A stretch of 64,000 nt of DNA from positions 248,001-312,000 of the forward strand of contig NZ_JAVALS010000002.1 of assembly GCF_030731045.1 (NCBI RefSeq). The letters are read 5' to 3'. Numbering within the stretch: the first letter of the stretch is position 1; every line of letters starts with the position of its first letter. Source of the DNA: Arthrobacter horti (GTDB taxonomy: Bacteria > Actinomycetota > Actinomycetes > Actinomycetales > Micrococcaceae). Under the pieces are notes generated by a model. That model was not told where the DNA came from. It saw only the letters and a list, made by a program, of their open reading frames with translations, and made no database searches. Below, one piece after another: positions 1 through 64,000 of this stretch. Made by a program: the position numbers and the translations under genes.

Positions 1-4
1 GCGC

Positions 5-457
5 TTGGCGGGCGTGGTGGGGACGCTGCTCTCGCTCATGGGATCCATTCAACACCGGGCCGCGGAACACCGTCCAAATGATCACTGTTTCGCTACGAAG
101 GCCCTGGCCCGCGGCGAGCCGATTCCTCCCGATGTGAAAGCCGCCTACGCTTGCCTGGTGATCTTCAAAGCTGTCGGAGAAGGACGTCCGTACCCCGAGC
201 ACGGGCACAACTCGCCCCGGGACTGGGCCTCGCTGCCGCCACGCCCCGTCCGTCTCGACGAGCTGGTCACCACCAAGCGGACCCTGGACCTGGAAGCCCT
301 CCTGGCCGAGGATTCCACGTTCTTCGGCGATCTCTTCCCCCACGTGGTGGAGTACAAGGGCGTGAAATACCTGGAGGACGGGCTGCACCGCGCCGTCCGC
401 ACGGCACTGCACCAGCGGACGGCCATCCACGCCCGCGTCCTGGTCATCGAGGACTGA
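5..457 (+). CDS. Conserved hypothetical protein with ParB-like DGLHR motif
   Basis: This 150-residue frame opens at a TTG close to the window edge, so the true start may lie outside the window or at an internal ATG (position 38). The C-terminal half carries VEYKGVKYLEDGLHRAV followed by a short beta-strand-like IHARVLVIE. That resembles the G-H-R nucleotide-binding turn of ParB/sulfiredoxin-like folds. The stop is 3 bases before the LytR_C gene, so the two are probably co-transcribed. No function is known to me. In this neighbourhood it could equally be annotated as an antitoxin-like small protein. The family assignment is inference from one motif. Confidence 0.6.
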   Translation: MAGVVGTLLSLMGSIQHRAAEHRPNDHCFATKALARGEPIPPDVKAAYACLVIFKAVGEGRPYPEHGHNSPRDWASLPPRPVRLDELVTTKRTLDLEALLAEDSTFFGDLFPHVVEYKGVKYLEDGLHRAVRTALHQRTAIHARVLVIED

Positions 458-460
458 TCC

Positions 461-1102
461 GTGAAGGACCGGGACCCCGAGTGGCTGCATGGCAGCCATG
501 TGGTGTCCGGCCGCGAGCTTGAGGAGACCTTCAGTCCCGAGCTCGACGACGCCGCCCAGGGCCGCCGTTTCCGGCTGCGGCTGAGGCATGCCGTGGTCCT
601 GGTCCTCCTGCTGATCCTGATCGTGGGCGGGATCGGCGCGGTGTTCTCGATCCAGATGGGCCTGCTGGTCCTTCCACAGGCGACGTCATCGCCGACGCCC
701 ACCTCACTGTGTCCGGCCGAGCCCCTGACCCCGCTGGCGCCGGCCTCCGTGAAGGTCAATGTCTACAACGCCACCACCGCCGCGGGCCTGGCCGCCGGGG
801 TGTCCGATGAGCTGAAGGCGCGCAAATTCGTGGTGGGCACGGTGGACAACACCACCATGAACCTCAAGGGCCCGGTGGCGGTCATCTCCGGTGCGGACGG
901 GCATGCCGCGGCGCTCGCCGTCCAGCGTCAGTTCCCCGGTGCGGACTACTACCAGGACACCCGGACGGACGGGAGCGTGGATGTGATCCTCCTGCCGGGG
1001 TACAAGGAGATGGCCGAGGCAGGGAAGGTGTCCCAGGCTCCCGGTGCGTTGCTGTGCCCCCGCGGGACGGCCACGGCGTCGCCATCGGCGAGCGGCCGCT
1101 GA
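461..1102 (+). CDS. LytR C-terminal domain (LytR_C) membrane protein
   Basis: 213 residues from a GTG start. Residues 1-40 are a cytoplasmic charged segment, residues 44-64 form one hydrophobic transmembrane helix, and after a Pro/Thr/Ser linker a LytR_C domain (about residues 96-185) begins with VKVNVYNATTAAGLA, the usual entry motif of this domain. There is no LCP phosphotransferase domain, so this is the stand-alone LytR_C type common in actinobacteria. It is anchored in the membrane with the domain outside. The role is unknown, presumably linked to cell-wall polymer attachment by analogy with LytR-CpsA-Psr proteins. It is tightly coupled to the upstream gene. Confidence 0.85.
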   Translation: MKDRDPEWLHGSHVVSGRELEETFSPELDDAAQGRRFRLRLRHAVVLVLLLILIVGGIGAVFSIQMGLLVLPQATSSPTPTSLCPAEPLTPLAPASVKVNVYNATTAAGLAAGVSDELKARKFVVGTVDNTTMNLKGPVAVISGADGHAAALAVQRQFPGADYYQDTRTDGSVDVILLPGYKEMAEAGKVSQAPGALLCPRGTATASPSASGR

Positions 1103-1105
1103 GTC

Positions 1106-1759
1106 TCAGTCCGCCTGTGGGGGTACGACGACGACCGGCCGGCCGGCGTCGTCGAATCCCGCGCCCGCGCCGCTGGCGATGAAGCGGACCGTCGCGGCGA
1201 TCTGCGCCTCCAGCTCGGGTGAGCCGGGCTCGTGCGACTTCACGCGAGACGCGGTGGAGGAGAGGGTGCCGAGGATCAGGCGGGCCAGGGCGTCCACGTC
1301 GCCCCGGGGCAGGAAGCCCTGTGCCATGCCGTTCCTCAGGATCTGCTGCAGCAGGCTGTTGAGTTCGCCCACGTGGTCCGCCAGCCGTGCGAAGGACTTC
1401 GCCGAGAGCACGGCGGCCATGGCCGGTCCCGGGGGCAGGTGGCGGCGGGTGAGGTCCTCCACCTGCGCCCGGATGTAGAGGGACAGCTGGTCCACTGGAT
1501 TGTCCAGGGCGCCCAGGCCCTCGCGCAGCTCACCGACGAACTTCTCCGTCTCCGTCAGCGCGTAGGAGACCAGGAGCTCCTCCATGTCCGCGTAGTAGTT
1601 GTACACGGCGGTGCGGCCGATCCCCGCGTGACGGGCCACGTCCGTCATGGTCAGACCGGGGAGCCCCTGGGTGAAGAGGAGCTCGCCGAACGCGGTGAGG
1701 ATCCTCCGCTGGGTCTCGGCACGCTGGGCCACGTTGCTGGCCGCGGAGATTTTGGGCAT
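1106..1759 (-). CDS. TetR/AcrR family transcriptional regulator
   Basis: 217 residues. The N-terminal helix-turn-helix (about residues 20-62) contains LTMTDVARHAGIGRTAVYNY, the classic TetR recognition helix pattern, and the C-terminal ligand domain is all-helical and not recognisable to a substrate class. It is transcribed away from the ParB-like/LytR_C pair and ends 4 bases after that pair's stop, so the two units converge. A perfect 6+9+6 inverted repeat sits directly upstream of its ATG, suggesting autorepression. The FrnE-like oxidoreductase gene lies upstream in the same direction. Confidence 0.9.
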   Translation of the reverse strand: MPKISAASNVAQRAETQRRILTAFGELLFTQGLPGLTMTDVARHAGIGRTAVYNYYADMEELLVSYALTETEKFVGELREGLGALDNPVDQLSLYIRAQVEDLTRRHLPPGPAMAAVLSAKSFARLADHVGELNSLLQQILRNGMAQGFLPRGDVDALARLILGTLSSTASRVKSHEPGSPELEAQIAATVRFIASGAGAGFDDAGRPVVVVPPQAD

Positions 1760-1762
1760 GGA

Positions 1763-1783
1763 GACACTTTACCGGATAGTGTC
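1763..1783 (-). promoter_or_regulatory. Candidate TetR operator
   Basis: GACACT and AGTGTC form a perfect inverted repeat around a 9-base spacer, 4 bases upstream of the tetR start codon. The size and position fit a TetR autoregulatory operator overlapping the promoter or leader. Binding is inference. Confidence 0.5.
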
Positions 1784-1798
1784 ACCAAATGGGAGTGC

Positions 1799-2518
1799 TC
1801 AGCAGCCGTCCGGGCCGCAGGCCTCTCCGTTCAGCCCCGCATCGGCTCCGCCGGTGCCGACGGCGACCGGTGTCAGGAGGGGGTGGCTCTCCTGCCAGAC
1901 CTCGTTCAGGACCTGGGTGAAGGTCTCGCTCGCCTGTGCGCCGGAGACGCCGTACTTGCGGTCGAAGACGAAGAACGGCACGCCGCTCACGCCCAGTGCG
2001 CGGGCCTCCGCGATGTCATGCTGCACGGCGTCCGTGTACTTGTCCGTGGTGAAGAGCTCTTCCACGTCATCGGCGTTCAGGCCGAGCTCCAGGCCCAGCG
2101 CGCGCAGGTACTCGGCGCTGCCGATGTCTTTGCCGTGCTCGAAGTGGTCGCTCAGCAGGCGCTCCTTGGCGGCGTCGGCCTTGCCGGACGCGGCGGCCAG
2201 GTGGATGAGGCGGTGCGCCGTGAAGCTGTTGGCCACCACCACGGTGTCGAAATCATAGGCGAGGCCCTCGCCGGCGGCCTGCTCGGCGACGTGCGCGAAC
2301 ATGCCCTTGACCTGGTCGGGGGCCATGCCCTTGCGCTGGCTGAGGTAGCTCAGCTCGGTGCCGTCGTAGTGCTCCGGGAGGGACGGATCCAGCTGGTAGC
2401 TGCGCCACTGGACCTCCACGGCGTGCTTGTGCGGGAAGGATTCCAGGGCTTTTTCAAAACGGCGCTTGCCGATGTAGCACCAGGGACACGCGACGTCGGA
2501 CCAGATCTCAATCTTCAC
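1799..2518 (-). CDS. DsbA family oxidoreductase (FrnE-like)
   Basis: 239 residues from a GTG start placed at the conserved beginning VKIEIWSDVACPWCYIGKRR. The active-site CPWC is at residues 11-14, as in FrnE-type cytoplasmic DsbA proteins. The thioredoxin fold is interrupted by a helical insert, and the cis-Pro loop is GVSGVPFFVF near residue 185. There is no signal peptide, so it acts in the cytosol as a disulfide oxidoreductase or isomerase. The frame stays open far upstream but that part is antisense to the MFS gene and is ignored. The tail ends Cys-Gly-Pro-Asp-Gly-Cys, a second cysteine pair of unknown use. Confidence 0.92.
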   Translation of the reverse strand: MKIEIWSDVACPWCYIGKRRFEKALESFPHKHAVEVQWRSYQLDPSLPEHYDGTELSYLSQRKGMAPDQVKGMFAHVAEQAAGEGLAYDFDTVVVANSFTAHRLIHLAAASGKADAAKERLLSDHFEHGKDIGSAEYLRALGLELGLNADDVEELFTTDKYTDAVQHDIAEARALGVSGVPFFVFDRKYGVSGAQASETFTQVLNEVWQESHPLLTPVAVGTGGADAGLNGEACGPDGC

Positions 2519-2635
2519 GTGACGCTTCAACCGCGGGGGGTGGACGATTATTCCGACGGGACGGGCCCGGGGCATGGATGGCATACCATGACGGATGCAG
2601 ACGAGAGGGCGGTCAGGCCGCCCGGATAGCGCGGA

Positions 2636-3910
2636 ATGATGACGAAAACCCCCACCACGGCGGCGGCCCGGAGCGCCCACGCCACCACCCATGGCCAGCC
2701 CGCCTGGCTCCTGCTTCTGGCCATCATCGGCATCGGCCTGACCATGCGCGGGCCGTTCATCGGCGTGGCTCCACTGGCGCCGGTGCTCCGCGGCGAGGTG
2801 GGGCTGAGCGATCTCCAGTTCGGCATCCTGACCGGGATCCCGGTGCTCTGCTTCGCGGCCTTCTCCCCGCCGGCGTCCTGGCTGGCCCGGCGCGTCGGAG
2901 CGGAGGTGGCCGTGACCTGCACGGTGGCGGGGGTCGCCGTCGGCGCCGTCATCCGCTCGATCGGCCCGGAGTGGGCCCTGTTCGCCGGGACCGCGATCAT
3001 CGGCGCCGCCATCACCATCGGCAATATCGTGATGCCGCTGATCGTGCGCCGCGATTTCCCGGTGGAACGGCAGAGCCTGACCATGGGTGTCTACTCCGGG
3101 ACCCTGAACTTCAGCGCGTTCCTGGCCTCCGTGGCCACCGCGCCGCTGGCCCAGTGGCTGGGCTGGCAGCTCGCCCTGGGCCTGTCCACGCTGCTGGCCG
3201 TCCTGGTCCTCGCCTTCTGGGTGTGGATCATGAAGCCCGTCGTGGCGCTCCGCTCGCCCCGGTCCGGCTCCGGTCCGGCCACCGCCCAGGACAAGGCCGC
3301 GCGGAAAGAATCCGCCCGCTTGAAGGGCGGCACCCTCACGGCCACGATCGCTCTGGTGATCGGCTTCGCCGGCCAGGCCTCCAGTTACTTCGGCATCACC
3401 GCCTGGCTCCCCAGCTATCTGCACGACACCATCGGCCTCGCCGCCACGGAGGCCGGCGCCGGCTCGTCGATTTTCCAGGTCATGGGCCTGGTGGGCGCCA
3501 TCGGCACACCGCTGCTGGTCCGCTGGCTCGGGGGCACCCGCACCACGCTCGTGCTGGGCGTCCTCTGGGTCACCGTCCCGCTGGGCCTGCTGCTGCTTCC
3601 GCAGCTGTGGTGGCTCTGGGCCTTCACGGGCGGCTTCGCCCAGGGCGGCGGCTTCACCGTGATCCTCTCCGCCATCATCAAGGCCGGGTCCAACCAGGCC
3701 CAGACGGCCCGGATCTCCGCCCTGGTGCAGGGCATCGCCTACGTGTTCGCCGGCATCGCGCCCAGCGTCATCGGCTCCATCCATGTGGCCGCGGCCAGCT
3801 GGCAGATCGCCCTCCTGGTACCGCTGATGACCACTGCCGCGTTCCTGGTCTGCACCACCTGGGGTGTCACTCTGTCCGGGCGTCTGGCGGAGGCCCGGAA
3901 ACGGCCCTGA
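2636..3910 (+). CDS. MFS transporter, CynX/NimT type
   Basis: 424 residues with about 12 hydrophobic segments. The N-terminal region contains LTMRGPFIGVAPL and a following short loop typical of the cyanate/nitroimidazole transporter (CynX/NimT) branch of the major facilitator superfamily. It probably exports or imports a small organic anion or drug; the substrate cannot be read from sequence. Its start (ATG, followed directly by a second in-frame ATG) is divergent from the FrnE-like gene with only about 120 bases between them. It is followed by two strong hairpins that separate it from the convergent aceB. Confidence 0.88.
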   Translation: MMTKTPTTAAARSAHATTHGQPAWLLLLAIIGIGLTMRGPFIGVAPLAPVLRGEVGLSDLQFGILTGIPVLCFAAFSPPASWLARRVGAEVAVTCTVAGVAVGAVIRSIGPEWALFAGTAIIGAAITIGNIVMPLIVRRDFPVERQSLTMGVYSGTLNFSAFLASVATAPLAQWLGWQLALGLSTLLAVLVLAFWVWIMKPVVALRSPRSGSGPATAQDKAARKESARLKGGTLTATIALVIGFAGQASSYFGITAWLPSYLHDTIGLAATEAGAGSSIFQVMGLVGAIGTPLLVRWLGGTRTTLVLGVLWVTVPLGLLLLPQLWWLWAFTGGFAQGGGFTVILSAIIKAGSNQAQTARISALVQGIAYVFAGIAPSVIGSIHVAAASWQIALLVPLMTTAAFLVCTTWGVTLSGRLAEARKRP

Positions 3911-3920
3911 CGATCTCCCT

Positions 3921-3976
3921 GAGTGCTCATTAGTGGCGGCTTCCGCTGCCGAGAAGTCGCCACGAGTGAGCACTCA
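3921..3976. repeat. Intergenic palindrome 1
   Basis: Arms GAGTGCTCA and TGAGCACTC are perfect complements, followed inward by GTGGCG/CGCCAC after a 3-base interruption on each side. It lies 10 bases beyond the MFS stop codon and has no T-run. It is one of five long intergenic palindromes in the window that differ in sequence. Confidence 0.7.
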
Positions 3977-3989
3977 ACGATGGTGAGGG

Positions 3990-4035
3990 ACGACGACGGC
4001 GCGCGCTCACCGTGGTGAGCGCGCGCCGTCGTCGT
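3990..4035. terminator. Bidirectional hairpin between MFS gene and aceB
   Basis: A 21-bp perfect stem with a 4-base loop (CGTG). The arms start with ACGACGACGGCG and end with the complement CGCCGTCGTCGT. It lies between convergent genes and probably ends transcription from both sides despite lacking a clear T-run. Confidence 0.7.
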
Positions 4036-4127
4036 ATGCAGGTGTTCTTCCCTTCCGCACCGGCCGCCCCCGACTGTCGGGGTACGTGTTGCGATCCCGT
4101 GCACAGCCGGTACAGGAAGGGAGGGGT

Positions 4128-5753
4128 TCAGGCGGCCACCAGCTGGCGTTCCCTGGCGTCCTCGGTGGAGGCCGAGAGGAACCGGGCGTAGGCCGGGATG
4201 GTCAGGAAGGTGGGGAAGAAGGAGGCCAGAGCCACCTCTTCGAAGAGCTCGCGGGCGTCACGGAAACGGTCCCCCTCGAAGCGTTCCAGGCCGGCGTAGA
4301 CCTCCTCGAAGATCTCCGTCACCCACTCGCGAGTGATCACCTCACCCTGGTCCGTGATGGCCTGGTTGTGGATCCACTGCCAGAGCTGGGAGCGGGAGAT
4401 CTCCGCGGTGGAGGCGTCCTCCATGTTCCGGCGGATGGTCACCGCGCCGTTTCCCCGCAGCCAGGACTCGATGTACCGGATGCCGACCTCCACATTGGAG
4501 CGGATCCCGGCCTCCGTGATGGTGCCGGTGGTCCGGGACAGGTCGATCAGGGCGCGGGCGTCCGGGATCACGTCCAAACGCTGGCGGTCCATCTGGTGCG
4601 GGCGCTGCCCCAGGGCGGCGTCGAACACCTCACGGGCCGAGGCCACCAGGTCCGGGTGGGCCACCCAGGTGCCGTCGAAGCCGTCCACGGCGAAGCGCGT
4701 GGTGTCCGCGCGGACCGCGGCCGTCGCCCGGGCGTTCTGGGCGGCGTCGCGCCGGCTCGGGACCTCAGCGGACATGCCGCCGATCGCCATGGCGCCCCGC
4801 TTGTGGCAGATGTGCACCAGCTGTTCCGAGTAGGCCCGGATGAACGGCTGCTCCATGGTGATCTGGGAGCGGTCCGGGAGGACGAAGCGCGGACCGCGGG
4901 TCCGGAACGTCTTGATCAGGGAGAAGATGTAGTCCCAGTGCCCGGCGGCCAGCCCGGAGGCGTGATCCCGCAGTTCGTAGAGGATCTCCTCCATTTCGAA
5001 GGCGGCCGTGATGGTCTCGATCAGGACCGTGGCGCGGATGGTGCCCTGCGGCAGGCCCAGCAGATCCTGGGCCAGGATGAACAGGTCGTTCCACCAGCGG
5101 GCCTCCTGGTACGTCTCCACCTTCGGCAGGTAGAAGTACGGGCCGCGGCCCTGAGCCAGCAGGCGCCGGGCGTTGTGGAAGAAATACAGCCCGAAGTCCA
5201 CGATGGACCCGGAGACCGGCTCGCCGCCGGCCAGCAGGTGCTTCTCCGGGAGGTGCAGGCCTCGGGGGCGCATCACGATGGTCGGCAGCGTGCCCTCGGT
5301 GAGACGCAGCTCCGTGCCGTCCGGGGCGGTGAAGTCGATGCGCCGCTCCAGGGCGTCCACCAGGTTCAGCTGCCCGGAGATGATGTTGCGCCAGCTCGGC
5401 GTGAGGGAGTCCTCGAAGTCCGCCACCCAGACGGAGGCGCCGGAGTTCAGGGCGCTGATGGTGGTGCGGCGGTCCGTGGGGCCCGCCAGCTCGACGCGCC
5501 GTTCGTTCAGGCCGGGGGCCGGGGGAGCGACCCGCCAGCTGCGGTCCTCACGGATGTGTTCGGTGCCGTGCGGGAACTGGGGGTCCTCGCCACGGGCGAT
5601 CCGGGCACGGCGTCCGTGCCGGGCGTCCAGCAGTTCGGTGCGGCGCTCGCCGAGCGCGCGGTGCAGCTGAGCGATGAAGTGCAGTGCCTCGGGGGTCAGG
5701 ATCTCGCCCTGGCGGCGGATCGGCTGAGCCGTCAGCTCGAAGGTGGTGTTCAT
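4128..5753 (-). CDS. aceB: Malate synthase A
   Basis: 541 residues, the normal length of the A-isoform. It condenses glyoxylate with acetyl-CoA to malate in the glyoxylate shunt. Diagnostic stretches are VADFEDSLTPSW near residue 110, the catalytic-site region IVMRPRGLHLPEKH, and the C-terminal HKRGAMAIGGMSAEVP. The ATG at 5753 has an AAAGGA Shine-Dalgarno sequence. It lies 30 bases downstream of aceA in the same direction, so aceA-aceB form an operon that lets the cell grow on acetate, fatty acids or ethanol. The adjacent RamB-like regulator is the likely controller. Confidence 0.97.
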   Translation of the reverse strand: MNTTFELTAQPIRRQGEILTPEALHFIAQLHRALGERRTELLDARHGRRARIARGEDPQFPHGTEHIREDRSWRVAPPAPGLNERRVELAGPTDRRTTISALNSGASVWVADFEDSLTPSWRNIISGQLNLVDALERRIDFTAPDGTELRLTEGTLPTIVMRPRGLHLPEKHLLAGGEPVSGSIVDFGLYFFHNARRLLAQGRGPYFYLPKVETYQEARWWNDLFILAQDLLGLPQGTIRATVLIETITAAFEMEEILYELRDHASGLAAGHWDYIFSLIKTFRTRGPRFVLPDRSQITMEQPFIRAYSEQLVHICHKRGAMAIGGMSAEVPSRRDAAQNARATAAVRADTTRFAVDGFDGTWVAHPDLVASAREVFDAALGQRPHQMDRQRLDVIPDARALIDLSRTTGTITEAGIRSNVEVGIRYIESWLRGNGAVTIRRNMEDASTAEISRSQLWQWIHNQAITDQGEVITREWVTEIFEEVYAGLERFEGDRFRDARELFEEVALASFFPTFLTIPAYARFLSASTEDARERQLVAA

Positions 5754-5783
5754 GTCACTGTCCTTTGGAAAGTCGTGGGAACC

Positions 5784-7103
5784 TCAGTGGAACTGGCCCT
5801 CTTCGGTGGATCCCACCAGAGCCAGGGTGCTGCCGTTCGGGTTCAGGGCAGTGGAGACCAGATCGAAGTAGCCGGTGCCCACTTCGCGCTGGTGCTTGGT
5901 TGCGGTGTATCCGCGGTCTTCGGCGGCGAACTCGCGCTCCTGCAGCTCCACGTAGGCGCTCATGCCTTCACGGGCGTAGCCGTGGGCCAGATCGAACATG
6001 GAGTAGTTGAGGGCGTGGAAGCCGGCCAGGGTGATGAACTGGAAGGTGAAGCCCATGGCGCCCAGCTCGCGCTGGAACTTGGCGATGGTGGCGTCGTCCA
6101 GGTGCTTCTTCCAGTTGAAGGACGGGGAGCAGTTGTAGGCGAGCATCTGGTCCGGGAACTCGGACTTGACGGCCTCGGCGAACTTCCTGGCCAGCTCCAG
6201 GTCCGGGGTCCCGGTCTCCATCCAGATGAGGTCGGAGTAGGGGGCGTAGGCCTTGGCGCGGGCGATGCAGGGCTCCACGCCGTTGCGGACCTTGTAGAAG
6301 CCCTCCGCGGTGCGCTCGCCGGTGATGAACTCCTGATCCCGCTCGTCCACATCGCTCGTGATGAGGGTGGCGGCCTCGGCGTCGGTGCGGGCGATGATGA
6401 CGCTCGGGACACCGGAGACGTCCGCGGCCAGGCGGGCGGCGTTCAGAGTGCGGATGTGCTGCTGGGTGGGGATGAGCACCTTGCCGCCCAGGTGGCCGCA
6501 CTTCTTCTCGCTGGCCAGCTGGTCCTCCCAGTGAACACCCGAGGCGCCGGAGGCGATCATGGACTTCATGAGCTCGTAGGCGTTCAGCGGCCCGCCGAAG
6601 CCGGCCTCCGCGTCGGCGACGATCGGGACCAGCCAGTCCTGGACGCTCTGCTTGCCTTCGGAGAACTCGATCTGGTCCGCACGGAGCAGGGCGTTGTTGA
6701 TGCGGCGCACCACCTGCGGCACCGAGTTGGCCGGGTAGAGCGACTGGTCCGGGTAGGTCTGGGCCGCGTTGTTGGCGTCGGCGGCCACCTGCCAGCCGGA
6801 GAGGTAAATGGCCTGCAGGCCGGCCTTGACCTGCTGCACGGCCTGGTTGCCGGTCAGGGCGCCGAGCGCGTGGGTGTACTCGCCGCGGGCCTTCTGCTCG
6901 GTGAGCTGGCTCCAGAGCTTCTCCGCACCACGGCGGGCGAGCGTGTGCTCTTCGCTGACACGACCGCGGAGGCGGACGACGTCGGCGGCCGTGTAGTCTC
7001 GCTGGATGCCCTCCCACCGCGGGTTGGCAGACCATTCGAGCTGCAGGGCGGCGGCCGCCTCGTCCGGGCTGGTGCCCTGCGCTGCGCTGAATTCTGCGGT
7101 CAT
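5784..7103 (-). CDS. aceA: Isocitrate lyase
   Basis: 439 residues. It cleaves isocitrate to glyoxylate and succinate, the first step of the glyoxylate bypass. The catalytic signature [10 protein letters not shown] is present near residue 190, with the acid-loop region WMETGTPDL and the later [12 protein letters not shown] stretch. The ATG at 7103 is preceded by AGGAGA. It is the first gene of the aceA-aceB operon and diverges from the RamB-like gene with 128 bases between the chosen starts. That shared region contains an 18-bp near-palindrome. Confidence 0.97.
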
Positions 7104-7198
7104 GTCATTCTCCTCAAGTAGGGCTCCACATCGAGCCGTTCTTTCCTGTGCTTCAAGATTTCCGCACTTTCCACGGCCCTTCTAGAGAAAAACCCTGG

Positions 7199-7216
7199 AA
7201 AGAAATGCACTTCTTT
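7199..7216. promoter_or_regulatory. Candidate operator in aceA-ramB intergenic region
   Basis: AAAGAAATGCACTTCTTT is a palindrome except at one symmetric pair of positions. It lies between divergent aceA and the RamB-like gene and overlaps an alternative upstream ATG of the latter. Position suggests binding by the adjacent regulator. It is not an obvious match to the C. glutamicum RamB motif, so assignment is inference. Confidence 0.45.
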
Positions 7217-7231
7217 GCGTATCCTCAAGAA

Positions 7232-8734
7232 ATGACAGCTTCGGAGCAGCACACCGTCCGTGGAGGCTGGAGCGCCGGCCGTGAACGCCCCGCACCCCTC
7301 GCGGAGAGCGGGGGAGTGGACGTCATCGCCCTCGGCCGCCGCGTGCGCCATCTCCGCAAGAAGGCGGGCCTGACACTGGATGCGCTCTCCGCCGTCGTCG
7401 GCATGGCGCCGAGCCAGCTCAGCCTGCTGGAGAACGGCAAACGGGAGCCGCGCCTGGGCGCGCTGCAGCAGCTGGCCGCCGCGCTCGGCGTCGGGCTGGA
7501 CGATCTGCTGGGGACGGAACCGCCCAGCCGGCGTGCTGCGATGGAGATCGATCTGGAGCGCTATCAGCGCAGCGCGTTGTACGAATCGCTGAACCTGCCC
7601 GCCATCCGCATCGGGCCGCGGCTGCCCAATGACGTGCTGGAGGCGCAGCTGGGACTGCTCAAGGAGCTCGAGCGCCGGCTCAATGAGCAGCTCGCGACGC
7701 CGGAGGAGGCGCGCCGTGCCAACACCGAGCTGCGCGTCATGATGCGCGAGCAGGGCAACTACTTCCCGGAGTACGAGGCCGAGGCCAAGAAGGTGCTGAC
7801 CGGTGTGGGGTACACGGGCGGGCCGCTGAGCCAGTACGTCATCTCCGACATCGCCGCGCATCTGGGCTTCACCCTGCACCACGTGGGGGACCTGCCGCAC
7901 TCCACCCGCAGCGTGACCGATCTGAAGAACCGGAGGATCTATCTGACGCAGGGATCCTCCGGGGATCACGATCCGCGGTCCGTCCTGCTGCAGGCGCTGG
8001 GGCATTACGTGCTGGGGCATGAGACGCCGCGCAGTTACGGCGAATTCCTGCAGCAGCGGGTGGCGACCAATTACTTCGCCGCGTCCCTCATGCTCCCGGA
8101 GGACGCCACCGTGGAATTCCTGCAGCATGCCAAGGCGGCCAAGGAGATCGCGATCGAGGACGTGCGGGATCACTTCGCGGTGTCCTACGAGACGGCGGCG
8201 CACCGCTTCACGAACCTGGCCACGCACCATCTGGGCATCACCACGCACTTCCAGAAGACGCACCAGAGCGGCATCATCTACAAGGCGTACGAGAACGACG
8301 GCGTGATCTTCCCCAAGGACCACACCGGATCCATCGAGGGCCAGCCGAGCTGCAAGAACTGGACCAGCCGGGTGGTGTTCACGGTGCCGGACAAGTTCAG
8401 CCCGTACAGCCAGTACACGGACACCAAGGCCGGGACGTTCTGGTGCACGGCCCGCACCGAGCACTCCGCCGGGGGAGAGTTCTCGCTGTCCGTGGGGGTG
8501 CCGTACCAGCACGTGAAGTGGTTCCGCGGGCGGGAGACCACGGTGAGGTCCGTGTCCAACTGCCCGGATCCGTCCTGCTGCAAGCAGCCGCCGGCGGCGC
8601 TGGCCCAGGCCTGGTCCGGCAACGCCTGGCCCTCCGCGCGGGCGCACTCGCACCTGCTGGCGGCCATGCCGCCGGGCGCGTTCCCCGGCGTAGACGAGAC
8701 CGAGGTGTACAGCTTCCTGGCGAAGCACGAGTAG
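7232..8734 (+). CDS. ramB: XRE/ScfR-type regulator, RamB-like
   Basis: 500 residues from the chosen ATG. The N-terminal XRE helix-turn-helix (about residues 33-87) reads ALGRRVRHLRKKAGLTLDAL and then SQLSLLENGKREPRLGALQQ. The middle is a DUF955/ImmA-IrrE-like region and the C-terminus (DUF2083) holds a cysteine cluster in NCPDPSCCKQPP, as in RamB/ScfR regulators. In Corynebacterium RamB controls acetate metabolism including aceA and aceB, and here the gene diverges from aceA, matching that role. Alternative starts at 7205 (ATG) and 7148 (GTG) exist; 7232 is preferred because it leaves the palindrome at 7199-7216 outside the coding region. Confidence 0.85.
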   Translation: MTASEQHTVRGGWSAGRERPAPLAESGGVDVIALGRRVRHLRKKAGLTLDALSAVVGMAPSQLSLLENGKREPRLGALQQLAAALGVGLDDLLGTEPPSRRAAMEIDLERYQRSALYESLNLPAIRIGPRLPNDVLEAQLGLLKELERRLNEQLATPEEARRANTELRVMMREQGNYFPEYEAEAKKVLTGVGYTGGPLSQYVISDIAAHLGFTLHHVGDLPHSTRSVTDLKNRRIYLTQGSSGDHDPRSVLLQALGHYVLGHETPRSYGEFLQQRVATNYFAASLMLPEDATVEFLQHAKAAKEIAIEDVRDHFAVSYETAAHRFTNLATHHLGITTHFQKTHQSGIIYKAYENDGVIFPKDHTGSIEGQPSCKNWTSRVVFTVPDKFSPYSQYTDTKAGTFWCTARTEHSAGGEFSLSVGVPYQHVKWFRGRETTVRSVSNCPDPSCCKQPPAALAQAWSGNAWPSARAHSHLLAAMPPGAFPGVDETEVYSFLAKHE

Positions 8735-8771
8735 GGGCGGCGGCAGCCACTCCGGCTGGGCGGCGGGAGCC

Positions 8772-8890
8772 TTACCCCGGCTGCCACAGCTCGATGCGGT
8801 GGCCTTCCGGGTCCGTGACCCAGAAGTTGAGCATGCTCTGCTGATCCGGAGAGCCGAAGTACTCGGTGTCCGCGGGGAAGGCGCCGAACA
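8772..8890 (-). pseudogene. Remnant of a VOC-family (glyoxalase-like) gene
   Basis: The last 35-40 codons before a stop read FPADTEYFGSPDQQSMLNFW, then VTDPEGHRIELWQ, a convincing C-terminal beta-strand and metal/substrate edge of a vicinal-oxygen-chelate domain. Further upstream the same frame becomes Arg/Gly-rich and I find no domain start or matching continuation in the other frames. It is best read as the 3' end of a decayed or truncated gene. The rest of the 516-base stretch 8735-9250 shows no other convincing gene; it must hold the promoter of the LapA-domain gene. Confidence 0.5.
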
Positions 8891-9250
8891 GCCCTCCGCC
8901 CCGCCTTCCAGCCAGCCTCCCGGGCAGGTGGCCCTGCCGTCGTCGTCCGTCCCGCTGGAGCCCGTGCCCGCGTGGCCCAGCGCTTCGGGCATCGGTGCCG
9001 CGCTGCAGGGGGACACGCGGGAGTCCCAGCAGTATCGCGAGGTGAGAGCCCTCAACGACCGGCAGACCTCGGAACCGAGCGGAGTCCGCAGCGAGCTCGC
9101 CACGAGCCGGGGGGGAGCCTGACTCAGCGCTGCACCGCCGCTGTGCACCCTGCCGGACGGGCGCGGAGCGGCGTAACCTGAAAGGACAGGACCGGATCCC
9201 AGGCGCCGCTTCGCGGTGCCGGACCGGGTTTGTCAGAAGGGAGGCCCGCC

Positions 9251-9688
9251 ATGGCCTCGACACCAGTACATCCCAGGCGGCACGGGCGGATTTCCGCGAC
9301 CGCAGGCTCACGGGGCGCCGACCCGGCCGCCTCCACTCCCGCGCCCGACCCCCCAGGGGGTGCCGTGCCCAATACGGTTCCGCCCGGCACCTCGGCGACC
9401 CGAAGCAGCCGCACACCGCGGACCACGCGCGTCGCCGTGGTGTGGGCCGCCGTCGTCGTCGGGCTGCTGGCCCTGATCCTGCTGATCATCTTCATCCTGC
9501 AGAACCAGCAGCCGGCACGCGTGTACTTCCTGGGACTGGACGGCACCGTGCCCCTGGGCATGGCGCTGCTGGTCGCGGCGGTGGGAGGAGGCGTCCTGGT
9601 CGCGGCCGCCGGGCTGGCCCGGATCGTGCAGCTGCGCGCCGGCGCCCGGAAGGCACGCAGGTCCTCCCAGGCTCCGCCTGCGGCCTGA
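9251..9688 (+). CDS. LapA-domain membrane protein
   Basis: 145 residues from the ATG at 9251, chosen because AAGGGAGG lies at optimal distance upstream. A Pro/Thr/Arg-rich cytoplasmic N-terminus of about 60 residues is followed by two transmembrane helices (about 63-85 and 103-125). Between them QNQQPARVYFLG is the hallmark of the LapA/DUF1049 family, which is named for lipopolysaccharide assembly in Gram-negative bacteria. In actinobacteria the role is unknown. The lipid-kinase gene follows after 13 bases, suggesting a two-gene unit. Confidence 0.85.
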   Translation: MASTPVHPRRHGRISATAGSRGADPAASTPAPDPPGGAVPNTVPPGTSATRSSRTPRTTRVAVVWAAVVVGLLALILLIIFILQNQQPARVYFLGLDGTVPLGMALLVAAVGGGVLVAAAGLARIVQLRAGARKARRSSQAPPAA

Positions 9689-9701
9689 TCCGGGAGGTCC
9701 C

Positions 9702-10595
9702 GTGCCAGAGCGTGCATTCGACAGGATCGTGCTGATCTTCAATCCCGCACCGGGAGGTACGCCCGCAGCCGCCGCCGCACGGCTTCATGCGGTCCTGCGC
9801 GAGCGTCTCCCCGGGACCCCGGTGCGCCTGGCGCCCACCGCCGGTCCAGGTCACGGCCGGGTTCTGGCACGGAGCGAAGCGGAGCTGCCGGGCGACGGGC
9901 GCCCGCTCCTGATCTCCGTGAGCGGCGACGGCGGCTACCACGACGTGGTCAACGGCGCCATGGAGGGCGGCGGGCGCGCCGTGTGCGCCGTGCTGGGCGC
10001 CGGCAACGCGAACGACCACCGGCGCAGTACCCGCACCGAACCGCTGCTGCGTGCCATCGAGCGCGGTCACCTGCGGCACATCGACCTCCTGCGGCTCCAG
10101 GTGGGCGAGGGGAGCGACGGCTGGTCGCGCTGGGCGCACTCCTATGTGGGTTTCGGCCTGACGCCTCGCATGGCGATCGGCATCGAACGCGGGGTCAAGG
10201 GCCGCTACAGCGAGCTCGTCTCCGTGGCGCGGGTCCTGCGGAGCCTCGCTCCCATCGAGATCACCAGGACGGACGGTGCCACGGCCGTCCTGGACAGCCT
10301 GATCCTGGCGAACGTCACGGGAGTGGCCAAGTACGGGAGGATCAGCGCCGGCCCGTCGCCGGACGACGGATTGTTCGAGGTGCTGCTCCTGCCGCATGCT
10401 GCGAAGTGGCGGATCGGACTCATGACCCTCCGCGCGGTGACGATCGGGCTGGAGCCGGAGGCAAGCGTGGCACGGTACGGCTTCACGAGCCCTCACGCGA
10501 TCCCGTTGCAGATCGACGGCGAGGTGCTGGAAGTGCCGGCCGGCGCGTCCGTGCTGGTCGAGTCCGTGCCGCGCACCCTGGTGACCCTCGGATGA
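9702..10595 (+). CDS. Diacylglycerol kinase-family lipid kinase
   Basis: 297 residues from a GTG start. The DAGK catalytic domain is recognisable from IVLIFNPAPGG at residues 9-19 and the nucleotide-binding loop SGDGGYHDVVNG near residue 70. A later GFGLTPRMA and SPDDGLFEVLLLP complete the YegS/DgkB-like architecture. It phosphorylates a membrane lipid, most likely diacylglycerol, using ATP, but the exact lipid is not evident. It follows the LapA-domain membrane protein closely. The usual GNAND-like motif is present as GAGNANDHRRS, with histidine after the aspartate. Confidence 0.85.
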   Translation: MPERAFDRIVLIFNPAPGGTPAAAAARLHAVLRERLPGTPVRLAPTAGPGHGRVLARSEAELPGDGRPLLISVSGDGGYHDVVNGAMEGGGRAVCAVLGAGNANDHRRSTRTEPLLRAIERGHLRHIDLLRLQVGEGSDGWSRWAHSYVGFGLTPRMAIGIERGVKGRYSELVSVARVLRSLAPIEITRTDGATAVLDSLILANVTGVAKYGRISAGPSPDDGLFEVLLLPHAAKWRIGLMTLRAVTIGLEPEASVARYGFTSPHAIPLQIDGEVLEVPAGASVLVESVPRTLVTLG

Positions 10596-10734
10596 GGACC
10601 GGCCGGGCGGCCGCTCTGGGCAGTGCCGGACGGGACCCGGGAGCCGGCTCTCGGAATGCCGTGTGACAGCTCTTCGACATAGGATGCCGCATGCCCCTGG
10701 GGGCGTTCCGCATCCTGGAAGAGAGAGGTTCACC

Positions 10735-12159
10735 ATGTCCGAGGACAGCCTGCACGGAGGAGCGAAGAAACTCCGTTCCAGACACGTCACCATGATCACG
10801 CTCGGCGGCATCATCGGCTCCAGCCTGTTCGTCGGCTCCGGCAACGTCATCCACGCAGTGGGGCCGGCCGCCGTCATCTCTTATCTCATCGGTGGGCTCC
10901 TGGTCTTCCTGGCCATGCGAATGCTCGGCGAGATGGCTGCCGCGCGGCCCGCCGTCGGCTCCTTCATGGAGTATGCGCGTGTGGGCCTTGGGGACTGGGC
11001 CGCCTACTTCGTCGGCTGGCTCTACTGGTACTTCTGGGTGGGCGTGATCGCCTATGAGGCCGTGGTGGGCGGCTCCATCCTGCACGGCTGGATGGACGGC
11101 GTGCCCGCCTGGGTGTTCTCCGTGCTCCTGCTGCTCGTCTTCACCGGCTCCAATCTGGTGTCCCTGCGCTCCTTCGGTGAGACCGAGTTCTGGCTGGCGA
11201 GTGTCAAGGTGGCCGCCATCGTGGTGTTCCTGGTGGTGGGCGTGCTTTTCGCCTTCGGCCTGTGGCCCGACGCGCACTTCGCCATCCCGAACCTCTGGGA
11301 GCACGGCGGTTTCATGCCGCAGGGCTTCGGCGCCGTGATCGGCGGGGTCGCGATCGTGATCTTCTCCTACTTCGGCACCGAGATCGCCGTCATGGCCGCC
11401 TCTGAGTCCGAGGATCCGGCCAAGGGCGTCCGTCAGGCCACCAGCACCGTCATCTGGCGGATCCTGATCTTCTTCGTGGGCGCCGTGCTGCTTATCGTGA
11501 CCATCGTGCCGTGGAATCAGCTGCCTAGCCCCAAGGAGAAGGCGCCCTTCGCCTACCTGTTCAGCCTCTACGGCCTGCCCGGCGCCGACATCGTCATGAG
11601 CGCCGTCATCCTCACCGCGGTCTGCTCGGTGCTGAACTCCGGTCTGTACTCCGCGGCCCGCATGTTCTCCTCGATCGCCGAGCAGGGCTACGCCCCGAAG
11701 ATCATCGCCAGTAAGTCCGCGAGCGGCATCCCGGTGGCCGCCGTCATCGCCTCCACGCTGGGCGGATACGCCGCTGTGCTCGTGAACTTCGCCGCCCCGG
11801 ACTCCGGCATCTTCGACTTCATCATGAACTCCGCCGGTCTGGTGGCCCTGTTCGTCTACGCGTTCATCGCCCTGACCCAGATGCGGACCCGCGCCCGCAT
11901 GTCCCCGGAGGAGACCGCGGCGCTCAAGCTGCGCATGTGGCTGCACCCCTGGCTCGGGATCCTGGTGATCGCGGCCGTGCTGGGCATCGTGGTGATCATG
12001 CTCCTCTCCGGTCCGGACATGCAGGTCCAGGTGTGGACGTCCCTGGTCTCCGTGGCCGTCCTGGCCGTCTTCTGGCCGCTGGTGCACCGGAAGCTCAAGG
12101 CCCGCCGCGCCGCCGGTGTTGAGGAGCACGGCATCCCCGCGGAGGTCCCCGGGCACTGA
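10735..12159 (+). CDS. Amino acid permease (AAT/APC family)
   Basis: 474 residues with 12 predicted helices. The signature ITLGGIIGSSLFVGSGNV at about residues 20-37 is the substrate-binding unwound helix 1 of APC-family permeases of the GABA/aromatic/asparagine type (GabP, AnsP, AroP). The ATG at 10735 has GAGAGAGG upstream. It imports an amino acid by proton symport; the specific substrate cannot be assigned. It is probably a single-gene unit, closed by the palindrome at 12177-12243. Confidence 0.9.
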   Translation: MSEDSLHGGAKKLRSRHVTMITLGGIIGSSLFVGSGNVIHAVGPAAVISYLIGGLLVFLAMRMLGEMAAARPAVGSFMEYARVGLGDWAAYFVGWLYWYFWVGVIAYEAVVGGSILHGWMDGVPAWVFSVLLLLVFTGSNLVSLRSFGETEFWLASVKVAAIVVFLVVGVLFAFGLWPDAHFAIPNLWEHGGFMPQGFGAVIGGVAIVIFSYFGTEIAVMAASESEDPAKGVRQATSTVIWRILIFFVGAVLLIVTIVPWNQLPSPKEKAPFAYLFSLYGLPGADIVMSAVILTAVCSVLNSGLYSAARMFSSIAEQGYAPKIIASKSASGIPVAAVIASTLGGYAAVLVNFAAPDSGIFDFIMNSAGLVALFVYAFIALTQMRTRARMSPEETAALKLRMWLHPWLGILVIAAVLGIVVIMLLSGPDMQVQVWTSLVSVAVLAVFWPLVHRKLKARRAAGVEEHGIPAEVPGH

Positions 12160-12176
12160 CGGTCCTCTCCCGGTGC

Positions 12177-12243
12177 CGAGGCCGCTAGTTTCGGCCGAGA
12201 ACGCTTATTCAACTAGCGTTTTCGGCCGAAACTAGCGGCCTCG
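12177..12243. repeat. Intergenic palindrome 2
   Basis: About 29-base arms (starting CGAGGCCGCTAGTTTCGGCC) with one mismatch around a 9-base loop. It sits 18 bases after the permease stop. No T-run follows, so it may be a terminator, an mRNA 3'-end stabiliser or a REP-like element. Confidence 0.7.
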
Positions 12244-12323
12244 CGCTGTCTCCGGGTATGGGTGTGCCTGCCACCGCGGCCCCGTCATCCGGCGTCTTTC
12301 TCGAAGCCGTCCCACGGAAACTC

Positions 12324-12356
12324 TTGACCTCCCCTCATTGCTATGTAACATTGCAC
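12324..12356 (+). promoter_or_regulatory. Promoter with candidate GntR operator, hydroxyproline ABC operon
   Basis: A TTGACC -35 box at 12324 and a TAACAT -10 box at 12346 are spaced 16 bases apart. Overlapping the -10 is ATGTAACATTGCAC (12343-12356), whose reverse complement recurs with one change before the catabolic operon at 15469. The shared motif suggests control by the GntR/FCD regulator encoded in the same locus. Confidence 0.55.
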
Positions 12357-12424
12357 ATGGCACGTGATACACATCACAACACTGTTGAGAGGCCGGTTCC
12401 CCGGCCATGACAGGGAAGACGGGC

Positions 12425-13210
12425 ATGGCGAAATCAACCCCCACCGAAGCGCACCGGGTGCCCCGGCTCGGCATTCAGCTGGAGAACATCAGGAAGCACT
12501 ACGGAGACCACGTGGTGCTGGACGATGTCTCCCTGGACGTCGAACCCGGCACCGTGACCGCGCTGATCGGCCCTTCCGGCGCCGGCAAGAGCACCTTTCT
12601 GCGGTGCATCAATCTGCTGGAACAGCCGGACGGCGGCACCATCCGCGTGGCCGGCCACACCATCGAGCCCGGGAAGAACATCGCCCCGAAGGACCTGGCC
12701 CGCCTGCGCAGCGCCGTCGGCATGGTGTTCCAGTCCTTCAATCTCTTCCCGCACATGACCGCCCTGAAGAACATCAGCTTCCCCCAGCAGCGCGTCCTGG
12801 GACGCAGCAAGGACGAAGCCGATGAGCGTGCCATGCAGCTCCTGGAGCGCGTGGGCCTCAAGGACAAGGCGCATCAGCACCCCGGCCGCTGCTCCGGTGG
12901 CCAGCAGCAGCGCATCGCGATCGCCCGGGCCCTGGCCCTGGACCCGTCCATCATGCTCTTCGACGAGCCGACCTCCGCCCTGGACCCCGAGGTGGGCCTG
13001 GAGGTCCTGGCCGTCATGCGCGAGCTCGCCGCGGACGGCATGACCATGGTGGTGGTGACGCATGAGATGCAGTTCGCCCGCGACGTCTCCGACACCCTCG
13101 TGGTGATGGCCGACTGCAAGATCATCGAGCAGGGCGACCCGCGGGCCATCATGAGTGACCCGCAGGAGGCCCGCACCCGGCGCTTCCTCCGCGCCGTCCT
13201 GGAGCGCTGA
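12425..13210 (+). CDS. Polar amino acid ABC transporter, ATP-binding subunit
   Basis: 261 residues from the ATG at 12425, chosen for its upstream GGGAAG; an ATG at 12407 is in frame but has no ribosome site. Walker A is GPSGAGKS with Lys55, the Q-loop is MVFQSFNLFPHMT, the signature is CSGGQQQR (Cys replacing the usual Leu), and Walker B is IMLFDEPTSALDPE. This is the HisP/GlnQ-type ATPase of polar amino-acid importers. It heads a four-gene operon (ATPase, two permeases, binding protein) beside hydroxyproline catabolic genes, so hydroxyproline or a related imino acid is the likely cargo. Confidence 0.9.
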   Translation: MAKSTPTEAHRVPRLGIQLENIRKHYGDHVVLDDVSLDVEPGTVTALIGPSGAGKSTFLRCINLLEQPDGGTIRVAGHTIEPGKNIAPKDLARLRSAVGMVFQSFNLFPHMTALKNISFPQQRVLGRSKDEADERAMQLLERVGLKDKAHQHPGRCSGGQQQRIAIARALALDPSIMLFDEPTSALDPEVGLEVLAVMRELAADGMTMVVVTHEMQFARDVSDTLVVMADCKIIEQGDPRAIMSDPQEARTRRFLRAVLER

Positions 13211-13211
13211 G

Positions 13212-13856
13212 ATGGACGCGCTCCTCGCCGTCGTGCAGGGCCTGCCGATGACGCTGTGGCTGACCCTCGCGGCGTTCGCCATCGGCATCGTGGGTGCCGT
13301 CCCGCTCTCCCTGGCCCTGACCTCCCCGATCGCACCCCTGCGCTGGGCGGCCCGCCTGGTGGTGGACCTGATCCGAGGCGTGCCGATCATCGTCTGGCTG
13401 TTCCTCCTGAAATTCGGCATCCACGTGGGGACGTTCAAGTTCTCCCCGGTCAACGCCGCGATCGTGGGCCTGGGCGTGGTGTCCATAGCCTATCTCGCCG
13501 AGATCTACCGCGGCGGCATCCAGGCCGTGCCGCGCGGCCAGCTGGAGGCGTCCAAAGCGCTCGGCCTGAGCGGCGGCACCACCTTCTTCGGTGTGGTCAT
13601 CCCGCAGGCCTTCCGGATCGTGTCCCCGTCCATCGCCACCTACCTGGTGGGCCTGCTGAAGGACTCCTCCATCGCGTCCACCATCATCGTCTCCGAGATG
13701 GTGTTCCAGTCGCAGTCCTTCGCCCGGCAGCACCCCACGGTGGAGGGCATCCTGCCCTACGTGATCGTGGGTGTCATCTACATCGTCCTGAGCCTGCCGG
13801 TGGCGTTCCTGTCCCGCCGTCTCGACGCCCGGATGAGGAAGGCGATCTTCGCATGA
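13212..13856 (+). CDS. Polar amino acid ABC transporter, permease 1
   Basis: 214 residues with about five transmembrane helices. It has the HisM/GlnP-type permease pattern: GLPMTLWLTLAAFAIGIV at the N-terminus and the EAA coupling loop QLEASKALGLSGGTTFFGV at about residues 105-125. It starts 1 base after the ATPase stop. It pairs with the next permease to form the membrane channel. Confidence 0.9.
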   Translation: MDALLAVVQGLPMTLWLTLAAFAIGIVGAVPLSLALTSPIAPLRWAARLVVDLIRGVPIIVWLFLLKFGIHVGTFKFSPVNAAIVGLGVVSIAYLAEIYRGGIQAVPRGQLEASKALGLSGGTTFFGVVIPQAFRIVSPSIATYLVGLLKDSSIASTIIVSEMVFQSQSFARQHPTVEGILPYVIVGVIYIVLSLPVAFLSRRLDARMRKAIFA

Positions 13857-14506
13857 ACTGGCTTCAGCAATGGGCGGGCTACCTGCCCCAGATGCTCTCC
13901 GGGCTCGGTGTGAGCCTCTTCATCGCGGCCGTGGCGATCGTGGCCGGCTACCCCCTGGGCCTGCTCCTGAGCGTCATGGTCCAGCACCGGAACCTGGTGA
14001 TCCGCACGCTCGGCCTGGCCATCGTGGAGATCGGCCGCGGCGCCCCCGCCCTGGTGATCCTCTACCTGGTCTACTACGGCCTGCCGAAGTTCGGCATCGC
14101 GTTCGAGAGCATCCAGGCCGCGTGCATCGCCCTGGTGTGGAACGCCGCCGCGTACTCCAGCGAAATCATCCGCGCCGGGCTCCAGTCGGTGGCGCGCGGC
14201 CAGACCGAGGCCGCGTACGTGCTGGGCCTGTCCGGCCGGGACACCTTCTTCCGGGTCATCATGCCGCAGGGCATGCGCTCCGCCATCCCGGGCCTGATGG
14301 GCGTGGCCATCCAGATGTTCCAGGGCACGTCCCTGGCCTACGCCATCGCCGTCCCGGAACTCATGAAGTCCGCCTACAACATCGGCAGTGAGGACTTCAA
14401 CTACCTCCAGATCTTCACCCTGGCCGGGATCTGTTACGCCGTGATCTCCATCCCGGCCACGTGGATCACCGTCTACTTCGAAAAGCGCATGTCGCGCCAC
14501 GCCTGA
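13853..14506 (+). CDS. Polar amino acid ABC transporter, permease 2
   Basis: 217 residues, about five transmembrane helices, with the EAA loop QTEAAYVLGLSGRDTFFRV. Its ATG overlaps the preceding stop (ATGA), so the two permeases are translationally coupled and presumably made in equal amounts as a heterodimer. It belongs to the same HisQ/M family as its neighbour but is clearly diverged from it. Confidence 0.9.
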   Translation: MNWLQQWAGYLPQMLSGLGVSLFIAAVAIVAGYPLGLLLSVMVQHRNLVIRTLGLAIVEIGRGAPALVILYLVYYGLPKFGIAFESIQAACIALVWNAAAYSSEIIRAGLQSVARGQTEAAYVLGLSGRDTFFRVIMPQGMRSAIPGLMGVAIQMFQGTSLAYAIAVPELMKSAYNIGSEDFNYLQIFTLAGICYAVISIPATWITVYFEKRMSRHA

Positions 14507-14542
14507 CAACCCCTCCTCACAACCCCTTCCGAGAGGACCCCC

Positions 14543-15418
14543 ATGAAAATCCAGACCCTCAAGCGCTCCGGTGTGCTGGCCGCCGTCGTCCTGCTGGCCG
14601 GTGCCGGCCTCACGGCGTGCAGCAGCTCCAGCTCCAACGCGGCCTCGGGCGACTGCACCCCCAAGCATCAGGGCGTCACCACCGTCGCCCAGGGCAAGCT
14701 GACCGTCGGCGTCATCGACATCCCGCCGTTCAGCAGCTACAACAGCGGCAAGCCCACCGGCATCGACATCTCGATCGTGAACAAGATCGCCAAGGACGAG
14801 TGCCTGACCCCGGTGTACCAGCAGGCCACCTATGCTGACGCCGTGCAGTCCATCTCGGGCGGCAACATCGACCTGGCGGTCGGCACCATCGACGCCACGG
14901 CCAAGCGCCTGAAGGCCGTGGACTTCTCCGCCTCCACCTACCTGGACGGCATGGGCCTCGCCTCCAAGACCGGCGCCAAGACGGTCGCCGATCTGGAGGG
15001 CATGAAGAAGGTCGGCACGATCGACGGCTACCTCTGGGTGGAGGATCTGAAGAAGATCCTGGGCGACAAGCTGGTCACCTACCCGTCCAGCGTGGAGCTC
15101 AAGGCGGACTTCGACGCCGGCCGTCTGGACGCCGACGTCGACGCGTACGGCGTGCAGGTGCTGCAGTTCAAGGACGCCAAGGGCGTCACCGTCTCCCTCG
15201 CGAACGACAAGCCGGACCCGCGCGTCGGCGCCATCACCCACTCGCCGGAGGCCGCATTCCCGCTCACCAAGGGCAATGACGGGCTGAAGAAGGCGCTCAG
15301 TGACGGTATCGAATCGCAGCGCAAGGACGGCACCATCACCAAGCTCCTCACCGATGCCGGCCTCACCGCCGGTCTCGGCAAGGTCGCCGACACCCAGTAC
15401 GTGGTGCCCGCCAGCTGA
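14543..15418 (+). CDS. ABC transporter substrate-binding lipoprotein (family 3)
   Basis: 291 residues. A lipoprotein signal peptide ends with LTAC, so Cys26 is the predicted lipid anchor. The mature part is a family-3 solute-binding protein: KLTVGVIDIPPFSSYNSGKP opens lobe 1 and GGNIDLAVGTIDATAKR is the usual ligand-contact region. It sits outside the membrane and feeds the two permeases. Neighbouring catabolic genes suggest 4-hydroxyproline as ligand. A strong hairpin terminator follows 8 bases after the stop. Confidence 0.9.
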   Translation: MKIQTLKRSGVLAAVVLLAGAGLTACSSSSSNAASGDCTPKHQGVTTVAQGKLTVGVIDIPPFSSYNSGKPTGIDISIVNKIAKDECLTPVYQQATYADAVQSISGGNIDLAVGTIDATAKRLKAVDFSASTYLDGMGLASKTGAKTVADLEGMKKVGTIDGYLWVEDLKKILGDKLVTYPSSVELKADFDAGRLDADVDAYGVQVLQFKDAKGVTVSLANDKPDPRVGAITHSPEAAFPLTKGNDGLKKALSDGIESQRKDGTITKLLTDAGLTAGLGKVADTQYVVPAS

Positions 15419-15425
15419 TCGTCCC

Positions 15426-15454
15426 GAGTGCCGGGGCGCTCTGCCCCGGCACTC
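15426..15454 (+). terminator. Terminator after ABC operon
   Basis: A perfect 12-bp stem GAGTGCCGGGGC/GCCCCGGCACTC with a 5-base loop, immediately downstream of the binding-protein gene. It separates the transport operon from the catabolic operon, which has its own promoter just after it. Confidence 0.75.
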
Positions 15455-15461
15455 TTCATCG

Positions 15462-15490
15462 TGGCATAGTGCAATGTCACATGGTAATAT
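15462..15490 (+). promoter_or_regulatory. Promoter with candidate GntR operator, hydroxyproline catabolic operon
   Basis: GTGCAATGTCACAT (15469-15482) is the inverted counterpart, with one base different, of the motif at 12343-12356. It lies just before a good -10 box TAATAT at 15485; the -35 (TGGCAT at 15462) is weak. The operator would sit between the -35 and -10 boxes, a position that favours repression. Confidence 0.55.
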
Positions 15491-15560
15491 CAAACCTGTG
15501 AGGTGACTCACAGCGCGGCCGCCGTCCGGCGCAGAGCCGCCTCATTGAAAGGAACCGGAA

Positions 15561-16466
15561 ATGACCGAAACCCGTAAGCCGTGGCGCGGGGTCCACGTGG
15601 CCACCACCCTCCCGTTCAACGACGACCTGAGCGTGGACTTCGACTCCTACGCCGAGCACGTCGCCTTCCTCGCCGCCGCCGGCTGCGACGGCGTGGCTCC
15701 CAACGGCTCGCTGGGCGAGTACCAGACCCTCAGCGATGAGGAACGCGCCCGCGTCATCACCACGGCGATCGAGGCCGCCCCCGAAGGCTTCACCGTGATG
15801 GCCGGCGTCGGCGCCTACGGCGGCCTGCAGTCGCTGCGCTGGGCCGAACAGGCTGCCCAGGCCGGCGCCCAGTCCGTTCTGGCGCTGCCGCCGAACACCT
15901 ACCGCGCCAACGAGGACGAGGTGGTGGAGCACTACCGCCTGGTGGCGAAGGCGGGCCTGCCGATCGTGGCCTACAACAACCCGATCGACACCAAGGTCGA
16001 CCTGACCCCGCGCCTGCTGGCCCGCCTCCACGGCGAAGGCCTGATCGTGGGCGTCAAGGAGTTCACCGGCGACGTCCGCCGTCCCTACGAGATCACGGAG
16101 CTCGCCCCGGAGCTGGACATCATCATGGGCGCCGACGACACCGTTCTGGAACTCGGCATCGCCGGCGCCGTCGGCTGGGTCTCCGGCTACCCGAACGCCA
16201 TCCCGGAGATCTCGATGGAGCTCTACCGCCTGGCCATCTCCGACAGCGCCGAGGACCTGGTCCGCGCCCGGGACCTCTACCGCGAGCTGCACCCGCTGAT
16301 GCGCTGGGACAGCAAGACCGAGTTCGTCCAGGCCATCAAGCTCTCCCAGGACATCGCCGGCCGTCGCGGCGGCACCTGCCGCCCCCCGCGCGGCCCGCTC
16401 GCCCCTGAGATCGTCGCCGCCATCACCCGCGACACCGAAGCCGTCCTGGCCAAGGGTTACAAATAA
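15561..16466 (+). CDS. DapA-family lyase/deaminase, probable 1-pyrroline-4-hydroxy-2-carboxylate deaminase
   Basis: 301 residues of the dihydrodipicolinate synthase/N-acetylneuraminate lyase family. The Schiff-base lysine is Lys166 in VGVKEFTGD and the partner tyrosine is Tyr138 in IVAYNNP. In bacterial hydroxyproline degradation a DapA-family enzyme converts 1-pyrroline-4-hydroxy-2-carboxylate to 2-oxoglutarate semialdehyde with release of ammonia. The flanking epimerase, dehydrogenase and aldehyde dehydrogenase genes support that role here rather than lysine biosynthesis. It is the first gene after the GntR-type operator. Confidence 0.85.
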   Translation: MTETRKPWRGVHVATTLPFNDDLSVDFDSYAEHVAFLAAAGCDGVAPNGSLGEYQTLSDEERARVITTAIEAAPEGFTVMAGVGAYGGLQSLRWAEQAAQAGAQSVLALPPNTYRANEDEVVEHYRLVAKAGLPIVAYNNPIDTKVDLTPRLLARLHGEGLIVGVKEFTGDVRRPYEITELAPELDIIMGADDTVLELGIAGAVGWVSGYPNAIPEISMELYRLAISDSAEDLVRARDLYRELHPLMRWDSKTEFVQAIKLSQDIAGRRGGTCRPPRGPLAPEIVAAITRDTEAVLAKGYK

Positions 16467-16702
16467 ATCCGAGCGATCCGGTGCCATCGCTGCCCCAGCG
16501 TGTGGCACCCAAGCGAGCGTCGGCAGCCGACCGAGCGGATCCCGGTCCTTCGGAAAGTCGCGCATCGCGCCCGGAGAGGATTCGAAGGTCGTCCCACGAC
16601 CGAGAATCATCGCAGGGCGTGTCTAAGCGACGTCGAAGGACCGGAATCCGCGGCCCCGAAGCCCGAAGCTCAACGAAACCCACCCACAACCAAGGAGCAA
16701 CG
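16467..16702 (+). other. Intergenic gap inside the catabolic operon
   Basis: 236 bases between the deaminase and epimerase genes. A frame is open through most of it in phase with the epimerase, but it has no start with a ribosome site and its codons look random. I see no clear promoter, hairpin terminator or RNA gene. CAAGGAG before the ATG at 16703 is the epimerase ribosome site. Confidence 0.4.
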
Positions 16703-17704
16703 ATGAGGACCAAGCGCGTCTTCCACGCCGTGGACTCGCACACCGAGGGCATGCCCACACGGGTGATCACGGGCGGTGTGGGGACGATCCCCGGCGCCAC
16801 CATGGCGGAGAAGCGCCTCTGGTTCATGGAGAACAGCGACTGGATCCGCACGCTCCTGATGTACGAACCCCGCGGCCACGCCTCGATGAGCGGTGCGATC
16901 CTGCAGCCGTCCACCCGGCCGGACGCGGACTACGGCGTCCTGTACATCGAGGTCTCCGGGCTGCTGCCGATGTGCGGCCACGGCACCATCGGCGTCGCCA
17001 CGGTGCTGGTGGAGACGGGCATGGTGGAGGTGGTGGAGCCCGTGACCACGGTGCGGCTGGACACCCCGGCCGGGCTGGTGATCGCGGAGGTGGCGGTCAC
17101 GGACGGCCACGCCGAGTCGGTGACCATCCGCAATGTGCCGTCTTTCGTGGACCGGCTGGACGCCTCCGTGGAGGTGCCCGGCCATGGCACGGTCCCCTAT
17201 GACCTGGCGTTCGGCGGGAACTTCTACGCGGTGGTGAAGCTGGAGGATCTGGGCCTGCCGTTCGAGCGGGAGCGCAAGGACGATCTGCTGAAGGCCGGCC
17301 TGGCGATCATGGACGCGATCAACACCACGGACGAGCCGGTCCACCCGGAACGCCCGGACATCCGCGCCTGCCACCACGTCTACCTGCAGGCGCCCGGTTC
17401 CACGGCCGAACACTCCCGCCACGCCATGGCCATCCACCCCGGCTGGTTCGACCGCTCGCCCTGCGGCACCGGCACGAGCGCCCGGATGGCACAGCTGCAC
17501 GCCCGCGGCGAACTCGCGCTGAACACGGACTTCGTCAACGAGTCCTACATCGGCTCCCAGTTCATCGGCCGCCTGGTGGAGGAGACCGAGGTGGCCGGCC
17601 GTCCCGCGGTGGTCCCCACGGTGACCGGACGGGCCTGGATCACCGGAACGGCCCAGTACTTCCTGGATCCGAGCGATCCGTTCCAGGAGGGGTTCCTCCT
17701 GTGA
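16703..17704 (+). CDS. Proline racemase family, probable 4-hydroxyproline 2-epimerase
   Basis: 333 residues. Both catalytic cysteines are present: Cys91 in MCGHGTIG and Cys254 in RSPCGTGTSAR. This two-Cys arrangement defines racemases/epimerases, whereas 3-hydroxyproline dehydratases have Thr at the second position. GHGTIG is typical of 4-hydroxyproline epimerases. It would convert trans-4-hydroxy-L-proline to cis-4-hydroxy-D-proline, the first catabolic step. The start was set at the ATG with upstream AAGGAG. It overlaps the next gene's GTG. Confidence 0.9.
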   Translation: MRTKRVFHAVDSHTEGMPTRVITGGVGTIPGATMAEKRLWFMENSDWIRTLLMYEPRGHASMSGAILQPSTRPDADYGVLYIEVSGLLPMCGHGTIGVATVLVETGMVEVVEPVTTVRLDTPAGLVIAEVAVTDGHAESVTIRNVPSFVDRLDASVEVPGHGTVPYDLAFGGNFYAVVKLEDLGLPFERERKDDLLKAGLAIMDAINTTDEPVHPERPDIRACHHVYLQAPGSTAEHSRHAMAIHPGWFDRSPCGTGTSARMAQLHARGELALNTDFVNESYIGSQFIGRLVEETEVAGRPAVVPTVTGRAWITGTAQYFLDPSDPFQEGFLL

Positions 17705-18645
17705 CCCTGCCGTACTTCGACGCCGCCCAGGTCCGTGCCCGGGCGCCCTGGCGCACCACGGTGGACGCCCTCGCCGCCGCCTTGCGGACCGAGGTGGACC
17801 CGGAGCTGGACGGCCCGCGGGTCTTCAGCCCCGCACCGGACGGGGAGTTCTTGCTCATGCCGGCCTCCGGTGCCCGGTACAGCGGCGTCAAGGCCCTGAC
17901 CGTGGCGCCGAACAATCCTGCGCGCGGTCTGGAGAAGATCCAGGGCGTGTACGTGCTCTACAGCTCGGACACGCTGGCGCCCGTCGCCCTCATGGACGGT
18001 ACGGAACTCACGGCGATCCGGACCCCGGCGGTCACGCTGCTGGCCGTCACCCGGATCCTGTCCGCCGCCCCGGGCGGCGCGCCGGAGAACCCGGAGGTCC
18101 TGGTGTTCGGTGCGGGCGTGCAGGCGCTCAACGTGCTGCGCGCGGCGGACGCCCTGATCCCGGGCGCCCGGCTGGGCGTGGTGGGCCGGAGCCAGGAGCG
18201 CGTCCGCGCTCTCCTGGAGACGCTGGCCGCCGAGGGGATCGCGGCCGAGGCGCGCACGGCCGACGACGTCGCCACGGCGGAGGTGATCATCTGTGCGACG
18301 ACCTCGACGACGCCGCTGTTCGACGGCGCCGTCGTCGCACCCGGCGCGGTGGTGGCGGCCATCGGCCAGCACGGGCTGGACGCCCGCGAGGTGGACGCGG
18401 CGCTGGTCCACCGCAGCGATGTGGTGGTGGAAGGCCGCGCCTCGGCGCTCCGTGAGGCCGGCGATCTGATCCCTGCGCGCAGCGCTGCGGAGTGGCAGGA
18501 GATCCGGCCGGCCAATCTGCGGGACCTGGTGGTGGACGGGATCGAACGGACCCCCGGGAAGCCGTGTCTGTACGCGGGCGTCGGCATGGCCTGGGAGGAC
18601 CTGGTCACCGCCGCGATGGTGTATGAAGGGGGAACCATCCCATGA
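17701..18645 (+). CDS. Ornithine cyclodeaminase/mu-crystallin family protein
   Basis: 314 residues. The Rossmann NAD(P)-binding motif is VLVFGAGVQALNVLRA near residue 136, and the substrate loop ALMDGTELTAIRT is at about residues 98-110. In proline/hydroxyproline loci members of this family act as 1-pyrroline-2-carboxylate reductases, producing L-proline from a D-proline or 3-hydroxyproline-derived imine. That is the favoured role here, though true ornithine cyclodeaminase cannot be excluded. The GTG start overlaps the epimerase stop by 4 bases and its stop overlaps the regulator start. Confidence 0.85.
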   Translation: MTLPYFDAAQVRARAPWRTTVDALAAALRTEVDPELDGPRVFSPAPDGEFLLMPASGARYSGVKALTVAPNNPARGLEKIQGVYVLYSSDTLAPVALMDGTELTAIRTPAVTLLAVTRILSAAPGGAPENPEVLVFGAGVQALNVLRAADALIPGARLGVVGRSQERVRALLETLAAEGIAAEARTADDVATAEVIICATTSTTPLFDGAVVAPGAVVAAIGQHGLDAREVDAALVHRSDVVVEGRASALREAGDLIPARSAAEWQEIRPANLRDLVVDGIERTPGKPCLYAGVGMAWEDLVTAAMVYEGGTIP

Positions 18646-19352
18646 CCCTCACAGGAGTGACAGCCGTGAACCCCGTGTCTGATCTTCCCCTCGCCCCGAT
18701 CGCCCCGCAGCAGAGCCTCCGGGAAACCGTGACGGAGTCCCTCCGCGCTGCCATCATCGCCGGCAGTCTGGAGGAAGGGACGCTGTACTCGGCCCCGGCG
18801 CTGGGCGCCGTGTTCGGGGTGTCCGCCACCCCGGTCCGCGAGGCCATGATGGACCTGGCCCGGGAGGGCCTGGTGGAGACCGTGAAGAACAAGGGTTTCC
18901 GGGTGCTCGGGGTGAGCGAGGAGGAGCTGGACGAGATCACGGAGATCCGTCTCATGATCGAGGCCCCCGCCGTCGGGAAGCTCCCGGGCAGGGTCCCGGA
19001 GAGCGCGTTCCCGCGCCTGCGGAAGCTGGCCGCGGACATCGTCAGCGCCGCCGAGGAAGGCGATCTGACCGCGTACCTGGTCAATGACCGCACCTTCCAC
19101 AGCGAGCTGCTGAGCTTCTACGGCAACGGGCAGCTGGTGGACTTGGCCACCCGGCTGCGCATGCGGACCCGCATGTACGGCCTGAAGACCCTCAGCGACA
19201 ACCACAAACTGTCCCATTCGGCGAAGGAGCACGACGAGCTCCTGGACCTCATCCAGGCCGGGGACGCGGCGGGCGCGGAAGCGCTCATGCGGCGTCACCT
19301 GGGCCACGCCCGCGGCCTCTGGGCCACCGGCGATCAGGAATCCACCCCCTAG
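18642..19352 (+). CDS. GntR family transcriptional regulator, FCD type
   Basis: 236 residues. The winged helix (about residues 23-90) contains GVSATPVREAMMDLAREGLV, the GntR recognition element. The FCD ligand domain follows (about 95-220), with metal-binding His/Asp positions in YLVNDRTFHSELL and HSAKEHDELLDLI. It is embedded in the catabolic operon (ATGA overlap) and is the natural candidate to bind the two inverted ATGT(A/G)ACATTGCAC motifs. An alternative GTG start at 18667 has an AGGAG 9 bases upstream. Confidence 0.9.
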   Translation: MTLTGVTAVNPVSDLPLAPIAPQQSLRETVTESLRAAIIAGSLEEGTLYSAPALGAVFGVSATPVREAMMDLAREGLVETVKNKGFRVLGVSEEELDEITEIRLMIEAPAVGKLPGRVPESAFPRLRKLAADIVSAAEEGDLTAYLVNDRTFHSELLSFYGNGQLVDLATRLRMRTRMYGLKTLSDNHKLSHSAKEHDELLDLIQAGDAAGAEALMRRHLGHARGLWATGDQESTP

Positions 19353-19360
19353 GAGAGCAC

Positions 19361-20533
19361 ATGAGCAGGGCCAGCGACGTCCTGGTGATCGGTGCGGGCG
19401 TCATCGGCGCCGCCACGGCGTACTTCGCCGCCCGGGCCGGCCTGTCGGTGACCCTCGTGGACCAGGGTCTCCCCGCGAGCGGGACGTCCTCGGCCTGTGA
19501 GGGCAACATCCTGGTCTCTGACAAGGAGCTCGGCCCGGAACTGGAGCTGACCCGCTATTCCCTCTCCGTCTGGAAGGGCGAACTCGCCGAACACCGGCAT
19601 CTCTGGGAGTTCGAGGCGAAGGGCGGCATCATCGTCGCCTCCCAGCCCAGCAGCCTCGAATCCCTGAACCGCGTGATGAGCGTGCAGCGCGGCTTCGGCG
19701 TCGCCGTCGAGGAGCTGGACCCGGCCGCCCTGCGCAAGGCCGAACCGCACATCAACCCGGCCGCCCTGGGCGGCGCCTACTACCCGGAGGATTCGCAGGT
19801 CCAGCCCATGCTGGTGGCCGCGCAGCTGGTGCGGCTCGCCACGGAGGCAGGTGCCGTGTTCCACGCGGGCGTCACGGTCACCGGCATGATGCGCGACGGC
19901 GACCGGGTCACCGGGGTGCGCACCTCGCGGGGCGATTTCGCCGCCGGGAACGTGGTCAACTGCACGGGCACCTGGGCGGGGGAGATCGGGGCGCTCGCGG
20001 GCGTCAACGTCCCCGTCATGCCGCGCCGCGGCTTCGTGATGGTCACCGAACCTCTCCCGCCCATGGTGCATCACAAGGTCTACGCGGCCGAGTACATCGA
20101 CAATGTGGGCAGCTCCGACGCCGGCCTGCAGGCCTCCCCGGTGGTGGAGGGGACGCCCGGCGGGACCATTCTGATCGGCTCCACGCGTGAACGTGTCGGC
20201 TTCGACAGGACCGTCAGCACCGAGGCCCTGCGTCGCCTGGCCCAGAACGCCACCGGCCTGTTCCCCTTCCTGTCCTCCGTGCGGGCCATCCGGCACTATC
20301 ACGGCTTCCGGCCGTACTGCCCGGACCACCTCCCGGTGATCGGCCACGACGACCGCGCGCCGGGTCTTTGGCACGCCGCCGGGCACGAGGGTGCCGGGAT
20401 CGGCCTGTCCGTCGGCACCGGCAAGCTCCTGTCCCAGGCCCTCACCGGCCAGGCCACCGATGTGGATCTGACCCCCTTCGCCCCGGCGCGGTTCGGCGCC
20501 CTCGACCCGACCCCGATGGAGGCCTCCCGATGA
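19361..20533 (+). CDS. FAD-dependent oxidoreductase (DAO family), D-hydroxyproline dehydrogenase beta-type subunit
   Basis: 390 residues. The N-terminal FAD-binding motif is VLVIGAGVIGAATAYFAARA and the C-terminal FAD loop is WHAAGHEGAGIGLSVGTG, as in glycine oxidase/D-amino-acid dehydrogenase proteins. It is followed by a small 2Fe-2S protein and a second flavoprotein, the arrangement of heterotrimeric D-hydroxyproline (LhpB/E/F) and hydrogen-cyanide-synthase-like dehydrogenases. It would oxidise cis-4-hydroxy-D-proline to 1-pyrroline-4-hydroxy-2-carboxylate. The stop overlaps the next start. Confidence 0.88.
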   Translation: MSRASDVLVIGAGVIGAATAYFAARAGLSVTLVDQGLPASGTSSACEGNILVSDKELGPELELTRYSLSVWKGELAEHRHLWEFEAKGGIIVASQPSSLESLNRVMSVQRGFGVAVEELDPAALRKAEPHINPAALGGAYYPEDSQVQPMLVAAQLVRLATEAGAVFHAGVTVTGMMRDGDRVTGVRTSRGDFAAGNVVNCTGTWAGEIGALAGVNVPVMPRRGFVMVTEPLPPMVHHKVYAAEYIDNVGSSDAGLQASPVVEGTPGGTILIGSTRERVGFDRTVSTEALRRLAQNATGLFPFLSSVRAIRHYHGFRPYCPDHLPVIGHDDRAPGLWHAAGHEGAGIGLSVGTGKLLSQALTGQATDVDLTPFAPARFGALDPTPMEASR

Positions 20534-20817
20534 GCTCGGTGGACCGCGACGTCCGTTTCACCTTCGACGGGCGCGAACTCGCCGCCGAGCCCGGCCAGAC
20601 CGTGGGCGCAGCCCTGGTCACCAACGGCGTGACGGCCTGGCGCGGCACGCGCAAGGAAGGCCGACCGCGCGGCCTGTTCTGCGGGATCGGCGTCTGCTTC
20701 GACTGCCTCGTGACGGTGGACGGCGTGGCCAATCAGCGGGCCTGCCTGGTGGAGCTTTGCGAGGGCATGGACGTGCGCGGAACTCTCGCAGGAGACGAGA
20801 CGGAGGAGACCCGATGA
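20530..20817 (+). CDS. (2Fe-2S)-binding small subunit of D-hydroxyproline dehydrogenase
   Basis: 95 residues. The N-terminus is a ferredoxin-like beta-grasp (VRFTFDGRELAAEPGQTV) and the iron-sulfur cysteines are in FCGIGVCFDCLVTVDG plus a later RACL. It matches the small subunit, with a SoxA/HcnA-like fold, that passes electrons between the two flavoproteins. The ATG overlaps the upstream stop and the downstream ATG overlaps its own stop, so all three subunits are translationally coupled. Confidence 0.88.
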   Translation: MSSVDRDVRFTFDGRELAAEPGQTVGAALVTNGVTAWRGTRKEGRPRGLFCGIGVCFDCLVTVDGVANQRACLVELCEGMDVRGTLAGDETEETR

Positions 20818-22256
20818 GTGACCTCACTGTGGACGTGGCCGTCGTCGGCGCAGGGCCGGCCGGCCTGGCCGCGGCCGTCGCGGCAGCGGAGGCCGGTGCC
20901 GTGGTCGCCGTCGTCGACGCCGGGACCCAGACCGGCGGCCAGTTCTGGCGCCACCGCCCGGAGACGGGCGACGCGGACCCGGACGGGCACGGTCACCACG
21001 ACTGGAACACGTTCCTGGACCTGCGCCGCCGCTTCCGCGCCGGGATCGCCGCGGGCCGGGTGCACCACCTGCCCGGCCTGCAGGTCTGGATGGCTTCGAA
21101 GAACGACGTCGACGGATTCACACTGCGCACCACGCGCACCGTGGTGGGCGGCGAGGGCGTCACGCCCACCGTGCACGCCGCGCGGCTGGTGCTGTGCCCG
21201 GGCGGCTACGACCGCCAGCTGCCGGTGCCCGGCTGGGACCTGCCCGGTGTCATGGCGGCCGGCGGCATCCAGGCGTTCATCAAGGCCAACGGAGCGCTGC
21301 CCGGCAAGCGGTTCGTGGTGGCGGGGACGGGACCGTTCCTGCTGCCCGTGGCCGCGAACATCGCCGAGGCCGGGGGAGAGGTGCTCGCCGTGCTCGAGTC
21401 GTCCTCTCTGTCCAAGTGGTTCCCGCACTGGAAGGCCGCGGCCTCCGTGCCGGGCAAGGCGCTGGAAGGTGCCGAGTATGCGGGCATTTTCGCCCGGCAC
21501 CGGATCCCGTACAAGACCCGCAGCATCGTGACCGCGGTGAGCGGGACCGATCGTGTGCAGACCGTGAGCTGGGCGAAGGCCGACGCCGACGGCCGGGCCA
21601 TCCCCGGGACCGGCGGCCGCTATGAGGACGTGGACGTGATCGGCTTCGGCTGGGGCTTCACGCCGCAGATGGAGCTTCCGCTGTCGTTCGGGGTTCAGAC
21701 CCGCCTGGACGCCGACGGCTCCCTGGTGGCCGTGGTGGACGAACGGCAGGAGTCCTCCGTGCCGGGCCTGTTCCTGGCCGGTGAGGTGACCGGTGTCGGC
21801 GGTGCCGTGCTCGCGGTGCTGGAAGGAAAAGCCGCGGGGACAGCGGCAGCCGACGCGTCCGCCGTCGTGCTTCCCGCCGATGTCCTGCCTGCGAAGGAGG
21901 CGGCGCGCCGTGACCGGCACCGCCGTTTCGCACAGGCGATGCACCAGGCGCACCCCGTGCCGCACGCGTGGCAGGAGTGGCTCACGCCGGAGACCCTGGT
22001 GTGCCGCTGCGAGGAGGTGCCGGTGTCCGAAGTGACCCAGGCTCGGTCCACGCTCGGCGCCGAGGATTCCCGCAGCCTCAAGTCCTTCACCCGGGTCGGC
22101 ATGGGCTGGTGCCAGGGGAGGGTGTGCGGTTTCGCCGGCTCCTGCCTGGGCGCCGGGCCCGGCGAACCCGCCGCGGCCGCATCCCTGGCCTCGGCCGCCA
22201 AGCGGCCCCTGGCGGTGCCGGTGCCGATCTCCGAACTCGCCTCCCTTAACGACTGA
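20814..22256 (+). CDS. NAD(P)/FAD-dependent oxidoreductase with BFD-like C-terminus, dehydrogenase alpha-type subunit
   Basis: 480 residues. An FAD Rossmann motif VAVVGAGPAGLAAAVAAAEA lies at the N-terminus, followed by a second nucleotide-binding region near residue 165 (RFVVAGTGPFLLPVAANI). The C-terminal 80 residues have CRCEEV and GWCQGRVCG, four cysteines like the BFD 2Fe-2S domain. This is the large subunit of heterotrimeric hydroxyproline/proline/octopine-type dehydrogenases. The ATG is preceded by GGAGG. It works with the two preceding genes. Confidence 0.88.
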   Translation: MSDLTVDVAVVGAGPAGLAAAVAAAEAGAVVAVVDAGTQTGGQFWRHRPETGDADPDGHGHHDWNTFLDLRRRFRAGIAAGRVHHLPGLQVWMASKNDVDGFTLRTTRTVVGGEGVTPTVHAARLVLCPGGYDRQLPVPGWDLPGVMAAGGIQAFIKANGALPGKRFVVAGTGPFLLPVAANIAEAGGEVLAVLESSSLSKWFPHWKAAASVPGKALEGAEYAGIFARHRIPYKTRSIVTAVSGTDRVQTVSWAKADADGRAIPGTGGRYEDVDVIGFGWGFTPQMELPLSFGVQTRLDADGSLVAVVDERQESSVPGLFLAGEVTGVGGAVLAVLEGKAAGTAAADASAVVLPADVLPAKEAARRDRHRRFAQAMHQAHPVPHAWQEWLTPETLVCRCEEVPVSEVTQARSTLGAEDSRSLKSFTRVGMGWCQGRVCGFAGSCLGAGPGEPAAAASLASAAKRPLAVPVPISELASLND

Positions 22257-22283
22257 CTTCCCCCCGTCCCGAAAGGACTACCC

Positions 22284-23753
22284 ATGAGTGTCTCGATCCT
22301 GACCACCGAGCCCACCACCGAGACCGAGCTGGAGCAGCTGCTGGCCGGTGTCCAGTCCGCGGCCGCGCCCCTGGCCGCCCTGCGTCCCGCCGAGCGTGCC
22401 GCCCTGCTGGAGGCCGTGGCCGACGGGCTCGACGCCGCGGCTGGGGAGCTGATCCCCGTGGCGCAGGCGGAGACCCGGCTGGCCGAGGGCCGGCTCACCG
22501 GTGAGCTGAAGCGCACCACGTTCCAGCTGCGGCTGTTCGCGCAGGAGCTGCGGGACGGGAGCTTCCTGGACGCGCGGATCGACCACGCAGACGCCGAGTG
22601 GCCGATGGGCGCGCCCCGTCCCGATCTGCGCCGGGTGCGCACCGCACTGGGCCCCGTGCTGGTGTTCTCCGCGAGCAACTTCCCGTTCGCGTTCTCCGTG
22701 GCCGGCGGCGACACCGCGTCCGCGCTCGCGGCCGGCTGCCCGGTGCTGGTCAAGGCCCACTCCGGGCACCCGGAACTGTCCCGGCTGACGGCCAATGTGG
22801 TGGCTTCCTCCCTGGCCGCGGCCGGTGCTCCGGAGGGGGTGTTCGGGCTGCTGTTCGGGACGGCGGCCGGCGCCACGGCCCTGCGCGACCCGCGCATCGC
22901 AGCCGGTGCCTTCACGGGCTCCATCCCGGGCGGCCGCGCGCTGTTCGACATCGCCTCCTCCCGCCCCACGCCCATTCCGTTCTATGGCGAGCTGGGCAGC
23001 AACAACCCGGTGTTCGTGACCGAGGCGGCGGCCGCCGAGCGCGGTGCCGGCATCGTGGAGGGCTTCATCGGATCCTTCACCATGGGCAGCGGCCAGTTCT
23101 GCACCAAACCCGGGACGCTGTTCGTCCCGGCGGCGTCCGGTCTGGTGGAGCAGCTCCGCGCAGCCGTTCTGCCGGGTGCGGCGCCGCTGCTGAACAGCCG
23201 GATCCAGTCCGGGTACACGGAGGTGCTCCAGGAGCTGGAACAGCACCCGAAGCTGAGCGTCCTGGCACAGGGCCCGGACCCGCTGTCCGACCCGCCGTCG
23301 CCCACGCTGCTGCTGACCACGGCGGAGGACATGCTGGCTGATCCGCACGCGTTGCAGGCCGAGTGCTTCGGGCCCACCGCCGTCGTGGTGACATACACCG
23401 ACGAGGCACAGCTGGTGGCCCTCGCGGAGAGCTTTGAGGGTCAGCTGACCGCGACCATCCAGGGCACCGAGTCGTGCCAGGTGGCGGAGCTGGTGGAGGT
23501 GCTGGCACGCAAGGCGGGCCGGGTGCTGTGGAACGGCTGGTCCACGGGCGTGTCGGTGACCTATGCGCAGCAGCACGGCGGGCCGTACCCGGCCACGACA
23601 TCCCCCGGCTCCACGTCGGTGGGGACCGCGGCGATCGAGAGGTTCCTGCGGCCCGTGGCGTACCAGGGCTTCCCGCAGCACCTGCTGCCCGAGGCGCTGC
23701 GTGATGAGAACCCGCTGGGCGTGCCGCAGTTGGTGGACGGCGTGCGGGGCTGA
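22284..23753 (+). CDS. Aldehyde dehydrogenase, probable 2-oxoglutarate semialdehyde dehydrogenase (NADP+)
   Basis: 489 residues. The catalytic cysteine is Cys273 in GSGQFCTKPG and the general base is Glu236 in FYGELGSNNP. The cofactor region LVFSASNFPFAFSVAGGDTA marks the NADP+-type 2-oxoglutarate/2,5-dioxovalerate semialdehyde dehydrogenase branch (KGSADH). It would complete hydroxyproline catabolism by oxidising the semialdehyde to 2-oxoglutarate, feeding the TCA cycle. It is the last gene of the catabolic operon, 27 bases after the dehydrogenase, with GAAAGGA as ribosome site. Confidence 0.9.
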   Translation: MSVSILTTEPTTETELEQLLAGVQSAAAPLAALRPAERAALLEAVADGLDAAAGELIPVAQAETRLAEGRLTGELKRTTFQLRLFAQELRDGSFLDARIDHADAEWPMGAPRPDLRRVRTALGPVLVFSASNFPFAFSVAGGDTASALAAGCPVLVKAHSGHPELSRLTANVVASSLAAAGAPEGVFGLLFGTAAGATALRDPRIAAGAFTGSIPGGRALFDIASSRPTPIPFYGELGSNNPVFVTEAAAAERGAGIVEGFIGSFTMGSGQFCTKPGTLFVPAASGLVEQLRAAVLPGAAPLLNSRIQSGYTEVLQELEQHPKLSVLAQGPDPLSDPPSPTLLLTTAEDMLADPHALQAECFGPTAVVVTYTDEAQLVALAESFEGQLTATIQGTESCQVAELVEVLARKAGRVLWNGWSTGVSVTYAQQHGGPYPATTSPGSTSVGTAAIERFLRPVAYQGFPQHLLPEALRDENPLGVPQLVDGVRG

Positions 23754-23796
23754 TCAGGGCCTCCGTGCTCCCGCGTTGAATCCGGGCCCCTCCGCT

Positions 23797-23861
23797 GAAA
23801 CAGTGGGTTTCCGCTGAGACAGTGGTTTAAACCCACTGTTTCAGCGGAAACCCACTGTTTC
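23797..23861. repeat. Intergenic palindrome 3
   Basis: 29-base arms starting GAAACAGTGGGTTTCCGC, separated by TTTAAAC, with one mismatch. Each arm itself contains a partial direct repeat of CAGTGG(G)TTT. It lies 44 bases after the aldehyde dehydrogenase stop and is unlike the other palindromes in sequence. Confidence 0.7.
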
Positions 23862-23924
23862 GCGTTGGTTGCAGGGTCTGCGGGGGCGCTGGGCAGCTCT
23901 GAGCCGAGCAGGGCTGACTGTACG

Positions 23925-23972
23925 ACGACGACGGTCGGCGCCTTCCGTGGGGAAGGCGCCGACCGCCGTCGT
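23925..23972. terminator. Bidirectional hairpin terminator
   Basis: 22-base arms starting ACGACGACGGTCGGCGCC with one mismatch and a GTGG loop, between the convergent aldehyde dehydrogenase and secreted-protein genes. The outer arm bases CGACGACGG are shared with the hairpins at 3990 and 49040. Confidence 0.7.
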
Positions 23973-24004
23973 TCTGTGCGTTGTTCAGGCGCGGTGCGCG
24001 GGCG

Positions 24005-24931
24005 TCAGTTGCTGAATGCGCGGGCGGTCCAGCCCTTGGCGACCACGACGGTGCCGCCGGTCCAGTCGGCGGCCGAGCCGTCGGTGGAGTTACGGTCATA
24101 GTAGACGCGGGCGTTGCCGGAGGAGTCGATCGCCAGGACCGGCACCGGGCGGGCCGGATCGGTGGTGTCGCAGTAGCCGGCCTTGAGGGTGGTGACGTTG
24201 GCGAAGCCGGAGGGCTTGAGGACGTTCTTGGTCCAGGCCGTGGGGGTGTCCTGCGGGATGGTGAATTCGAGCAGGGCGCCGGCGGCGTCGGTGGCCATGA
24301 GGACGTCGGCGTAGCGGGGCGTACCGGTGCTGGTCTGGCCGATGACGGTCTGGCGGCTGTAGCTGAGGTTGCGGACGCCGGCCCAGCCGCTCGCGGCGAC
24401 GGCGACGGGGTTCTTCGGAGCGGCGGAGTAGTTCTGGGCGTCGTAGCGGGTGAGGCCGTCGGCGGTCAGGGCGTAGAGGTTCGGGTACGCGAAGACCAGG
24501 CCGCGCACGGAACCCCAACCGGTGGCGAGCGGGGTGGACGTGACGGCGTAGCTCCACTTGCCGTTGGAACCCTTGTTCGCAGTGTTCTTGATCAGGCCGA
24601 GCGATCCGCCGGGTGCCACGGAGTAGAAGCTGTTGGTCCAGAAGGCCGGGTCGCCGGCGGCGCCGATGTAGGCGGAGGCCTGCGGCTGGCTGGGGAGCTT
24701 GAGGCCCTTGATGGACTCGGCGGTGGCTGCGTTGTTGGAGTACATGTAGGTGGTCGGGATGCCCTGGGCGGTGTAGCCCTGCGCGACGACGGAGCAGTTG
24801 GCCGGAACGGCGGGCTCGACGGCGGTGGGCGAGGCCGGTGCGGCCTGGGCCGGGGCGATCGCGGCGCCGGCGAGGAGCGCGGTGGCGGCGGCGCCGGTGA
24901 GGGCGCGGGTGATGAGTGTGCGAGATGACAT
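24005..24931 (-). CDS. Secreted protein of unknown function
   Basis: 308 residues. A Sec signal peptide covers residues 1-30 (hydrophobic AAATALLAGAAIAP and then AQA cleavage). The mature part is rich in aromatic and Gly/Asn residues, with repeated motifs such as GWGSVRGLVFAYPNLYALTA and GWAGVRNLSYSRQTVIG. These suggest a beta-propeller or tachylectin-like repeat fold, which is inference. One Cys early (ANCSVV) and one late (AGYCDT) could pair. It is a single gene on the minus strand, just left of the defence island. I do not recognise a function. Confidence 0.8.
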   Translation of the reverse strand: MSSRTLITRALTGAAATALLAGAAIAPAQAAPASPTAVEPAVPANCSVVAQGYTAQGIPTTYMYSNNAATAESIKGLKLPSQPQASAYIGAAGDPAFWTNSFYSVAPGGSLGLIKNTANKGSNGKWSYAVTSTPLATGWGSVRGLVFAYPNLYALTADGLTRYDAQNYSAAPKNPVAVAASGWAGVRNLSYSRQTVIGQTSTGTPRYADVLMATDAAGALLEFTIPQDTPTAWTKNVLKPSGFANVTTLKAGYCDTTDPARPVPVLAIDSSGNARVYYDRNSTDGSAADWTGGTVVVAKGWTARAFSN

Positions 24932-25093
24932 GGTTCCCCCTGGGTGATGTGGCGGTGACTGGCGGTGGCTGCCGCCGAGGGAAAGATTATCAAGTGAGTG
25001 GAGATATGTCGGTGGGGAGAGGTCCCCATGGCCCCCGTCCTCGCGGCAATTACTGTCGGCGGGCGCTTTTAGGCTCGGGGAATGGGGCGGGAT

Positions 25094-25369
25094 TCAAGAG
25101 TCTTCGGACTGCATGACGCTGATGAGGTCCTTGGCGTCCACTTTGAAGACCCGTGCCAGTGCCAGGAGGCTCGCGACCGTCGGGTTGGGCGTGATGCGGG
25201 CTGCGTCGTTATCCCGATACCCGAGTTCCAGCGTCCTGTACTGCTGGCGGGACATGCCCGCGAAGTCGGCCACCTCTGCCTGAGTCCACCCGAAATCCGC
25301 TCGCAGCGCCTGCAAGCGTCGCCCGAGAGCCTTGGCGGCTTCCGGGGAGATCTTCGCGTGGCTGGACAC
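25094..25369 (-). CDS. XRE family HTH regulator, probable BREX repressor
   Basis: 91 residues. The helix-turn-helix occupies most of the protein: ALGRRLQALRADFGWTQAEV, then FAGMSRQQYRTLELGYRDN as recognition helix, and TVASLLALARVFKVDAKDLI as the closing helices. There is no ligand or protease domain. It is transcribed divergently from brxA, and a 24-bp perfect palindrome with a TATATA centre lies 29 bases upstream of its start. The likely role is to repress itself and the BREX operon. Such a small XRE protein is not a core BREX component, so this is inference from position. Confidence 0.85.
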   Translation of the reverse strand: MSSHAKISPEAAKALGRRLQALRADFGWTQAEVADFAGMSRQQYRTLELGYRDNDAARITPNPTVASLLALARVFKVDAKDLISVMQSEDS

Positions 25370-25398
25370 CTACCCATCTGAGTGGAAAGATGAGTGAG

Positions 25399-25422
25399 CA
25401 ATGACGTATATATACGTCATTG
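25399..25422. promoter_or_regulatory. 24-bp perfect palindrome, operator of the BREX/XRE divergent promoter
   Basis: The half-site CAATGACGTATA is followed directly by its exact reverse complement, giving a gapless 24-bp dyad. The AT-rich centre could also be the -10 box of one or both divergent promoters. It is placed 29 bases from the XRE start and 140 from the brxA start. Confidence 0.7.
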
Positions 25423-25562
25423 TCTGCGAGCTTGGTCACGCTGTGATCCGGCTCCTTTTCTTGTTTGTGTCACTTTGGGGAGTCAGACATGTCCGACGGC
25501 GGTTCGCTCGCGTCCATGAGGACAGCGGCCGCGCCGGGGCTGCATGTAGATGAGGGTCGGGG

Positions 25563-26168
25563 ATGGTGAGCAGCTCGCCACCGTCGCGTTATGCATTGTC
25601 GTTCACCAGCGGCACCTTGCTCGCCAACGAGGCGGCCGTCCTGGCACCGGTTTACTTGCGCGAGCGTGACTGGAAGGTCACGCGCGCACTCGCCCAGACA
25701 GAGAACCTCTTTGGCACTCGTGTCGCCAGGTCCAACACCCGAACGCTCGGCGAGCTCGTGCCGCGCCTGCAGCTGTTGTCCGATGACGAGCTTGAGATCG
25801 TCGCCGGCGGCACGTCGACCGAACGTGGTCACCTGATGTGGACGGCCGCCTGCCGGAAGTACACCTTCATCGGCGAGTTCGCCGAGGAGGTGCTCCGAGA
25901 GCGGTTCCTCACCCTCGCTGGGACGGTCTCTTACGAGGATTACGACTCGTTCTATCGTGCCAAGGCCATGTGGCACGACGAACTGGACGGCGTCACCGCC
26001 TCGTCGTATCAGAAGCTCCGTCAGGTGCTCTTCAAGATGCTGGTCGAGGCGGGTCTGCTGACCAAGCAGGGCCACATCGAGTCTGCACTTCTCTCTTCCC
26101 GCGTCGCAGCATGCCTGGATCAGCGCACGCCGAGTGACATCCGATTCTTCCCAACGAGAGTGGCGTGA
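25563..26168 (+). CDS. brxA: BREX protein BrxA (DUF1819)
   Basis: 201 residues, the usual size. The DUF1819 family is recognisable from YALSFTSGTLLANEAAVLAP at the N-terminus and from a tyrosine-rich middle (GTVSYEDYDSFYRAKAMW). BrxA is a small helical DNA-binding core component of type 1 BREX, which blocks phage replication while methylating host DNA. It is the first gene of the operon, about 140 bases downstream of the palindrome. The stop overlaps the brxB start. Confidence 0.93.
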   Translation: MVSSSPPSRYALSFTSGTLLANEAAVLAPVYLRERDWKVTRALAQTENLFGTRVARSNTRTLGELVPRLQLLSDDELEIVAGGTSTERGHLMWTAACRKYTFIGEFAEEVLRERFLTLAGTVSYEDYDSFYRAKAMWHDELDGVTASSYQKLRQVLFKMLVEAGLLTKQGHIESALLSSRVAACLDQRTPSDIRFFPTRVA

Positions 26169-26779
26169 GAACTGTGCAGCCGAAGACGACGCTGACTCAG
26201 CAGGAAGAGCACCTGTTCAGGGTGCTCAGCAGTGAGCGCTTTCTGAAGATGGAGGGCTTGGGCAACGAGGTCGCCCACTTCATCTACGACTACGACCCGG
26301 CGTGGGCGCTCGATGTCGCTCAGGCGAAGAAGCGCATCAAGACCAAGCTCGACACCGAGCTGGGCATCAAGGTCTTCGAGATCAATCTCTACGAGCTGTG
26401 CGTCGACCTCCTCAAGCAACGCAACGTCTGGGACCGCGTACTGGCGGCCGAGCCGGCGATGGACAAACCAGACTTTCTCAAGTTGCTCCAGAACATGCTG
26501 GACCCCCAAACGCATCTCGCGCCGGCCATCAAGGCGCGGATCGAGGCGGAGTCGTTCCAGATCCTGTTCCTCACCGGCATCGGCGAGGTGTTCCCGTTCG
26601 TACGTTCGCACACCGTCCTCAACAACCTTCAGACCGTCGTCTCCGACAAGCCGATGCTGATGTTCTTCCCGGGACGTTATGAAGTCTCGGCGACGCAGGG
26701 ATCCGCCCTTGTCCTGTTCGGGCTGCTCAAGGACGACTCCTTCTACCGCGCGAAGCGAATCCTCGACCAGGAGGCATGA
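26165..26779 (+). CDS. brxB: BREX protein BrxB (DUF1788)
   Basis: 204 residues from a GTG that overlaps the brxA stop. Typical DUF1788 segments are HFIYDYDPAWALDVAQAKKR near residue 38, ILFLTGIGEVFPFVRSHTVL near residue 140 and a C-terminal MLMFFPGRYE. Its biochemical role in BREX is not settled; it is a required core gene in the type 1 operon. brxC starts 4 bases downstream. Confidence 0.93.
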   Translation: MRTVQPKTTLTQQEEHLFRVLSSERFLKMEGLGNEVAHFIYDYDPAWALDVAQAKKRIKTKLDTELGIKVFEINLYELCVDLLKQRNVWDRVLAAEPAMDKPDFLKLLQNMLDPQTHLAPAIKARIEAESFQILFLTGIGEVFPFVRSHTVLNNLQTVVSDKPMLMFFPGRYEVSATQGSALVLFGLLKDDSFYRAKRILDQEA

Positions 26780-26783
26780 CCCG

Positions 26784-29700
26784 ATGAAACTCAGCGAGAT
26801 CTTTCTCAAAGACGTCACCCGATCGATCGAGGGCGTCGTCAAGGCCGACGATGTCGATCACCTTGGCATCGAGGTCGAGGAGTATGTCTTCACGAACGAC
26901 GCTGCCAAGGGTGTCGCCCCGCTGCTGGAGGAGTACACCAACTACACCAACGCCAACGGCGTCTGGATCTCTGGCTTCTTCGGCTCCGGTAAATCGCACC
27001 TCCTCAAGATGCTCGCTCACTTGCTGGGCGACGTCGACGGACAGGCCTTTCCGCGCTCGGACGTGAGCGAAAGCTTCCTGGCCAAGACCGACGACGCCAT
27101 GCTCATCGCATCGCTCAAGAAGGCCGCCGCCATCCCGGCGAAGAGCCTGCTCTTCAACATCGATCAGAAAGCGACCCTGATCTCAAAGGACCAGACGGAC
27201 GCACTCCTCAAGGTCTTCGTGAAGGTCTTCGATGAGAGCCGCGGCTACTTCGGCAACGACGGAGCCGTGGCGCGCTTCGAGGAACATCTCGACGAACGTG
27301 GCCAGTATGAGGCCTTCAAGATCGCTTTCGAGAAGCATGCAGGCATCAACTGGGCGCAGGGACGCGAACAGACCGCGCTTGAAAGCCACAACATCGACAA
27401 GGCGTTCGCCGACGTCAACGGCGAATCGAACCCCGGGATCATCGCTCAGTACCAGAAGTCGTACGCGGTCTCGATCGAGGACTTCGCCACTTCCGTGAAG
27501 GCGTGGATCGACAAGCAGGAGCCGGGGTTCCGCCTCAACTTCTTCGTCGACGAGGTCGGTCAGTTCATCGCCGACGACGTCAAGCTGATGCTCAACCTTC
27601 AGACGATCGCCGAGTCCCTCAACACGAAGTGCAAGGGCCGGTCGTGGGTCTTCGTCACCTCACAGGAGGATATGGACAAGGTCATCGGGGACCAGACCAA
27701 GCAGCAAGGCAATGACTTCTCCAAGATCCAGGCCCGGTTCAGCGCGAAGGTAAAGCTCACAAGCCAGGATGTTGAGGAGGTCATCAGCAAGCGCCTCCTG
27801 GAAAAGAACGATGCAGGGGCTGCCGAGCTGATGGCGATCCACGCCCAGGAGAGTGCGAACTTCAAGACCATTTTCGACTTCGTGGACGGTGCCAAGACCT
27901 ACCGCAACTACGTCGACGGCGGCCGCTTCATCAGCACGTATCCGTTCGTGACGTACCAGATCCCGATGTTCCAGGCCGCGATCGAGGGCCTCTCCGCCCA
28001 CAACATGTTTGAGGGCAAGAACAGCTCCGTCGGGGAACGGTCGATGCTCGGCGTGGTTCAGGAGGTCGCCAAGCGCATCGGCGCTGAGCAGGTCGGTTAT
28101 CTCGCCACCTTCGACCAGATGTTCGCCGGGATCAGCGCGGCGCTGAAGTCCGCGGCCCAGAGTGCCATCCTTCAGGCTGAGAAGCACCTTCCTGACCCGG
28201 GATCGGACATCACGATCCTTGCCAACCGCCTGCTGAAGGCCCTGTTCCTGGTCAAATACGTCGACACCTTCAAGGCCACGCCCCGTAACCTCACTGTGCT
28301 CGTTTACGACCGCTTCGGTCTCGACCTCAACGCGCTGGGCAAGCAGGTGCAGGAGGCGCTCAACCTGCTGGAAACGCAGTCGTACGTGCAGCGCAACGGC
28401 AACATCTATGAGTACCTCACCAACGAGGAGCAGGAAGTTGAGAAGGAGATCAAGTCAGTCGACGTCGACTCTTCCGAAGTCTCCAGCAAGCTGTTCAAAT
28501 ACCTCTCATCCGACATCCTCAAGACGAACAAGCTCAAGTACGCGAAGAACGGTCAGGACTTCCACTTCGGCTACAAGCTCGACGACATCGTCCACGGCAA
28601 CCAGCGCGAGCTGACCATTCACTTCATCACGCCAGAGACGAACTACACCGACACTGAGATCGCCGCTCAGAGCATGGGCAAGGACGAACTGCGCGTCTTT
28701 CTCGGCCGTGACAAGCGGCTGCTGGCGGACCTGCGGCTGCTTCTCAAGACCGAGAAGTACACCAAGCAGCACACTAACTCGGGTGTTACGCCCTCGATGC
28801 AGACAATTCTGCAGTCGAAGCAGATGCTCAACACCGAGCGCGAAAAGGAGCTCATCGAGCGCCTCCGTCAAGCTGTCGGCAAGGCGCAAATGATCATCAA
28901 TGCTGCAGAGATCACGTCCAGCTCCCAGGACGCGGTAACCCGGGTCTCCGAAGGGTTCCAAGAACTCGTCAACCGGACTTACACGAGCCTCAGCTTGCTG
29001 GACGGGAAAGCCTACGCAGAGCAGCAGGTCGCTGCTGCGGTCCAGAACGACCAGGGCCTGTTCAACGCGGGCGAACTGAGCGCTCTCAGCTCGCCCGGCC
29101 AGGAGATGGAGTCCTGGATCCTCACTCAGACGGGGCTCGGCGAGCACGTGACGATCGAGAAGATCGTCGACCGCTTCGAGTCCAAACCCTACGGCTGGGG
29201 CCTTGGCTCCATTGAGGTTGTGCTGGGCTGGCTGGTCGGCAACGGCAAGATCGCCCTCACCGTCGGTTCCAACCAGGTGGCGCGCACCGAAGCGGCCGCC
29301 CTCATCCGCAACACGGCTAAGCACCAGTACACCGTCGTCGCGCCGCAGAAGGCATACGACGCCACGAAGGTTGCAGCATTCAAGAAGTTTTGTACGGACT
29401 TCTTCGACGACGGTGCCGTACCGAGCGACTCAACCGAGCTGGCCCAATTCGGCAAGGAGAAGCTCGCCGCCAAGCGCGATGAGCTCAACGCGCTCGTCAG
29501 CAGCAGCCGATATCCGTTCGTCGGCCAGCTCTCAGGCGTCGTCACCCAGCTGGATCAACTCGTCGGCAAGCCTATCGACTGGTACCTCAGCGACTTCGAC
29601 GGGGCCGATGAACTGATCGAGGCCAAGGAGGAGCTGATCGATCCGATCAAGTCCTTCCTCAACGGCCAGCAGGCCAAGATCTTCGATGAGGCGGATGCCC

Positions 29701-30254
29701 TCCTGAAGGCCAACAGCGGAAACCTCAGCTATCTCCCGGCCGGAAGCACCGGCACAGTGGAGGCGCTCCTTGCGGACCCGAACGCGTTCCGCGGCAACAA
29801 GATGAACCAGCTCAAGGTGGCGGTGGACACGCTCCGCGGCCTGATCGAGAGCAAGGTCAGCGAGAGCCGCTCCGCGGTGCGAAGCGGGATTGAGAACAAG
29901 CTGGCGAGCCTTCTGAAGGACTCGATCTATATCAAAGCAACGGCAGAGGCACAGAAGTCGGTGACCGGCAGGGTGGACATGGTGTACGCGAGCCTTGACG
30001 GTGAGCGGCTCATCGCGGTGATCGATCAGACCGGCGCCCACTTTGTCTCCACGATCTATCCGGAGCTTGTCGATGAGCTCGCAGAGTCGGCCAACCCCTC
30101 GGAACCGGTGAAGCCTTCCGTCTCGCTCAGCACCATTGATGTTCCTGGCGGACCCGCATTCATCGAAGACGAGACCGATATGAATCACTATCTGGACGCG
30201 CTGCGCGCCGCACTCGTCGGCACCCTCAACGACGGAAAGCGAATCACGCTCTGA
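26784..30254 (+). CDS. brxC: BREX P-loop ATPase BrxC
   Basis: 1156 residues, the expected size for this large AAA-like protein. Walker A is GFFGSGKSHL with Lys70. FFVDEVGQFI near residue 255 is the Walker B region. The rest is mostly helical with long charged segments. BrxC is essential for BREX and is thought to act in the complex that recognises or blocks phage DNA. The start was set at the ATG after GAGGCATGACCCG; the frame is open upstream into brxB but without homology. It shares one base with the pglX ATG. Confidence 0.95.
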   Translation: MKLSEIFLKDVTRSIEGVVKADDVDHLGIEVEEYVFTNDAAKGVAPLLEEYTNYTNANGVWISGFFGSGKSHLLKMLAHLLGDVDGQAFPRSDVSESFLAKTDDAMLIASLKKAAAIPAKSLLFNIDQKATLISKDQTDALLKVFVKVFDESRGYFGNDGAVARFEEHLDERGQYEAFKIAFEKHAGINWAQGREQTALESHNIDKAFADVNGESNPGIIAQYQKSYAVSIEDFATSVKAWIDKQEPGFRLNFFVDEVGQFIADDVKLMLNLQTIAESLNTKCKGRSWVFVTSQEDMDKVIGDQTKQQGNDFSKIQARFSAKVKLTSQDVEEVISKRLLEKNDAGAAELMAIHAQESANFKTIFDFVDGAKTYRNYVDGGRFISTYPFVTYQIPMFQAAIEGLSAHNMFEGKNSSVGERSMLGVVQEVAKRIGAEQVGYLATFDQMFAGISAALKSAAQSAILQAEKHLPDPGSDITILANRLLKALFLVKYVDTFKATPRNLTVLVYDRFGLDLNALGKQVQEALNLLETQSYVQRNGNIYEYLTNEEQEVEKEIKSVDVDSSEVSSKLFKYLSSDILKTNKLKYAKNGQDFHFGYKLDDIVHGNQRELTIHFITPETNYTDTEIAAQSMGKDELRVFLGRDKRLLADLRLLLKTEKYTKQHTNSGVTPSMQTILQSKQMLNTEREKELIERLRQAVGKAQMIINAAEITSSSQDAVTRVSEGFQELVNRTYTSLSLLDGKAYAEQQVAAAVQNDQGLFNAGELSALSSPGQEMESWILTQTGLGEHVTIEKIVDRFESKPYGWGLGSIEVVLGWLVGNGKIALTVGSNQVARTEAAALIRNTAKHQYTVVAPQKAYDATKVAAFKKFCTDFFDDGAVPSDSTELAQFGKEKLAAKRDELNALVSSSRYPFVGQLSGVVTQLDQLVGKPIDWYLSDFDGADELIEAKEELIDPIKSFLNGQQAKIFDEADALLKANSGNLSYLPAGSTGTVEALLADPNAFRGNKMNQLKVAVDTLRGLIESKVSESRSAVRSGIENKLASLLKDSIYIKATAEAQKSVTGRVDMVYASLDGERLIAVIDQTGAHFVSTIYPELVDELAESANPSEPVKPSVSLSTIDVPGGPAFIEDETDMNHYLDALRAALVGTLNDGKRITL

Positions 30255-33200
30255 TGGAAACCGCACCGCTCAAGTCGTTTGCCACTTCGGCGCGTACTGA
30301 ATTGATCCGTGAAGTGTCTGCACGGATCACCGCCGTCCTCGCTCAAGGCTCTCCCGAGCGCGTGGAGCAGCCCAATGCCGTGTCAGCGCTGGAGCGCGCC
30401 ATCGCAGGTGCCGGTGGTGGTGACAAGGGGAAGGCGCACGTCGCGGATAAGGTCGCCTACACGTGGTTCAACCGCATCATCGCGCTGCGGTTCATGGACG
30501 CCAACAGCTACACCGGGATCAGTGTGGTGTCGCCGGCGGCCGATCAAGTCGGCCAGCCTGAGGTGCTTGCGGCCGCCAAGCGTGGGCAGATCGATCAGCA
30601 GGTGGTCAAGGAGAAGGACGCCGCGACCATCATCGGGTTGCTCAACGGCACCCGTCAGCCGCGCCCCGGAGTCGATGCCCAGGCCGAGGCGTATGCGTTG
30701 CTCCTGGCGGACTACTGCCGTTTCTGGAATGCCGCCATGCCGTTCATGTTCGAGCGCGAGGGCGATTACACCGAGCTGCTCATCCCTGCCAATCTGCTGG
30801 CCGACGACTCTGTGCTCAATCGCTCCGTCGCGGTGCTTACCGAAGCCGTCTGCCAGGACGTCGAAGTCATCGGCTGGCTGTACCAGTTCTACATCTCGGA
30901 GCGGAAGAACGAGGTCTTCGCTGGGTTCAAGAAGAACAAGAAGGCCGGTGCCGACGAGATCCCCGCAGCTACCCAGCTGTTCACCCCGCACTGGATCGTT
31001 CGCTACCTCGTGGAGAACTCTCTCGGGCGACTCTGGATGCTCAACCGTCCGTCGTCGAGCCTGGCGAGCCAGATGGATTACTACATCGCGTCGGCGGACG
31101 AAGAAACCGACTTCCTCAAGATCCGCGGGCCCGAGGAACTCACAGTTATCGACCCGGCCTGTGGCTCGGGACACATGCTCACGTACGCCTTCGACCTCCT
31201 CTACGCAATATACGAAGAAGAGGGGTACGCGCCATCGGAGATCCCCGGCCTGATCCTCACCCACAACCTCTACGGCACCGAGATCGACCCGCGCGCCGGT
31301 GCGCTCGCTGCCTTCGCCCTGACGATGAAAGCAGTCGCCAAGCGCAAGCTCTTCCTCAGAAATCCAGTCGAGCCGAACATCTGCGTACTCGAACCGATCT
31401 CGTTCAGCTCCGAGGAGCTTGAGTACCTCGTGACAAAGGGTGGGGACCGCTGCGCGGAAGAGGAGTTCTGGACCCAGTTCACCGAAGCGGACACGTTAGG
31501 CTCGCTGATCCAACCTGATAAGGATCTGATCGACCGGCTTGCGCGTCACCTTGGGACTATCGACCACGGGGGAGATGTCTACAGAGCCGACGCGATCGAG
31601 TGGGCAGAGCGAACCATTGAACAAGCTACATTCCTTGCTCCGCGGTACGCGGTGGTCGTAGCGAACCCGCCTTACATGGGCAAGAGCAACATGGGGAGTC
31701 TGCTTTCGCGGTACGCAGAGACCAAGTATCCGCGCACCAAGGCTGACTTCTACGGAATGTTTATGCAGCGCGCTTCATCGCTCGTGCGTCCGGGCGGGGC
31801 CTGGGGAATTATTTCACCGCACGGATGGATGTTCCAGTCATCATTCGCGGGTTGGCGTGACGAGTTCTTGCGAGAGAACATCACAGCCACTCTGGTGCAA
31901 TTTGGGCGAGGCGTGTTCGGTTCCGACTGGGCGTCAGCAGCATTCGTCGCGATACATGGGACGCCGAATCCTGAGCAGACGGCCGTCTACCGCAAGCTCT
32001 ACGAGAGGGCGCTGGACGTGCGCTCCCGCGACCTCCTGGAGAAGCTCTTCCTCGATCCGACCTACCAGACATTCACCGTTCGGCAGCAGTCTTTCCTTCA
32101 GATTGGCGGCGCCCCGATTGCCTTCAGCCTGGGGCAACCTGTACTCGATCTGCTTGCTTCGGCGGACCCATTGTCACGACACGCACTGCCACGGCAGGGC
32201 CTGGCGACAGGTGACAACGATCGCTTTCTCCGGCTCTGGTGGGAGGTTTCGAACAATCGCATCTCCCGAACCGCCACGAGCAGTGCGGACGTTTCCGTCG
32301 GGTCGCCTTGGGTGCCCTATCTGAAGGGAGGACCACCGCGTCGGTGGACTGGTAATGACCTCCACGTCATCTTCTGGGCCAACGATGGCTATGCCATCAG
32401 AAACTTCTTCACAGCTGATGGGCGCCAGCGATCGGTATTGAGGAACACAGAGGCTTATTTCCGTCCAGGCATGACATGGTCAACTATTGCCGGCGAGTTC
32501 GCAATGAGAGAGGTAACGGGTGGGGCGATCTTCGACAGTAAGGGCTCTCTCCTGCTTGTCGACGGAGACGACGCCCGCCGTCGATTGCTTGGCTATCTCA
32601 ACTCCAGTCCGGTGAATCACATTATCGCCACGTTGTCGCCGACCCTGGACTTCTCGCAGGGTCCCGTTGGACGCATACCTGTGCCAGAAGGTCTCCTCGA
32701 TCGACCCGACGTTGATGAGGACATCGCCGAGTGTGTCGCAATCTCGAGCGAAGACTGGTCAGCCGACGAGATTGTGCCTAACTTCGCCCCCCGCCTCGGT
32801 GCTTCACCATCTACGGCGCAGCTGAGTGGGCTCGCCGATGAGGTGATGCATAGACAGGCAACTCTGACGTCTCGCATGGCCGCACTCGAGCAAGGTCTCG
32901 ACCAATATTTCGCTGACCTCGCAGGTGGCGTGATCGCCACGTCGACCAAGCGGCCTGTGACGCTCTATGCAGCGGACCTCGTTCAGCAGGGTTGGCCGAG
33001 TGCGTTCGGTGACCTTTGTCGTGACCTCGCGTCGTACGCGGTCGGCTGCATGTTCGGTCGCTACAGCCTCGATGAACCCGGGCTAATTCTCGCGGACCAG
33101 GGTGCAACGTTGCAGGACTACCTCGCGAAGGTGCCAAACCCAACGTTCGCGCCGGACTCGGACAACGTCATCCCAATCGTCGACGGCGACTGGTTCGAGG

Positions 33201-33721
33201 ACGACGTTGTGGGGTTCTTCCGGCGGTTCCTCCGGACGGCCTTCGGCGATCAGCACTTCGAGGAGAACCTTAAGTTCGTCACCGAATCGCTCGGCGTGAA
33301 GAGCCTACGGGACTACTTCATCACCCGGTCTGGGAGGTCGAAGTTCTACGAAGACCACGTCCAGCGGTACAAGAAGCGGCCTATCTACTGGCTCTTCTCC
33401 AGTCCCAAGGGATCGTTCAATGCCCTGATCTACATGCACCGCTACACGCCCTCGACCGTCTCGACGGTCCTGACTTATCTGCGGGAGTACGTGACCAAGC
33501 TGGAGGCGGCCCTCCAGCAGGCGGAGCGCGCTGGAAACGCGAAGGACGCTGATCGCTTCCGCAAAATCCTCGTGGAGCTGAACGAGTACGAGCACGACAC
33601 GCTCTACCCGAAGGCGTCTGAGAATGTCGTCATCGACCTCGACGACGGGGTCAAGGCGAATTACCCGAAGTTCAGTACGGCGCTGAAGAAGATCACCGGC
33701 TTGGAGGCCTCCGGTGACTGA
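30254..33721 (+). CDS. pglX: BREX adenine-specific DNA methyltransferase PglX
   Basis: 1155 residues. The SAM-binding motif is DPACGSGH beginning at Asp300, and the N6-adenine catalytic motif is NPPY at 471-474. The N-terminal 270 residues are helical, and the part after about 530 would be the target-recognition region. PglX methylates host DNA at a non-palindromic site to mark self, and is needed for phage exclusion as well. Composition dips in GC between about 31.6 and 32.7 kb, in the presumed specificity region, suggesting recent exchange there. It overlaps pglZ by 8 bases. Confidence 0.95.
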   Translation: METAPLKSFATSARTELIREVSARITAVLAQGSPERVEQPNAVSALERAIAGAGGGDKGKAHVADKVAYTWFNRIIALRFMDANSYTGISVVSPAADQVGQPEVLAAAKRGQIDQQVVKEKDAATIIGLLNGTRQPRPGVDAQAEAYALLLADYCRFWNAAMPFMFEREGDYTELLIPANLLADDSVLNRSVAVLTEAVCQDVEVIGWLYQFYISERKNEVFAGFKKNKKAGADEIPAATQLFTPHWIVRYLVENSLGRLWMLNRPSSSLASQMDYYIASADEETDFLKIRGPEELTVIDPACGSGHMLTYAFDLLYAIYEEEGYAPSEIPGLILTHNLYGTEIDPRAGALAAFALTMKAVAKRKLFLRNPVEPNICVLEPISFSSEELEYLVTKGGDRCAEEEFWTQFTEADTLGSLIQPDKDLIDRLARHLGTIDHGGDVYRADAIEWAERTIEQATFLAPRYAVVVANPPYMGKSNMGSLLSRYAETKYPRTKADFYGMFMQRASSLVRPGGAWGIISPHGWMFQSSFAGWRDEFLRENITATLVQFGRGVFGSDWASAAFVAIHGTPNPEQTAVYRKLYERALDVRSRDLLEKLFLDPTYQTFTVRQQSFLQIGGAPIAFSLGQPVLDLLASADPLSRHALPRQGLATGDNDRFLRLWWEVSNNRISRTATSSADVSVGSPWVPYLKGGPPRRWTGNDLHVIFWANDGYAIRNFFTADGRQRSVLRNTEAYFRPGMTWSTIAGEFAMREVTGGAIFDSKGSLLLVDGDDARRRLLGYLNSSPVNHIIATLSPTLDFSQGPVGRIPVPEGLLDRPDVDEDIAECVAISSEDWSADEIVPNFAPRLGASPSTAQLSGLADEVMHRQATLTSRMAALEQGLDQYFADLAGGVIATSTKRPVTLYAADLVQQGWPSAFGDLCRDLASYAVGCMFGRYSLDEPGLILADQGATLQDYLAKVPNPTFAPDSDNVIPIVDGDWFEDDVVGFFRRFLRTAFGDQHFEENLKFVTESLGVKSLRDYFITRSGRSKFYEDHVQRYKKRPIYWLFSSPKGSFNALIYMHRYTPSTVSTVLTYLREYVTKLEAALQQAERAGNAKDADRFRKILVELNEYEHDTLYPKASENVVIDLDDGVKANYPKFSTALKKITGLEASGD

Positions 33722-36206
33722 CCTGAACTCCGTCCGAGACGCCCTACTGAGTCGGCTCGCTTCTAAGCGCGTTGTGTTCTGGCATGACACCGCCGGCGAG
33801 TACGACGCTGAGCTCGACGCGCTCGATCTTGACGGCGTTACTGTCGTCCGCGTGCAGGACAACGAATTCGGCGTGAAGTGCACCCTTCTCGCCGACCACG
33901 TCACCAAGCACCTTGTCTACCGCTCGGGCGAAGTCGCACGCGGCACCGGGAACTGGCTGCTTGACCTGGAACTCGCCTATGGCGTCTTCACGGCGGACAA
34001 GACGTCCATGCTCCAGCAGGAGCTCGGCCTTAACGACCCGGCCTTCGCGCCGGTCATCGAGCAGCATCAGAAGTTCTTCACCGCGAACAGCCGAAAGCAA
34101 GCGCTGGAAAAACTCCTGACCGAGGGCGACGACGCCATCCGTCTCCGGGCCAAGATGTGCCAGGTCCTCGTCAAGGCTTCCGGGAACAAGCTGACCGACA
34201 TCACGCGGGAGCTGCTCGCCGAGAATGCTGCGGACAAGTCGGCCAAGTTTGACGACCTGGCCGCGTTCGGACTCGACGGGTTCTTCTGGGAGGGGCTTGC
34301 GAGCATCTACAGGTACCCGAGCAAGACCCCGACGATGGACGACTTCGTCCTGTGGATGTTCAGCCGGGCGATCGAGGACTTCGTCTCCGCCACCCCGGAC
34401 GAGTTCCGCAACATCCGCAGTGACTTCAACAGCCTGCGCTACGACGTCCGCAGCCAGGCCATGATGACGAAGCTCGCCTCGCGCGCAGCCGAGGCACTGG
34501 ACGTCAAGTCCAAGATCGAACATCGCGACTATCGCGACCTCGCCAAGGTCACGATCTTCGAGGAGATCGACCGCAAGGTGATCGTCGACCTCGCTGCCGC
34601 CGTCGCTTCGCAGTCGGTGACGCCGCGCGAGGTCGCCGAGGTCGTGCGCCAGCGACAGGAGAGCCTGTGGCAGGCGAAGTACGCCAAGCTCTACGAAGCC
34701 ATCCAGAGCGCCTCGGACTTGCTGGCTTCCATTGCAGAGCTGCCGAACGCGATCGCCTCGGCTGATCTTGCACTTGAGAAGTACCAGTCTGACTGGTTCC
34801 GCATCGACCAGCAGTACCGTTGGTTCACCTACGCCTACCAGACCGCCGACTTTCAGAAACCCCTCGAAGCGCTCAAGGCCGAGGTCGACAAGCAGTACGC
34901 CAACAAGTATCTCTACGACTTCGGCGGTCGCTGGCAGCAGGCGCTTGAGCCCACGGGCGAGTGGAAGTCTGCAATTCTCGCACCGCAGGCCAGGTTCTTC
35001 GACCGGCACGTCGCTCCCGTGGTCAAGGATGGACGCACCAAGGTCGTCGTCATCATCTCTGACGGCATGCGCTACGAGGTCGCTGACGAACTGGCGTCGA
35101 TGATCCGCAGTGAGGACCGTTTCGAGGCTTCGTTGTCGGCGGTTCTCGGGTCTCTGCCGAGTTATACCCAGCTTGGGATGGCGTCGCTGCTTCCGCAGGC
35201 GACCTTGGAGCTCGATCCGGACGCGCTGCCGGTGTTCGCCGATGGGAAGCCGACGAACGGCACGGCGAACCGGGACAAGATCCTGCAGGCGGTCAACGGC
35301 CACGCGATCGCCGCCGCCGACGTTCTGGCCATGCCGGGCGACGAGTTGCGAGGGCTCTACAAGCAGCACCAGATCTTCTACGTCTACCACGACCGCATCG
35401 ACGCTGCCGGCGACAAGGCAGCAACGGAGCGAACTGTGTTTGAGGCGGCAGAAGAGACCCTCCGCGAGTTGCTCCTGCTCGTCAAGAAGTGGACGAACGC
35501 CAACGCGACGAACATCGTGATCACTGCCGATCACGGCTTCCTCTATCAGGACATTCCACTGGAGACGTCCTACTATGTCTCGGAATCGCCGCAGGGCGAC
35601 GCCGTTACCAAGACGAACCGCCGTTTCGTGCTGGGCAGGGGGCTGAAGCTGTCTCCGTCGTTCATGACTTTCACGTCGGCTCAGGCGGGTCTGATCGGTG
35701 ACATCGACATTCAGATCCCGAAGTCGATCCATCGCATCCCGCAATCCGGTGCCGGGACACGCTACGTCCACGGCGGAGCTTCCCTCCAGGAGATCGTGGT
35801 CCCCGTGGTGACGGTCAACAAGAAGCGCAAGAGCGACACTCGCCCGGTCAATGTCGACCTGATGCCGGAGACGGACAAGATCACCACCGGCCAACTCGCC
35901 GTCAAGCTGCTCCAGCGCGAGGCGGTAACGGACAAGATCCAAGCGCGCCGGGTCCGCCTCGGCCTGTACGTGGGTGACTCGCTGATCTCCGATCAGCCGA
36001 TCCTCACCTTCGACAGCCCATCTGAGGACCAGCGCCAGCGCTACCAGTCGGCGACCCTCTATCTCTCGCAGGATGCCGACGACTTCAACAATCGTCCGGT
36101 CGAACTCAGGCTCGAAGAACCCATCCCGAACACCACACAGTGGAAGTCGTTCTCGAAGGGCACCTACACCATCAAGCGCTCGTTCACGACGGATTTCGAC
36201 TTCTAG
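33714..36206 (+). CDS. pglZ: BREX phosphatase-like protein PglZ (type A)
   Basis: 830 residues from a GTG start. The alkaline-phosphatase-superfamily core shows metal-site motifs VVIISDGMRYEVADEL with Asp450 and ITADHGFLYQD with Asp606-His607. The N-terminal 400 residues are helical, as in other PglZ proteins, and a beta-rich C-terminus follows. PglZ is a signature BREX gene; its metal-dependent hydrolase activity is required but the substrate is debated. The GTG overlaps the pglX stop region, indicating coupled translation. brxL starts 7 bases downstream. Confidence 0.95.
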   Translation: MTDLNSVRDALLSRLASKRVVFWHDTAGEYDAELDALDLDGVTVVRVQDNEFGVKCTLLADHVTKHLVYRSGEVARGTGNWLLDLELAYGVFTADKTSMLQQELGLNDPAFAPVIEQHQKFFTANSRKQALEKLLTEGDDAIRLRAKMCQVLVKASGNKLTDITRELLAENAADKSAKFDDLAAFGLDGFFWEGLASIYRYPSKTPTMDDFVLWMFSRAIEDFVSATPDEFRNIRSDFNSLRYDVRSQAMMTKLASRAAEALDVKSKIEHRDYRDLAKVTIFEEIDRKVIVDLAAAVASQSVTPREVAEVVRQRQESLWQAKYAKLYEAIQSASDLLASIAELPNAIASADLALEKYQSDWFRIDQQYRWFTYAYQTADFQKPLEALKAEVDKQYANKYLYDFGGRWQQALEPTGEWKSAILAPQARFFDRHVAPVVKDGRTKVVVIISDGMRYEVADELASMIRSEDRFEASLSAVLGSLPSYTQLGMASLLPQATLELDPDALPVFADGKPTNGTANRDKILQAVNGHAIAAADVLAMPGDELRGLYKQHQIFYVYHDRIDAAGDKAATERTVFEAAEETLRELLLLVKKWTNANATNIVITADHGFLYQDIPLETSYYVSESPQGDAVTKTNRRFVLGRGLKLSPSFMTFTSAQAGLIGDIDIQIPKSIHRIPQSGAGTRYVHGGASLQEIVVPVVTVNKKRKSDTRPVNVDLMPETDKITTGQLAVKLLQREAVTDKIQARRVRLGLYVGDSLISDQPILTFDSPSEDQRQRYQSATLYLSQDADDFNNRPVELRLEEPIPNTTQWKSFSKGTYTIKRSFTTDFDF

Positions 36207-36213
36207 GAGAGGC

Positions 36214-38352
36214 ATGACGAATCTCGAAGACGCTCTCGGCATGATGGATGCCCTGGCCGGTGACGAGGTGGCCGGCACGGTCCCGGTGAAGTCCGTTCTG
36301 GACGAGAAGATCCATGGGCACTTCGCCGGCGCGGTCGTTCGCAAGGACTTGGTGAAAGCGGTCCGCGGGAATGCAGTGGTGCCGTCATACGTACTGGAGT
36401 ATCTCCTGGGCCAATATGCCGCATCAGACCACGAGGCGACGATCCAGGCCGGCATCGACAGTGTGCGGAAGATCCTGGCGACCCACTACGTCAACCGCAA
36501 CGAGCACAAGTTCGTGAAATCGGAGATCCGCCGTAAAGGACGCCATCGTGTGATCGACAAGGTCACGGTGACGCTCAATGAGAAGGACGACGTTCACGAG
36601 GCGGACTTCGAGAACCTCCAGATCAAAGGCGTCGTCATTGACGATGCCACGGTCAACCGGAACCCTAAGCTTCTTGTCGGCGGCGTTTGGTGCATCTGTG
36701 ACATCGAGTACTTCCATACTGACGACCCGCGCGCCGTGCCGTGGATTCTCGGCAGTTTGAAGCCCATCCAGGTAGCCGGCGTCGACATCGAGCACTTTTA
36801 CGAAGCCCGCAAGTCGTTCACCACCGAGGAATGGATCGACCTGCTCGTGCAGTCGATCGGTCTCAACCCGGAGCAGTTCAACGACCGTGGCAAGCTCATC
36901 GCTCTGACCCGTCTGATCCCCTTCGTTGAGCGCAACTTCAACGTCGTCGAACTGGGGCCGAAGGGTACCGGCAAGTCGCATACGTTCAGTGAGTTCTCCC
37001 CGAATGGAATCCTGATCTCCGGCGGCGAGGTGACCGTCGCGAAGCTGTTCGTCAACAACGCGAGTGGCCGCATCGGCCTGGTCGGCTACTGGGATTGCGT
37101 TGCGTTCGACGAGTTCGCCGCTAACCGGCGCGCTGATCAGAACCTCGTCAACGTGATGAAGAACTACCTGGCGAACAAGTCGTTTTCGCGTGGCACGAGC
37201 ATCTATGGAGCCGAGGCCTCGATGGCTTTCATCGGCAACACCACACATACCGTGCCGTACATGCTCAAGAACTCTGACCTTTTTGATGAGCTGCCGGAGG
37301 CATATCGCGACCCGGCTTGGCTCGACCGCATCCACCACTACATTCCGGGCTGGGAGGTGGCGCCGATCCGGTCTGAGATGTTCTCCTCCGGCTACGGATT
37401 CGTGGTCGACTACCTCGCCGAGATCCTGCGCGCGAAGCGAACCGAGGACTTCTCGGACAAGTACAAGGGCTACTTCACTCTGGACAACTCGATCTCAACC
37501 CGCGACCAGGACGGCATTCGCAAGACTTTCTCCGGACTGATGAAGCTGGTGCACCCAACAGGTGAAGCGGCTGAAGGGGAGATCCGAGCGCTGCTGGAGT
37601 TCGCCATCGAAGGGCGCAAGCGCGTCAAGGACTCGATCCTGCGGATCGACGCCACCATGCGTGACACTGCCGTGTACTTCCGGTACTCCGATAAGGCGGG
37701 CGTTTGGCATGAAGTCGCGACTCTCGAAGAGAGGCAATACCCGCAGCTCTACCGGCGAGCCTGGAGCGCGGTCCCGGGCTCCGGCGACGAGTCTGGCGTC
37801 GACGGTGTGGGTGAGTCGCCTTCTCCGACACCGGCGGTCGCTGAAAGGGCGAGGCACGCAGAACTATTCCAGGGGCACCGCGACTTCGTCGAGAACCAGC
37901 GAGGGATCTCCTTTGAAACGCTGCTGTTGCCCTACCTTGCGGGAGCAACGGAGATTGAACTGCACGATCCGTACATCCGCTTGGCGCACCAGGGCCGAAA
38001 CCTGGTGGAGTTGCTTGCCTTGATCGCGGCAATGAAGGACCCGGCTGAGGAGATCACGTTCAAGCTGTTCACTGTGCTGGATGACGACCCAGATCACGAG
38101 AAGAAGCAACTGCAGATGTTGACTGCGATCGTCCAGGGAGCTGTCCAGCAAGGCATCAAGCTTGACGTCGCCAAGGACCCGGGTGGTCATGACCGATGGA
38201 TCCGAACCGACACTGGCTGGCGCATCAACCTCGGGCGTGGCCTCGACATCTTCCAGAAGTCCGACGGCGGCTGGCTTGACTTCGGCAGCAGCCGGCAAGA
38301 GTTCCGCCAGGTGCGCGCCTTCGGGGTGACGTACATCAGGGAAGAGGATTAG
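36214..38352 (+). CDS. brxL: BREX Lon-like ATPase BrxL with atypical C-terminal domain
   Basis: 712 residues. The N-terminal 200 residues are the BrxL-specific region and the AAA+ core has Walker A ELGPKGTGKSHTF with Lys254 and Walker B-like DCVAFDEFAANRRAD. After about residue 460 a C-terminal part separated by a Pro/Ser/Gly linker (residues 528-545) reads RDFVENQRGISFETLLLPYL and LDVAKDPGGHDRWIRTDTGW. I do not see a Lon Ser-Lys protease domain. This segment instead resembles the phospholipase-D-like MIT C-terminal (MIT_C) domain. BrxL is a core BREX factor; this copy may lack proteolysis entirely. Confidence 0.88.
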   Translation: MTNLEDALGMMDALAGDEVAGTVPVKSVLDEKIHGHFAGAVVRKDLVKAVRGNAVVPSYVLEYLLGQYAASDHEATIQAGIDSVRKILATHYVNRNEHKFVKSEIRRKGRHRVIDKVTVTLNEKDDVHEADFENLQIKGVVIDDATVNRNPKLLVGGVWCICDIEYFHTDDPRAVPWILGSLKPIQVAGVDIEHFYEARKSFTTEEWIDLLVQSIGLNPEQFNDRGKLIALTRLIPFVERNFNVVELGPKGTGKSHTFSEFSPNGILISGGEVTVAKLFVNNASGRIGLVGYWDCVAFDEFAANRRADQNLVNVMKNYLANKSFSRGTSIYGAEASMAFIGNTTHTVPYMLKNSDLFDELPEAYRDPAWLDRIHHYIPGWEVAPIRSEMFSSGYGFVVDYLAEILRAKRTEDFSDKYKGYFTLDNSISTRDQDGIRKTFSGLMKLVHPTGEAAEGEIRALLEFAIEGRKRVKDSILRIDATMRDTAVYFRYSDKAGVWHEVATLEERQYPQLYRRAWSAVPGSGDESGVDGVGESPSPTPAVAERARHAELFQGHRDFVENQRGISFETLLLPYLAGATEIELHDPYIRLAHQGRNLVELLALIAAMKDPAEEITFKLFTVLDDDPDHEKKQLQMLTAIVQGAVQQGIKLDVAKDPGGHDRWIRTDTGWRINLGRGLDIFQKSDGGWLDFGSSRQEFRQVRAFGVTYIREED

Positions 38353-38356
38353 CACT

Positions 38357-39226
38357 ATGGCGACAAATCCACGGCCGTATTGGTCGGAGCGCATGGGACG
38401 GAGTCCGAGACATTCTGTCCTGAACGCCGAGCAGACTCGCCGCCTGTTCGCTTCATTGTGGAGTGAACTAGAGGCTATGGACCTCTTTCAACAAGCATTC
38501 GGCTACGATTGCGTAGACGAGGGATTCGTCCAAGGAACCCTCGGTCCAAGAGCATCAGATCGGATTTCAATTGTTTTGGGGTACGACGATGTCTGGCCGT
38601 TTAACGAGAGTCGAATTGCTAGTTGGTCTGACGACCAGTTATTCGACGTCATCGAGTTTCTTTACGACCATGTCAGTAAGGGCGACCGGATCGGCGGGTA
38701 CTTGCATACCTTCAATGACTGTGGATGGCACTATCGCAAATTCGACGCTGAGCAAGGCAGGTCGGAATACAGAGGGCGTGTCAATGAAATCCTGTCTCGC
38801 GTGGAGGATGGGTTCGAATTGACTGCGGGGGGCCAGATCATGCGCCTGGCTCCTGAAGGTCTTGAGCCTTTGCTGCTGGAGGATGCACGGAACCTTGGTG
38901 AGTCGAACCAAGACCATGTGCGTTCCGCAATCCATAAGTTTCGCTCTCGGGCCTCCAGTTCGACTCAGCGCCGAGATGCAGTTCGGGACCTAGCTGATGT
39001 GCTCGAGAATATTCGCCCTGACGTCAAGGAGTATCTGTTTAGTGAGGACGAGCGAGCGTTATTCGAAATTGCAAACAAGTTCTGGATCCGACACAATAAG
39101 CCTGGCGAGCGCCGCGAGTATGATCACGAGGCGTGGTGGACTTGGCTTTTCTATCTTTACCTGGACTCTATTTCGCTGGTTGATCACCTCAAGGAGAAAT
39201 CTGATCGTTTAGATGCGAGAGATTAA
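38357..39226 (+). CDS. BREX-linked AbiJ-like abortive-infection family protein
   Basis: 289 residues, starting 4 bases after the brxL stop, so it belongs to the same transcript. The N-terminal half (about 1-150) contains FGYDCVDEGFVQGTLG and LFDVIEFLYDHVSKG. The C-terminal half has RDAVRDLADVLENIRPDVKE, FEIANKFWIRHN and WWTWLFYLYLDSI, a pattern I associate with abortive-infection C-terminal (AbiJ/HEPN-like) proteins. An R-x4-H run (Arg252-His257) could be a HEPN ribonuclease motif but sits outside the best-conserved part. GC is lower than in its neighbours. No standard BREX subtype needs this gene; it is probably an accessory effector. Confidence 0.75.
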   Translation: MATNPRPYWSERMGRSPRHSVLNAEQTRRLFASLWSELEAMDLFQQAFGYDCVDEGFVQGTLGPRASDRISIVLGYDDVWPFNESRIASWSDDQLFDVIEFLYDHVSKGDRIGGYLHTFNDCGWHYRKFDAEQGRSEYRGRVNEILSRVEDGFELTAGGQIMRLAPEGLEPLLLEDARNLGESNQDHVRSAIHKFRSRASSSTQRRDAVRDLADVLENIRPDVKEYLFSEDERALFEIANKFWIRHNKPGERREYDHEAWWTWLFYLYLDSISLVDHLKEKSDRLDARD

Positions 39227-39484
39227 TGTTTTGAGGTGTGTGCATGGATAATTTCGGTTGATTGTCTCGACCCTTTGCATACGGGCGGTGGGAGGACGTT
39301 CTCGCTCCGCTTCATCATCGTCGAGTGGGGCGATGTCCACCTCATTGGACATGGTGGCTTCCGCCGGCAACTGGCTTTCATCAAAGGAACCCAGGATCGC
39401 CTGGCTCCCGATCACGATCACACGGTCTTGGCGGATGATCTCAGTGGCCGCCCGGATGGCGTGCTCCAAGTCCTCACGTCGCAA
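39209..39484 (-). pseudogene. Truncated nucleotidyltransferase (DUF6036-like) gene
   Basis: The first 60 residues read DRVIVIGSQAILGSFDESQL and later SNEVDIAPLDDDEAER, the G-S and D-x-D start of a nucleotidyltransferase-fold protein of about 200 residues. After DEAER (near 39295) similarity stops and the frame runs into an unrelated tail and a stop next to the AbiJ-like gene. The gene therefore lost its 3' two thirds at the island border. The start overlaps the end of the upstream HTH gene by 11 bases, as in toxin-antitoxin-like pairs. Confidence 0.7.
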
Positions 39485-40019
39485 GGGCTGCGGCCTTCTT
39501 AAGGGCGATGATCCGCTCCTGCTCGGACAATGCTCCGGCGAAAGGGCTCAGCTGTCTGAGCTCCATGCCGACTTCCGAGTCCTCCAGCATGGCCTCTTCG
39601 AGCTCGGCCAGAGGTCCATCGAGAAGCGCCACCCACTGGTCCACCCAGCCCTCGGCGAGTGATCCCCGCACCCTGCTCCGCAGGTTCTCCACCCCACCCC
39701 GCCCGATTTCCCTGACCGCGGCTTCGTCCTGGTCGAGTTTCTGCAGAAGTGCGATGTGCAACTCGTACGGGACCCGCTCGTGACGGTCCCGGAGCCGCGG
39801 TCTCCGATCACGGGCTGCTTTCAGGGAGGCCTGGACAACGGCTGCGCTGACACCCAGCCTTGCCGCGATGCCCCGGACTGACAGACCCAGGACATGCAGC
39901 GAGAACATCGCTTCCTGGCGCATCCGGGCAGCCCGGAGCTGGGCCTGACGGAGTCGCTCGCTCGTCTCGCCCAACTGGACGGCCTGCCGTTCAAGCCACA
40001 GGAAGTCGACGGATTCCAT
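39474..40019 (-). CDS. HTH-domain protein, partner of the broken nucleotidyltransferase
   Basis: 181 residues from the ATG at 40019. A helix-turn-helix is visible at LSVRGIAARLGVSAAVVQAS (about residues 45-65), with charged helices before and after. It is upstream of and overlaps the truncated nucleotidyltransferase, a layout seen for antitoxin-like regulators paired with DUF6036 toxins. With the partner broken it may be an orphan. A GTACCCCCGTAC dyad precedes the start and could be its operator. The pair assignment is inference from layout. Confidence 0.7.
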   Translation of the reverse strand: MESVDFLWLERQAVQLGETSERLRQAQLRAARMRQEAMFSLHVLGLSVRGIAARLGVSAAVVQASLKAARDRRPRLRDRHERVPYELHIALLQKLDQDEAAVREIGRGGVENLRSRVRGSLAEGWVDQWVALLDGPLAELEEAMLEDSEVGMELRQLSPFAGALSEQERIIALKKAAALAT

Positions 40020-40028
40020 AACTGTATG

Positions 40029-40040
40029 GTACCCCCGTAC
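40029..40040. promoter_or_regulatory. Candidate operator upstream of the HTH gene
   Basis: GTACCCCCGTAC has two GTAC half-sites with a 4-base C spacer, 10 bases upstream of the minus-strand start codon at 40019. The position suits autoregulation by the encoded HTH protein. Weakly supported. Confidence 0.3.
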
Positions 40041-40061
40041 AATCTGGGGTTTCCGGACCCC

Positions 40062-40091
40062 TTGACTTAACACGTTAGCCGTCGCTAACGT
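40062..40091 (+). promoter_or_regulatory. Promoter and operator of the ArsR-type gene
   Basis: TTGACT (40062) is a good -35 box. Next comes ACGTTAGC-CGTC-GCTAACGT (40072-40091), a perfect 8+4+8 dyad covering the spacer and the likely -10 TAACGT. It lies 8 bases before the ArsR-type ATG, an arrangement typical of autorepression. Confidence 0.65.
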
Positions 40092-40098
40092 ATTAACC

Positions 40099-40428
40099 AT
40101 GCCGGATGCACTGGAAGTCGCAGCGGAGCCCACACGTCGCAGGCTCCTGCACCTCCTTGTCGCCGGCGAGCAGACCGTCACCGAACTCACGGAGCACTTC
40201 AGCGTCACCCGCTCCGCCATCTCCCAGCACCTGCTGCTCCTGGAAAGCGTGCGCCTCGTCGCCGCACGCAAGGACGGCAGGAGCCGCTACTACCGCCTGG
40301 ACCCCTCCGGAATGGCCACGCTCCGCGCCCTCGTGGGGCAGTTCTGGAACGACGAACTGGACCTTCTGGCCCGGGACGCTCAACGCCTCGCCGACAGCAA
40401 AGACCCCCAACCCAAGGACACGCCATGA
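40099..40428 (+). CDS. ArsR family regulator (SdpR-like autorepressor)
   Basis: 109 residues. The winged helix includes EPTRRRLLHLLVAGEQTVTE and the recognition helix FSVTRSAISQHLLLLESVRL, with wing RKDGRSRYYRL. No metal-binding cysteines are present, so it resembles the metal-independent SdpR-like branch that is commonly paired with SRPBCC proteins. Its stop overlaps the SRPBCC fusion gene by 4 bases, and a perfect dyad lies in its promoter. Confidence 0.9.
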   Translation: MPDALEVAAEPTRRRLLHLLVAGEQTVTELTEHFSVTRSAISQHLLLLESVRLVAARKDGRSRYYRLDPSGMATLRALVGQFWNDELDLLARDAQRLADSKDPQPKDTP

Positions 40429-41405
40429 ACTACACCAAGTCCCTCCACCTGCCCGTCACCCCGGACGAGGCGTTCGCCCTGGTCACCGAGCCGGAACGGC
40501 TCCGCCGCTGGCAGACCGTGGTGGCCCGCGTGGACCTCCGCCTCGGCGGCGAATACCGCTGGACCGTCACCCCCGGCCACCACGCCGTCGGCACCTTCCG
40601 CGAGATCGAGCCCGGCAAGCGCGTCGTCTTCGGCTTCGGCTGGGAGGGCGACGCCATGGGCCTGGCCCCGGATTCCTCCACCGTCACCGTCACGTTCACT
40701 CCGGCCGGCGAGGGCACCGATGTGCTCTTCGAGCACGACGGCCTCACCCCGGAGCAGGTCCCCGGCCACACCGAGGGCTGGGACCACTTCATGGAGCGCC
40801 TCGCGGCCGCAGCCGGCAGCGAGCTGGGCGCCGGCGCCGACCCCTGGTCCGCCTTCCCGCAGGACATGAGCCTGCTCAACTCCGCCGAGGCCTCCCTGGC
40901 CGTCCTCCTCGACGTGCTGCGCCGCGTCACCCCGGACGACCTGGACAAGCCCACCCCCTGCAGCGAATACACCGTCGCCCAGCTGACCGACCACCTCGCC
41001 GGCTCGCTCATCTCCATCGGCACGGCCGTCGGCGGCACACCGGTGGACCGCAAGGACGCCGGCCTCGAGGACCGCATCGCCGGCCTGTCCCAGACCGCCG
41101 TCGAAGCCTTCACCCACCGCGGCACCGACGGCACCGTGGACATCGCAGGCGGCATCCCCGCCGTCGTCGCCGGGCAGATCCTCAACATCGAGTTCCTGGT
41201 CCACGCCTGGGACTACGCCACGGCGTGCGGCCTGCCGCTGCAGGTCGCCGAGGAGCTGAGCGCCAACGTCGAGACCCTGGCCCGCCGCACCATTACCGAC
41301 GGCGTCCGCCAGGGCGGCAGCTTCGCCGGCGAACTGAACGTCTCGGAGACGGCGGGCAGCCTCGAGCGGCTGATCGCCTTCACCGGTCGGCAGCCGGTCG
41401 CGTGA
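40425..41405 (+). CDS. SRPBCC (AHSA1) and TIGR03086-type fusion protein
   Basis: 326 residues with two domains. Residues 1-130 form an AHSA1/START-like SRPBCC fold (LHLPVTPDEAFALVTEPERL and later GWEGDAMGLAPDSSTVTVTF). Residues 145-326 form a DinB-like/mycothiol-dependent family TIGR03086 domain (TPCSEYTVAQLTDHLAGSL, LVHAWDYATACGLPL). The two usually occur as separate proteins or in this fusion in actinobacteria. Ligand and reaction are unknown. It is translationally coupled to the ArsR-type regulator, so ligand sensing or resistance to a hydrophobic compound is plausible. Confidence 0.85.
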   Translation: MNYTKSLHLPVTPDEAFALVTEPERLRRWQTVVARVDLRLGGEYRWTVTPGHHAVGTFREIEPGKRVVFGFGWEGDAMGLAPDSSTVTVTFTPAGEGTDVLFEHDGLTPEQVPGHTEGWDHFMERLAAAAGSELGAGADPWSAFPQDMSLLNSAEASLAVLLDVLRRVTPDDLDKPTPCSEYTVAQLTDHLAGSLISIGTAVGGTPVDRKDAGLEDRIAGLSQTAVEAFTHRGTDGTVDIAGGIPAVVAGQILNIEFLVHAWDYATACGLPLQVAEELSANVETLARRTITDGVRQGGSFAGELNVSETAGSLERLIAFTGRQPVA

Positions 41406-41457
41406 AATGTCCGACGACGGCGGTGACGGCGGCGCTGCGCGGCTCTAGGCTGGGTGC

Positions 41458-41940
41458 ATGAGCACCTTCGCCGTCACCCGCAGCGCCTTCATCCCCGCAG
41501 CTCCTCAGGACGTGTTCGCCCACGTCAACGACTTCCACCAGTGGTCCGCCTGGTCCCCGTGGGAGAAGCTGGACGCGGACATGTCCAAGAGCTACAGCGG
41601 CCCGGAGTCCGGCCCCGGAGCGCACTACGAATGGGCCGGTAAGAAGGCCGGCACCGGCCACATGACCATCGAGGCCGCCACGGCGCCGGAAGGCTCCGAG
41701 GACGGTGCCGGCTCCATCGACATCGACCTGCACTTCCTCAAGCCCTTCAAGAACAACAACCACACCCTCTTCACCTTCGTCCCCGAACGCGACGGCACTA
41801 AGGTCACCTGGACCATGAGCGGCGAGAACAAGACCCTGTTCTCAAAAGCATTCGCCAAGCTGTTCAGCATGGACAAGATGGTGGGCAAGGACTTCGAGTC
41901 GGGCCTGTCGGCACTGCGGGACGTCGCCACGCGCGGATAG
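41458..41940 (+). CDS. SRPBCC family protein (polyketide cyclase-like)
   Basis: 160 residues with a single START-like fold: AFIPAAPQDVFAHVNDFHQW then SAWSPWEKLDADMSKSYSGP at the N-terminus and VTWTMSGENKTLFSKAF near the end. It is a typical Polyketide_cyc2-type protein with a hydrophobic cavity; no catalytic residues can be assigned. It lies 52 bases after the ArsR-type/SRPBCC pair in the same direction. A long hairpin follows. Confidence 0.85.
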   Translation: MSTFAVTRSAFIPAAPQDVFAHVNDFHQWSAWSPWEKLDADMSKSYSGPESGPGAHYEWAGKKAGTGHMTIEAATAPEGSEDGAGSIDIDLHFLKPFKNNNHTLFTFVPERDGTKVTWTMSGENKTLFSKAFAKLFSMDKMVGKDFESGLSALRDVATRG

Positions 41941-41950
41941 CCCAGAAGGC

Positions 41951-42019
41951 CCCCGCGAGAAGACAAAAGTTGCCGCTGACCAGCACGGTCAGCGGCAACT
42001 TTTGCACTCTCGCGAGGGG
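41951..42019. terminator. Intergenic palindrome 4 / bidirectional terminator
   Basis: Outer arms CCCCGCGAGA and TCTCGCGAGGGG and inner arms AAAAGTTGCCGCTGACC/GGTCAGCGGCAACTTTT (17 bp perfect) around AGCAC. A run of four T follows on the plus strand. It sits between the convergent SRPBCC and kinase genes. Confidence 0.7.
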
Positions 42020-42021
42020 TT

Positions 42022-42855
42022 TTAGGAAGCCCCACCCTGCCAGAGCGCCGTGAACGGGGCGCCGGACGCCACGCGGTTCTCGATCCCGCGGGTCACGAAC
42101 GCCTTCGCGGCACGCGCCGCCTCCAAGGGCGTGGCGCCCTTCGCCAGTTCGGCGGTCACCGCGGCGGCGAGTGAGCAGCCGGCGCCGGAGACGGCCACCT
42201 CGCCCACCTTCGGGGTGGAGAGAATCTCCAGCGTCTCGCCGTCGTAGAACACGTCCACGGCGTCCTCGCCGGCCAGGCGCACGCCGCCCTTCGCCAGCAC
42301 GGCCGCTCCGCTGAGCTCGTGAATCTTCTTCGCGGCGGCCACCAGGTCTTCGACCGTGGAGATGCTCATGCCGGAGAGCGACTCGGACTCGAAGTGGTTC
42401 GGCGTCACGAACGTCGCCAGCGGCAGAATCTGAGCCTTGAGTGCCTGGTCCGTGTCCAGGGCGTGGCCCGGCTCCTGGCCCTTGCAGATCAGCACGGGGT
42501 CAAGCACGATGTTGCGGAATCCGCCGTCCTTCAGCGCGCCCTCCACGGTGGAGATGGTGGCCGGGCTGCCCAGCATGCCGATCTTCACGGTGTCCAGCAC
42601 ACTGTCAGCGCCCGACGCCGGCCCGTACGCCGCCGTCGTCGCCTCCAGCTGATCCGCGATCACCTGCTGGTCCACCGGCACGAAGCGGTGGTTCCAGCTG
42701 TTCTTCGGGTCGAAGGAGACGATGCAGGTCAGGTTCACGATCCCGAACACGCCCAGCTCCTGGAACGTTTTCAGATCGGCCTGTGCGCCCGCGCCGCCGG
42801 TGGCTTCGGAGCCGGCGATGGTCAGGGCGATGGCAGGGGAAACGGTGGTGGTCAT
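42022..42855 (-). CDS. ThiD/PdxK-family kinase (phosphomethylpyrimidine or pyridoxine kinase)
   Basis: 277 residues of the ribokinase superfamily. The N-terminal IALTIAGSEATGGAGAQADL binds substrate, and the anion-hole/catalytic stretch near the C-terminus is AVSGAGCSLAAAVTAEL. Instead of the ThiD GTGCT form it has GAGCS, which together with the sequence style resembles the Bacillus PdxK (pyridoxine kinase) branch. It therefore phosphorylates hydroxymethylpyrimidine or, more likely, pyridoxine/pyridoxal. No thiamine genes are nearby. Single-gene unit. Confidence 0.85.
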   Translation of the reverse strand: MTTTVSPAIALTIAGSEATGGAGAQADLKTFQELGVFGIVNLTCIVSFDPKNSWNHRFVPVDQQVIADQLEATTAAYGPASGADSVLDTVKIGMLGSPATISTVEGALKDGGFRNIVLDPVLICKGQEPGHALDTDQALKAQILPLATFVTPNHFESESLSGMSISTVEDLVAAAKKIHELSGAAVLAKGGVRLAGEDAVDVFYDGETLEILSTPKVGEVAVSGAGCSLAAAVTAELAKGATPLEAARAAKAFVTRGIENRVASGAPFTALWQGGAS

Positions 42856-42888
42856 GCCACCATCCTGCCACCGCTCGACGCCGGCCGG

Positions 42889-43320
42889 TCACCCGGCGCT
42901 GTTCAGCTCCGGGTGCGCCGTGAGGAAGTCGCGGTAGCTGCTGAGGGTTTGCAGGCTGGAGGAGTACCCCAGGTCGAGCGGGGATACCGAGTAATCGCCC
43001 GTGGAGGACGTGACCCTGATTTCAAGCCGGGCCTCCGGATCGCCCGCGGCGGCGTTCACGATCGCGGGGAACGCCTTTTTGAGCAGCGCGAGCATTGCAG
43101 TCCGGTCATCGGTGTCCGCCGTGATGAACACGTCTCCGGTGCGTCCCATCCCGGCGTTCGATTTGTAGCTGCTGTCGACGCTTTGGACATGTGTGATGGA
43201 CGTGACGGCGCCCTTGTATTTCTCAGCGTAGGAGGCGTCGTCGTTCTTGCTGTTTCCCGTACAGGCACTCAGGAGGGCGGCGAGAATTCCCATCAGCAGG
43301 ACCACTTTCAGTGTGCGCAT
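42889..43320 (-). CDS. Hypothetical lipoprotein
   Basis: 143 residues. The lipobox LSAC gives Cys20 as lipid anchor. The mature part is short and unrecognised; VFITADTDDRTAMLALLKKA and ARLEIRVTSSTGD suggest a small alpha-beta domain. It is 7 bases downstream of the WXG100-like hydrolase gene and is probably its secreted or immunity-like partner, which is inference from position. Confidence 0.75.
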   Translation of the reverse strand: MRTLKVVLLMGILAALLSACTGNSKNDDASYAEKYKGAVTSITHVQSVDSSYKSNAGMGRTGDVFITADTDDRTAMLALLKKAFPAIVNAAAGDPEARLEIRVTSSTGDYSVSPLDLGYSSSLQTLSSYRDFLTAHPELNSAG

Positions 43321-43327
43321 GAGCAGT

Positions 43328-44728
43328 TCACATCTTTCGTCCGACGTCGGAGGTCGTTGCCGTCACCTGATTCGGATCATTCGTGATGAACCGCTGCATG
43401 GACGCGTCATTCTGGTAGTTCGCGAGCGGCGCCACGTTCATGTGATCCGCCACCGATCGCGCGTAGTTGTTGAAATCATGGTTTCCCGCCGCGTCCAGGG
43501 CCCCGACTCCTGGGGGATCGGGCAGGGTCACCACGGTTCCATTATTGTCCCGTGCCCACGGCATGATCCCGAAGGGTCCAGGTCCCGGCTTCGCGTTGCC
43601 AAGGTCCAGCCTCGGAACGACGTCGGTGGCATGCTGGATCTCCAGCGTGTGAATGCCGTCCGGGATGTGAGTCGAATCCACCGGCGATCCGTAGGTCATC
43701 ACGTTGGTGACATTGAAGCGGTCCCGGAATTCGGAATCCGAGGCCAGCGCAGCGGCCGTCATGCCGCCCTGGGAATGGCCCACGAGCATCACCGGTGCGT
43801 CGGCGGGGATCCCGGCCTTCTCCATCGCCCGCTCGACGGCCTGGCTCATGGTGGACATGCCACCCGACGCCGTGACCAGGTTGCCCGTGAGGTCCATGGG
43901 GGTGGAACCGCTCAACGGGTTCCACGTCTGTGTGCCCGGAATGCTGACGATGTAGGCGGGCCCGTTCCCGTCATGCTTGTCCACGGCGGTGATGCGGACG
44001 GCGTTGTCCGGAGTGCCTGGGCGCCCGCTGTCCTGGTAGGCGGCGGATACCCCGCTCATGATGTTCGACAGGCTGTTCGGCACAGGGGTGTCGTCGTATC
44101 CCTTGACCGAATTGTGCATCCCGGCCACACCGACGTGATGCGGATCGCCGGCGGCCGGTGTCCCGTCATCGAAGATGTGCGGATTGACCAGACCGTCCGT
44201 CAGGCCGGTGACGCCCAGATTGATCGACGATCCGAGCAGATTCAATCCACCGGCCACCAGCTGGGTGATCGAGGGCGGTTCACCGTGGATCAGCGCGTCG
44301 AGGCCCATGCGCCCGAAGTTCCCGAGCGCATCCAGCTCCTCCCGGCCGGCGCCCAGGAGGTTGTGCAGCGGAGAGCGTTCGTCGTTCAGGAGCCAGCCAC
44401 CGGCGCCGGTGAGCCAGCCGGGCAAGCCTCCGTGATGACCGCCGGAACCGCCGGAAGTCCCGCCGCCGGATTGGCTGGCTTGCTCCTGTTGCCGGACCTG
44501 TTCTTTCATGGTCCGCGACGCCTGGTGCAGGGCGTTCGACGCCGAAAGCAGGGTCTGCCGGTGACCGTTCCAGTCCCGCTTGAATCCTTGCGCGTCCGGG
44601 CCGTCCCACGGGCTCGAGGACAGCAGCGAGCTGAGTTCCTTGCTCAGCTGCATGAGTGTGTCCGCACCCTGGTCCAGCTTCTTCCCCAGGGCCTTGCCCT
44701 GCTCGACGTCCATCCCATAGATGCTCAT
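43328..44728 (-). CDS. WXG100-like domain alpha/beta hydrolase
   Basis: 466 residues from the ATG at 44728. The N-terminal 100 residues are helical with SPWDGPDAQGFKRDW, a WxG turn like that of WXG100/ESX secretion substrates, followed by a Gly/Ser-rich linker. The C-terminal part is an alpha/beta hydrolase: PVMLVGHSQGGMTAAALA carries the nucleophile elbow Ser, with Asp and His candidates in DVVPRLDL and SVADHM. It looks like a secreted or surface esterase exported by a type VII-like route. Its ATG overlaps the upstream gene stop; a lipoprotein follows. Confidence 0.8.
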   Translation of the reverse strand: MSIYGMDVEQGKALGKKLDQGADTLMQLSKELSSLLSSSPWDGPDAQGFKRDWNGHRQTLLSASNALHQASRTMKEQVRQQEQASQSGGGTSGGSGGHHGGLPGWLTGAGGWLLNDERSPLHNLLGAGREELDALGNFGRMGLDALIHGEPPSITQLVAGGLNLLGSSINLGVTGLTDGLVNPHIFDDGTPAAGDPHHVGVAGMHNSVKGYDDTPVPNSLSNIMSGVSAAYQDSGRPGTPDNAVRITAVDKHDGNGPAYIVSIPGTQTWNPLSGSTPMDLTGNLVTASGGMSTMSQAVERAMEKAGIPADAPVMLVGHSQGGMTAAALASDSEFRDRFNVTNVMTYGSPVDSTHIPDGIHTLEIQHATDVVPRLDLGNAKPGPGPFGIMPWARDNNGTVVTLPDPPGVGALDAAGNHDFNNYARSVADHMNVAPLANYQNDASMQRFITNDPNQVTATTSDVGRKM

Positions 44729-45501
44729 GCGCCCACCCCCGCCGTGGCGGCGCCGCGGAGGAAGTCCCACGCTCCCAGCACATCCCATACCAGCTCCCGG
44801 GCGATCGCGCCAGGCTCGCGGGGGAGGAGCACGACGCCGGCCGGCTCACCTTCCGCGCTGGTCACGCCGTCCGCGTGGGGCACCGTCTTCACCTCGGCCA
44901 GGCGGTCGGTGAGGATCCAGAGGTGGGAACTCTGCGAGCTTGCCGTGCTGACGGCGGTCTGAACCGTGGCGCGGCCCGTGGCATCCAGCTCCGCCGCCAT
45001 CGCGGGAGAGACCGCGATGCGTTCCTCGGTGCCGAGGGCCGGCATCGCGGTGGACGTCAGCTCGGGCAGCTCCGGCATGGAGCGGGACACCACCTCCCAC
45101 AGCGCGTCCTGCGGGAACAGGGCCACGGTCATCCGCTCGGCGATGCCGTCCACGGCGATCTCCCCGCCGGCTTCCGCATGGACGCTCCGGGCGGTGGTGC
45201 GGGCCAGGCCGCGCCCCTCGAACAAGCCGATGTCGCAGTGCGAGGAGACGCCGCCCGTGCGCGTCACGACGCTCGCGGTGACCGGAGCTTCGGAGGCGCG
45301 GCGGATGGTGTCCCGCCAGTCCTCGGTGAGCGCGCCGTCGTCGTCGGTCAGGCCCAGTGCGCGGAGCTCCTGCTCCAGTGCTGGGAGGGAGTCCGCGGGC
45401 AGTCCGGCGGGGGCTTCCGAGGGCCCGCCGGCCTTCGACACGGCGAGGGCCCAGCTCAGGATGTTCATTTCGATGGATATTTCAGGCTGCAGGGCGGCCA
45501 T
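44725..45501 (-). CDS. Conserved hypothetical, possible ESX-type chaperone
   Basis: 258 residues with no signal peptide. Segments such as ALTEDWRDTIRRASEAPVTA and GGVSSHCDIGLFEGRGLA then a C-terminal PGAIARELVWDVLGAW recall the long alpha-beta fold of EspG-type chaperones that keep ESX substrates soluble. The similarity is weak. The stop overlaps the ATG of the WXG100-like hydrolase gene by 3 bases, so the two proteins are translationally coupled, which fits a chaperone-substrate pair. Otherwise unknown. Confidence 0.7.
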   Translation of the reverse strand: MAALQPEISIEMNILSWALAVSKAGGPSEAPAGLPADSLPALEQELRALGLTDDDGALTEDWRDTIRRASEAPVTASVVTRTGGVSSHCDIGLFEGRGLARTTARSVHAEAGGEIAVDGIAERMTVALFPQDALWEVVSRSMPELPELTSTAMPALGTEERIAVSPAMAAELDATGRATVQTAVSTASSQSSHLWILTDRLAEVKTVPHADGVTSAEGEPAGVVLLPREPGAIARELVWDVLGAWDFLRGAATAGVGA

Positions 45502-45571
45502 GGTGTCTCCGTCAGGGGTGCGAGGTGGTGGTGAGTGCTGGCCTCACCGTATCCCGGGGCCGTCTCCGCCG

Positions 45572-45593
45572 CCATGGGCAGGGGTGCCCATGG
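45572..45593. repeat. Perfect hairpin in divergent intergenic region
   Basis: CCATGGGCA and TGCCCATGG form a 9-bp stem around a GGGG loop, between divergent genes and 5' of the candidate structured leader. Could be a leader element or an operator. Confidence 0.4.
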
Positions 45594-45598
45594 GGATG

Positions 45599-45702
45599 AC
45601 CGTGAAACAATGGTGGGCGGCGAAACCGAGACGGTCGCCGAGCTAGTGCTAATACAGCGGGGCTTCACGGCCCTGGCGAACCACTATTGGAATGAGATCC
45701 CC
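45599..45702 (+). promoter_or_regulatory. Candidate structured 5' leader (riboswitch-like) of queuosine-precursor transporter
   Basis: A 9-bp closing helix pairs CAATGGTGG (45608-45616) with CCACTATTG (45681-45689), with one G-U. Inside are GGCG/CGCC (45619-45639) and GGGC-TTCACG-GCCC (45660-45673) hairpins. The loop TTCACG and the next G can pair with CCGTGAA (45599-45605) upstream of the closing helix, a seven-base pseudoknot candidate. The ribosome site GGAATGAG lies just after the closing helix. An alternative pairing of GACCGT (45597) with ACGGTC (45631) could compete. This design fits translational control by a queuosine-precursor sensor. I do not recognise a known class. Confidence 0.5.
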
Positions 45703-46401
45703 ATGAGCGCGAACGCGCAGGCCACTGTGGCCACGGGCAAGGCCCGGTACGCATCCATCGGCAGCCCCTTCTTCGGCATCCTGCTCGCGATCATGGCGGT
45801 GATCGTCATCCTGTCCAATATCGGCGCGTCCAAGGGCGTGGTCTTCGGCCCGATCGTCACCGATGGCGGCTTCTTCCTCTTCCCGCTCGCCTACGTCCTG
45901 GGCGATGTGATCTCCGAGGTCTACGGCTTCAAGGTGGCCCGCAAGGCCATCATCACCACCTTCGTCATCTCGGTCTTCGCCTCCCTGAGCTACTGGGTGA
46001 TCATCGCTCTGCCGGGCTTCGACGACGACTACGGCCGTGCCAAGCAGGCCGCACTGGAAGGCGCGCTCGGCCCGGTCCCGCAGATCGTCCTGGCCTCCCT
46101 GGTGGCCTTCCTGGCCGGCCAGACCATCAACTCCTGGATCCTGGTGAGGATGAAGGCGCGCTCCGGGGAGAAGACCCTGTGGGCGCGCCTGATGGGCTCT
46201 TCCGGCGTGGGCGAGTTCGTGGACACGCTCATCTTCTGCTCCATCGCCGCGCCGGTCATCGGCATCACGGACGCACCCACCTTCATCAACTACGTACTGG
46301 TGGGCTTCCTCTACAAGACCCTGGTGGAGTACGCATTGATTCCGGTCACGGCCCTGGTCATCCGCGCGATCAAGCGTCGCGAACCGAGCTACGGCGCCTG
46401 A
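45703..46401 (+). CDS. Queuosine precursor transporter (YhhQ/VUT family)
   Basis: 232 residues with about six transmembrane helices. FFLFPLAYVLGDVISEVYGF is the family signature and the C-terminal region has FVDTLIFCSIAAPVIG. YhhQ-family (COG1738) proteins import preQ0, preQ1 or queuine for the tRNA modification queuosine. No preQ1 synthesis genes are present, while tgt lies at 49211-50491, so salvage is likely. The start was placed at the ATG after GGAATGAG; an in-frame ATG at 45610 lies inside the candidate structured leader and is disfavoured. Confidence 0.9.
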   Translation: MSANAQATVATGKARYASIGSPFFGILLAIMAVIVILSNIGASKGVVFGPIVTDGGFFLFPLAYVLGDVISEVYGFKVARKAIITTFVISVFASLSYWVIIALPGFDDDYGRAKQAALEGALGPVPQIVLASLVAFLAGQTINSWILVRMKARSGEKTLWARLMGSSGVGEFVDTLIFCSIAAPVIGITDAPTFINYVLVGFLYKTLVEYALIPVTALVIRAIKRREPSYGA

Positions 46402-46406
46402 GCCCC

Positions 46407-46504
46407 GGGGAGCGGGTGCTGTGAATACCGGCCGCCCGGTATGATCCATTCGGTGGAAGTAAGCCCGTGGCACATATCCGGGCCCGCCGCATCGCCCGCT
46501 CCCC
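46407..46504 (+). promoter_or_regulatory. Leader/promoter region of the TM2 gene with nested stems
   Basis: GGGGAGCGGG (46407) pairs with CCCGCTCCCC (46495) over ten bases. Enclosed are a perfect 7-bp hairpin around 46425-46442 (ATACCGG/CCGGTAT), UCCA-UUCGG-UGGA, and GCCCG/CGGGC. GAAAGG follows as ribosome site. Alternatively TATGAT at 46440 is a -10 box and the ATACCGG dyad a protein-binding operator. The two readings cannot be separated from sequence. Confidence 0.35.
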
Positions 46505-46516
46505 GAAAGGCCCCTC

Positions 46517-47506
46517 ATGAGCAACCCGTATCCTCCCGCCGGCGAGCCCGGCAGCACCTCGGTCCCGCCGGTTCCCCCTGTCCCGCCTGCTCCGTACGGC
46601 GCACCGCAGGCCGCGACTCCGCCGTACGGAGCCCCGACGCAGTACGGAGCCCCCACCCAGTACGGAGCCCCCACCCAGTTCGCGCCGTCGGCCCCTGAGG
46701 CCGAGGGCTCCAAGTCGTTCGTGGTCACGTGGATCCTCGCCCTCCTGCTCGGCAGCCTCGGCATCGACCGCTTCTACCTCGGCAAGATCGGGACCGGCAT
46801 CGTCAAGCTGGTGACCGCCGGCGGCTTCGGCATCTGGTCCCTGATCGACCTGATTCTGGTCCTTCTCGGCAAGCAGCGTGACAAGCAGGGCTTCGCGCTC
46901 CGCGGCTACCAGCAGCACAAGGCCGTGGCGCTGATCGTGTCCATCGTGTGGGTGATCCTCGGCGGTGTCGGCGGAATTGTGGCCGGTGCCACGGCTTCGT
47001 CGATCGCGCTCCAGACGGCGGCCGGGATCCAGAAGCCCATCGACACCACCTCCACGGACGGCGCCACGGATGGCGCCTCCACCGGCACGGGCAGCCAGGC
47101 TGACGGTGGGTCCTCCACCACGGTGAAGCAGGGCAGTCCGATCCCGCTGGACATGGGCGACGGCAAGAAGGCCGAGCTGACCATCAATGGCATGAAGTTC
47201 GTGAAGTCGATCGATTCCGTGGACGCGTTCAACGGCGGCTACCTGATCATGGACGTGACCTGGAAGAGCGTCGCGGGCGCCACCGATCCCCAGCCCACCC
47301 TCGGTTTCCAGGCCAAGGACAGCGCCGGGCACACGACGTTCGCGCAGCACCTCGACGATTCGGTCCTGAAGGACGGCGCCGTGCCGGAAGGCCAGGAGGT
47401 CAAGGGCTACGTGGTGTTCGACATCGCCCCGGGCAAGACCGCGATCACGGTCAAGGACAGCAGCTTCGCCAAGGACGCACTGACGCTGTACGTCAACGCA
47501 GGCTGA
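46517..47506 (+). CDS. TM2-domain protein with extracytoplasmic domain
   Basis: 329 residues. A Pro-rich N-terminus holds three near-identical 18-base repeats coding for GAPTQY units (about 46620-46680). A TM2 domain follows (SFVVTWILALLLGSLGIDRF and then YLGKIGTGIVKLVTAGGFGI), then a third hydrophobic helix, a Thr/Ser/Gly linker and a C-terminal beta-sandwich-like domain (KKAELTINGMKFVKSI, VKGYVVFDIAPGKTAITVKD) resembling DUF4352. TM2 proteins are membrane anchors of unknown role. The beta domain would be outside the cell. Confidence 0.85.
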   Translation: MSNPYPPAGEPGSTSVPPVPPVPPAPYGAPQAATPPYGAPTQYGAPTQYGAPTQFAPSAPEAEGSKSFVVTWILALLLGSLGIDRFYLGKIGTGIVKLVTAGGFGIWSLIDLILVLLGKQRDKQGFALRGYQQHKAVALIVSIVWVILGGVGGIVAGATASSIALQTAAGIQKPIDTTSTDGATDGASTGTGSQADGGSSTTVKQGSPIPLDMGDGKKAELTINGMKFVKSIDSVDAFNGGYLIMDVTWKSVAGATDPQPTLGFQAKDSAGHTTFAQHLDDSVLKDGAVPEGQEVKGYVVFDIAPGKTAITVKDSSFAKDALTLYVNAG

Positions 47507-47522
47507 CCGCTCAGCAAGCGCG

Positions 47523-47564
47523 CGACGGCGGTGGGTCACCTTCCCAGGTGGCCCACCGCCGTCG
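47523..47564. terminator. Terminator hairpin after TM2 gene
   Basis: 19-base arms CGACGGCGGTGGG... with one mismatch around a TCCC loop, followed by TCGTTCC. It lies 17 bases after the TM2 stop. The outer arm shares the CGACGG/CCGTCG type with three other intergenic hairpins in the window. Confidence 0.65.
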
Positions 47565-47695
47565 TCGTTCCGTCAGTCCGCGCCGTCAGCGTCCGCGTGA
47601 ACAATATGACCAATACCTCTCCGCCGCGGGAGGTGCGCCGGTAGCGTGGCCCGCGGCTGTGGCACATCGGTGCGCCGCGGGGAAGAGGTGGAGGA

Positions 47696-49012
47696 ATGTC
47701 CGGAACGCGCGTCACCGCCCCGGCGAAGCAGCCCACCATGGGCCGCGCCGTCGCGAACATCCTGAAGGGCTCGGCGGGCAACCTGATCGAGTGGTACGAC
47801 CTCTACGTCTACGCCGCCTTCTCCTCCTACTTCGCGAGCTCGTTCTTCAACGGCAAGGACCCCGTCCAGGCGCAGATCGACGCCTACCTGACCTTCGCCC
47901 TGACCTTCCTCATGCGGCCGGTGGGCTCCTGGTTCTTCGGCCGCTACGCAGACCGGAAGGGCCGCCGCGCCGCGCTCACTCTGTCTGTCAGCCTCATGGG
48001 CCTGGGGTCCCTGATGGTCGCTGCGCTGCCCACCGCCGCGCAGATCGGCGTCTGGGCCACCGTCCTGATGTACGCCTCGCGGCTCCTCCAGGGCTTCTCA
48101 GTGGGCGGCGAGTACGGTACCAGCGCCACCTACATGAGTGAGGCGGCGGTCAGCGGCAAGCGCGGATTCTTCTCCAGCTTCCAGTACGTGACCTTGGTGG
48201 GCGGGCAGGTCCTGGCCCTGCTGACCCTCGTGATCCTGCAGCAGACCCTGGGCGAGGCTGAGCTGAAGGCCTGGGGCTGGCGCATCCCATTCGTGATCGG
48301 GGCCGTGGCGTCCCTAGTGGTGCTCTGGCTGCGGCGCACCATGGACGAGACCATCACCAGCGAACAGCGCGCCGCCACGCAGGCCCCCGGCGATGCCCAG
48401 CCCGGCACCCTGAAGCTCCTGTTCACCAAGCACTGGAAGCAGTTCCTGGTGGTGGTGTTCTTCACCATGGGCGGCACCTGTGCGTTCTACCTGTACACGA
48501 CGTACATCCTCAGCTACATGAACAACGTCTCCCACATCCCGAAGGCGCAGACCTCCGTGATCAACTTCTGGGCGCTGCTGCTGTTCATGCTGATCCAGCC
48601 GCTGTTCGGGCTGCTGTCCGACCGGATCGGCCGCCGGACCCTGCTGATCGTCTTCGGCGTCCTGGGCACGGTGTTCACCTGGCCCATCATGTCCACGCTG
48701 GCCACCGTGCGGGACCCGTTCCCGGCCTTCCTGCTCATGGTGGCGGCGCTGCTGATCGTGGTGAACTACACCTCGGTCAACGCGATCATGAAGGCCGAAC
48801 TGTTCCCGTCCTCGGTCCGTGCGCTCGGCGTGGGGCTGGGGTATGCGGTGGCGAACTCGCTGTTCGGCGGCACCACCCCGCTGATCGGGGAGTGGCTCTC
48901 CTCCGCCGGGCACAAGGAATGGCTCTTCACCTACGTGACCATCACCATCGCCCTGTCCCTGGTGGTGTACATCTTCTTCCTGCCGAAGGACCGGCCGGAA
49001 GACCTCGACTGA
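47696..49012 (+). CDS. MFS transporter, metabolite:H+ symporter (MHS) family, KgtP-like
   Basis: 438 residues, 12 helices. The N-terminal GNLIEWYDLYVYAAFSSYFA and the loop GRYADRKGRRAALTLSVSLM are signatures of the MHS subfamily, which imports 2-oxoglutarate, citrate, proline-betaine or shikimate with protons. VGGEYGTSATYMSEAA is the second-loop motif. The closest pattern is 2-oxoglutarate permease-like. It starts 13 bases after the GGGGAAGAGG ribosome region and is followed by two hairpins. Confidence 0.88.
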   Translation: MSGTRVTAPAKQPTMGRAVANILKGSAGNLIEWYDLYVYAAFSSYFASSFFNGKDPVQAQIDAYLTFALTFLMRPVGSWFFGRYADRKGRRAALTLSVSLMGLGSLMVAALPTAAQIGVWATVLMYASRLLQGFSVGGEYGTSATYMSEAAVSGKRGFFSSFQYVTLVGGQVLALLTLVILQQTLGEAELKAWGWRIPFVIGAVASLVVLWLRRTMDETITSEQRAATQAPGDAQPGTLKLLFTKHWKQFLVVVFFTMGGTCAFYLYTTYILSYMNNVSHIPKAQTSVINFWALLLFMLIQPLFGLLSDRIGRRTLLIVFGVLGTVFTWPIMSTLATVRDPFPAFLLMVAALLIVVNYTSVNAIMKAELFPSSVRALGVGLGYAVANSLFGGTTPLIGEWLSSAGHKEWLFTYVTITIALSLVVYIFFLPKDRPEDLD

Positions 49013-49039
49013 CGCAGTCACCCCCCAGACGGCGTTCAG

Positions 49040-49119
49040 ACGACGACGGCGTGTGGCGCTCAGGTGCGCAGACCTCCCCCCGGTCTATCGGCACCAGAGT
49101 GGCCGCGCGCCGTCGTCGT
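49040..49119. terminator. Large imperfect hairpin between convergent genes
   Basis: Outer arms ACGACGACGGCG and CGCCGTCGTCGT (12 bp perfect) enclose inner stems GGTGC/GCACC and GACC/GGTC. It lies between the convergent MHS transporter and tgt. The outer arm sequence is shared with the hairpins at 3990 and 23925. Confidence 0.55.
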
Positions 49120-49131
49120 ATCCGTGCTCTC

Positions 49132-49196
49132 CCAACTGGTCGGGAGTATCTGTTGCTTTGGCGCCGTTAGAACGACAGATGGTCCCGACCAGTTGG
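49132..49196. repeat. Intergenic palindrome 5
   Basis: Arms CCAACTGGTCGGG/CCCGACCAGTTGG (13 bp perfect) and, after a 3-base gap, ATCTGT/ACAGAT, with a 21-base centre. It is 14 bases beyond the tgt stop codon (minus strand) and differs in sequence from the other palindromes. Confidence 0.7.
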
Positions 49197-49210
49197 AGGG
49201 CGCCGCGCGT

Positions 49211-51983
<2,773 letters not shown>

Positions 51984-52032
51984 GATTCGCCGATGTCCCG
52001 GGCTCTTCGTCACGGACCCGGGGCTCGCCTTT

Positions 52033-52680
52033 TCAGGCTTCCCCGGTCACCCGAGGCTGCCGTGTCTTGCGCGGCAGCGGGTACATGTCGCCCACCGCCG
52101 ACGTCGGGCGCTCCCACAGGCCCTCGACCGCGGTGGCGCCATGGCGACCCGCCAGCGCGATCACGATCTCCGCGCACACCCGGGCGTCGTCCCCGGCATC
52201 GTGGTGCCGGAAACCGGAGACACCCAGTTCGGCGGCCACGATCGGCAGCTTGTACTTCGGCAGGTCCAGCAGTCGCTGTGCCAGCCGGAAGGAACAGTAC
52301 ACCTCCCGTCCCGGGAACGGATGACCGGTATGTTCGCCCGCCTTCCGGATGACTGAAGCGTCGAAAGCCGCATTGTGGGCCACCAGATGATCGCCTCCGA
52401 CGTAGGAGGCGATCTGCTCCGCCGACTCTTCCCACCCCGGTGCCGTGGCGACGTCGACGGCCCGGATGCCATGGATCGCTGTGTTGAACGAATCGAACCA
52501 ACGCACCGGTTCCGGAGGGGCGATGAGCCAGGACGTCGTGTCCACCACCGCTCCGCCGATGACCTTGGCCAGCCCGACCGCGCACACGGACCCTCGGTCC
52601 GAGTTGGCCGTCTCAAAATCGATGGCGGTGAAGTCCAGGCCGGACGCAGGGACGGATGCGAGAGAAGCGATGTTGTTCAT
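52033..52680 (-). CDS. 3'-5' exonuclease, DnaQ/DEDDh type
   Basis: 215 residues. The DEDDh active site is complete: FTAIDFETAN (Asp21, Glu23), LVAHNAAFDASVIR and GFRHHDAGDDAR, with the final His-Asp pair. It has no polymerase or BRCT partner domain. Small proteins of this sort act as DNA or RNA exonucleases in repair or turnover. The start at 52680 has GGGAGGGATC just upstream. Its neighbours show no clear link. Confidence 0.9.
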   Translation of the reverse strand: MNNIASLASVPASGLDFTAIDFETANSDRGSVCAVGLAKVIGGAVVDTTSWLIAPPEPVRWFDSFNTAIHGIRAVDVATAPGWEESAEQIASYVGGDHLVAHNAAFDASVIRKAGEHTGHPFPGREVYCSFRLAQRLLDLPKYKLPIVAAELGVSGFRHHDAGDDARVCAEIVIALAGRHGATAVEGLWERPTSAVGDMYPLPRKTRQPRVTGEA

Positions 52681-52836
52681 GATCCCTCCCATCATGACGT
52701 GAACCGGGAGCGGCAATGAAGTTCCGCGCCGGCCCACGGCCCGGAGAATTGCACAATGCGCGCCATGTTGCACTATATACAACAGCGCTGCGCCGTTGCT
52801 ACGGTCCCTTCCTATCGAAAAGAAGGGAACTTTCGT

Positions 52837-54132
52837 ATGACTCGCACCGCCCGTTTCACCGCCGCAACCGCGGCGCTGGCAGGACTCCTCGCCATCACTT
52901 CCTGCGGGGCGTCTGACCCGGCTCAGGCACCCAAGGCCGGCTCGACATCGACGTCGTGCCGCCAGCTGGATTCGACGCTCACCTGGCCGTCCGGCGTGAG
53001 GGAGAAGCTTCAGACCGCCATCGACGCGCACAGCACCTGCACCGGAACCTTCAAGGGCACCGTCGCCCCTGTCGCCATCTTCGACTGGGACAACACGGTG
53101 GTGAAGAACGACATCGGCTACGGCACCAACTTCTGGATGCTCCGCAACAACAAGATCCTGCAGCCGGAGAACAAGGACTGGAAGACCACCAGCCGCTACC
53201 TCACGGACGCGGCCGCGAGCGCGCTGAGCAAGGCCTGCGGCACCTCGACGCCGGCCGGGAAGCCGCTGGACACCGCCCACAACACCGGCTGCGCGGATGA
53301 GATCCTGGCCATCCTGGATGAGAAGACCCGTGCCGGCGACGAAGCCTTCCAGGGCTTCAACGCCCGGCGCATCACGGGAGCCTATGCCTGGGGGACCGCA
53401 CTGTCCGCGGGGTACAGCGAAGAGGAACTCGGTGCCTTCGCCACCGCCATGAAGCAGGAGAACCTGTCCGCCCCTGTGGGCGCCAAGCAGAAGGTCGGAT
53501 CGCAGGACATGGACGGCTACATCCGTGTCTACCCGCAGATCAAGGACCTGATCGCCACGCTCAAGGCCCACGGCGTGGTCCCCTGGGTGGTGTCAGCCTC
53601 CCCCGAGCCCATCGTCAAGGCGTGGTCCGGTGAGGCCGGCGTCGACACCGGGCACGTGGTGGGTGTCCGCAGCGTCTACGAGAACGGCCTCCAGACCACT
53701 CACCTCAAGGGCTGCGGCGGAGTCGCCGACGGCGACGACTCGGTCATGACCTACATCGACGGCAAGCGCTGCTGGGCCAACCAGGAGATCTTCGGCGTGC
53801 AGGGAGCGGCGGCCTTCGAGCAGCTCTCCGCGGAGAAGCGGCAGATCCTCGCCGCCGGCGACTCCGGCACGGACGTCACCTTCGTCGGTGACGCCACCGC
53901 GGCCCGGCTGGTCATCAACCGGAACAACACCGAGCTGATGTGCCGGGCCCTGGACAACGAGGGCGGCACCTGGCTCGTCACTCCGATGTTCATCAACCCG
54001 AAGCCTCAGCGGACCGATCCGTACCACTGCTCCACCAAGGGCTTCACCACGCCTGACAACAAGAAGGCCCCCATCACCAGGACCGATGGATCCGTCATCG
54101 CCGATCAGAGGGACAGCCAGAAGGATAGCTAG
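52837..54132 (+). CDS. Secreted HAD-superfamily phosphatase-like lipoprotein
   Basis: 431 residues. A lipoprotein signal ends ITSC with Cys23 as anchor. HAD motif I is IFDWDNTVVKND (Asp83, Asp85), motif II-like WVVSASPEP, and motif IV is AAGDSGTDVTFVGDA. Cys pairs in the mature part may form disulfides, fitting an extracytoplasmic location. It is related to phosphoserine-phosphatase-like hydrolases and may scavenge phosphate. The ATG at 52837 has AGAAGGGAA upstream. Confidence 0.85.
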   Translation: MTRTARFTAATAALAGLLAITSCGASDPAQAPKAGSTSTSCRQLDSTLTWPSGVREKLQTAIDAHSTCTGTFKGTVAPVAIFDWDNTVVKNDIGYGTNFWMLRNNKILQPENKDWKTTSRYLTDAAASALSKACGTSTPAGKPLDTAHNTGCADEILAILDEKTRAGDEAFQGFNARRITGAYAWGTALSAGYSEEELGAFATAMKQENLSAPVGAKQKVGSQDMDGYIRVYPQIKDLIATLKAHGVVPWVVSASPEPIVKAWSGEAGVDTGHVVGVRSVYENGLQTTHLKGCGGVADGDDSVMTYIDGKRCWANQEIFGVQGAAAFEQLSAEKRQILAAGDSGTDVTFVGDATAARLVINRNNTELMCRALDNEGGTWLVTPMFINPKPQRTDPYHCSTKGFTTPDNKKAPITRTDGSVIADQRDSQKDS

Positions 54133-55211
54133 CCCCGGACCAGGTCCAGTTCCATCCTGATCCGCCGGTCCACTTCCTCTGGCGCCAGGGTCTGGGACCC
54201 GCCATGGGCCTTCAGATGCAGCAGCGACTCGAGGCGGAGCACACGCCACTCCCGCTCCGCCTCGTGGTTGCCGCTGTCGATGGCACGGAAGACTTCTTTG
54301 TCGTACAGATTGGGCTCGTTGAGCCGCCGCTGCCGGATCTTGGCTTCCAGCCGGGACCGGAAGGGGTCCAGCTCCTGTTCCTCCGGTGCCCGGAGCAGCA
54401 GGCGGTACGCCTCGGCGCGTTCATGCTCACCGAGTTCGTCAGCCACGAAGCTGGACAGCGCCAGGCTGGCCTCCGTGTGGGTCCACCGGGCCGGGTTGCC
54501 GTCGAACTGCAGAACGTTCAGCAGGTCCGCCACGTTGAGGCTGGCCGCGGAGTCCTGGTACTCCAGGAAGAGGTCCTGCGCGAACGCACGCAGATCCGCC
54601 AGGCAGCTGCCCGACTTCACATTGATGCCCTTGACCAGCCGGTCCGCCAGGTTCTGCAGCCCGCCGCGTCCCGGGTACCGCACCGAGATGTCCTCGATGA
54701 GCTGTTCCGGGGTGTCCTCCAGCGGCGGGATCAGTTCGCGGGCGGCCGCGACGGCGGGATCCTCCGACGGGGATTCCGCGGCGGTGTGCGGCGTGGGAGT
54801 GGACGGCGCTGGAGTGTGGGTCGCGTCGGAGGGCGTTGCGCCGGCCGGGTCTGCGGCGAGGGTCTCTGGCGCGGGAATAGCCGCAGCACCCGGCGACGGC
54901 AGGGACAGCAGCCCCCCGGTCACAAGGGCCGGGCGGTCGGAAGGTGCGCCGTCCGGCTCTGTCGGGTGAACCGACCCCGAGCCGACCACCCCCGAGCCGA
55001 CCGCGCGCACGGTCGCCGTGAGCGCCACGCGGAGGCCGGGGCCGCCGTCGTCGAATTCAAGACGGTTCAGCAGCGGGTTGCCCAGATCGTCATCCTCGGT
55101 GATCACCGCGGTCACCACAGGGCTCAGCCCGCCGTCGGGCAGGACCAGCCGGACCCCCTTCGTGATCAGGCCTGCGGCGAGTTCCACCTGCAGCTCTTCG
55201 CTTCGTTCCAT
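54129..55211 (-). CDS. Conserved hypothetical protein with low-complexity middle
   Basis: 360 residues from the ATG at 55211, which has GGGAGGT upstream. The N-terminus (about 1-85) is beta-rich with LVLPDGGLSPVVTAVITEDD. A Pro/Ala/Thr/Ser linker spans about 90-155. The C-terminus (about 160-360) is helical: YPGRGGLQNLADRLVKGINV, ALSSFVADELGEHERAEAYR and REWRVLRLESLLHLKAHGG. No catalytic motif or membrane segment is seen. Its stop overlaps the HAD gene stop region by 4 bases in convergent orientation. I do not recognise it. Confidence 0.75.
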   Translation of the reverse strand: MERSEELQVELAAGLITKGVRLVLPDGGLSPVVTAVITEDDDLGNPLLNRLEFDDGGPGLRVALTATVRAVGSGVVGSGSVHPTEPDGAPSDRPALVTGGLLSLPSPGAAAIPAPETLAADPAGATPSDATHTPAPSTPTPHTAAESPSEDPAVAAARELIPPLEDTPEQLIEDISVRYPGRGGLQNLADRLVKGINVKSGSCLADLRAFAQDLFLEYQDSAASLNVADLLNVLQFDGNPARWTHTEASLALSSFVADELGEHERAEAYRLLLRAPEEQELDPFRSRLEAKIRQRRLNEPNLYDKEVFRAIDSGNHEAEREWRVLRLESLLHLKAHGGSQTLAPEEVDRRIRMELDLVRG

Positions 55212-55287
55212 GGACCGGTTACCTCCCGGGTCGGGTGCAGCTCGGAGCACAGTCTACAAAGGAGAGCTGACCGTGAACTCCCAGCTC

Positions 55288-55830
55288 TCAGAAGGACGCC
55301 ACCCCGGCGAACGCCAGCGCCTGGCGCACCAGCTGCCCGCGGCCGCCGTCGAACTCCTGCTGCACCGCCTCGCTGAGCACCTCCCGCGGCGACATCCAGG
55401 TCAGCTCCAGCGCGTCCTGGCGCGGGCTGCATTCGCCCGTCACCGGCACCAGGTAGACCAGGGAGACGGCATGCTGCCGCTCGTCCGTGTACCCGGTCTG
55501 CGACGGTGACGGGAAGTATTCGGCCACGGTGAACGGGACCGGGCTGGGCGGCAGGAACGGCAGTGCGAAATTGCCCAGGTCCTTCTCCAGGTGGCGCAGC
55601 AGTGCCGCGCGGATGGTCTCCCGGTACAGCACACGGCCGGAGACCAGGGAACGCACCATATTGCCCTCCGCGTCGCCCTGCAGCAACGTCCCCACCTCGA
55701 TCACCAGGCCGAGAGGGTCCAGACGCACGGGAACCGCCTCCACATAGACCATGGGGAGACGGTTCCGGGCCTCGTAGAGGTCCTCATCGTTCAGCCAGCC
55801 GGGGTAGGGGTCCGGGGTGCGCACGCTCAT
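55288..55830 (-). CDS. NUDIX-like hydrolase family protein (DUF4916)
   Basis: 180 residues. LVSGRVLYRETIRAALLRHL is a degenerate NUDIX-box-like region, and LNDEDLYEARNRLPMVYVEA at the start and WMSPREVLSEAV near the end fit the DUF4916/NUDIX-like family. The full G-x5-E-x7-REUXEE signature is not present, so hydrolase activity is uncertain. It lies 76 bases upstream of the conserved hypothetical in the same direction. Confidence 0.85.
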   Translation of the reverse strand: MSVRTPDPYPGWLNDEDLYEARNRLPMVYVEAVPVRLDPLGLVIEVGTLLQGDAEGNMVRSLVSGRVLYRETIRAALLRHLEKDLGNFALPFLPPSPVPFTVAEYFPSPSQTGYTDERQHAVSLVYLVPVTGECSPRQDALELTWMSPREVLSEAVQQEFDGGRGQLVRQALAFAGVASF

Positions 55831-55870
55831 GAACCCATTATGACCGTCGCGGCGGCCGCGCCCGGGAGGC

Positions 55871-56413
55871 TCAGCCGGAGAAACCCGCCGCCCACTCGTG
55901 CACGCGGCGCGCGCTCTCCTCCGTGGACAGGTCCTCCACCCGCGTCATCACGGCCCAGCGGACGCCGAACGGATCCAGGATGGACGCGTAGCGGTCACCG
56001 GAGACGAAGTCGGCGGGCGCCTCCCGGATGGTGGCCCCGGCGGCCTCCGCGAGGGCCACCACCGCGTCCACATCGGCCACGTAGAGGGCCAGGGACATGC
56101 TGGTGCCGCCCGCCTGCGGCGCCACGAGCCCGAACTCCGGCATGGGGTCGCCGATGGTGATGCCGCCGGAGGTGAAGCGGAGCTCGGCCTCGCCGATCAG
56201 CTCACCCATGCGCGTCTCAGAGACGACGACGGCGCCGAACACGTCGCGGTAGAACTCCAGTGCCTTGGTGGCCGGGGAGACCACGACGTGCGGGGTGATG
56301 GACGTGCGGCCGTGCGGCATGCCGTCCGTGGTGTGCCGACCGGTGGCCGCGGTACGGGGTGCGGTGTTCTCACTCGGCGCTGTGTTCTGGCTCTGTGCAG
56401 TGTTCTCACTCAT
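55871..56413 (-). CDS. VOC family protein (PhnB-like)
   Basis: 180 residues. A low-complexity N-terminus repeats ENTAP-like units. The VOC fold then follows: ITPHVVVSPATKALEFYRDV, GELIGEAELRFTSGGITIGD and YASILDPFGVRWAVM. This is the PhnB-like branch of glyoxalase/bleomycin-resistance proteins, whose substrate is usually unknown. It is 70 bases downstream of the tetR-type gene on the same strand and may be part of the same unit. Confidence 0.88.
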   Translation of the reverse strand: MSENTAQSQNTAPSENTAPRTAATGRHTTDGMPHGRTSITPHVVVSPATKALEFYRDVFGAVVVSETRMGELIGEAELRFTSGGITIGDPMPEFGLVAPQAGGTSMSLALYVADVDAVVALAEAAGATIREAPADFVSGDRYASILDPFGVRWAVMTRVEDLSTEESARRVHEWAAGFSG

Positions 56414-56482
56414 GGCACCACTCTGCTTCGAGGGGGCAGGGCCGGTCTTGAAGAAATCGGCCAGTGCCCGTGGATGGGATGC

Positions 56483-57070
56483 TCAGCGTCCCCGTGCCAC
56501 CTCGGCAAGGACCTTGACCATGGCCCGCAGATCGTCCGCGGACGGCCGGTCCTCGATGCCCGCGTGGCTGCTGTCCGAATGCAGGAAGAGGGCCGCGAAC
56601 ACCAGGGAGGTGGCCGCCCGGGCCCGTAACGGCGTCGTCTTCTGCTCGGCCAGCCCGACGATCTCCGCGCGCAAGCCGGACGTCCAGTGGTGCACGGCGG
56701 CCATGAGCTCGGGCTCGTTGACCACCAGCTGCTTGAGCTTGGGGACACTGTCCGGGCCACTGGACAGGCTGCCGATCAGGACGCAGAGGTCGTCGATGAT
56801 GGCGCCGTCGCTCTCCAGGAACGCCCGGGTCCGGGCCTCGGACAGCGGATCGTCCGGCAGACCCAGGGAGGCGGCCGCCTTGGACGGGAAGTAGTTGAAG
56901 AACGTGCGTTCCGAGATTCCGGCGCGGGCGCAGATGTCCGCGATGGTCACCTGGGCGAGGCCCTCCTCCAGGACCAGGTCCTGGGCGGCATTGTGGATCG
57001 CCGCGCGGGTCTGCTGCTTCTTGCGCTCCCGCAGGGAGGCGATGGGGGCCGTTTCAGGGTCTGTCTTCAT
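56483..57070 (-). CDS. TetR/AcrR family regulator, probable repressor of the DHA2 exporter
   Basis: 195 residues. The helix-turn-helix reads VTIADICARAGISERTFFNY at about residues 40-60, a classic TetR recognition helix. The C-terminal domain is helical and unassigned. It lies 89 bases downstream of the DHA2 exporter gene on the same strand, so pump and regulator probably share the promoter region that contains the TGCA array. Confidence 0.9.
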   Translation of the reverse strand: MKTDPETAPIASLRERKKQQTRAAIHNAAQDLVLEEGLAQVTIADICARAGISERTFFNYFPSKAAASLGLPDDPLSEARTRAFLESDGAIIDDLCVLIGSLSSGPDSVPKLKQLVVNEPELMAAVHHWTSGLRAEIVGLAEQKTTPLRARAATSLVFAALFLHSDSSHAGIEDRPSADDLRAMVKVLAEVARGR

Positions 57071-57159
57071 GGATGATTCCTCCGGACCGGCCGCCGCCGG
57101 CTCCCGCGGGATCTCTGTGGGATCTCTGCGGGAGCCGACGGCGGTCAGTCCTTGTGCGC

Positions 57160-59247
57160 TCAGGCCTGCTCGGCCTGTTCCGTCTGCTCGGCACTCTCAG
57201 CCGCGGCGTTGCTCTTGTCGGCCTGCTCCTGCAGTGCGGAGCGCTGACGCAGCGGCGGCACCTTGAAGAACCAGCTGAGGAGGAACGCCAGGACGATCAC
57301 ACCGAGACCCACCCAGTAGATGCTCACGGCCGAGTTGTTGAACCCGTTCATGAACTGGCGGGTCAGGCGGGCGTCGGCACCCTTGAGGTAGGCGGTGTCC
57401 GACGTCGAGGCGCTGCTCTGGCTGGAGCTCTGGTCCTTCGGCTCCTTGAGCTTCTCGATCATGGTGGGCACGAGCTTGTCCACCACGGCCGTGCGCTGGG
57501 CCTCATTGGAGTAGTCGATGGCCAGCTTGCCGTTCACCACGGAGGCGTTGGCCTTCTGCGAGGCCATCTCCAGGGCCTTCTGCTCCGCGGTGGGCTTTGC
57601 GGCCGCCACCTGCTCGTCGATGATGCCCTGCGCCATGGACGCGGGGATCTGGCCGGCGGTCACCTTGGCCTGGACGGCGGCGGTGACCTGCTGGGTCACG
57701 GCGTCATCCGCGGCCTTCTTGGCGGCGGCGGTGCCCTGGTCCAGGCCCTTCTGGATCTCATCCTTGATGGGATTGACGATCGGGTTCCAGATCTGGTTCA
57801 TGACACCGGCATTGGACGGGTTGTCCGCCACCGACGGCGTCAGGGCCGCATCCAGGGAGCTGTGCAGATCACCCTGGTTCTGCATGGCCGTGGTGATGTT
57901 GGTGGGCATCACGGCGAACAGGACGGAGAGGAGGACGGCCGTGCCCATGGTGCCGCCGATCTGGCGGAAGAAGGTGGCGGAGCTGGTGGCCACACCCATG
58001 TCCCGGGGTTCCACGGAGTTCTGCGAGGCCAGGGTCAGCGTCTGCATCAGCTGGCCGAGGCCGAGGCCGATCAGGAACATGCCGATCATGAGGAACCAGA
58101 GCGGCTTGTCGATGGTCATGAAGGTCAGCACCACGTAGCCGCAGGCGGTGGAGAAGGTGCCGGTGATCGGGAAGATGCGGTACTTGCCGGTCTTCGCGAT
58201 CAGCTGGCCGGAGACGATCGACGCCGTCATCAGGCCGGCCACCATGGGCAGCGTGGCGAAGCCGGACTCGGTGGGGGACAGGCCGGTGACGAGCTGCAGG
58301 TACAGCGGCAGGGTCAGCATGGCGCCGAACATCGCGAAGCCCACCAGGAAGCCCAGGATGGTGGCCATGGAGAAGGTGCCGGACTTGAACAGCCGCAGCG
58401 GGATGATCGCGTCCTTGCCCATGATCGATTCGATGATGATGAACGCCACCAGGCCGACGGCGCCGATCACGAAGCAGGAGATGGAGCCGAAGGAGCCCCA
58501 GCCCCATTCGCGGCCCTGCTCGGCCACCAGCAGCAGCGGGACGAGCGTGACCACCACGGCCGTGGCGCCCCACCAGTCGATGCGGACCTTGCCATGGTCG
58601 TGGAACTTGGGCAGGTGCAGGAAGGAGAGCACCATGGCCAGGGCCACCAGGCCGATCGGCACGTTGATCAGGAACACCCAGCGCCAGCCGGTGACCCAGA
58701 GGATCTCGTGCGCATCGGCGAACACGCCGCCGATCAGCGGGCCCACCACGGAGGAGACGGCGAAGACCGCCAGGAAGTAGCCCTGGTACTTGGCGCGTTC
58801 ACGCGGGGCCAGGATGTCGCCCATGATGGCCAGCGGGATGGACATCAGAGCGCCGGCGCCGATGCCCTGGAAACCACGGAAGGCGGCCAGCATGATCATC
58901 GACGTGGAGAAGGAGGACAGCAGCGATCCGACCAGGAAGACGCCCAGACCGAAGAGGTAGAGCGGACGGCGCCCGAAGATGTCGGAGAGCTTGCCGTAGA
59001 TCGGCGTCGCGATGGTCGACGTGATCAGGTAGGCCGTGGTGACCCACGCCTGCTGGTCCAGGCCGTGCAGATCGTCGCCGATGGTGCGGATGGCCGTACC
59101 GACGATCGTCTGGTCCAGGGAGGAGAGGAACATGCCGGCCATCAGGGCGTAAATGACCAGCAGGATCTGCCGGTGCGTCATGACGGGACTGCCGGACCCC
59201 GGGTTACGGGCGCCGGCCGTCGCCGTGCTGGTGGTGCTGGTGCTCAT
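57160..59247 (-). CDS. Multidrug MFS transporter, DHA2 (14-helix) family
   Basis: 695 residues. The N-terminal ILLVIYALMAGMFLSSLDQT carries the family motif D-Q-T, and the second loop has GKLSDIFGRRPLYLFGLGVF. About 14 helices are predicted. Before the last helix lies a long soluble insert of about 170 residues rich in Ala, Lys and Gln (from GDLHSSLDAALTPSV to LTRQFMNGFN), presumably extracytoplasmic and common in actinobacterial DHA2 pumps. The start at 59247 was set where MSTSTTST begins. The leader upstream holds regularly spaced TGCA motifs. Confidence 0.9.
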   Translation of the reverse strand: MSTSTTSTATAGARNPGSGSPVMTHRQILLVIYALMAGMFLSSLDQTIVGTAIRTIGDDLHGLDQQAWVTTAYLITSTIATPIYGKLSDIFGRRPLYLFGLGVFLVGSLLSSFSTSMIMLAAFRGFQGIGAGALMSIPLAIMGDILAPRERAKYQGYFLAVFAVSSVVGPLIGGVFADAHEILWVTGWRWVFLINVPIGLVALAMVLSFLHLPKFHDHGKVRIDWWGATAVVVTLVPLLLVAEQGREWGWGSFGSISCFVIGAVGLVAFIIIESIMGKDAIIPLRLFKSGTFSMATILGFLVGFAMFGAMLTLPLYLQLVTGLSPTESGFATLPMVAGLMTASIVSGQLIAKTGKYRIFPITGTFSTACGYVVLTFMTIDKPLWFLMIGMFLIGLGLGQLMQTLTLASQNSVEPRDMGVATSSATFFRQIGGTMGTAVLLSVLFAVMPTNITTAMQNQGDLHSSLDAALTPSVADNPSNAGVMNQIWNPIVNPIKDEIQKGLDQGTAAAKKAADDAVTQQVTAAVQAKVTAGQIPASMAQGIIDEQVAAAKPTAEQKALEMASQKANASVVNGKLAIDYSNEAQRTAVVDKLVPTMIEKLKEPKDQSSSQSSASTSDTAYLKGADARLTRQFMNGFNNSAVSIYWVGLGVIVLAFLLSWFFKVPPLRQRSALQEQADKSNAAAESAEQTEQAEQA

Positions 59248-59306
59248 GGGAGGTCTTTCCGTGGAAGATGGTTTGGGGGGCTGCCCGCGGACAGAGGCGA
59301 GATATC

Positions 59307-59373
59307 TGCAGACGGTGCAGAATATTTGCAGACTGTGCAGAATTGCAATCAATGCAAGATTGCAGACACCGCA
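59307..59373. promoter_or_regulatory. TGCA motif array between exporter and AraC-type gene
   Basis: TGCA occurs at 59307, 59316, 59327, 59336, 59344, 59353 and 59361, with CGCA at 59370. Spacings are 9, 11, 9, 8, 9, 8 and 9 bases. Four imperfect repeats (TGCA-N5-(T/C)GCA) are therefore in tandem; the first two are identical at 16 of 17 positions. It lies 60-126 bases upstream of the DHA2 start and is a likely multi-site operator. Confidence 0.6.
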
Positions 59374-59405
59374 AGATTACAGGCCCCGCAACAATTAAGG
59401 CAAGC

Positions 59406-59424
59406 TAGTTGCTTGTGACAACTA
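59406..59424 (+). promoter_or_regulatory. Candidate operator dyad before the AraC-type gene
   Basis: TAGTTG-CTTGTGA-CAACTA is a perfect 6+7+6 inverted repeat, 17 bases before the AraC-type ATG. It may be an operator for that gene. The nearby TTG and GTG are disfavoured as starts because AGGAG precedes only the later ATG. Confidence 0.4.
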
Positions 59425-59441
59425 ACACTTCCAGGAGCGGC

Positions 59442-60269
59442 ATGGCGGATGTGGTCTCCAAGGGGCATCTGAACCCCGGAGTGCCTGGTGTCCGGATGGA
59501 GCGCTTCGCGCTCGCGCGGCCCGGCGAACCGCTCGCCGAAGTGGTCCGGCACCTGTGGTTCGGGCGCTGGAGCCTGCCGCCCGGCGTCGTGCGTCCGCAG
59601 CGCGTGCTCAGCTATCCGGCGGCAAATCTGGTGATCATGCCCCAGGGCGCCCTGCTCGCCGGACTGGGCACCGCCGTCGCTGTTCAGGAGCTGAGCGGGG
59701 AGTCCTGGGTGCTCGGCGCGCTCCTGCGCCCCGCCGCCACCCGGCTGTTCACGGACGAGGAGCCGAAGGCGCTGATCGGCGCGCGCCGTCCGCTTCCGGA
59801 AGCGCCCGTCTCCGAGGTGTCGGAGCTGGTGCACGACGCCGGCGCGCAGGACGCGCTGGCAGCCATCGTCCGCGTGTGGCTGGCGCCTGTGGCGGAGCGG
59901 ATGGATGACCGCATGCGGCTCTGCAATGATGTCTGCCGCCTGGCCGAGGACGACGGCTCGCTCACCCGCGTGGACGAGCTCGCGGACCGCGCGGGTCTGC
60001 CGCTGCGGACCCTGGACCGCCTGGTGCGGGACCACGTCGGCGTGAGCCCCAAGTGGCTGCTGGACTGCCGCCGCCTGCAGGAGGCCGCCACGATCCTGTA
60101 CGCGGATCCGGACGTCCGGCTCGCGGACCTCGCGTTGCGCTTGGGATTCTCCGATCAGGCGCACTTCGCCCGCAGCTACCGCCGCGTGGTGGGGGAGACC
60201 CCGTCTCAGACCCGGCAGGCCGGGAACGCCGCCCGGGCGGTCAGCTCGGCGCCTCCGAGACTGAGATGA
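59442..60269 (+). CDS. AraC-family regulator
   Basis: 275 residues from the ATG with AGGAG upstream. The N-terminal 150 residues form an unclassified ligand-binding region (LPPGVVRPQRVLSYPAANLV). The C-terminal AraC helix pair is clear: GLPLRTLDRLVRDHVGVSPK then RLADLALRLGFSDQAHFARS. It diverges from the DHA2 exporter and flanks the TGCA array. DUF6597-type N-termini are frequent in such regulators. It may control the exporter together with the TetR protein. Confidence 0.88.
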   Translation: MADVVSKGHLNPGVPGVRMERFALARPGEPLAEVVRHLWFGRWSLPPGVVRPQRVLSYPAANLVIMPQGALLAGLGTAVAVQELSGESWVLGALLRPAATRLFTDEEPKALIGARRPLPEAPVSEVSELVHDAGAQDALAAIVRVWLAPVAERMDDRMRLCNDVCRLAEDDGSLTRVDELADRAGLPLRTLDRLVRDHVGVSPKWLLDCRRLQEAATILYADPDVRLADLALRLGFSDQAHFARSYRRVVGETPSQTRQAGNAARAVSSAPPRLR

Positions 60270-60299
60270 CCGCGCGACTGAGGTGACTACGCTGGGACG

Positions 60300-60973
60300 A
60301 TGACCCCACCCCTGGCTGTATCCCCGCGGACCGTGCGGTGGCTCGCGCCGGCGCTCGCGGTCCTGGGTGCGGCGTGGTTCCTGCTCATGCTGTTCAGCTA
60401 CCTGGGCCACTGGGGTGCGGGCGCGGCCGATCAGCCCGTGCATGACTGGGCGGTATCCATCCGCACGCCTGGGCGACGGCGGTGCTCTCCCTGGTCACCA
60501 CCCTCACCGGGCCGACGTGGATGAGCGTGATCACCGGCGTGGTGGGCTTCGGCTGGATCCTCCTGCGCCGCGAGTGGCGCCGGCCCCTGCTGCTCATGGG
60601 CGCCATGGCCGTGGCCGTCACGGCCTCCAGCCTGATCAAGCACGAGCTGAGCCGCGCCCGCCCGGACCCGGCCTTCATGGTGCTCGGCCTGGAGCCGAGC
60701 CCCTCGTTCCCCTCCGGGCACACGCTCGGCTCGGCCGTCTTCGCGCTCACCCTCGCGTGGCTGCTGGTGGCCCACTCACGGCGGAGGACGACGACGCCGG
60801 CGCGCACCGCCGTCGTCGCTTTCGGGCTCGCAGCGCTATTCGCCGCCGTGGTCGGCTACAGCCGCATCTACCTGGGCTACCACTGGCTCACGGATGTGCT
60901 GGCCTCCGCAGGCCTGTCCCTGGTGGTCCTGGCCGGGGTGATGGCGGTGGATGTGTGGCTGTCCCGGCGCTAG
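60300..60973 (+). pseudogene. PAP2-family phosphatase, apparent frameshift
   Basis: Two overlapping frames code for one protein. Frame 1 (from ATG 60300) encodes the first helix and DQPVHDWAVSIRT, then becomes Arg-rich. Frame 2, in register from about 60470, continues AWATAVLSLVTTLTGPTWMS. Its C-terminal part has all PAP2 motifs: KHELSRARPDP, PSGH and SRIYLGYHWLTDV. A single missing base near 60470 would restore one protein of about 225 residues. It may be a real mutation, a sequencing error, or frame 2 may start alone at the GTG at 60482. Its stop overlaps the convergent ABC gene by 4 bases. Confidence 0.75.
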
Positions 60974-62070
60974 CCCTTGGGGAACGCGACCGCCTCGCCC
61001 ACCACGCGGAGCCGGAGCTCGGTGCCGGGACGGGCGATCGCGGCGTTCCAGTGGCGGACGCTGATGGTCTCCCCGGCGTCCGGCAGCAGCAGCCGCACGG
61101 TGGTCTCCGGGCCGAAGTAGACGGTGTCCAGCACGGTTCCGCGGATGGGTCCGTCCTCCGCGATCCGGATCTGCTCCGGGCGCAGCATGATGACCACCTC
61201 GCCTTGGACCGGGGGGCGCCGGACCGGGATGGCCCCCAGTGCACAGGTGGCCAGGGAGCCCTCCATCCAGGCGTCCAGGATGACCGCGTCGCCCAGGAAC
61301 TCGGCGGTGGCCCGGTCCGCGGGGCGTGTGTAGACCACGAACGGGTTGCCCACCTGGGCCAGATTCCCGTCCCGCATGATGGCCACCTGATCCGCGAAGG
61401 ACAGCGCCTCCGCCTGATCGTGGGTGACCAGGATGGTGGTGACGCCCGCCTCCTTGAGCACCTCCGCGATGGCGCGGCGCGTGGCCACGCGCAGGCCGGC
61501 GTCGAGCGCGGAGAACGGTTCGTCCAGCAGCATGAGCTGCGGCTCGTGCGCCAGGGCCCGCGCCAGCGCCACGCGCTGCTGCTGGCCGCCGGAGAGCTGG
61601 TGAGGGCGGCGTTTGGCGTAGTCCGGGTCCAGCCGCACCATGGTCATGAGTTCCGCCACCCGCTCCTTGCGCCGGGCACGGGGGATGTGCCCCAGGGAGA
61701 ACGCGATGTTCTGCCCCACGGTCAGATGCGGGAACAGGGCGCCGTCCTGCGCCACGTAGCCGATGGACCTCTTGTGCGCGGGGACCCATCCGTCCGGGCC
61801 CGCCACGGCCTCGCCGCTGAGCGAGACGCGGCCCGTGGTGGGTGCCTCAAAGCCGGCGATGATGCGCAGAAGCGTGGTCTTGCCGGACCCGGACGGGCCG
61901 ACGATGGCGGTGGTGCCGCCGCGTGTCACGCTCAGGTCGATGCCCTTGAGCACCGCCTGGGAACCGAAGTTCTTGGTCACCGCCTCCAGGAACAGGTGAC
62001 TGTCCGTGGAGGGGTCGATGGCGGGCGAGACCGCGGGGGCGGGGAGGCGGGAGGGGGAGGGTCCGGTCAC
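60970..62070 (-). CDS. Ferric-iron ABC transporter ATP-binding protein (FbpC-like)
   Basis: 366 residues from a GTG start. Walker A is GPSGSGKTTLLRIIAGFEAP, signature LSGGQQQRVALARAL, Walker B LMLLDEPFSALDAG and switch His LVTHDQAEAL. The C-terminal TOBE-like domain (RPEQIRIAEDGPIRGTVLDT) is that of FbpC/PotA-type ATPases. It is the last gene of a three-gene iron uptake operon. Its start overlaps the permease stop by 4 bases. Confidence 0.9.
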   Translation of the reverse strand: MTGPSPSRLPAPAVSPAIDPSTDSHLFLEAVTKNFGSQAVLKGIDLSVTRGGTTAIVGPSGSGKTTLLRIIAGFEAPTTGRVSLSGEAVAGPDGWVPAHKRSIGYVAQDGALFPHLTVGQNIAFSLGHIPRARRKERVAELMTMVRLDPDYAKRRPHQLSGGQQQRVALARALAHEPQLMLLDEPFSALDAGLRVATRRAIAEVLKEAGVTTILVTHDQAEALSFADQVAIMRDGNLAQVGNPFVVYTRPADRATAEFLGDAVILDAWMEGSLATCALGAIPVRRPPVQGEVVIMLRPEQIRIAEDGPIRGTVLDTVYFGPETTVRLLLPDAGETISVRHWNAAIARPGTELRLRVVGEAVAFPKG

Positions 62071-63650
62071 TGGCCGACTGCTTTCTTGGACTGCTGCAGG
62101 AGGAGGTAGGTCATGGGCGCCGAGAGCAGGATGAGCGTGAACGCGTAGGGGGCTGCCGAGGCGTAATCGATGGACGTGCTGTAGGACCAGAAATACGTGG
62201 CCAGGGTGTTGGTTCCGTTGGGGGAGAGCAGGAGCGTGGCCGTCAGCTCGTTCGTGATGGCCAGGAACACCAGGGCCGCGCCGCTGGCCACCGCGGGGGC
62301 GCTGAGCGGCAGGGTGACCCGCAGGAACGCCCGGAACGGGGAGACGCCCAGCGCCTGGGCGGCCTCATCCAGTTGCTTCGGCGCCTGTGCCAGGCCGGCC
62401 CGGAGGTTCACCAGGGCCCGGGGCATGAACAGCAGGGCGTACGCGATGACCAGGACCGTGTTGGTCTGGTACAGAGCAGGGGTCAGCCGGATGGCGACCG
62501 TCACGAACGCCAGGCCCACCACGATTCCCGGCATGGAGCTGGTGACGTAGTTGGCCAGTTCCAGGGTCTTGCTGAACCAGCTGGGCTTCCGGACCGCCAG
62601 GAAGGCGAGCGGGAAGGCAGCCGCCGTGGTGACCGCCGCCCCGGCCAGACCGTAGCCCAGGGTCTGGGTCAGAGCCGGGAGATACTCCGACAGGTTCCAG
62701 ATGGCGGGTCCGCCCACCACCATCCATCGGATCACGAACCACAGGGGGAAGAAGAGCGCCAGGGCCGTCAGAGCCAGGAGGAACAACTGCGAGGGCAGCT
62801 GATACCAGCGCAACGGCAGGATCGAGGGCGAGGACTGGACTCCGGAGCCGATGCGGGCATACCGGGCGTTACCGCGGCTGCGGACCTCCGCCAGAAGCAG
62901 GAGGAGACAGCCGAGGACCAGGACGGAGGCGAGCATATTGCCCGCCTGGCCGTTGAAGGTGGACCGGAACTGCTCCATGATCGCCGTGGTGAAGGTGTCG
63001 AAACGGATCATGGCGAAGGCGCCGTACTCCGCCAGCAGGTGCAGCGACACCAGCAGGCCGCCACCCGTCAGGGCGATGCGCAGCTGGGGCAGCACCACCC
63101 GGAAGAACACCGCCCACGGGCCCAGGCCCAGGGATGCGGCGGACTGCTCGATGGCCGGGTCCAGGCGCGCCAGGGTGGCCGCCGCAGGGATGTAGACCAG
63201 GGGGAAGTAGGACAGCGTGGCGATCAGCACACCCGAGCTCAAGCCCGCCATCGACGGGATGGCGGAGACCCAGGCATAGCTGTTGACGAAGGCCGGGACG
63301 GCGAGCGGCGCCGCCAGCAAGGCGCCCCAGAGCCGCCGGCCCCGCAGCCCGGTGCGCTCCACCAGCCAGGCGGCGGCGACCCCCAGGACGAGGCAGGCCG
63401 GGACGGTGCAGACCACCAGCCAGAAGGTGTTGGAGAGCAGCTCCATCACGCGCGGGCGGAAGATCAGCGCCACGGCCGTGTCCCAGCCGGTGGCCACGGT
63501 CATGTACGCCACATACCCCAGGGGCATGAGGGAGATCAGGGCCACCAGGGTGGCGATGATGGTCAATCCGGGAACGCCGGAAGGCCGGCCGGGGTGGGAA
63601 CCCCGGCCGGCCCGGACGCGCTGGGCGTCGCGATCCAGTGTGGTGGACAA
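62067..63650 (-). CDS. Ferric-iron ABC transporter permease (FbpB-like)
   Basis: 527 residues with two fused permease domains and about 12 helices. Two EAA-type loops are visible: AIEQSAASLGLGPWAVFFRV (about 170-190) and QLDEAAQALGVSPFRAFLRV (about 425-445), typical of the FbpB fusion. The start is a TTG 4 bases after the binding-protein stop, and no better start was found. It forms the membrane channel for iron delivered by the next gene. Confidence 0.88.
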   Translation of the reverse strand: MSTTLDRDAQRVRAGRGSHPGRPSGVPGLTIIATLVALISLMPLGYVAYMTVATGWDTAVALIFRPRVMELLSNTFWLVVCTVPACLVLGVAAAWLVERTGLRGRRLWGALLAAPLAVPAFVNSYAWVSAIPSMAGLSSGVLIATLSYFPLVYIPAAATLARLDPAIEQSAASLGLGPWAVFFRVVLPQLRIALTGGGLLVSLHLLAEYGAFAMIRFDTFTTAIMEQFRSTFNGQAGNMLASVLVLGCLLLLLAEVRSRGNARYARIGSGVQSSPSILPLRWYQLPSQLFLLALTALALFFPLWFVIRWMVVGGPAIWNLSEYLPALTQTLGYGLAGAAVTTAAAFPLAFLAVRKPSWFSKTLELANYVTSSMPGIVVGLAFVTVAIRLTPALYQTNTVLVIAYALLFMPRALVNLRAGLAQAPKQLDEAAQALGVSPFRAFLRVTLPLSAPAVASGAALVFLAITNELTATLLLSPNGTNTLATYFWSYSTSIDYASAAPYAFTLILLSAPMTYLLLQQSKKAVGQ

Positions 63651-63654
63651 GTGC

Positions 63655-64000
63655 TTAGAGCAGTCCTGCCTGGGTCATCAGATCGATGACCTTCGGCGAG
63701 TTGAGCTTCGCGGCGTCCACGGTGGGAGCCTGGAGATCCTTCAGCGGCGTCAGCTTGGCGTTCGCCGGGACCTCGGACGCGATCGGGTACTCGTAGGAGC
63801 TGCCGTTCTCCAGGACCTCCTGGCCCTTCTTGCCCGTGATGAACTTCAGGAACTGCTGGGCCTCGGCCGCGTGCTTGGAGGACTTCAGGACGCCGCCGCC
63901 GGAGACGGAGACGAACGCACCCGGATCCTGGTTCTTGAAGTAGTGCATGCCGATGTTCTTGGAGTTCTCACCGGTCTTGGCCTGGTCGCCGAAGTAGTAG
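63655..64000 (-). CDS. Iron ABC transporter substrate-binding protein (FbpA-like), C-terminal part
   Basis: 115 residues of a protein that continues beyond the window; the frame is open to position 64000. Near the edge, YYFGDQAKTGENSKNIG is the conserved region around an iron-ligand tyrosine pair in FbpA-type proteins, followed by DPGAFVSVSGGGVLKSSKHA and the C-terminal YEYPIASEVPAN. It binds ferric iron outside the membrane and heads the operon with the permease and ATPase genes. Confidence 0.88.
   Translation of the reverse strand, partial: YYFGDQAKTGENSKNIGMHYFKNQDPGAFVSVSGGGVLKSSKHAAEAQQFLKFITGKKGQEVLENGSSYEYPIASEVPANAKLTPLKDLQAPTVDAAKLNSPKVIDLMTQAGLL

What the first reader, a model, noticed from the sequence alone, without database searches (positions are those of the whole stretch)
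45599..45702. Candidate unassigned riboswitch upstream of a queuosine-precursor transporter
A 9-bp closing helix, two internal hairpins, and a hairpin loop able to pair with bases 5' of the closing helix form a compact pseudoknotted fold ending directly at the ribosome site. A competing pairing exists. The location before a YhhQ-family gene fits sensing of preQ1, preQ0 or queuine, but the sequence does not resemble preQ1-I or preQ1-II as I know them.
Basis: partly seen in the sequence, partly recalled or inferred. Interest (0 to 1): 0.65.

Follow-up and report, generated by a model that had tools for sequence, protein, structure and literature searches.

The report
Small RNA switch before queuine transporter
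A short, strongly conserved RNA element sits just before the start of a transporter gene for a tRNA-modification precursor in Arthrobacter-type bacteria; it looks like a new kind of RNA switch, probably sensing the base queuine, although binding has not been tested.

Summary
The conserved core is smaller (45645-45685): AGUG-HUAAUACA-[variable, covarying hairpin]-NAAC-CACU. It precedes yhhQ in 79 of the 80 best loci found by protein similarity, and all 55 genuine pattern hits among 197 Micrococcaceae genomes lie before yhhQ. It is absent from 54 yhhQ leaders of five other families. No Rfam family matches. One spanning leader peptide is rejected; an N-terminal extension is excluded in 42 of 79 loci. 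All 32 genomes checked have TGT, none has QueA, none has QueC above cut-off, so the salvaged base is probably queuine, though preQ1 is not excluded. Best reading: a new minimal translational riboswitch class, probably sensing queuine. That it is a conserved RNA is well supported; ligand, binding and direction are inferred. A second conserved hairpin precedes yhhQ in other lineages.

The parts
45603..45611 (+). Predicted extended -10 promoter element TGAAACAAT; predicted transcription start about 45617-45619
   Evidence: TGnRAnAAT lies within 60 nt upstream of the core in 94 of 133 distinct leaders (37 at 6-11 nt, 57 at 26-45 nt); 9 of 133 in the next 60 nt up, 0 of 133 in two windows further up, 0 of 133 on the reverse strand; 21 of the other 39 have TGGCAGAAT. 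Start site inferred.
45618..45640 (+). P0, hairpin at the predicted 5' end of the transcript; many relatives have a different hairpin here, or none
   Evidence: Fold from the predicted start; in 57 relatives with a long leader the segment folds with mean z -1.89 (43 of 57 below -1).
45645..45685 (+). Conserved core AGUG-CUAAUACA-hairpin-GAAC-CACU, the regulatory RNA element
   Evidence: Covariance model R1, 54.7 bits (the window was one of the 44 training sequences); 131 distinct cores tabulated.
45645..45648 (+). P1 5' strand AGUG
   Evidence: Complementary to CACU at 45682-45685; nearly invariant, so covariation hardly tests it.
45649..45656 (+). Internal loop, 5' strand CUAAUACA
   Evidence: Nearly invariant in 131 cores (partly forced by the search pattern); relaxed forms in L275, L277, L289.
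45657..45677 (+). P2, apical hairpin of variable length and sequence
   Evidence: Covariation exceeds all 500 shuffles by score and by changed cells.
45678..45681 (+). Internal loop, 3' strand GAAC
   Evidence: NAAC in 131 cores (AAC forced by the pattern); CACC in place of AACC in L288.
45682..45685 (+). P1 3' strand CACU
   Evidence: As P1 5' strand; in the 8 cores where the last U is C, all in one genus, 7 have a complementary outer extension.
45689..45697 (+). Ribosome-binding region GGAATGAGA
   Evidence: Read from the sequence beside GAAYGGA of relatives.
45703..46401 (+). yhhQ-type queuosine-precursor transporter gene
   Evidence: PF02592 E 4.3e-47; TIGR00697 E 4.9e-27.
49220..50371 (-). 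tgt, tRNA-guanine transglycosylase, 3.5 kb from the core
   Evidence: PF01702 E 1.2e-124; TIGR00430 E 3.6e-122.

Best explanation
The leader of this yhhQ gene carries a small structured RNA: a 4-bp helix AGUG/CACU, an asymmetric internal loop of conserved bases (HUAAUACA opposite NAAC) and a variable apical hairpin. It most likely works as a translation-level riboswitch. When the salvaged base, most likely queuine, is plentiful it binds the internal loop and stabilises the weak closing helix just upstream of the Shine-Dalgarno sequence; ribosome loading falls and less importer is made. Shown: conservation, covariation of the apical stem, position downstream of a promoter-like element and at near-fixed distance from the ribosome site in most relatives, tight association with yhhQ, and genomes with TGT but no QueA. 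Inferred: ligand binding, ligand identity, OFF direction, helix stabilisation.
For: 79 of the 80 loci kept by YhhQ protein similarity carry the core, 76 strictly and 3 as a variant. 55 of 58 pattern-positive genomes among 197 Micrococcaceae are genuine by their 5' half, and in 55 of 55 a PF02592 gene follows (47 by tblastn; the other 8 from positions). Of 40 further yhhQ leaders without a genuine pattern hit (picked from 114 for spread over genera) 17 have the 5' half and 3 a relaxed form. Apical-stem covariation score 0.169 vs 0.093 shuffled on a MAFFT alignment of 44 and 0.189 vs 0.090 on a model-fitted alignment of 69 distinct, 0 of 500 shuffles in both. Promoter-like element upstream at two preferred spacings. 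AACCAC ends 7-8 nt before GGA in 65 of 65 loci with a GGA in the spacer (79 examined). P1 is in the minimum-energy fold but not in the centroid of the predicted transcript, as expected of a ligand-stabilised helix. TGT in 32 of 32 genomes, QueA in 0 of 32 (controls 9 of 14), QueC above cut-off in 0 of 32 (controls 11 of 14). In the 20 element-bearing genomes chosen for that set tgt lies within 15 kb of the core on the same contig. [quoted passage not shown]
Against: No binding or expression data. P1 hardly varies, so covariation does not test it; one P2 pair (16-53) is unpaired in 20 of 44 and its equivalent in 34 of 69; the plain count of pairs with two-sided change is reached by 99 of 500 shuffles and the count of pair types by 200 of 500. 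RNAalifold gives P1 and P2 but with only -0.77 kcal/mol. The element was seen only in Micrococcaceae: own genome alone in 396 phylum genomes, where the pattern also missed the one other Micrococcaceae genome G009, whose hairpin is too long for it; and 20 of 40 further Micrococcaceae yhhQ leaders lack it. A single target gene leaves protein control open. Lack of QueA does not prove queuine use: Bartonella lacks it yet uses preQ1 (PMC11570991, passages), and for Bifidobacterium breve, an actinobacterium, PMC11130926 suggests preQ1 is transported and inserted (passages). The TGT pocket reads GGALEK(E/A)NLG in 20 of 20 loci read, neither the preQ1-type GGLAVG nor the q-type GG[LS][AS]G of PMC11570991. 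The window genome is 93.85% complete.
Confidence: 0.48

Rival explanations
1. The core is a binding site for an RNA-binding protein (a regulator, or TGT or another Q-pathway protein) that controls yhhQ translation; no small molecule binds the RNA directly.
For: A short hairpin with a conserved internal loop beside the ribosome site, tied to one gene, suits a protein site. tgt lies close by.
Against: No candidate protein was identified or searched for; conservation of both internal-loop strands is what small aptamers show (inference). Weak: three TGT-bearing genomes without yhhQ (G006, G031, G057) gave no pattern hit.
Confidence: 0.22
2. A new riboswitch class, but for preQ1 or preQ0, with preQ1 as the final tRNA modification in these bacteria.
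For: YhhQ of E. coli moves preQ0/preQ1 (PMC5372724, title and abstract in listings). Bartonella and probably B. breve use preQ1 without QueA (PMC11570991, PMC11130926, passages). The TGT pocket lacks the reported queuine signature.
Against: QueA in 0 of 32 and QueC above cut-off in 0 of 32 genomes. The TGT pocket also lacks the preQ1-type GGLAVG.
Confidence: 0.17
3. The region is coding: a leader peptide (GUG CUA AUA CAG ... AAC CAC UAY, with codons read by Q-modified tRNAs), or an N-terminal extension of YhhQ.
For: In the window, and in some relatives, the frame is open from GUG through the core into yhhQ; frame 0 is the commonest spacing, 64 of 129.
Against: Spacing between the two halves is out of frame in 65 of 129 distinct leaders, and some in-frame ones have stops before AAC. 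The yhhQ frame is closed by a stop downstream of the core's GUG in 42 of 79 loci. The apical stem covaries.
Confidence: 0.03
4. The two conserved halves are a DNA operator, not RNA.
For: The halves are partly complementary and close to a promoter.
Against: They lie downstream of the predicted start, their separation varies over tens of bases, and the stem between them covaries.
Confidence: 0.05

Closest known systems
preQ1-I riboswitches (type III controls yhhQ in E. coli; PMC11625349 passages)
   Same: Small leader RNA before a Q-precursor transporter gene; control of the ribosome site is likely.
   Different: No covariance-model match; two-helix plan with an internal loop instead of a pseudoknot, as far as conservation shows; hosts have TGT but no QueA.
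preQ1-II riboswitches
   Same: A conserved strand, a hairpin and a second conserved strand ending near the Shine-Dalgarno sequence (resemblance recalled, not tested).
   Different: No covariance-model match; no upstream hairpin loop pairing with the ribosome site is conserved; the upstream P0 is variable or absent.
preQ1-III riboswitches
   Same: Target pathway.
   Different: No covariance-model match; much smaller; no conserved pseudoknot seen.

Membership tests
preQ1-I / preQ1-II / preQ1-III riboswitches | Match to the Rfam covariance model | tested here: not met
   No family at gathering score in the window; only an unrelated sRNA (Bcj14, E 1.4) at E up to 10 for 45500-45760; no preQ1 model among 7 chance-level matches in 20 relatives.
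preQ1-I / preQ1-II / preQ1-III riboswitches | Conserved pseudoknot | tested here: inconclusive
preQ1-I / preQ1-II / preQ1-III riboswitches | Binds preQ1 | not testable with these tools
   Needs a binding assay.
Riboswitch (general) | Conserved structured RNA in the leader of a gene of one pathway | tested here: met
   Core before yhhQ in 79 of 80 loci and 55 of 55 genuine pattern hits; stem covariation.
Riboswitch (general) | Direct ligand binding that changes expression | not testable with these tools
   No experiment available.
Leader peptide / attenuator | Shared reading frame through the conserved codons | tested here: not met
   64, 36 and 29 of 129 leaders in the three frames.
N-terminal extension of YhhQ | yhhQ frame open through the core in homologues | tested here: not met
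   Closed by a stop downstream of the core's GUG in 42 of 79 loci, open in 37.

The most novel reading that the evidence does not exclude
The element is the first natural riboswitch class for queuine itself: a minimal two-helix aptamer in bacteria that import finished queuine and insert it with TGT alone. It is part of a layered control of yhhQ in which a second conserved hairpin at the predicted 5' end (loop GG(U)(G)GCAG), shared with another actinobacterial family, adds another input.
Probability: 0.37. Interest if true: 0.85.

Novelty: new variant of a known kind. Interest (0 to 1): 0.68.

Why it matters
The three riboswitch classes described for this pathway respond to preQ1 (PMC11625349, abstract in listing and passages). 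Other bacteria and eukaryotes salvage queuine instead (PMC11130926, passages); how cells sense queuine is open as far as I recall. A roughly 45-nt queuine aptamer would make queuine supply measurable in living cells, help assign substrates of YhhQ transporters, and give a genetic handle on Q salvage in soil actinobacteria. Even if the sensor is a protein, the element is a new RNA family with one clear target gene and a cheap decisive test.

Tried and rejected
A leader peptide with Q codons: attractive in the window because the frame is open, rejected on frame statistics. N-terminal extension. A covariance-model search over 394 class genomes hit 13; 3 are Micrococcaceae yhhQ leaders, the other 10 (20.4 to 25.8 bits) show no UAAUACA in the stretches printed and look like chance; candidates were strictly pre-filtered, so weak members could be missed. 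The DNA search over 197 family genomes at E up to 10 matched all 197, mostly by short chance matches, but pointed to the conserved part. In the pattern search 3 of 58 hits (GTGGTAGTACA in G009, G143, G186) are chance; the backward-pattern control hit 20 of 197 genomes. Outward extension of P1 by one to four pairs is not conserved. One of 80 loci, L011 (Sinomonas), lacks the core. In five other families 0 of 54 yhhQ leaders have the core; L151 has GTGCTAATATA without the 3' half, perhaps its -10. The TGT pocket does not settle the ligand. QueF, QueG and QueH were not searched. Literature: listings (CC-licensed PMC only) showed no description of this element; word searches inside PMC11109978, PMC8632094, PMC6429828 and PMC2864571 found no yhhQ or queuosine. 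The 2019 queuine-salvage paper and the 2017 list of 224 motifs are not held and no supplements were read, so a description there is not excluded.

Full report
WHAT WAS CHECKED. The flagged interval 45599-45702 lies before a gene (45703-46401) that is a YhhQ-type transporter: PF02592 at E 4.3e-47 and TIGR00697, queuosine precursor transporter, at E 4.9e-27.

WHY THE DRAWN FOLD IS PROBABLY WRONG. In relatives a promoter-like extended -10, TGnRAnAAT, stands within 60 nt before the conserved core in 94 of 133 distinct leaders (37 at 6-11 nt, 57 at 26-45 nt). The next 60 nt upstream have it in 9 of 133, two windows further up in 0 of 133, the reverse strand in 0 of 133; 21 of the 39 leaders without it have TGGCAGAAT. 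Shuffles reach that percentage in 193 of 500; two pairs change on both sides, which 115 of 500 shuffles reach. Folding from the predicted start gives P0, a short P1 and the apical hairpin with an ordinary z of -0.76; the z of -2.51 for the larger region included promoter-side inverted repeats.

WHAT IS REALLY THERE. A scan for relatives of the protein alone kept the best 80 of 184 matches. Of these, 79 carry the same core: 76 strictly and 3 as an ACAACC/GGCCAACC variant; L011 lacks it. These are close relatives (76-85% identity of the best segment). The core is AGUG-HUAAUACA-RC[hairpin]GY-N-AAC-CACU. In 131 distinct cores the loop strands barely vary (partly forced by the search pattern), while the hairpin varies widely in length and sequence. 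On a MAFFT alignment of 44 sequences with a structure I drew from it, 28 cells are changed on both sides against 13.0 in shuffles and the covariation score is 0.169 against 0.093, 0 of 500 shuffles reaching either; the count of pair types is reached by 200 of 500. On a model-fitted alignment of 69 distinct sequences the figures are 54 against 21.1 and 0.189 against 0.090, again 0 of 500; the plain number of pairs with two-sided change is reached by 99 of 500. P1 is nearly invariant, hence not testable that way. Two small signs favour it: in the 8 cores, all of one genus, where the outer U became C, 7 show an outer GUG-A-GUG/CAC-C(A/G)C extension, and L277 has G for A opposite the U.

DISTRIBUTION. 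Pattern hits occur in 58 of 197 Micrococcaceae genomes; 3 are chance by their 5' half, leaving 55 in 11 of 32 genera; the backward-pattern control hit 20 of 197. PF02592 occurs in 169 of the 197. In 55 of 55 genuine hits a yhhQ gene follows: 47 by tblastn, 8 from positions. From the 114 yhhQ-bearing genomes without a genuine pattern hit I read 40 leaders, picked for spread over genera: 17 have the 5' half (mostly with longer hairpins), 3 a relaxed form, 20 neither. This adds five genera, one of them (L277) by a relaxed form only. In five other families of the order 0 of 54 yhhQ leaders have the core. In 396 genomes of the phylum only the window's own matched; G009, the one other Micrococcaceae genome in the list, carries the element with a hairpin too long for the pattern, which shows the limit of that search.

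POSITION AND MECHANISM. AACCAC ends 7 or 8 nt before GGA in 65 of 65 loci with a GGA between core and the assumed start (79 examined); the window has a related GGAATGAGA. P1 is in the minimum-energy fold but not in the centroid fold of the window transcript. I infer translation control by stabilising P1 beside the ribosome site; OFF is assumed because the target is an importer.

LIGAND. TGT is in 32 of 32 Micrococcaceae genomes tested, QueA in 0 of 32 (controls 9 of 14), QueC above cut-off in 0 of 32 with one match below it (controls 11 of 14). In the 20 element-bearing genomes chosen for this set tgt lies within 15 kb of the core on the same contig; in the window 3.5 kb. Without QueA neither preQ0 nor preQ1 can become queuosine by the known route, so queuine import is the simplest reading; PMC11130926 says the same of most gut Actinomycetota (passages). 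Against it: Bartonella lacks QueA yet uses preQ1 (PMC11570991, passages), PMC11130926 suggests the same for the actinobacterium Bifidobacterium breve, and the TGT pocket here, GGALEK(E/A)NLG in the 20 loci read, fits neither signature given in PMC11570991. QueF, QueG and QueH were not searched.

RIVALS. A leader peptide was attractive, since AAC CAC UAY would put Asn, His and Tyr codons, read by Q-tRNAs, in a row (recalled). But the spacing is in frame in only 64 of 129 leaders (36 and 29 in the other frames) and some of those have stops before AAC. The yhhQ frame is closed by a stop downstream of the core's GUG in 42 of 79 loci and open in 37. A DNA operator is unlikely given the varying separation and the covarying stem. 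A protein-binding site remains the main rival.

KNOWN FAMILIES. Rfam 15: no match at gathering score in the window; at E up to 10 only an unrelated sRNA for the region, and 7 chance-level matches in 20 relatives, none to a preQ1 model. It is therefore not filed as preQ1-I, -II or -III, though it may work like them. Searches of CC-licensed papers listed no description; two likely sources were not readable.

A SECOND ELEMENT. At the predicted 5' end of yhhQ transcripts in other lineages stands a hairpin with loop GG(U)(G)GCAG(R): 39 distinct hairpins in 45 of 76 loci examined. The first 36 of those loci were picked because the hairpin had been seen, candidates had to show at least 5 pairs, and at least one (L276) is probably chance. 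A looser scan with a reversed-loop control gave 67 of 116 leaders against 25 of 116, and some of its hits, such as the 13 in family f6, may be coding coincidence. It occurs with the core in some genera and without it in others, including another family, and was not seen in the window's genus (0 of 4 leaders).

VERDICT. Conserved structured leader RNA: about 0.93. Metabolite riboswitch of any kind: about 0.65. Queuine and the mechanism as stated: 0.37 to 0.48.

Noticed in passing
yhhQ leaders of other genomes: L189, L226, L229, L165, L170, L187, L268: A second conserved element: a hairpin at the predicted 5' end of yhhQ transcripts with loop GG(U)(G)GCAG(R) and varied stem pairs, in many Micrococcaceae and in another family (f49); no Rfam match in the 20 loci searched. 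39 distinct examples in 45 of 76 loci; scan 67 of 116 leaders vs 25 of 116 for a reversed-loop control.
   Followed up: partly
Upstream of yhhQ promoters, e.g. L183, L176, L179, L057: Palindrome GAACNNGTTC within 200 nt upstream of the core in 54 of 133 leaders (0 at +300 to +500; GTTCNNGAAC control 4): probably a transcription-factor site. The window has none there.
   Followed up: partly
window 49220-50371 (-); L112, L247-L265: TGT has GGALEK(E/A)NLG where preQ1-type enzymes have GGLAVG, in 20 of 20 loci read, with a 3-residue gap against the solved TGT 4gcx. Possibly a separate substrate class.
   Followed up: partly
L278 and L284: Two yhhQ leaders keep the 3' half (GAACCAC / AAACCAC) but not the 5' half of the core, as if it had been lost.
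   Followed up: no
L275, L277, L289, L288: Relaxed cores: UAAUAUA, UGAUGCA and UAAUAAA in the 5' strand, and CACC for AACC in the 3' strand; natural mutants useful for a binding study.
   Followed up: no
window 45589-45597 and 45697-45705: Inverted repeat CATGGGGAT / ATCCCCATG brackets the promoter and the yhhQ start codon; it pairs in the fold of the larger region.
   Followed up: no
G006, G031, G057: Genomes with TGT but no PF02592 match: another importer of queuine or a precursor may exist there.
   Followed up: no
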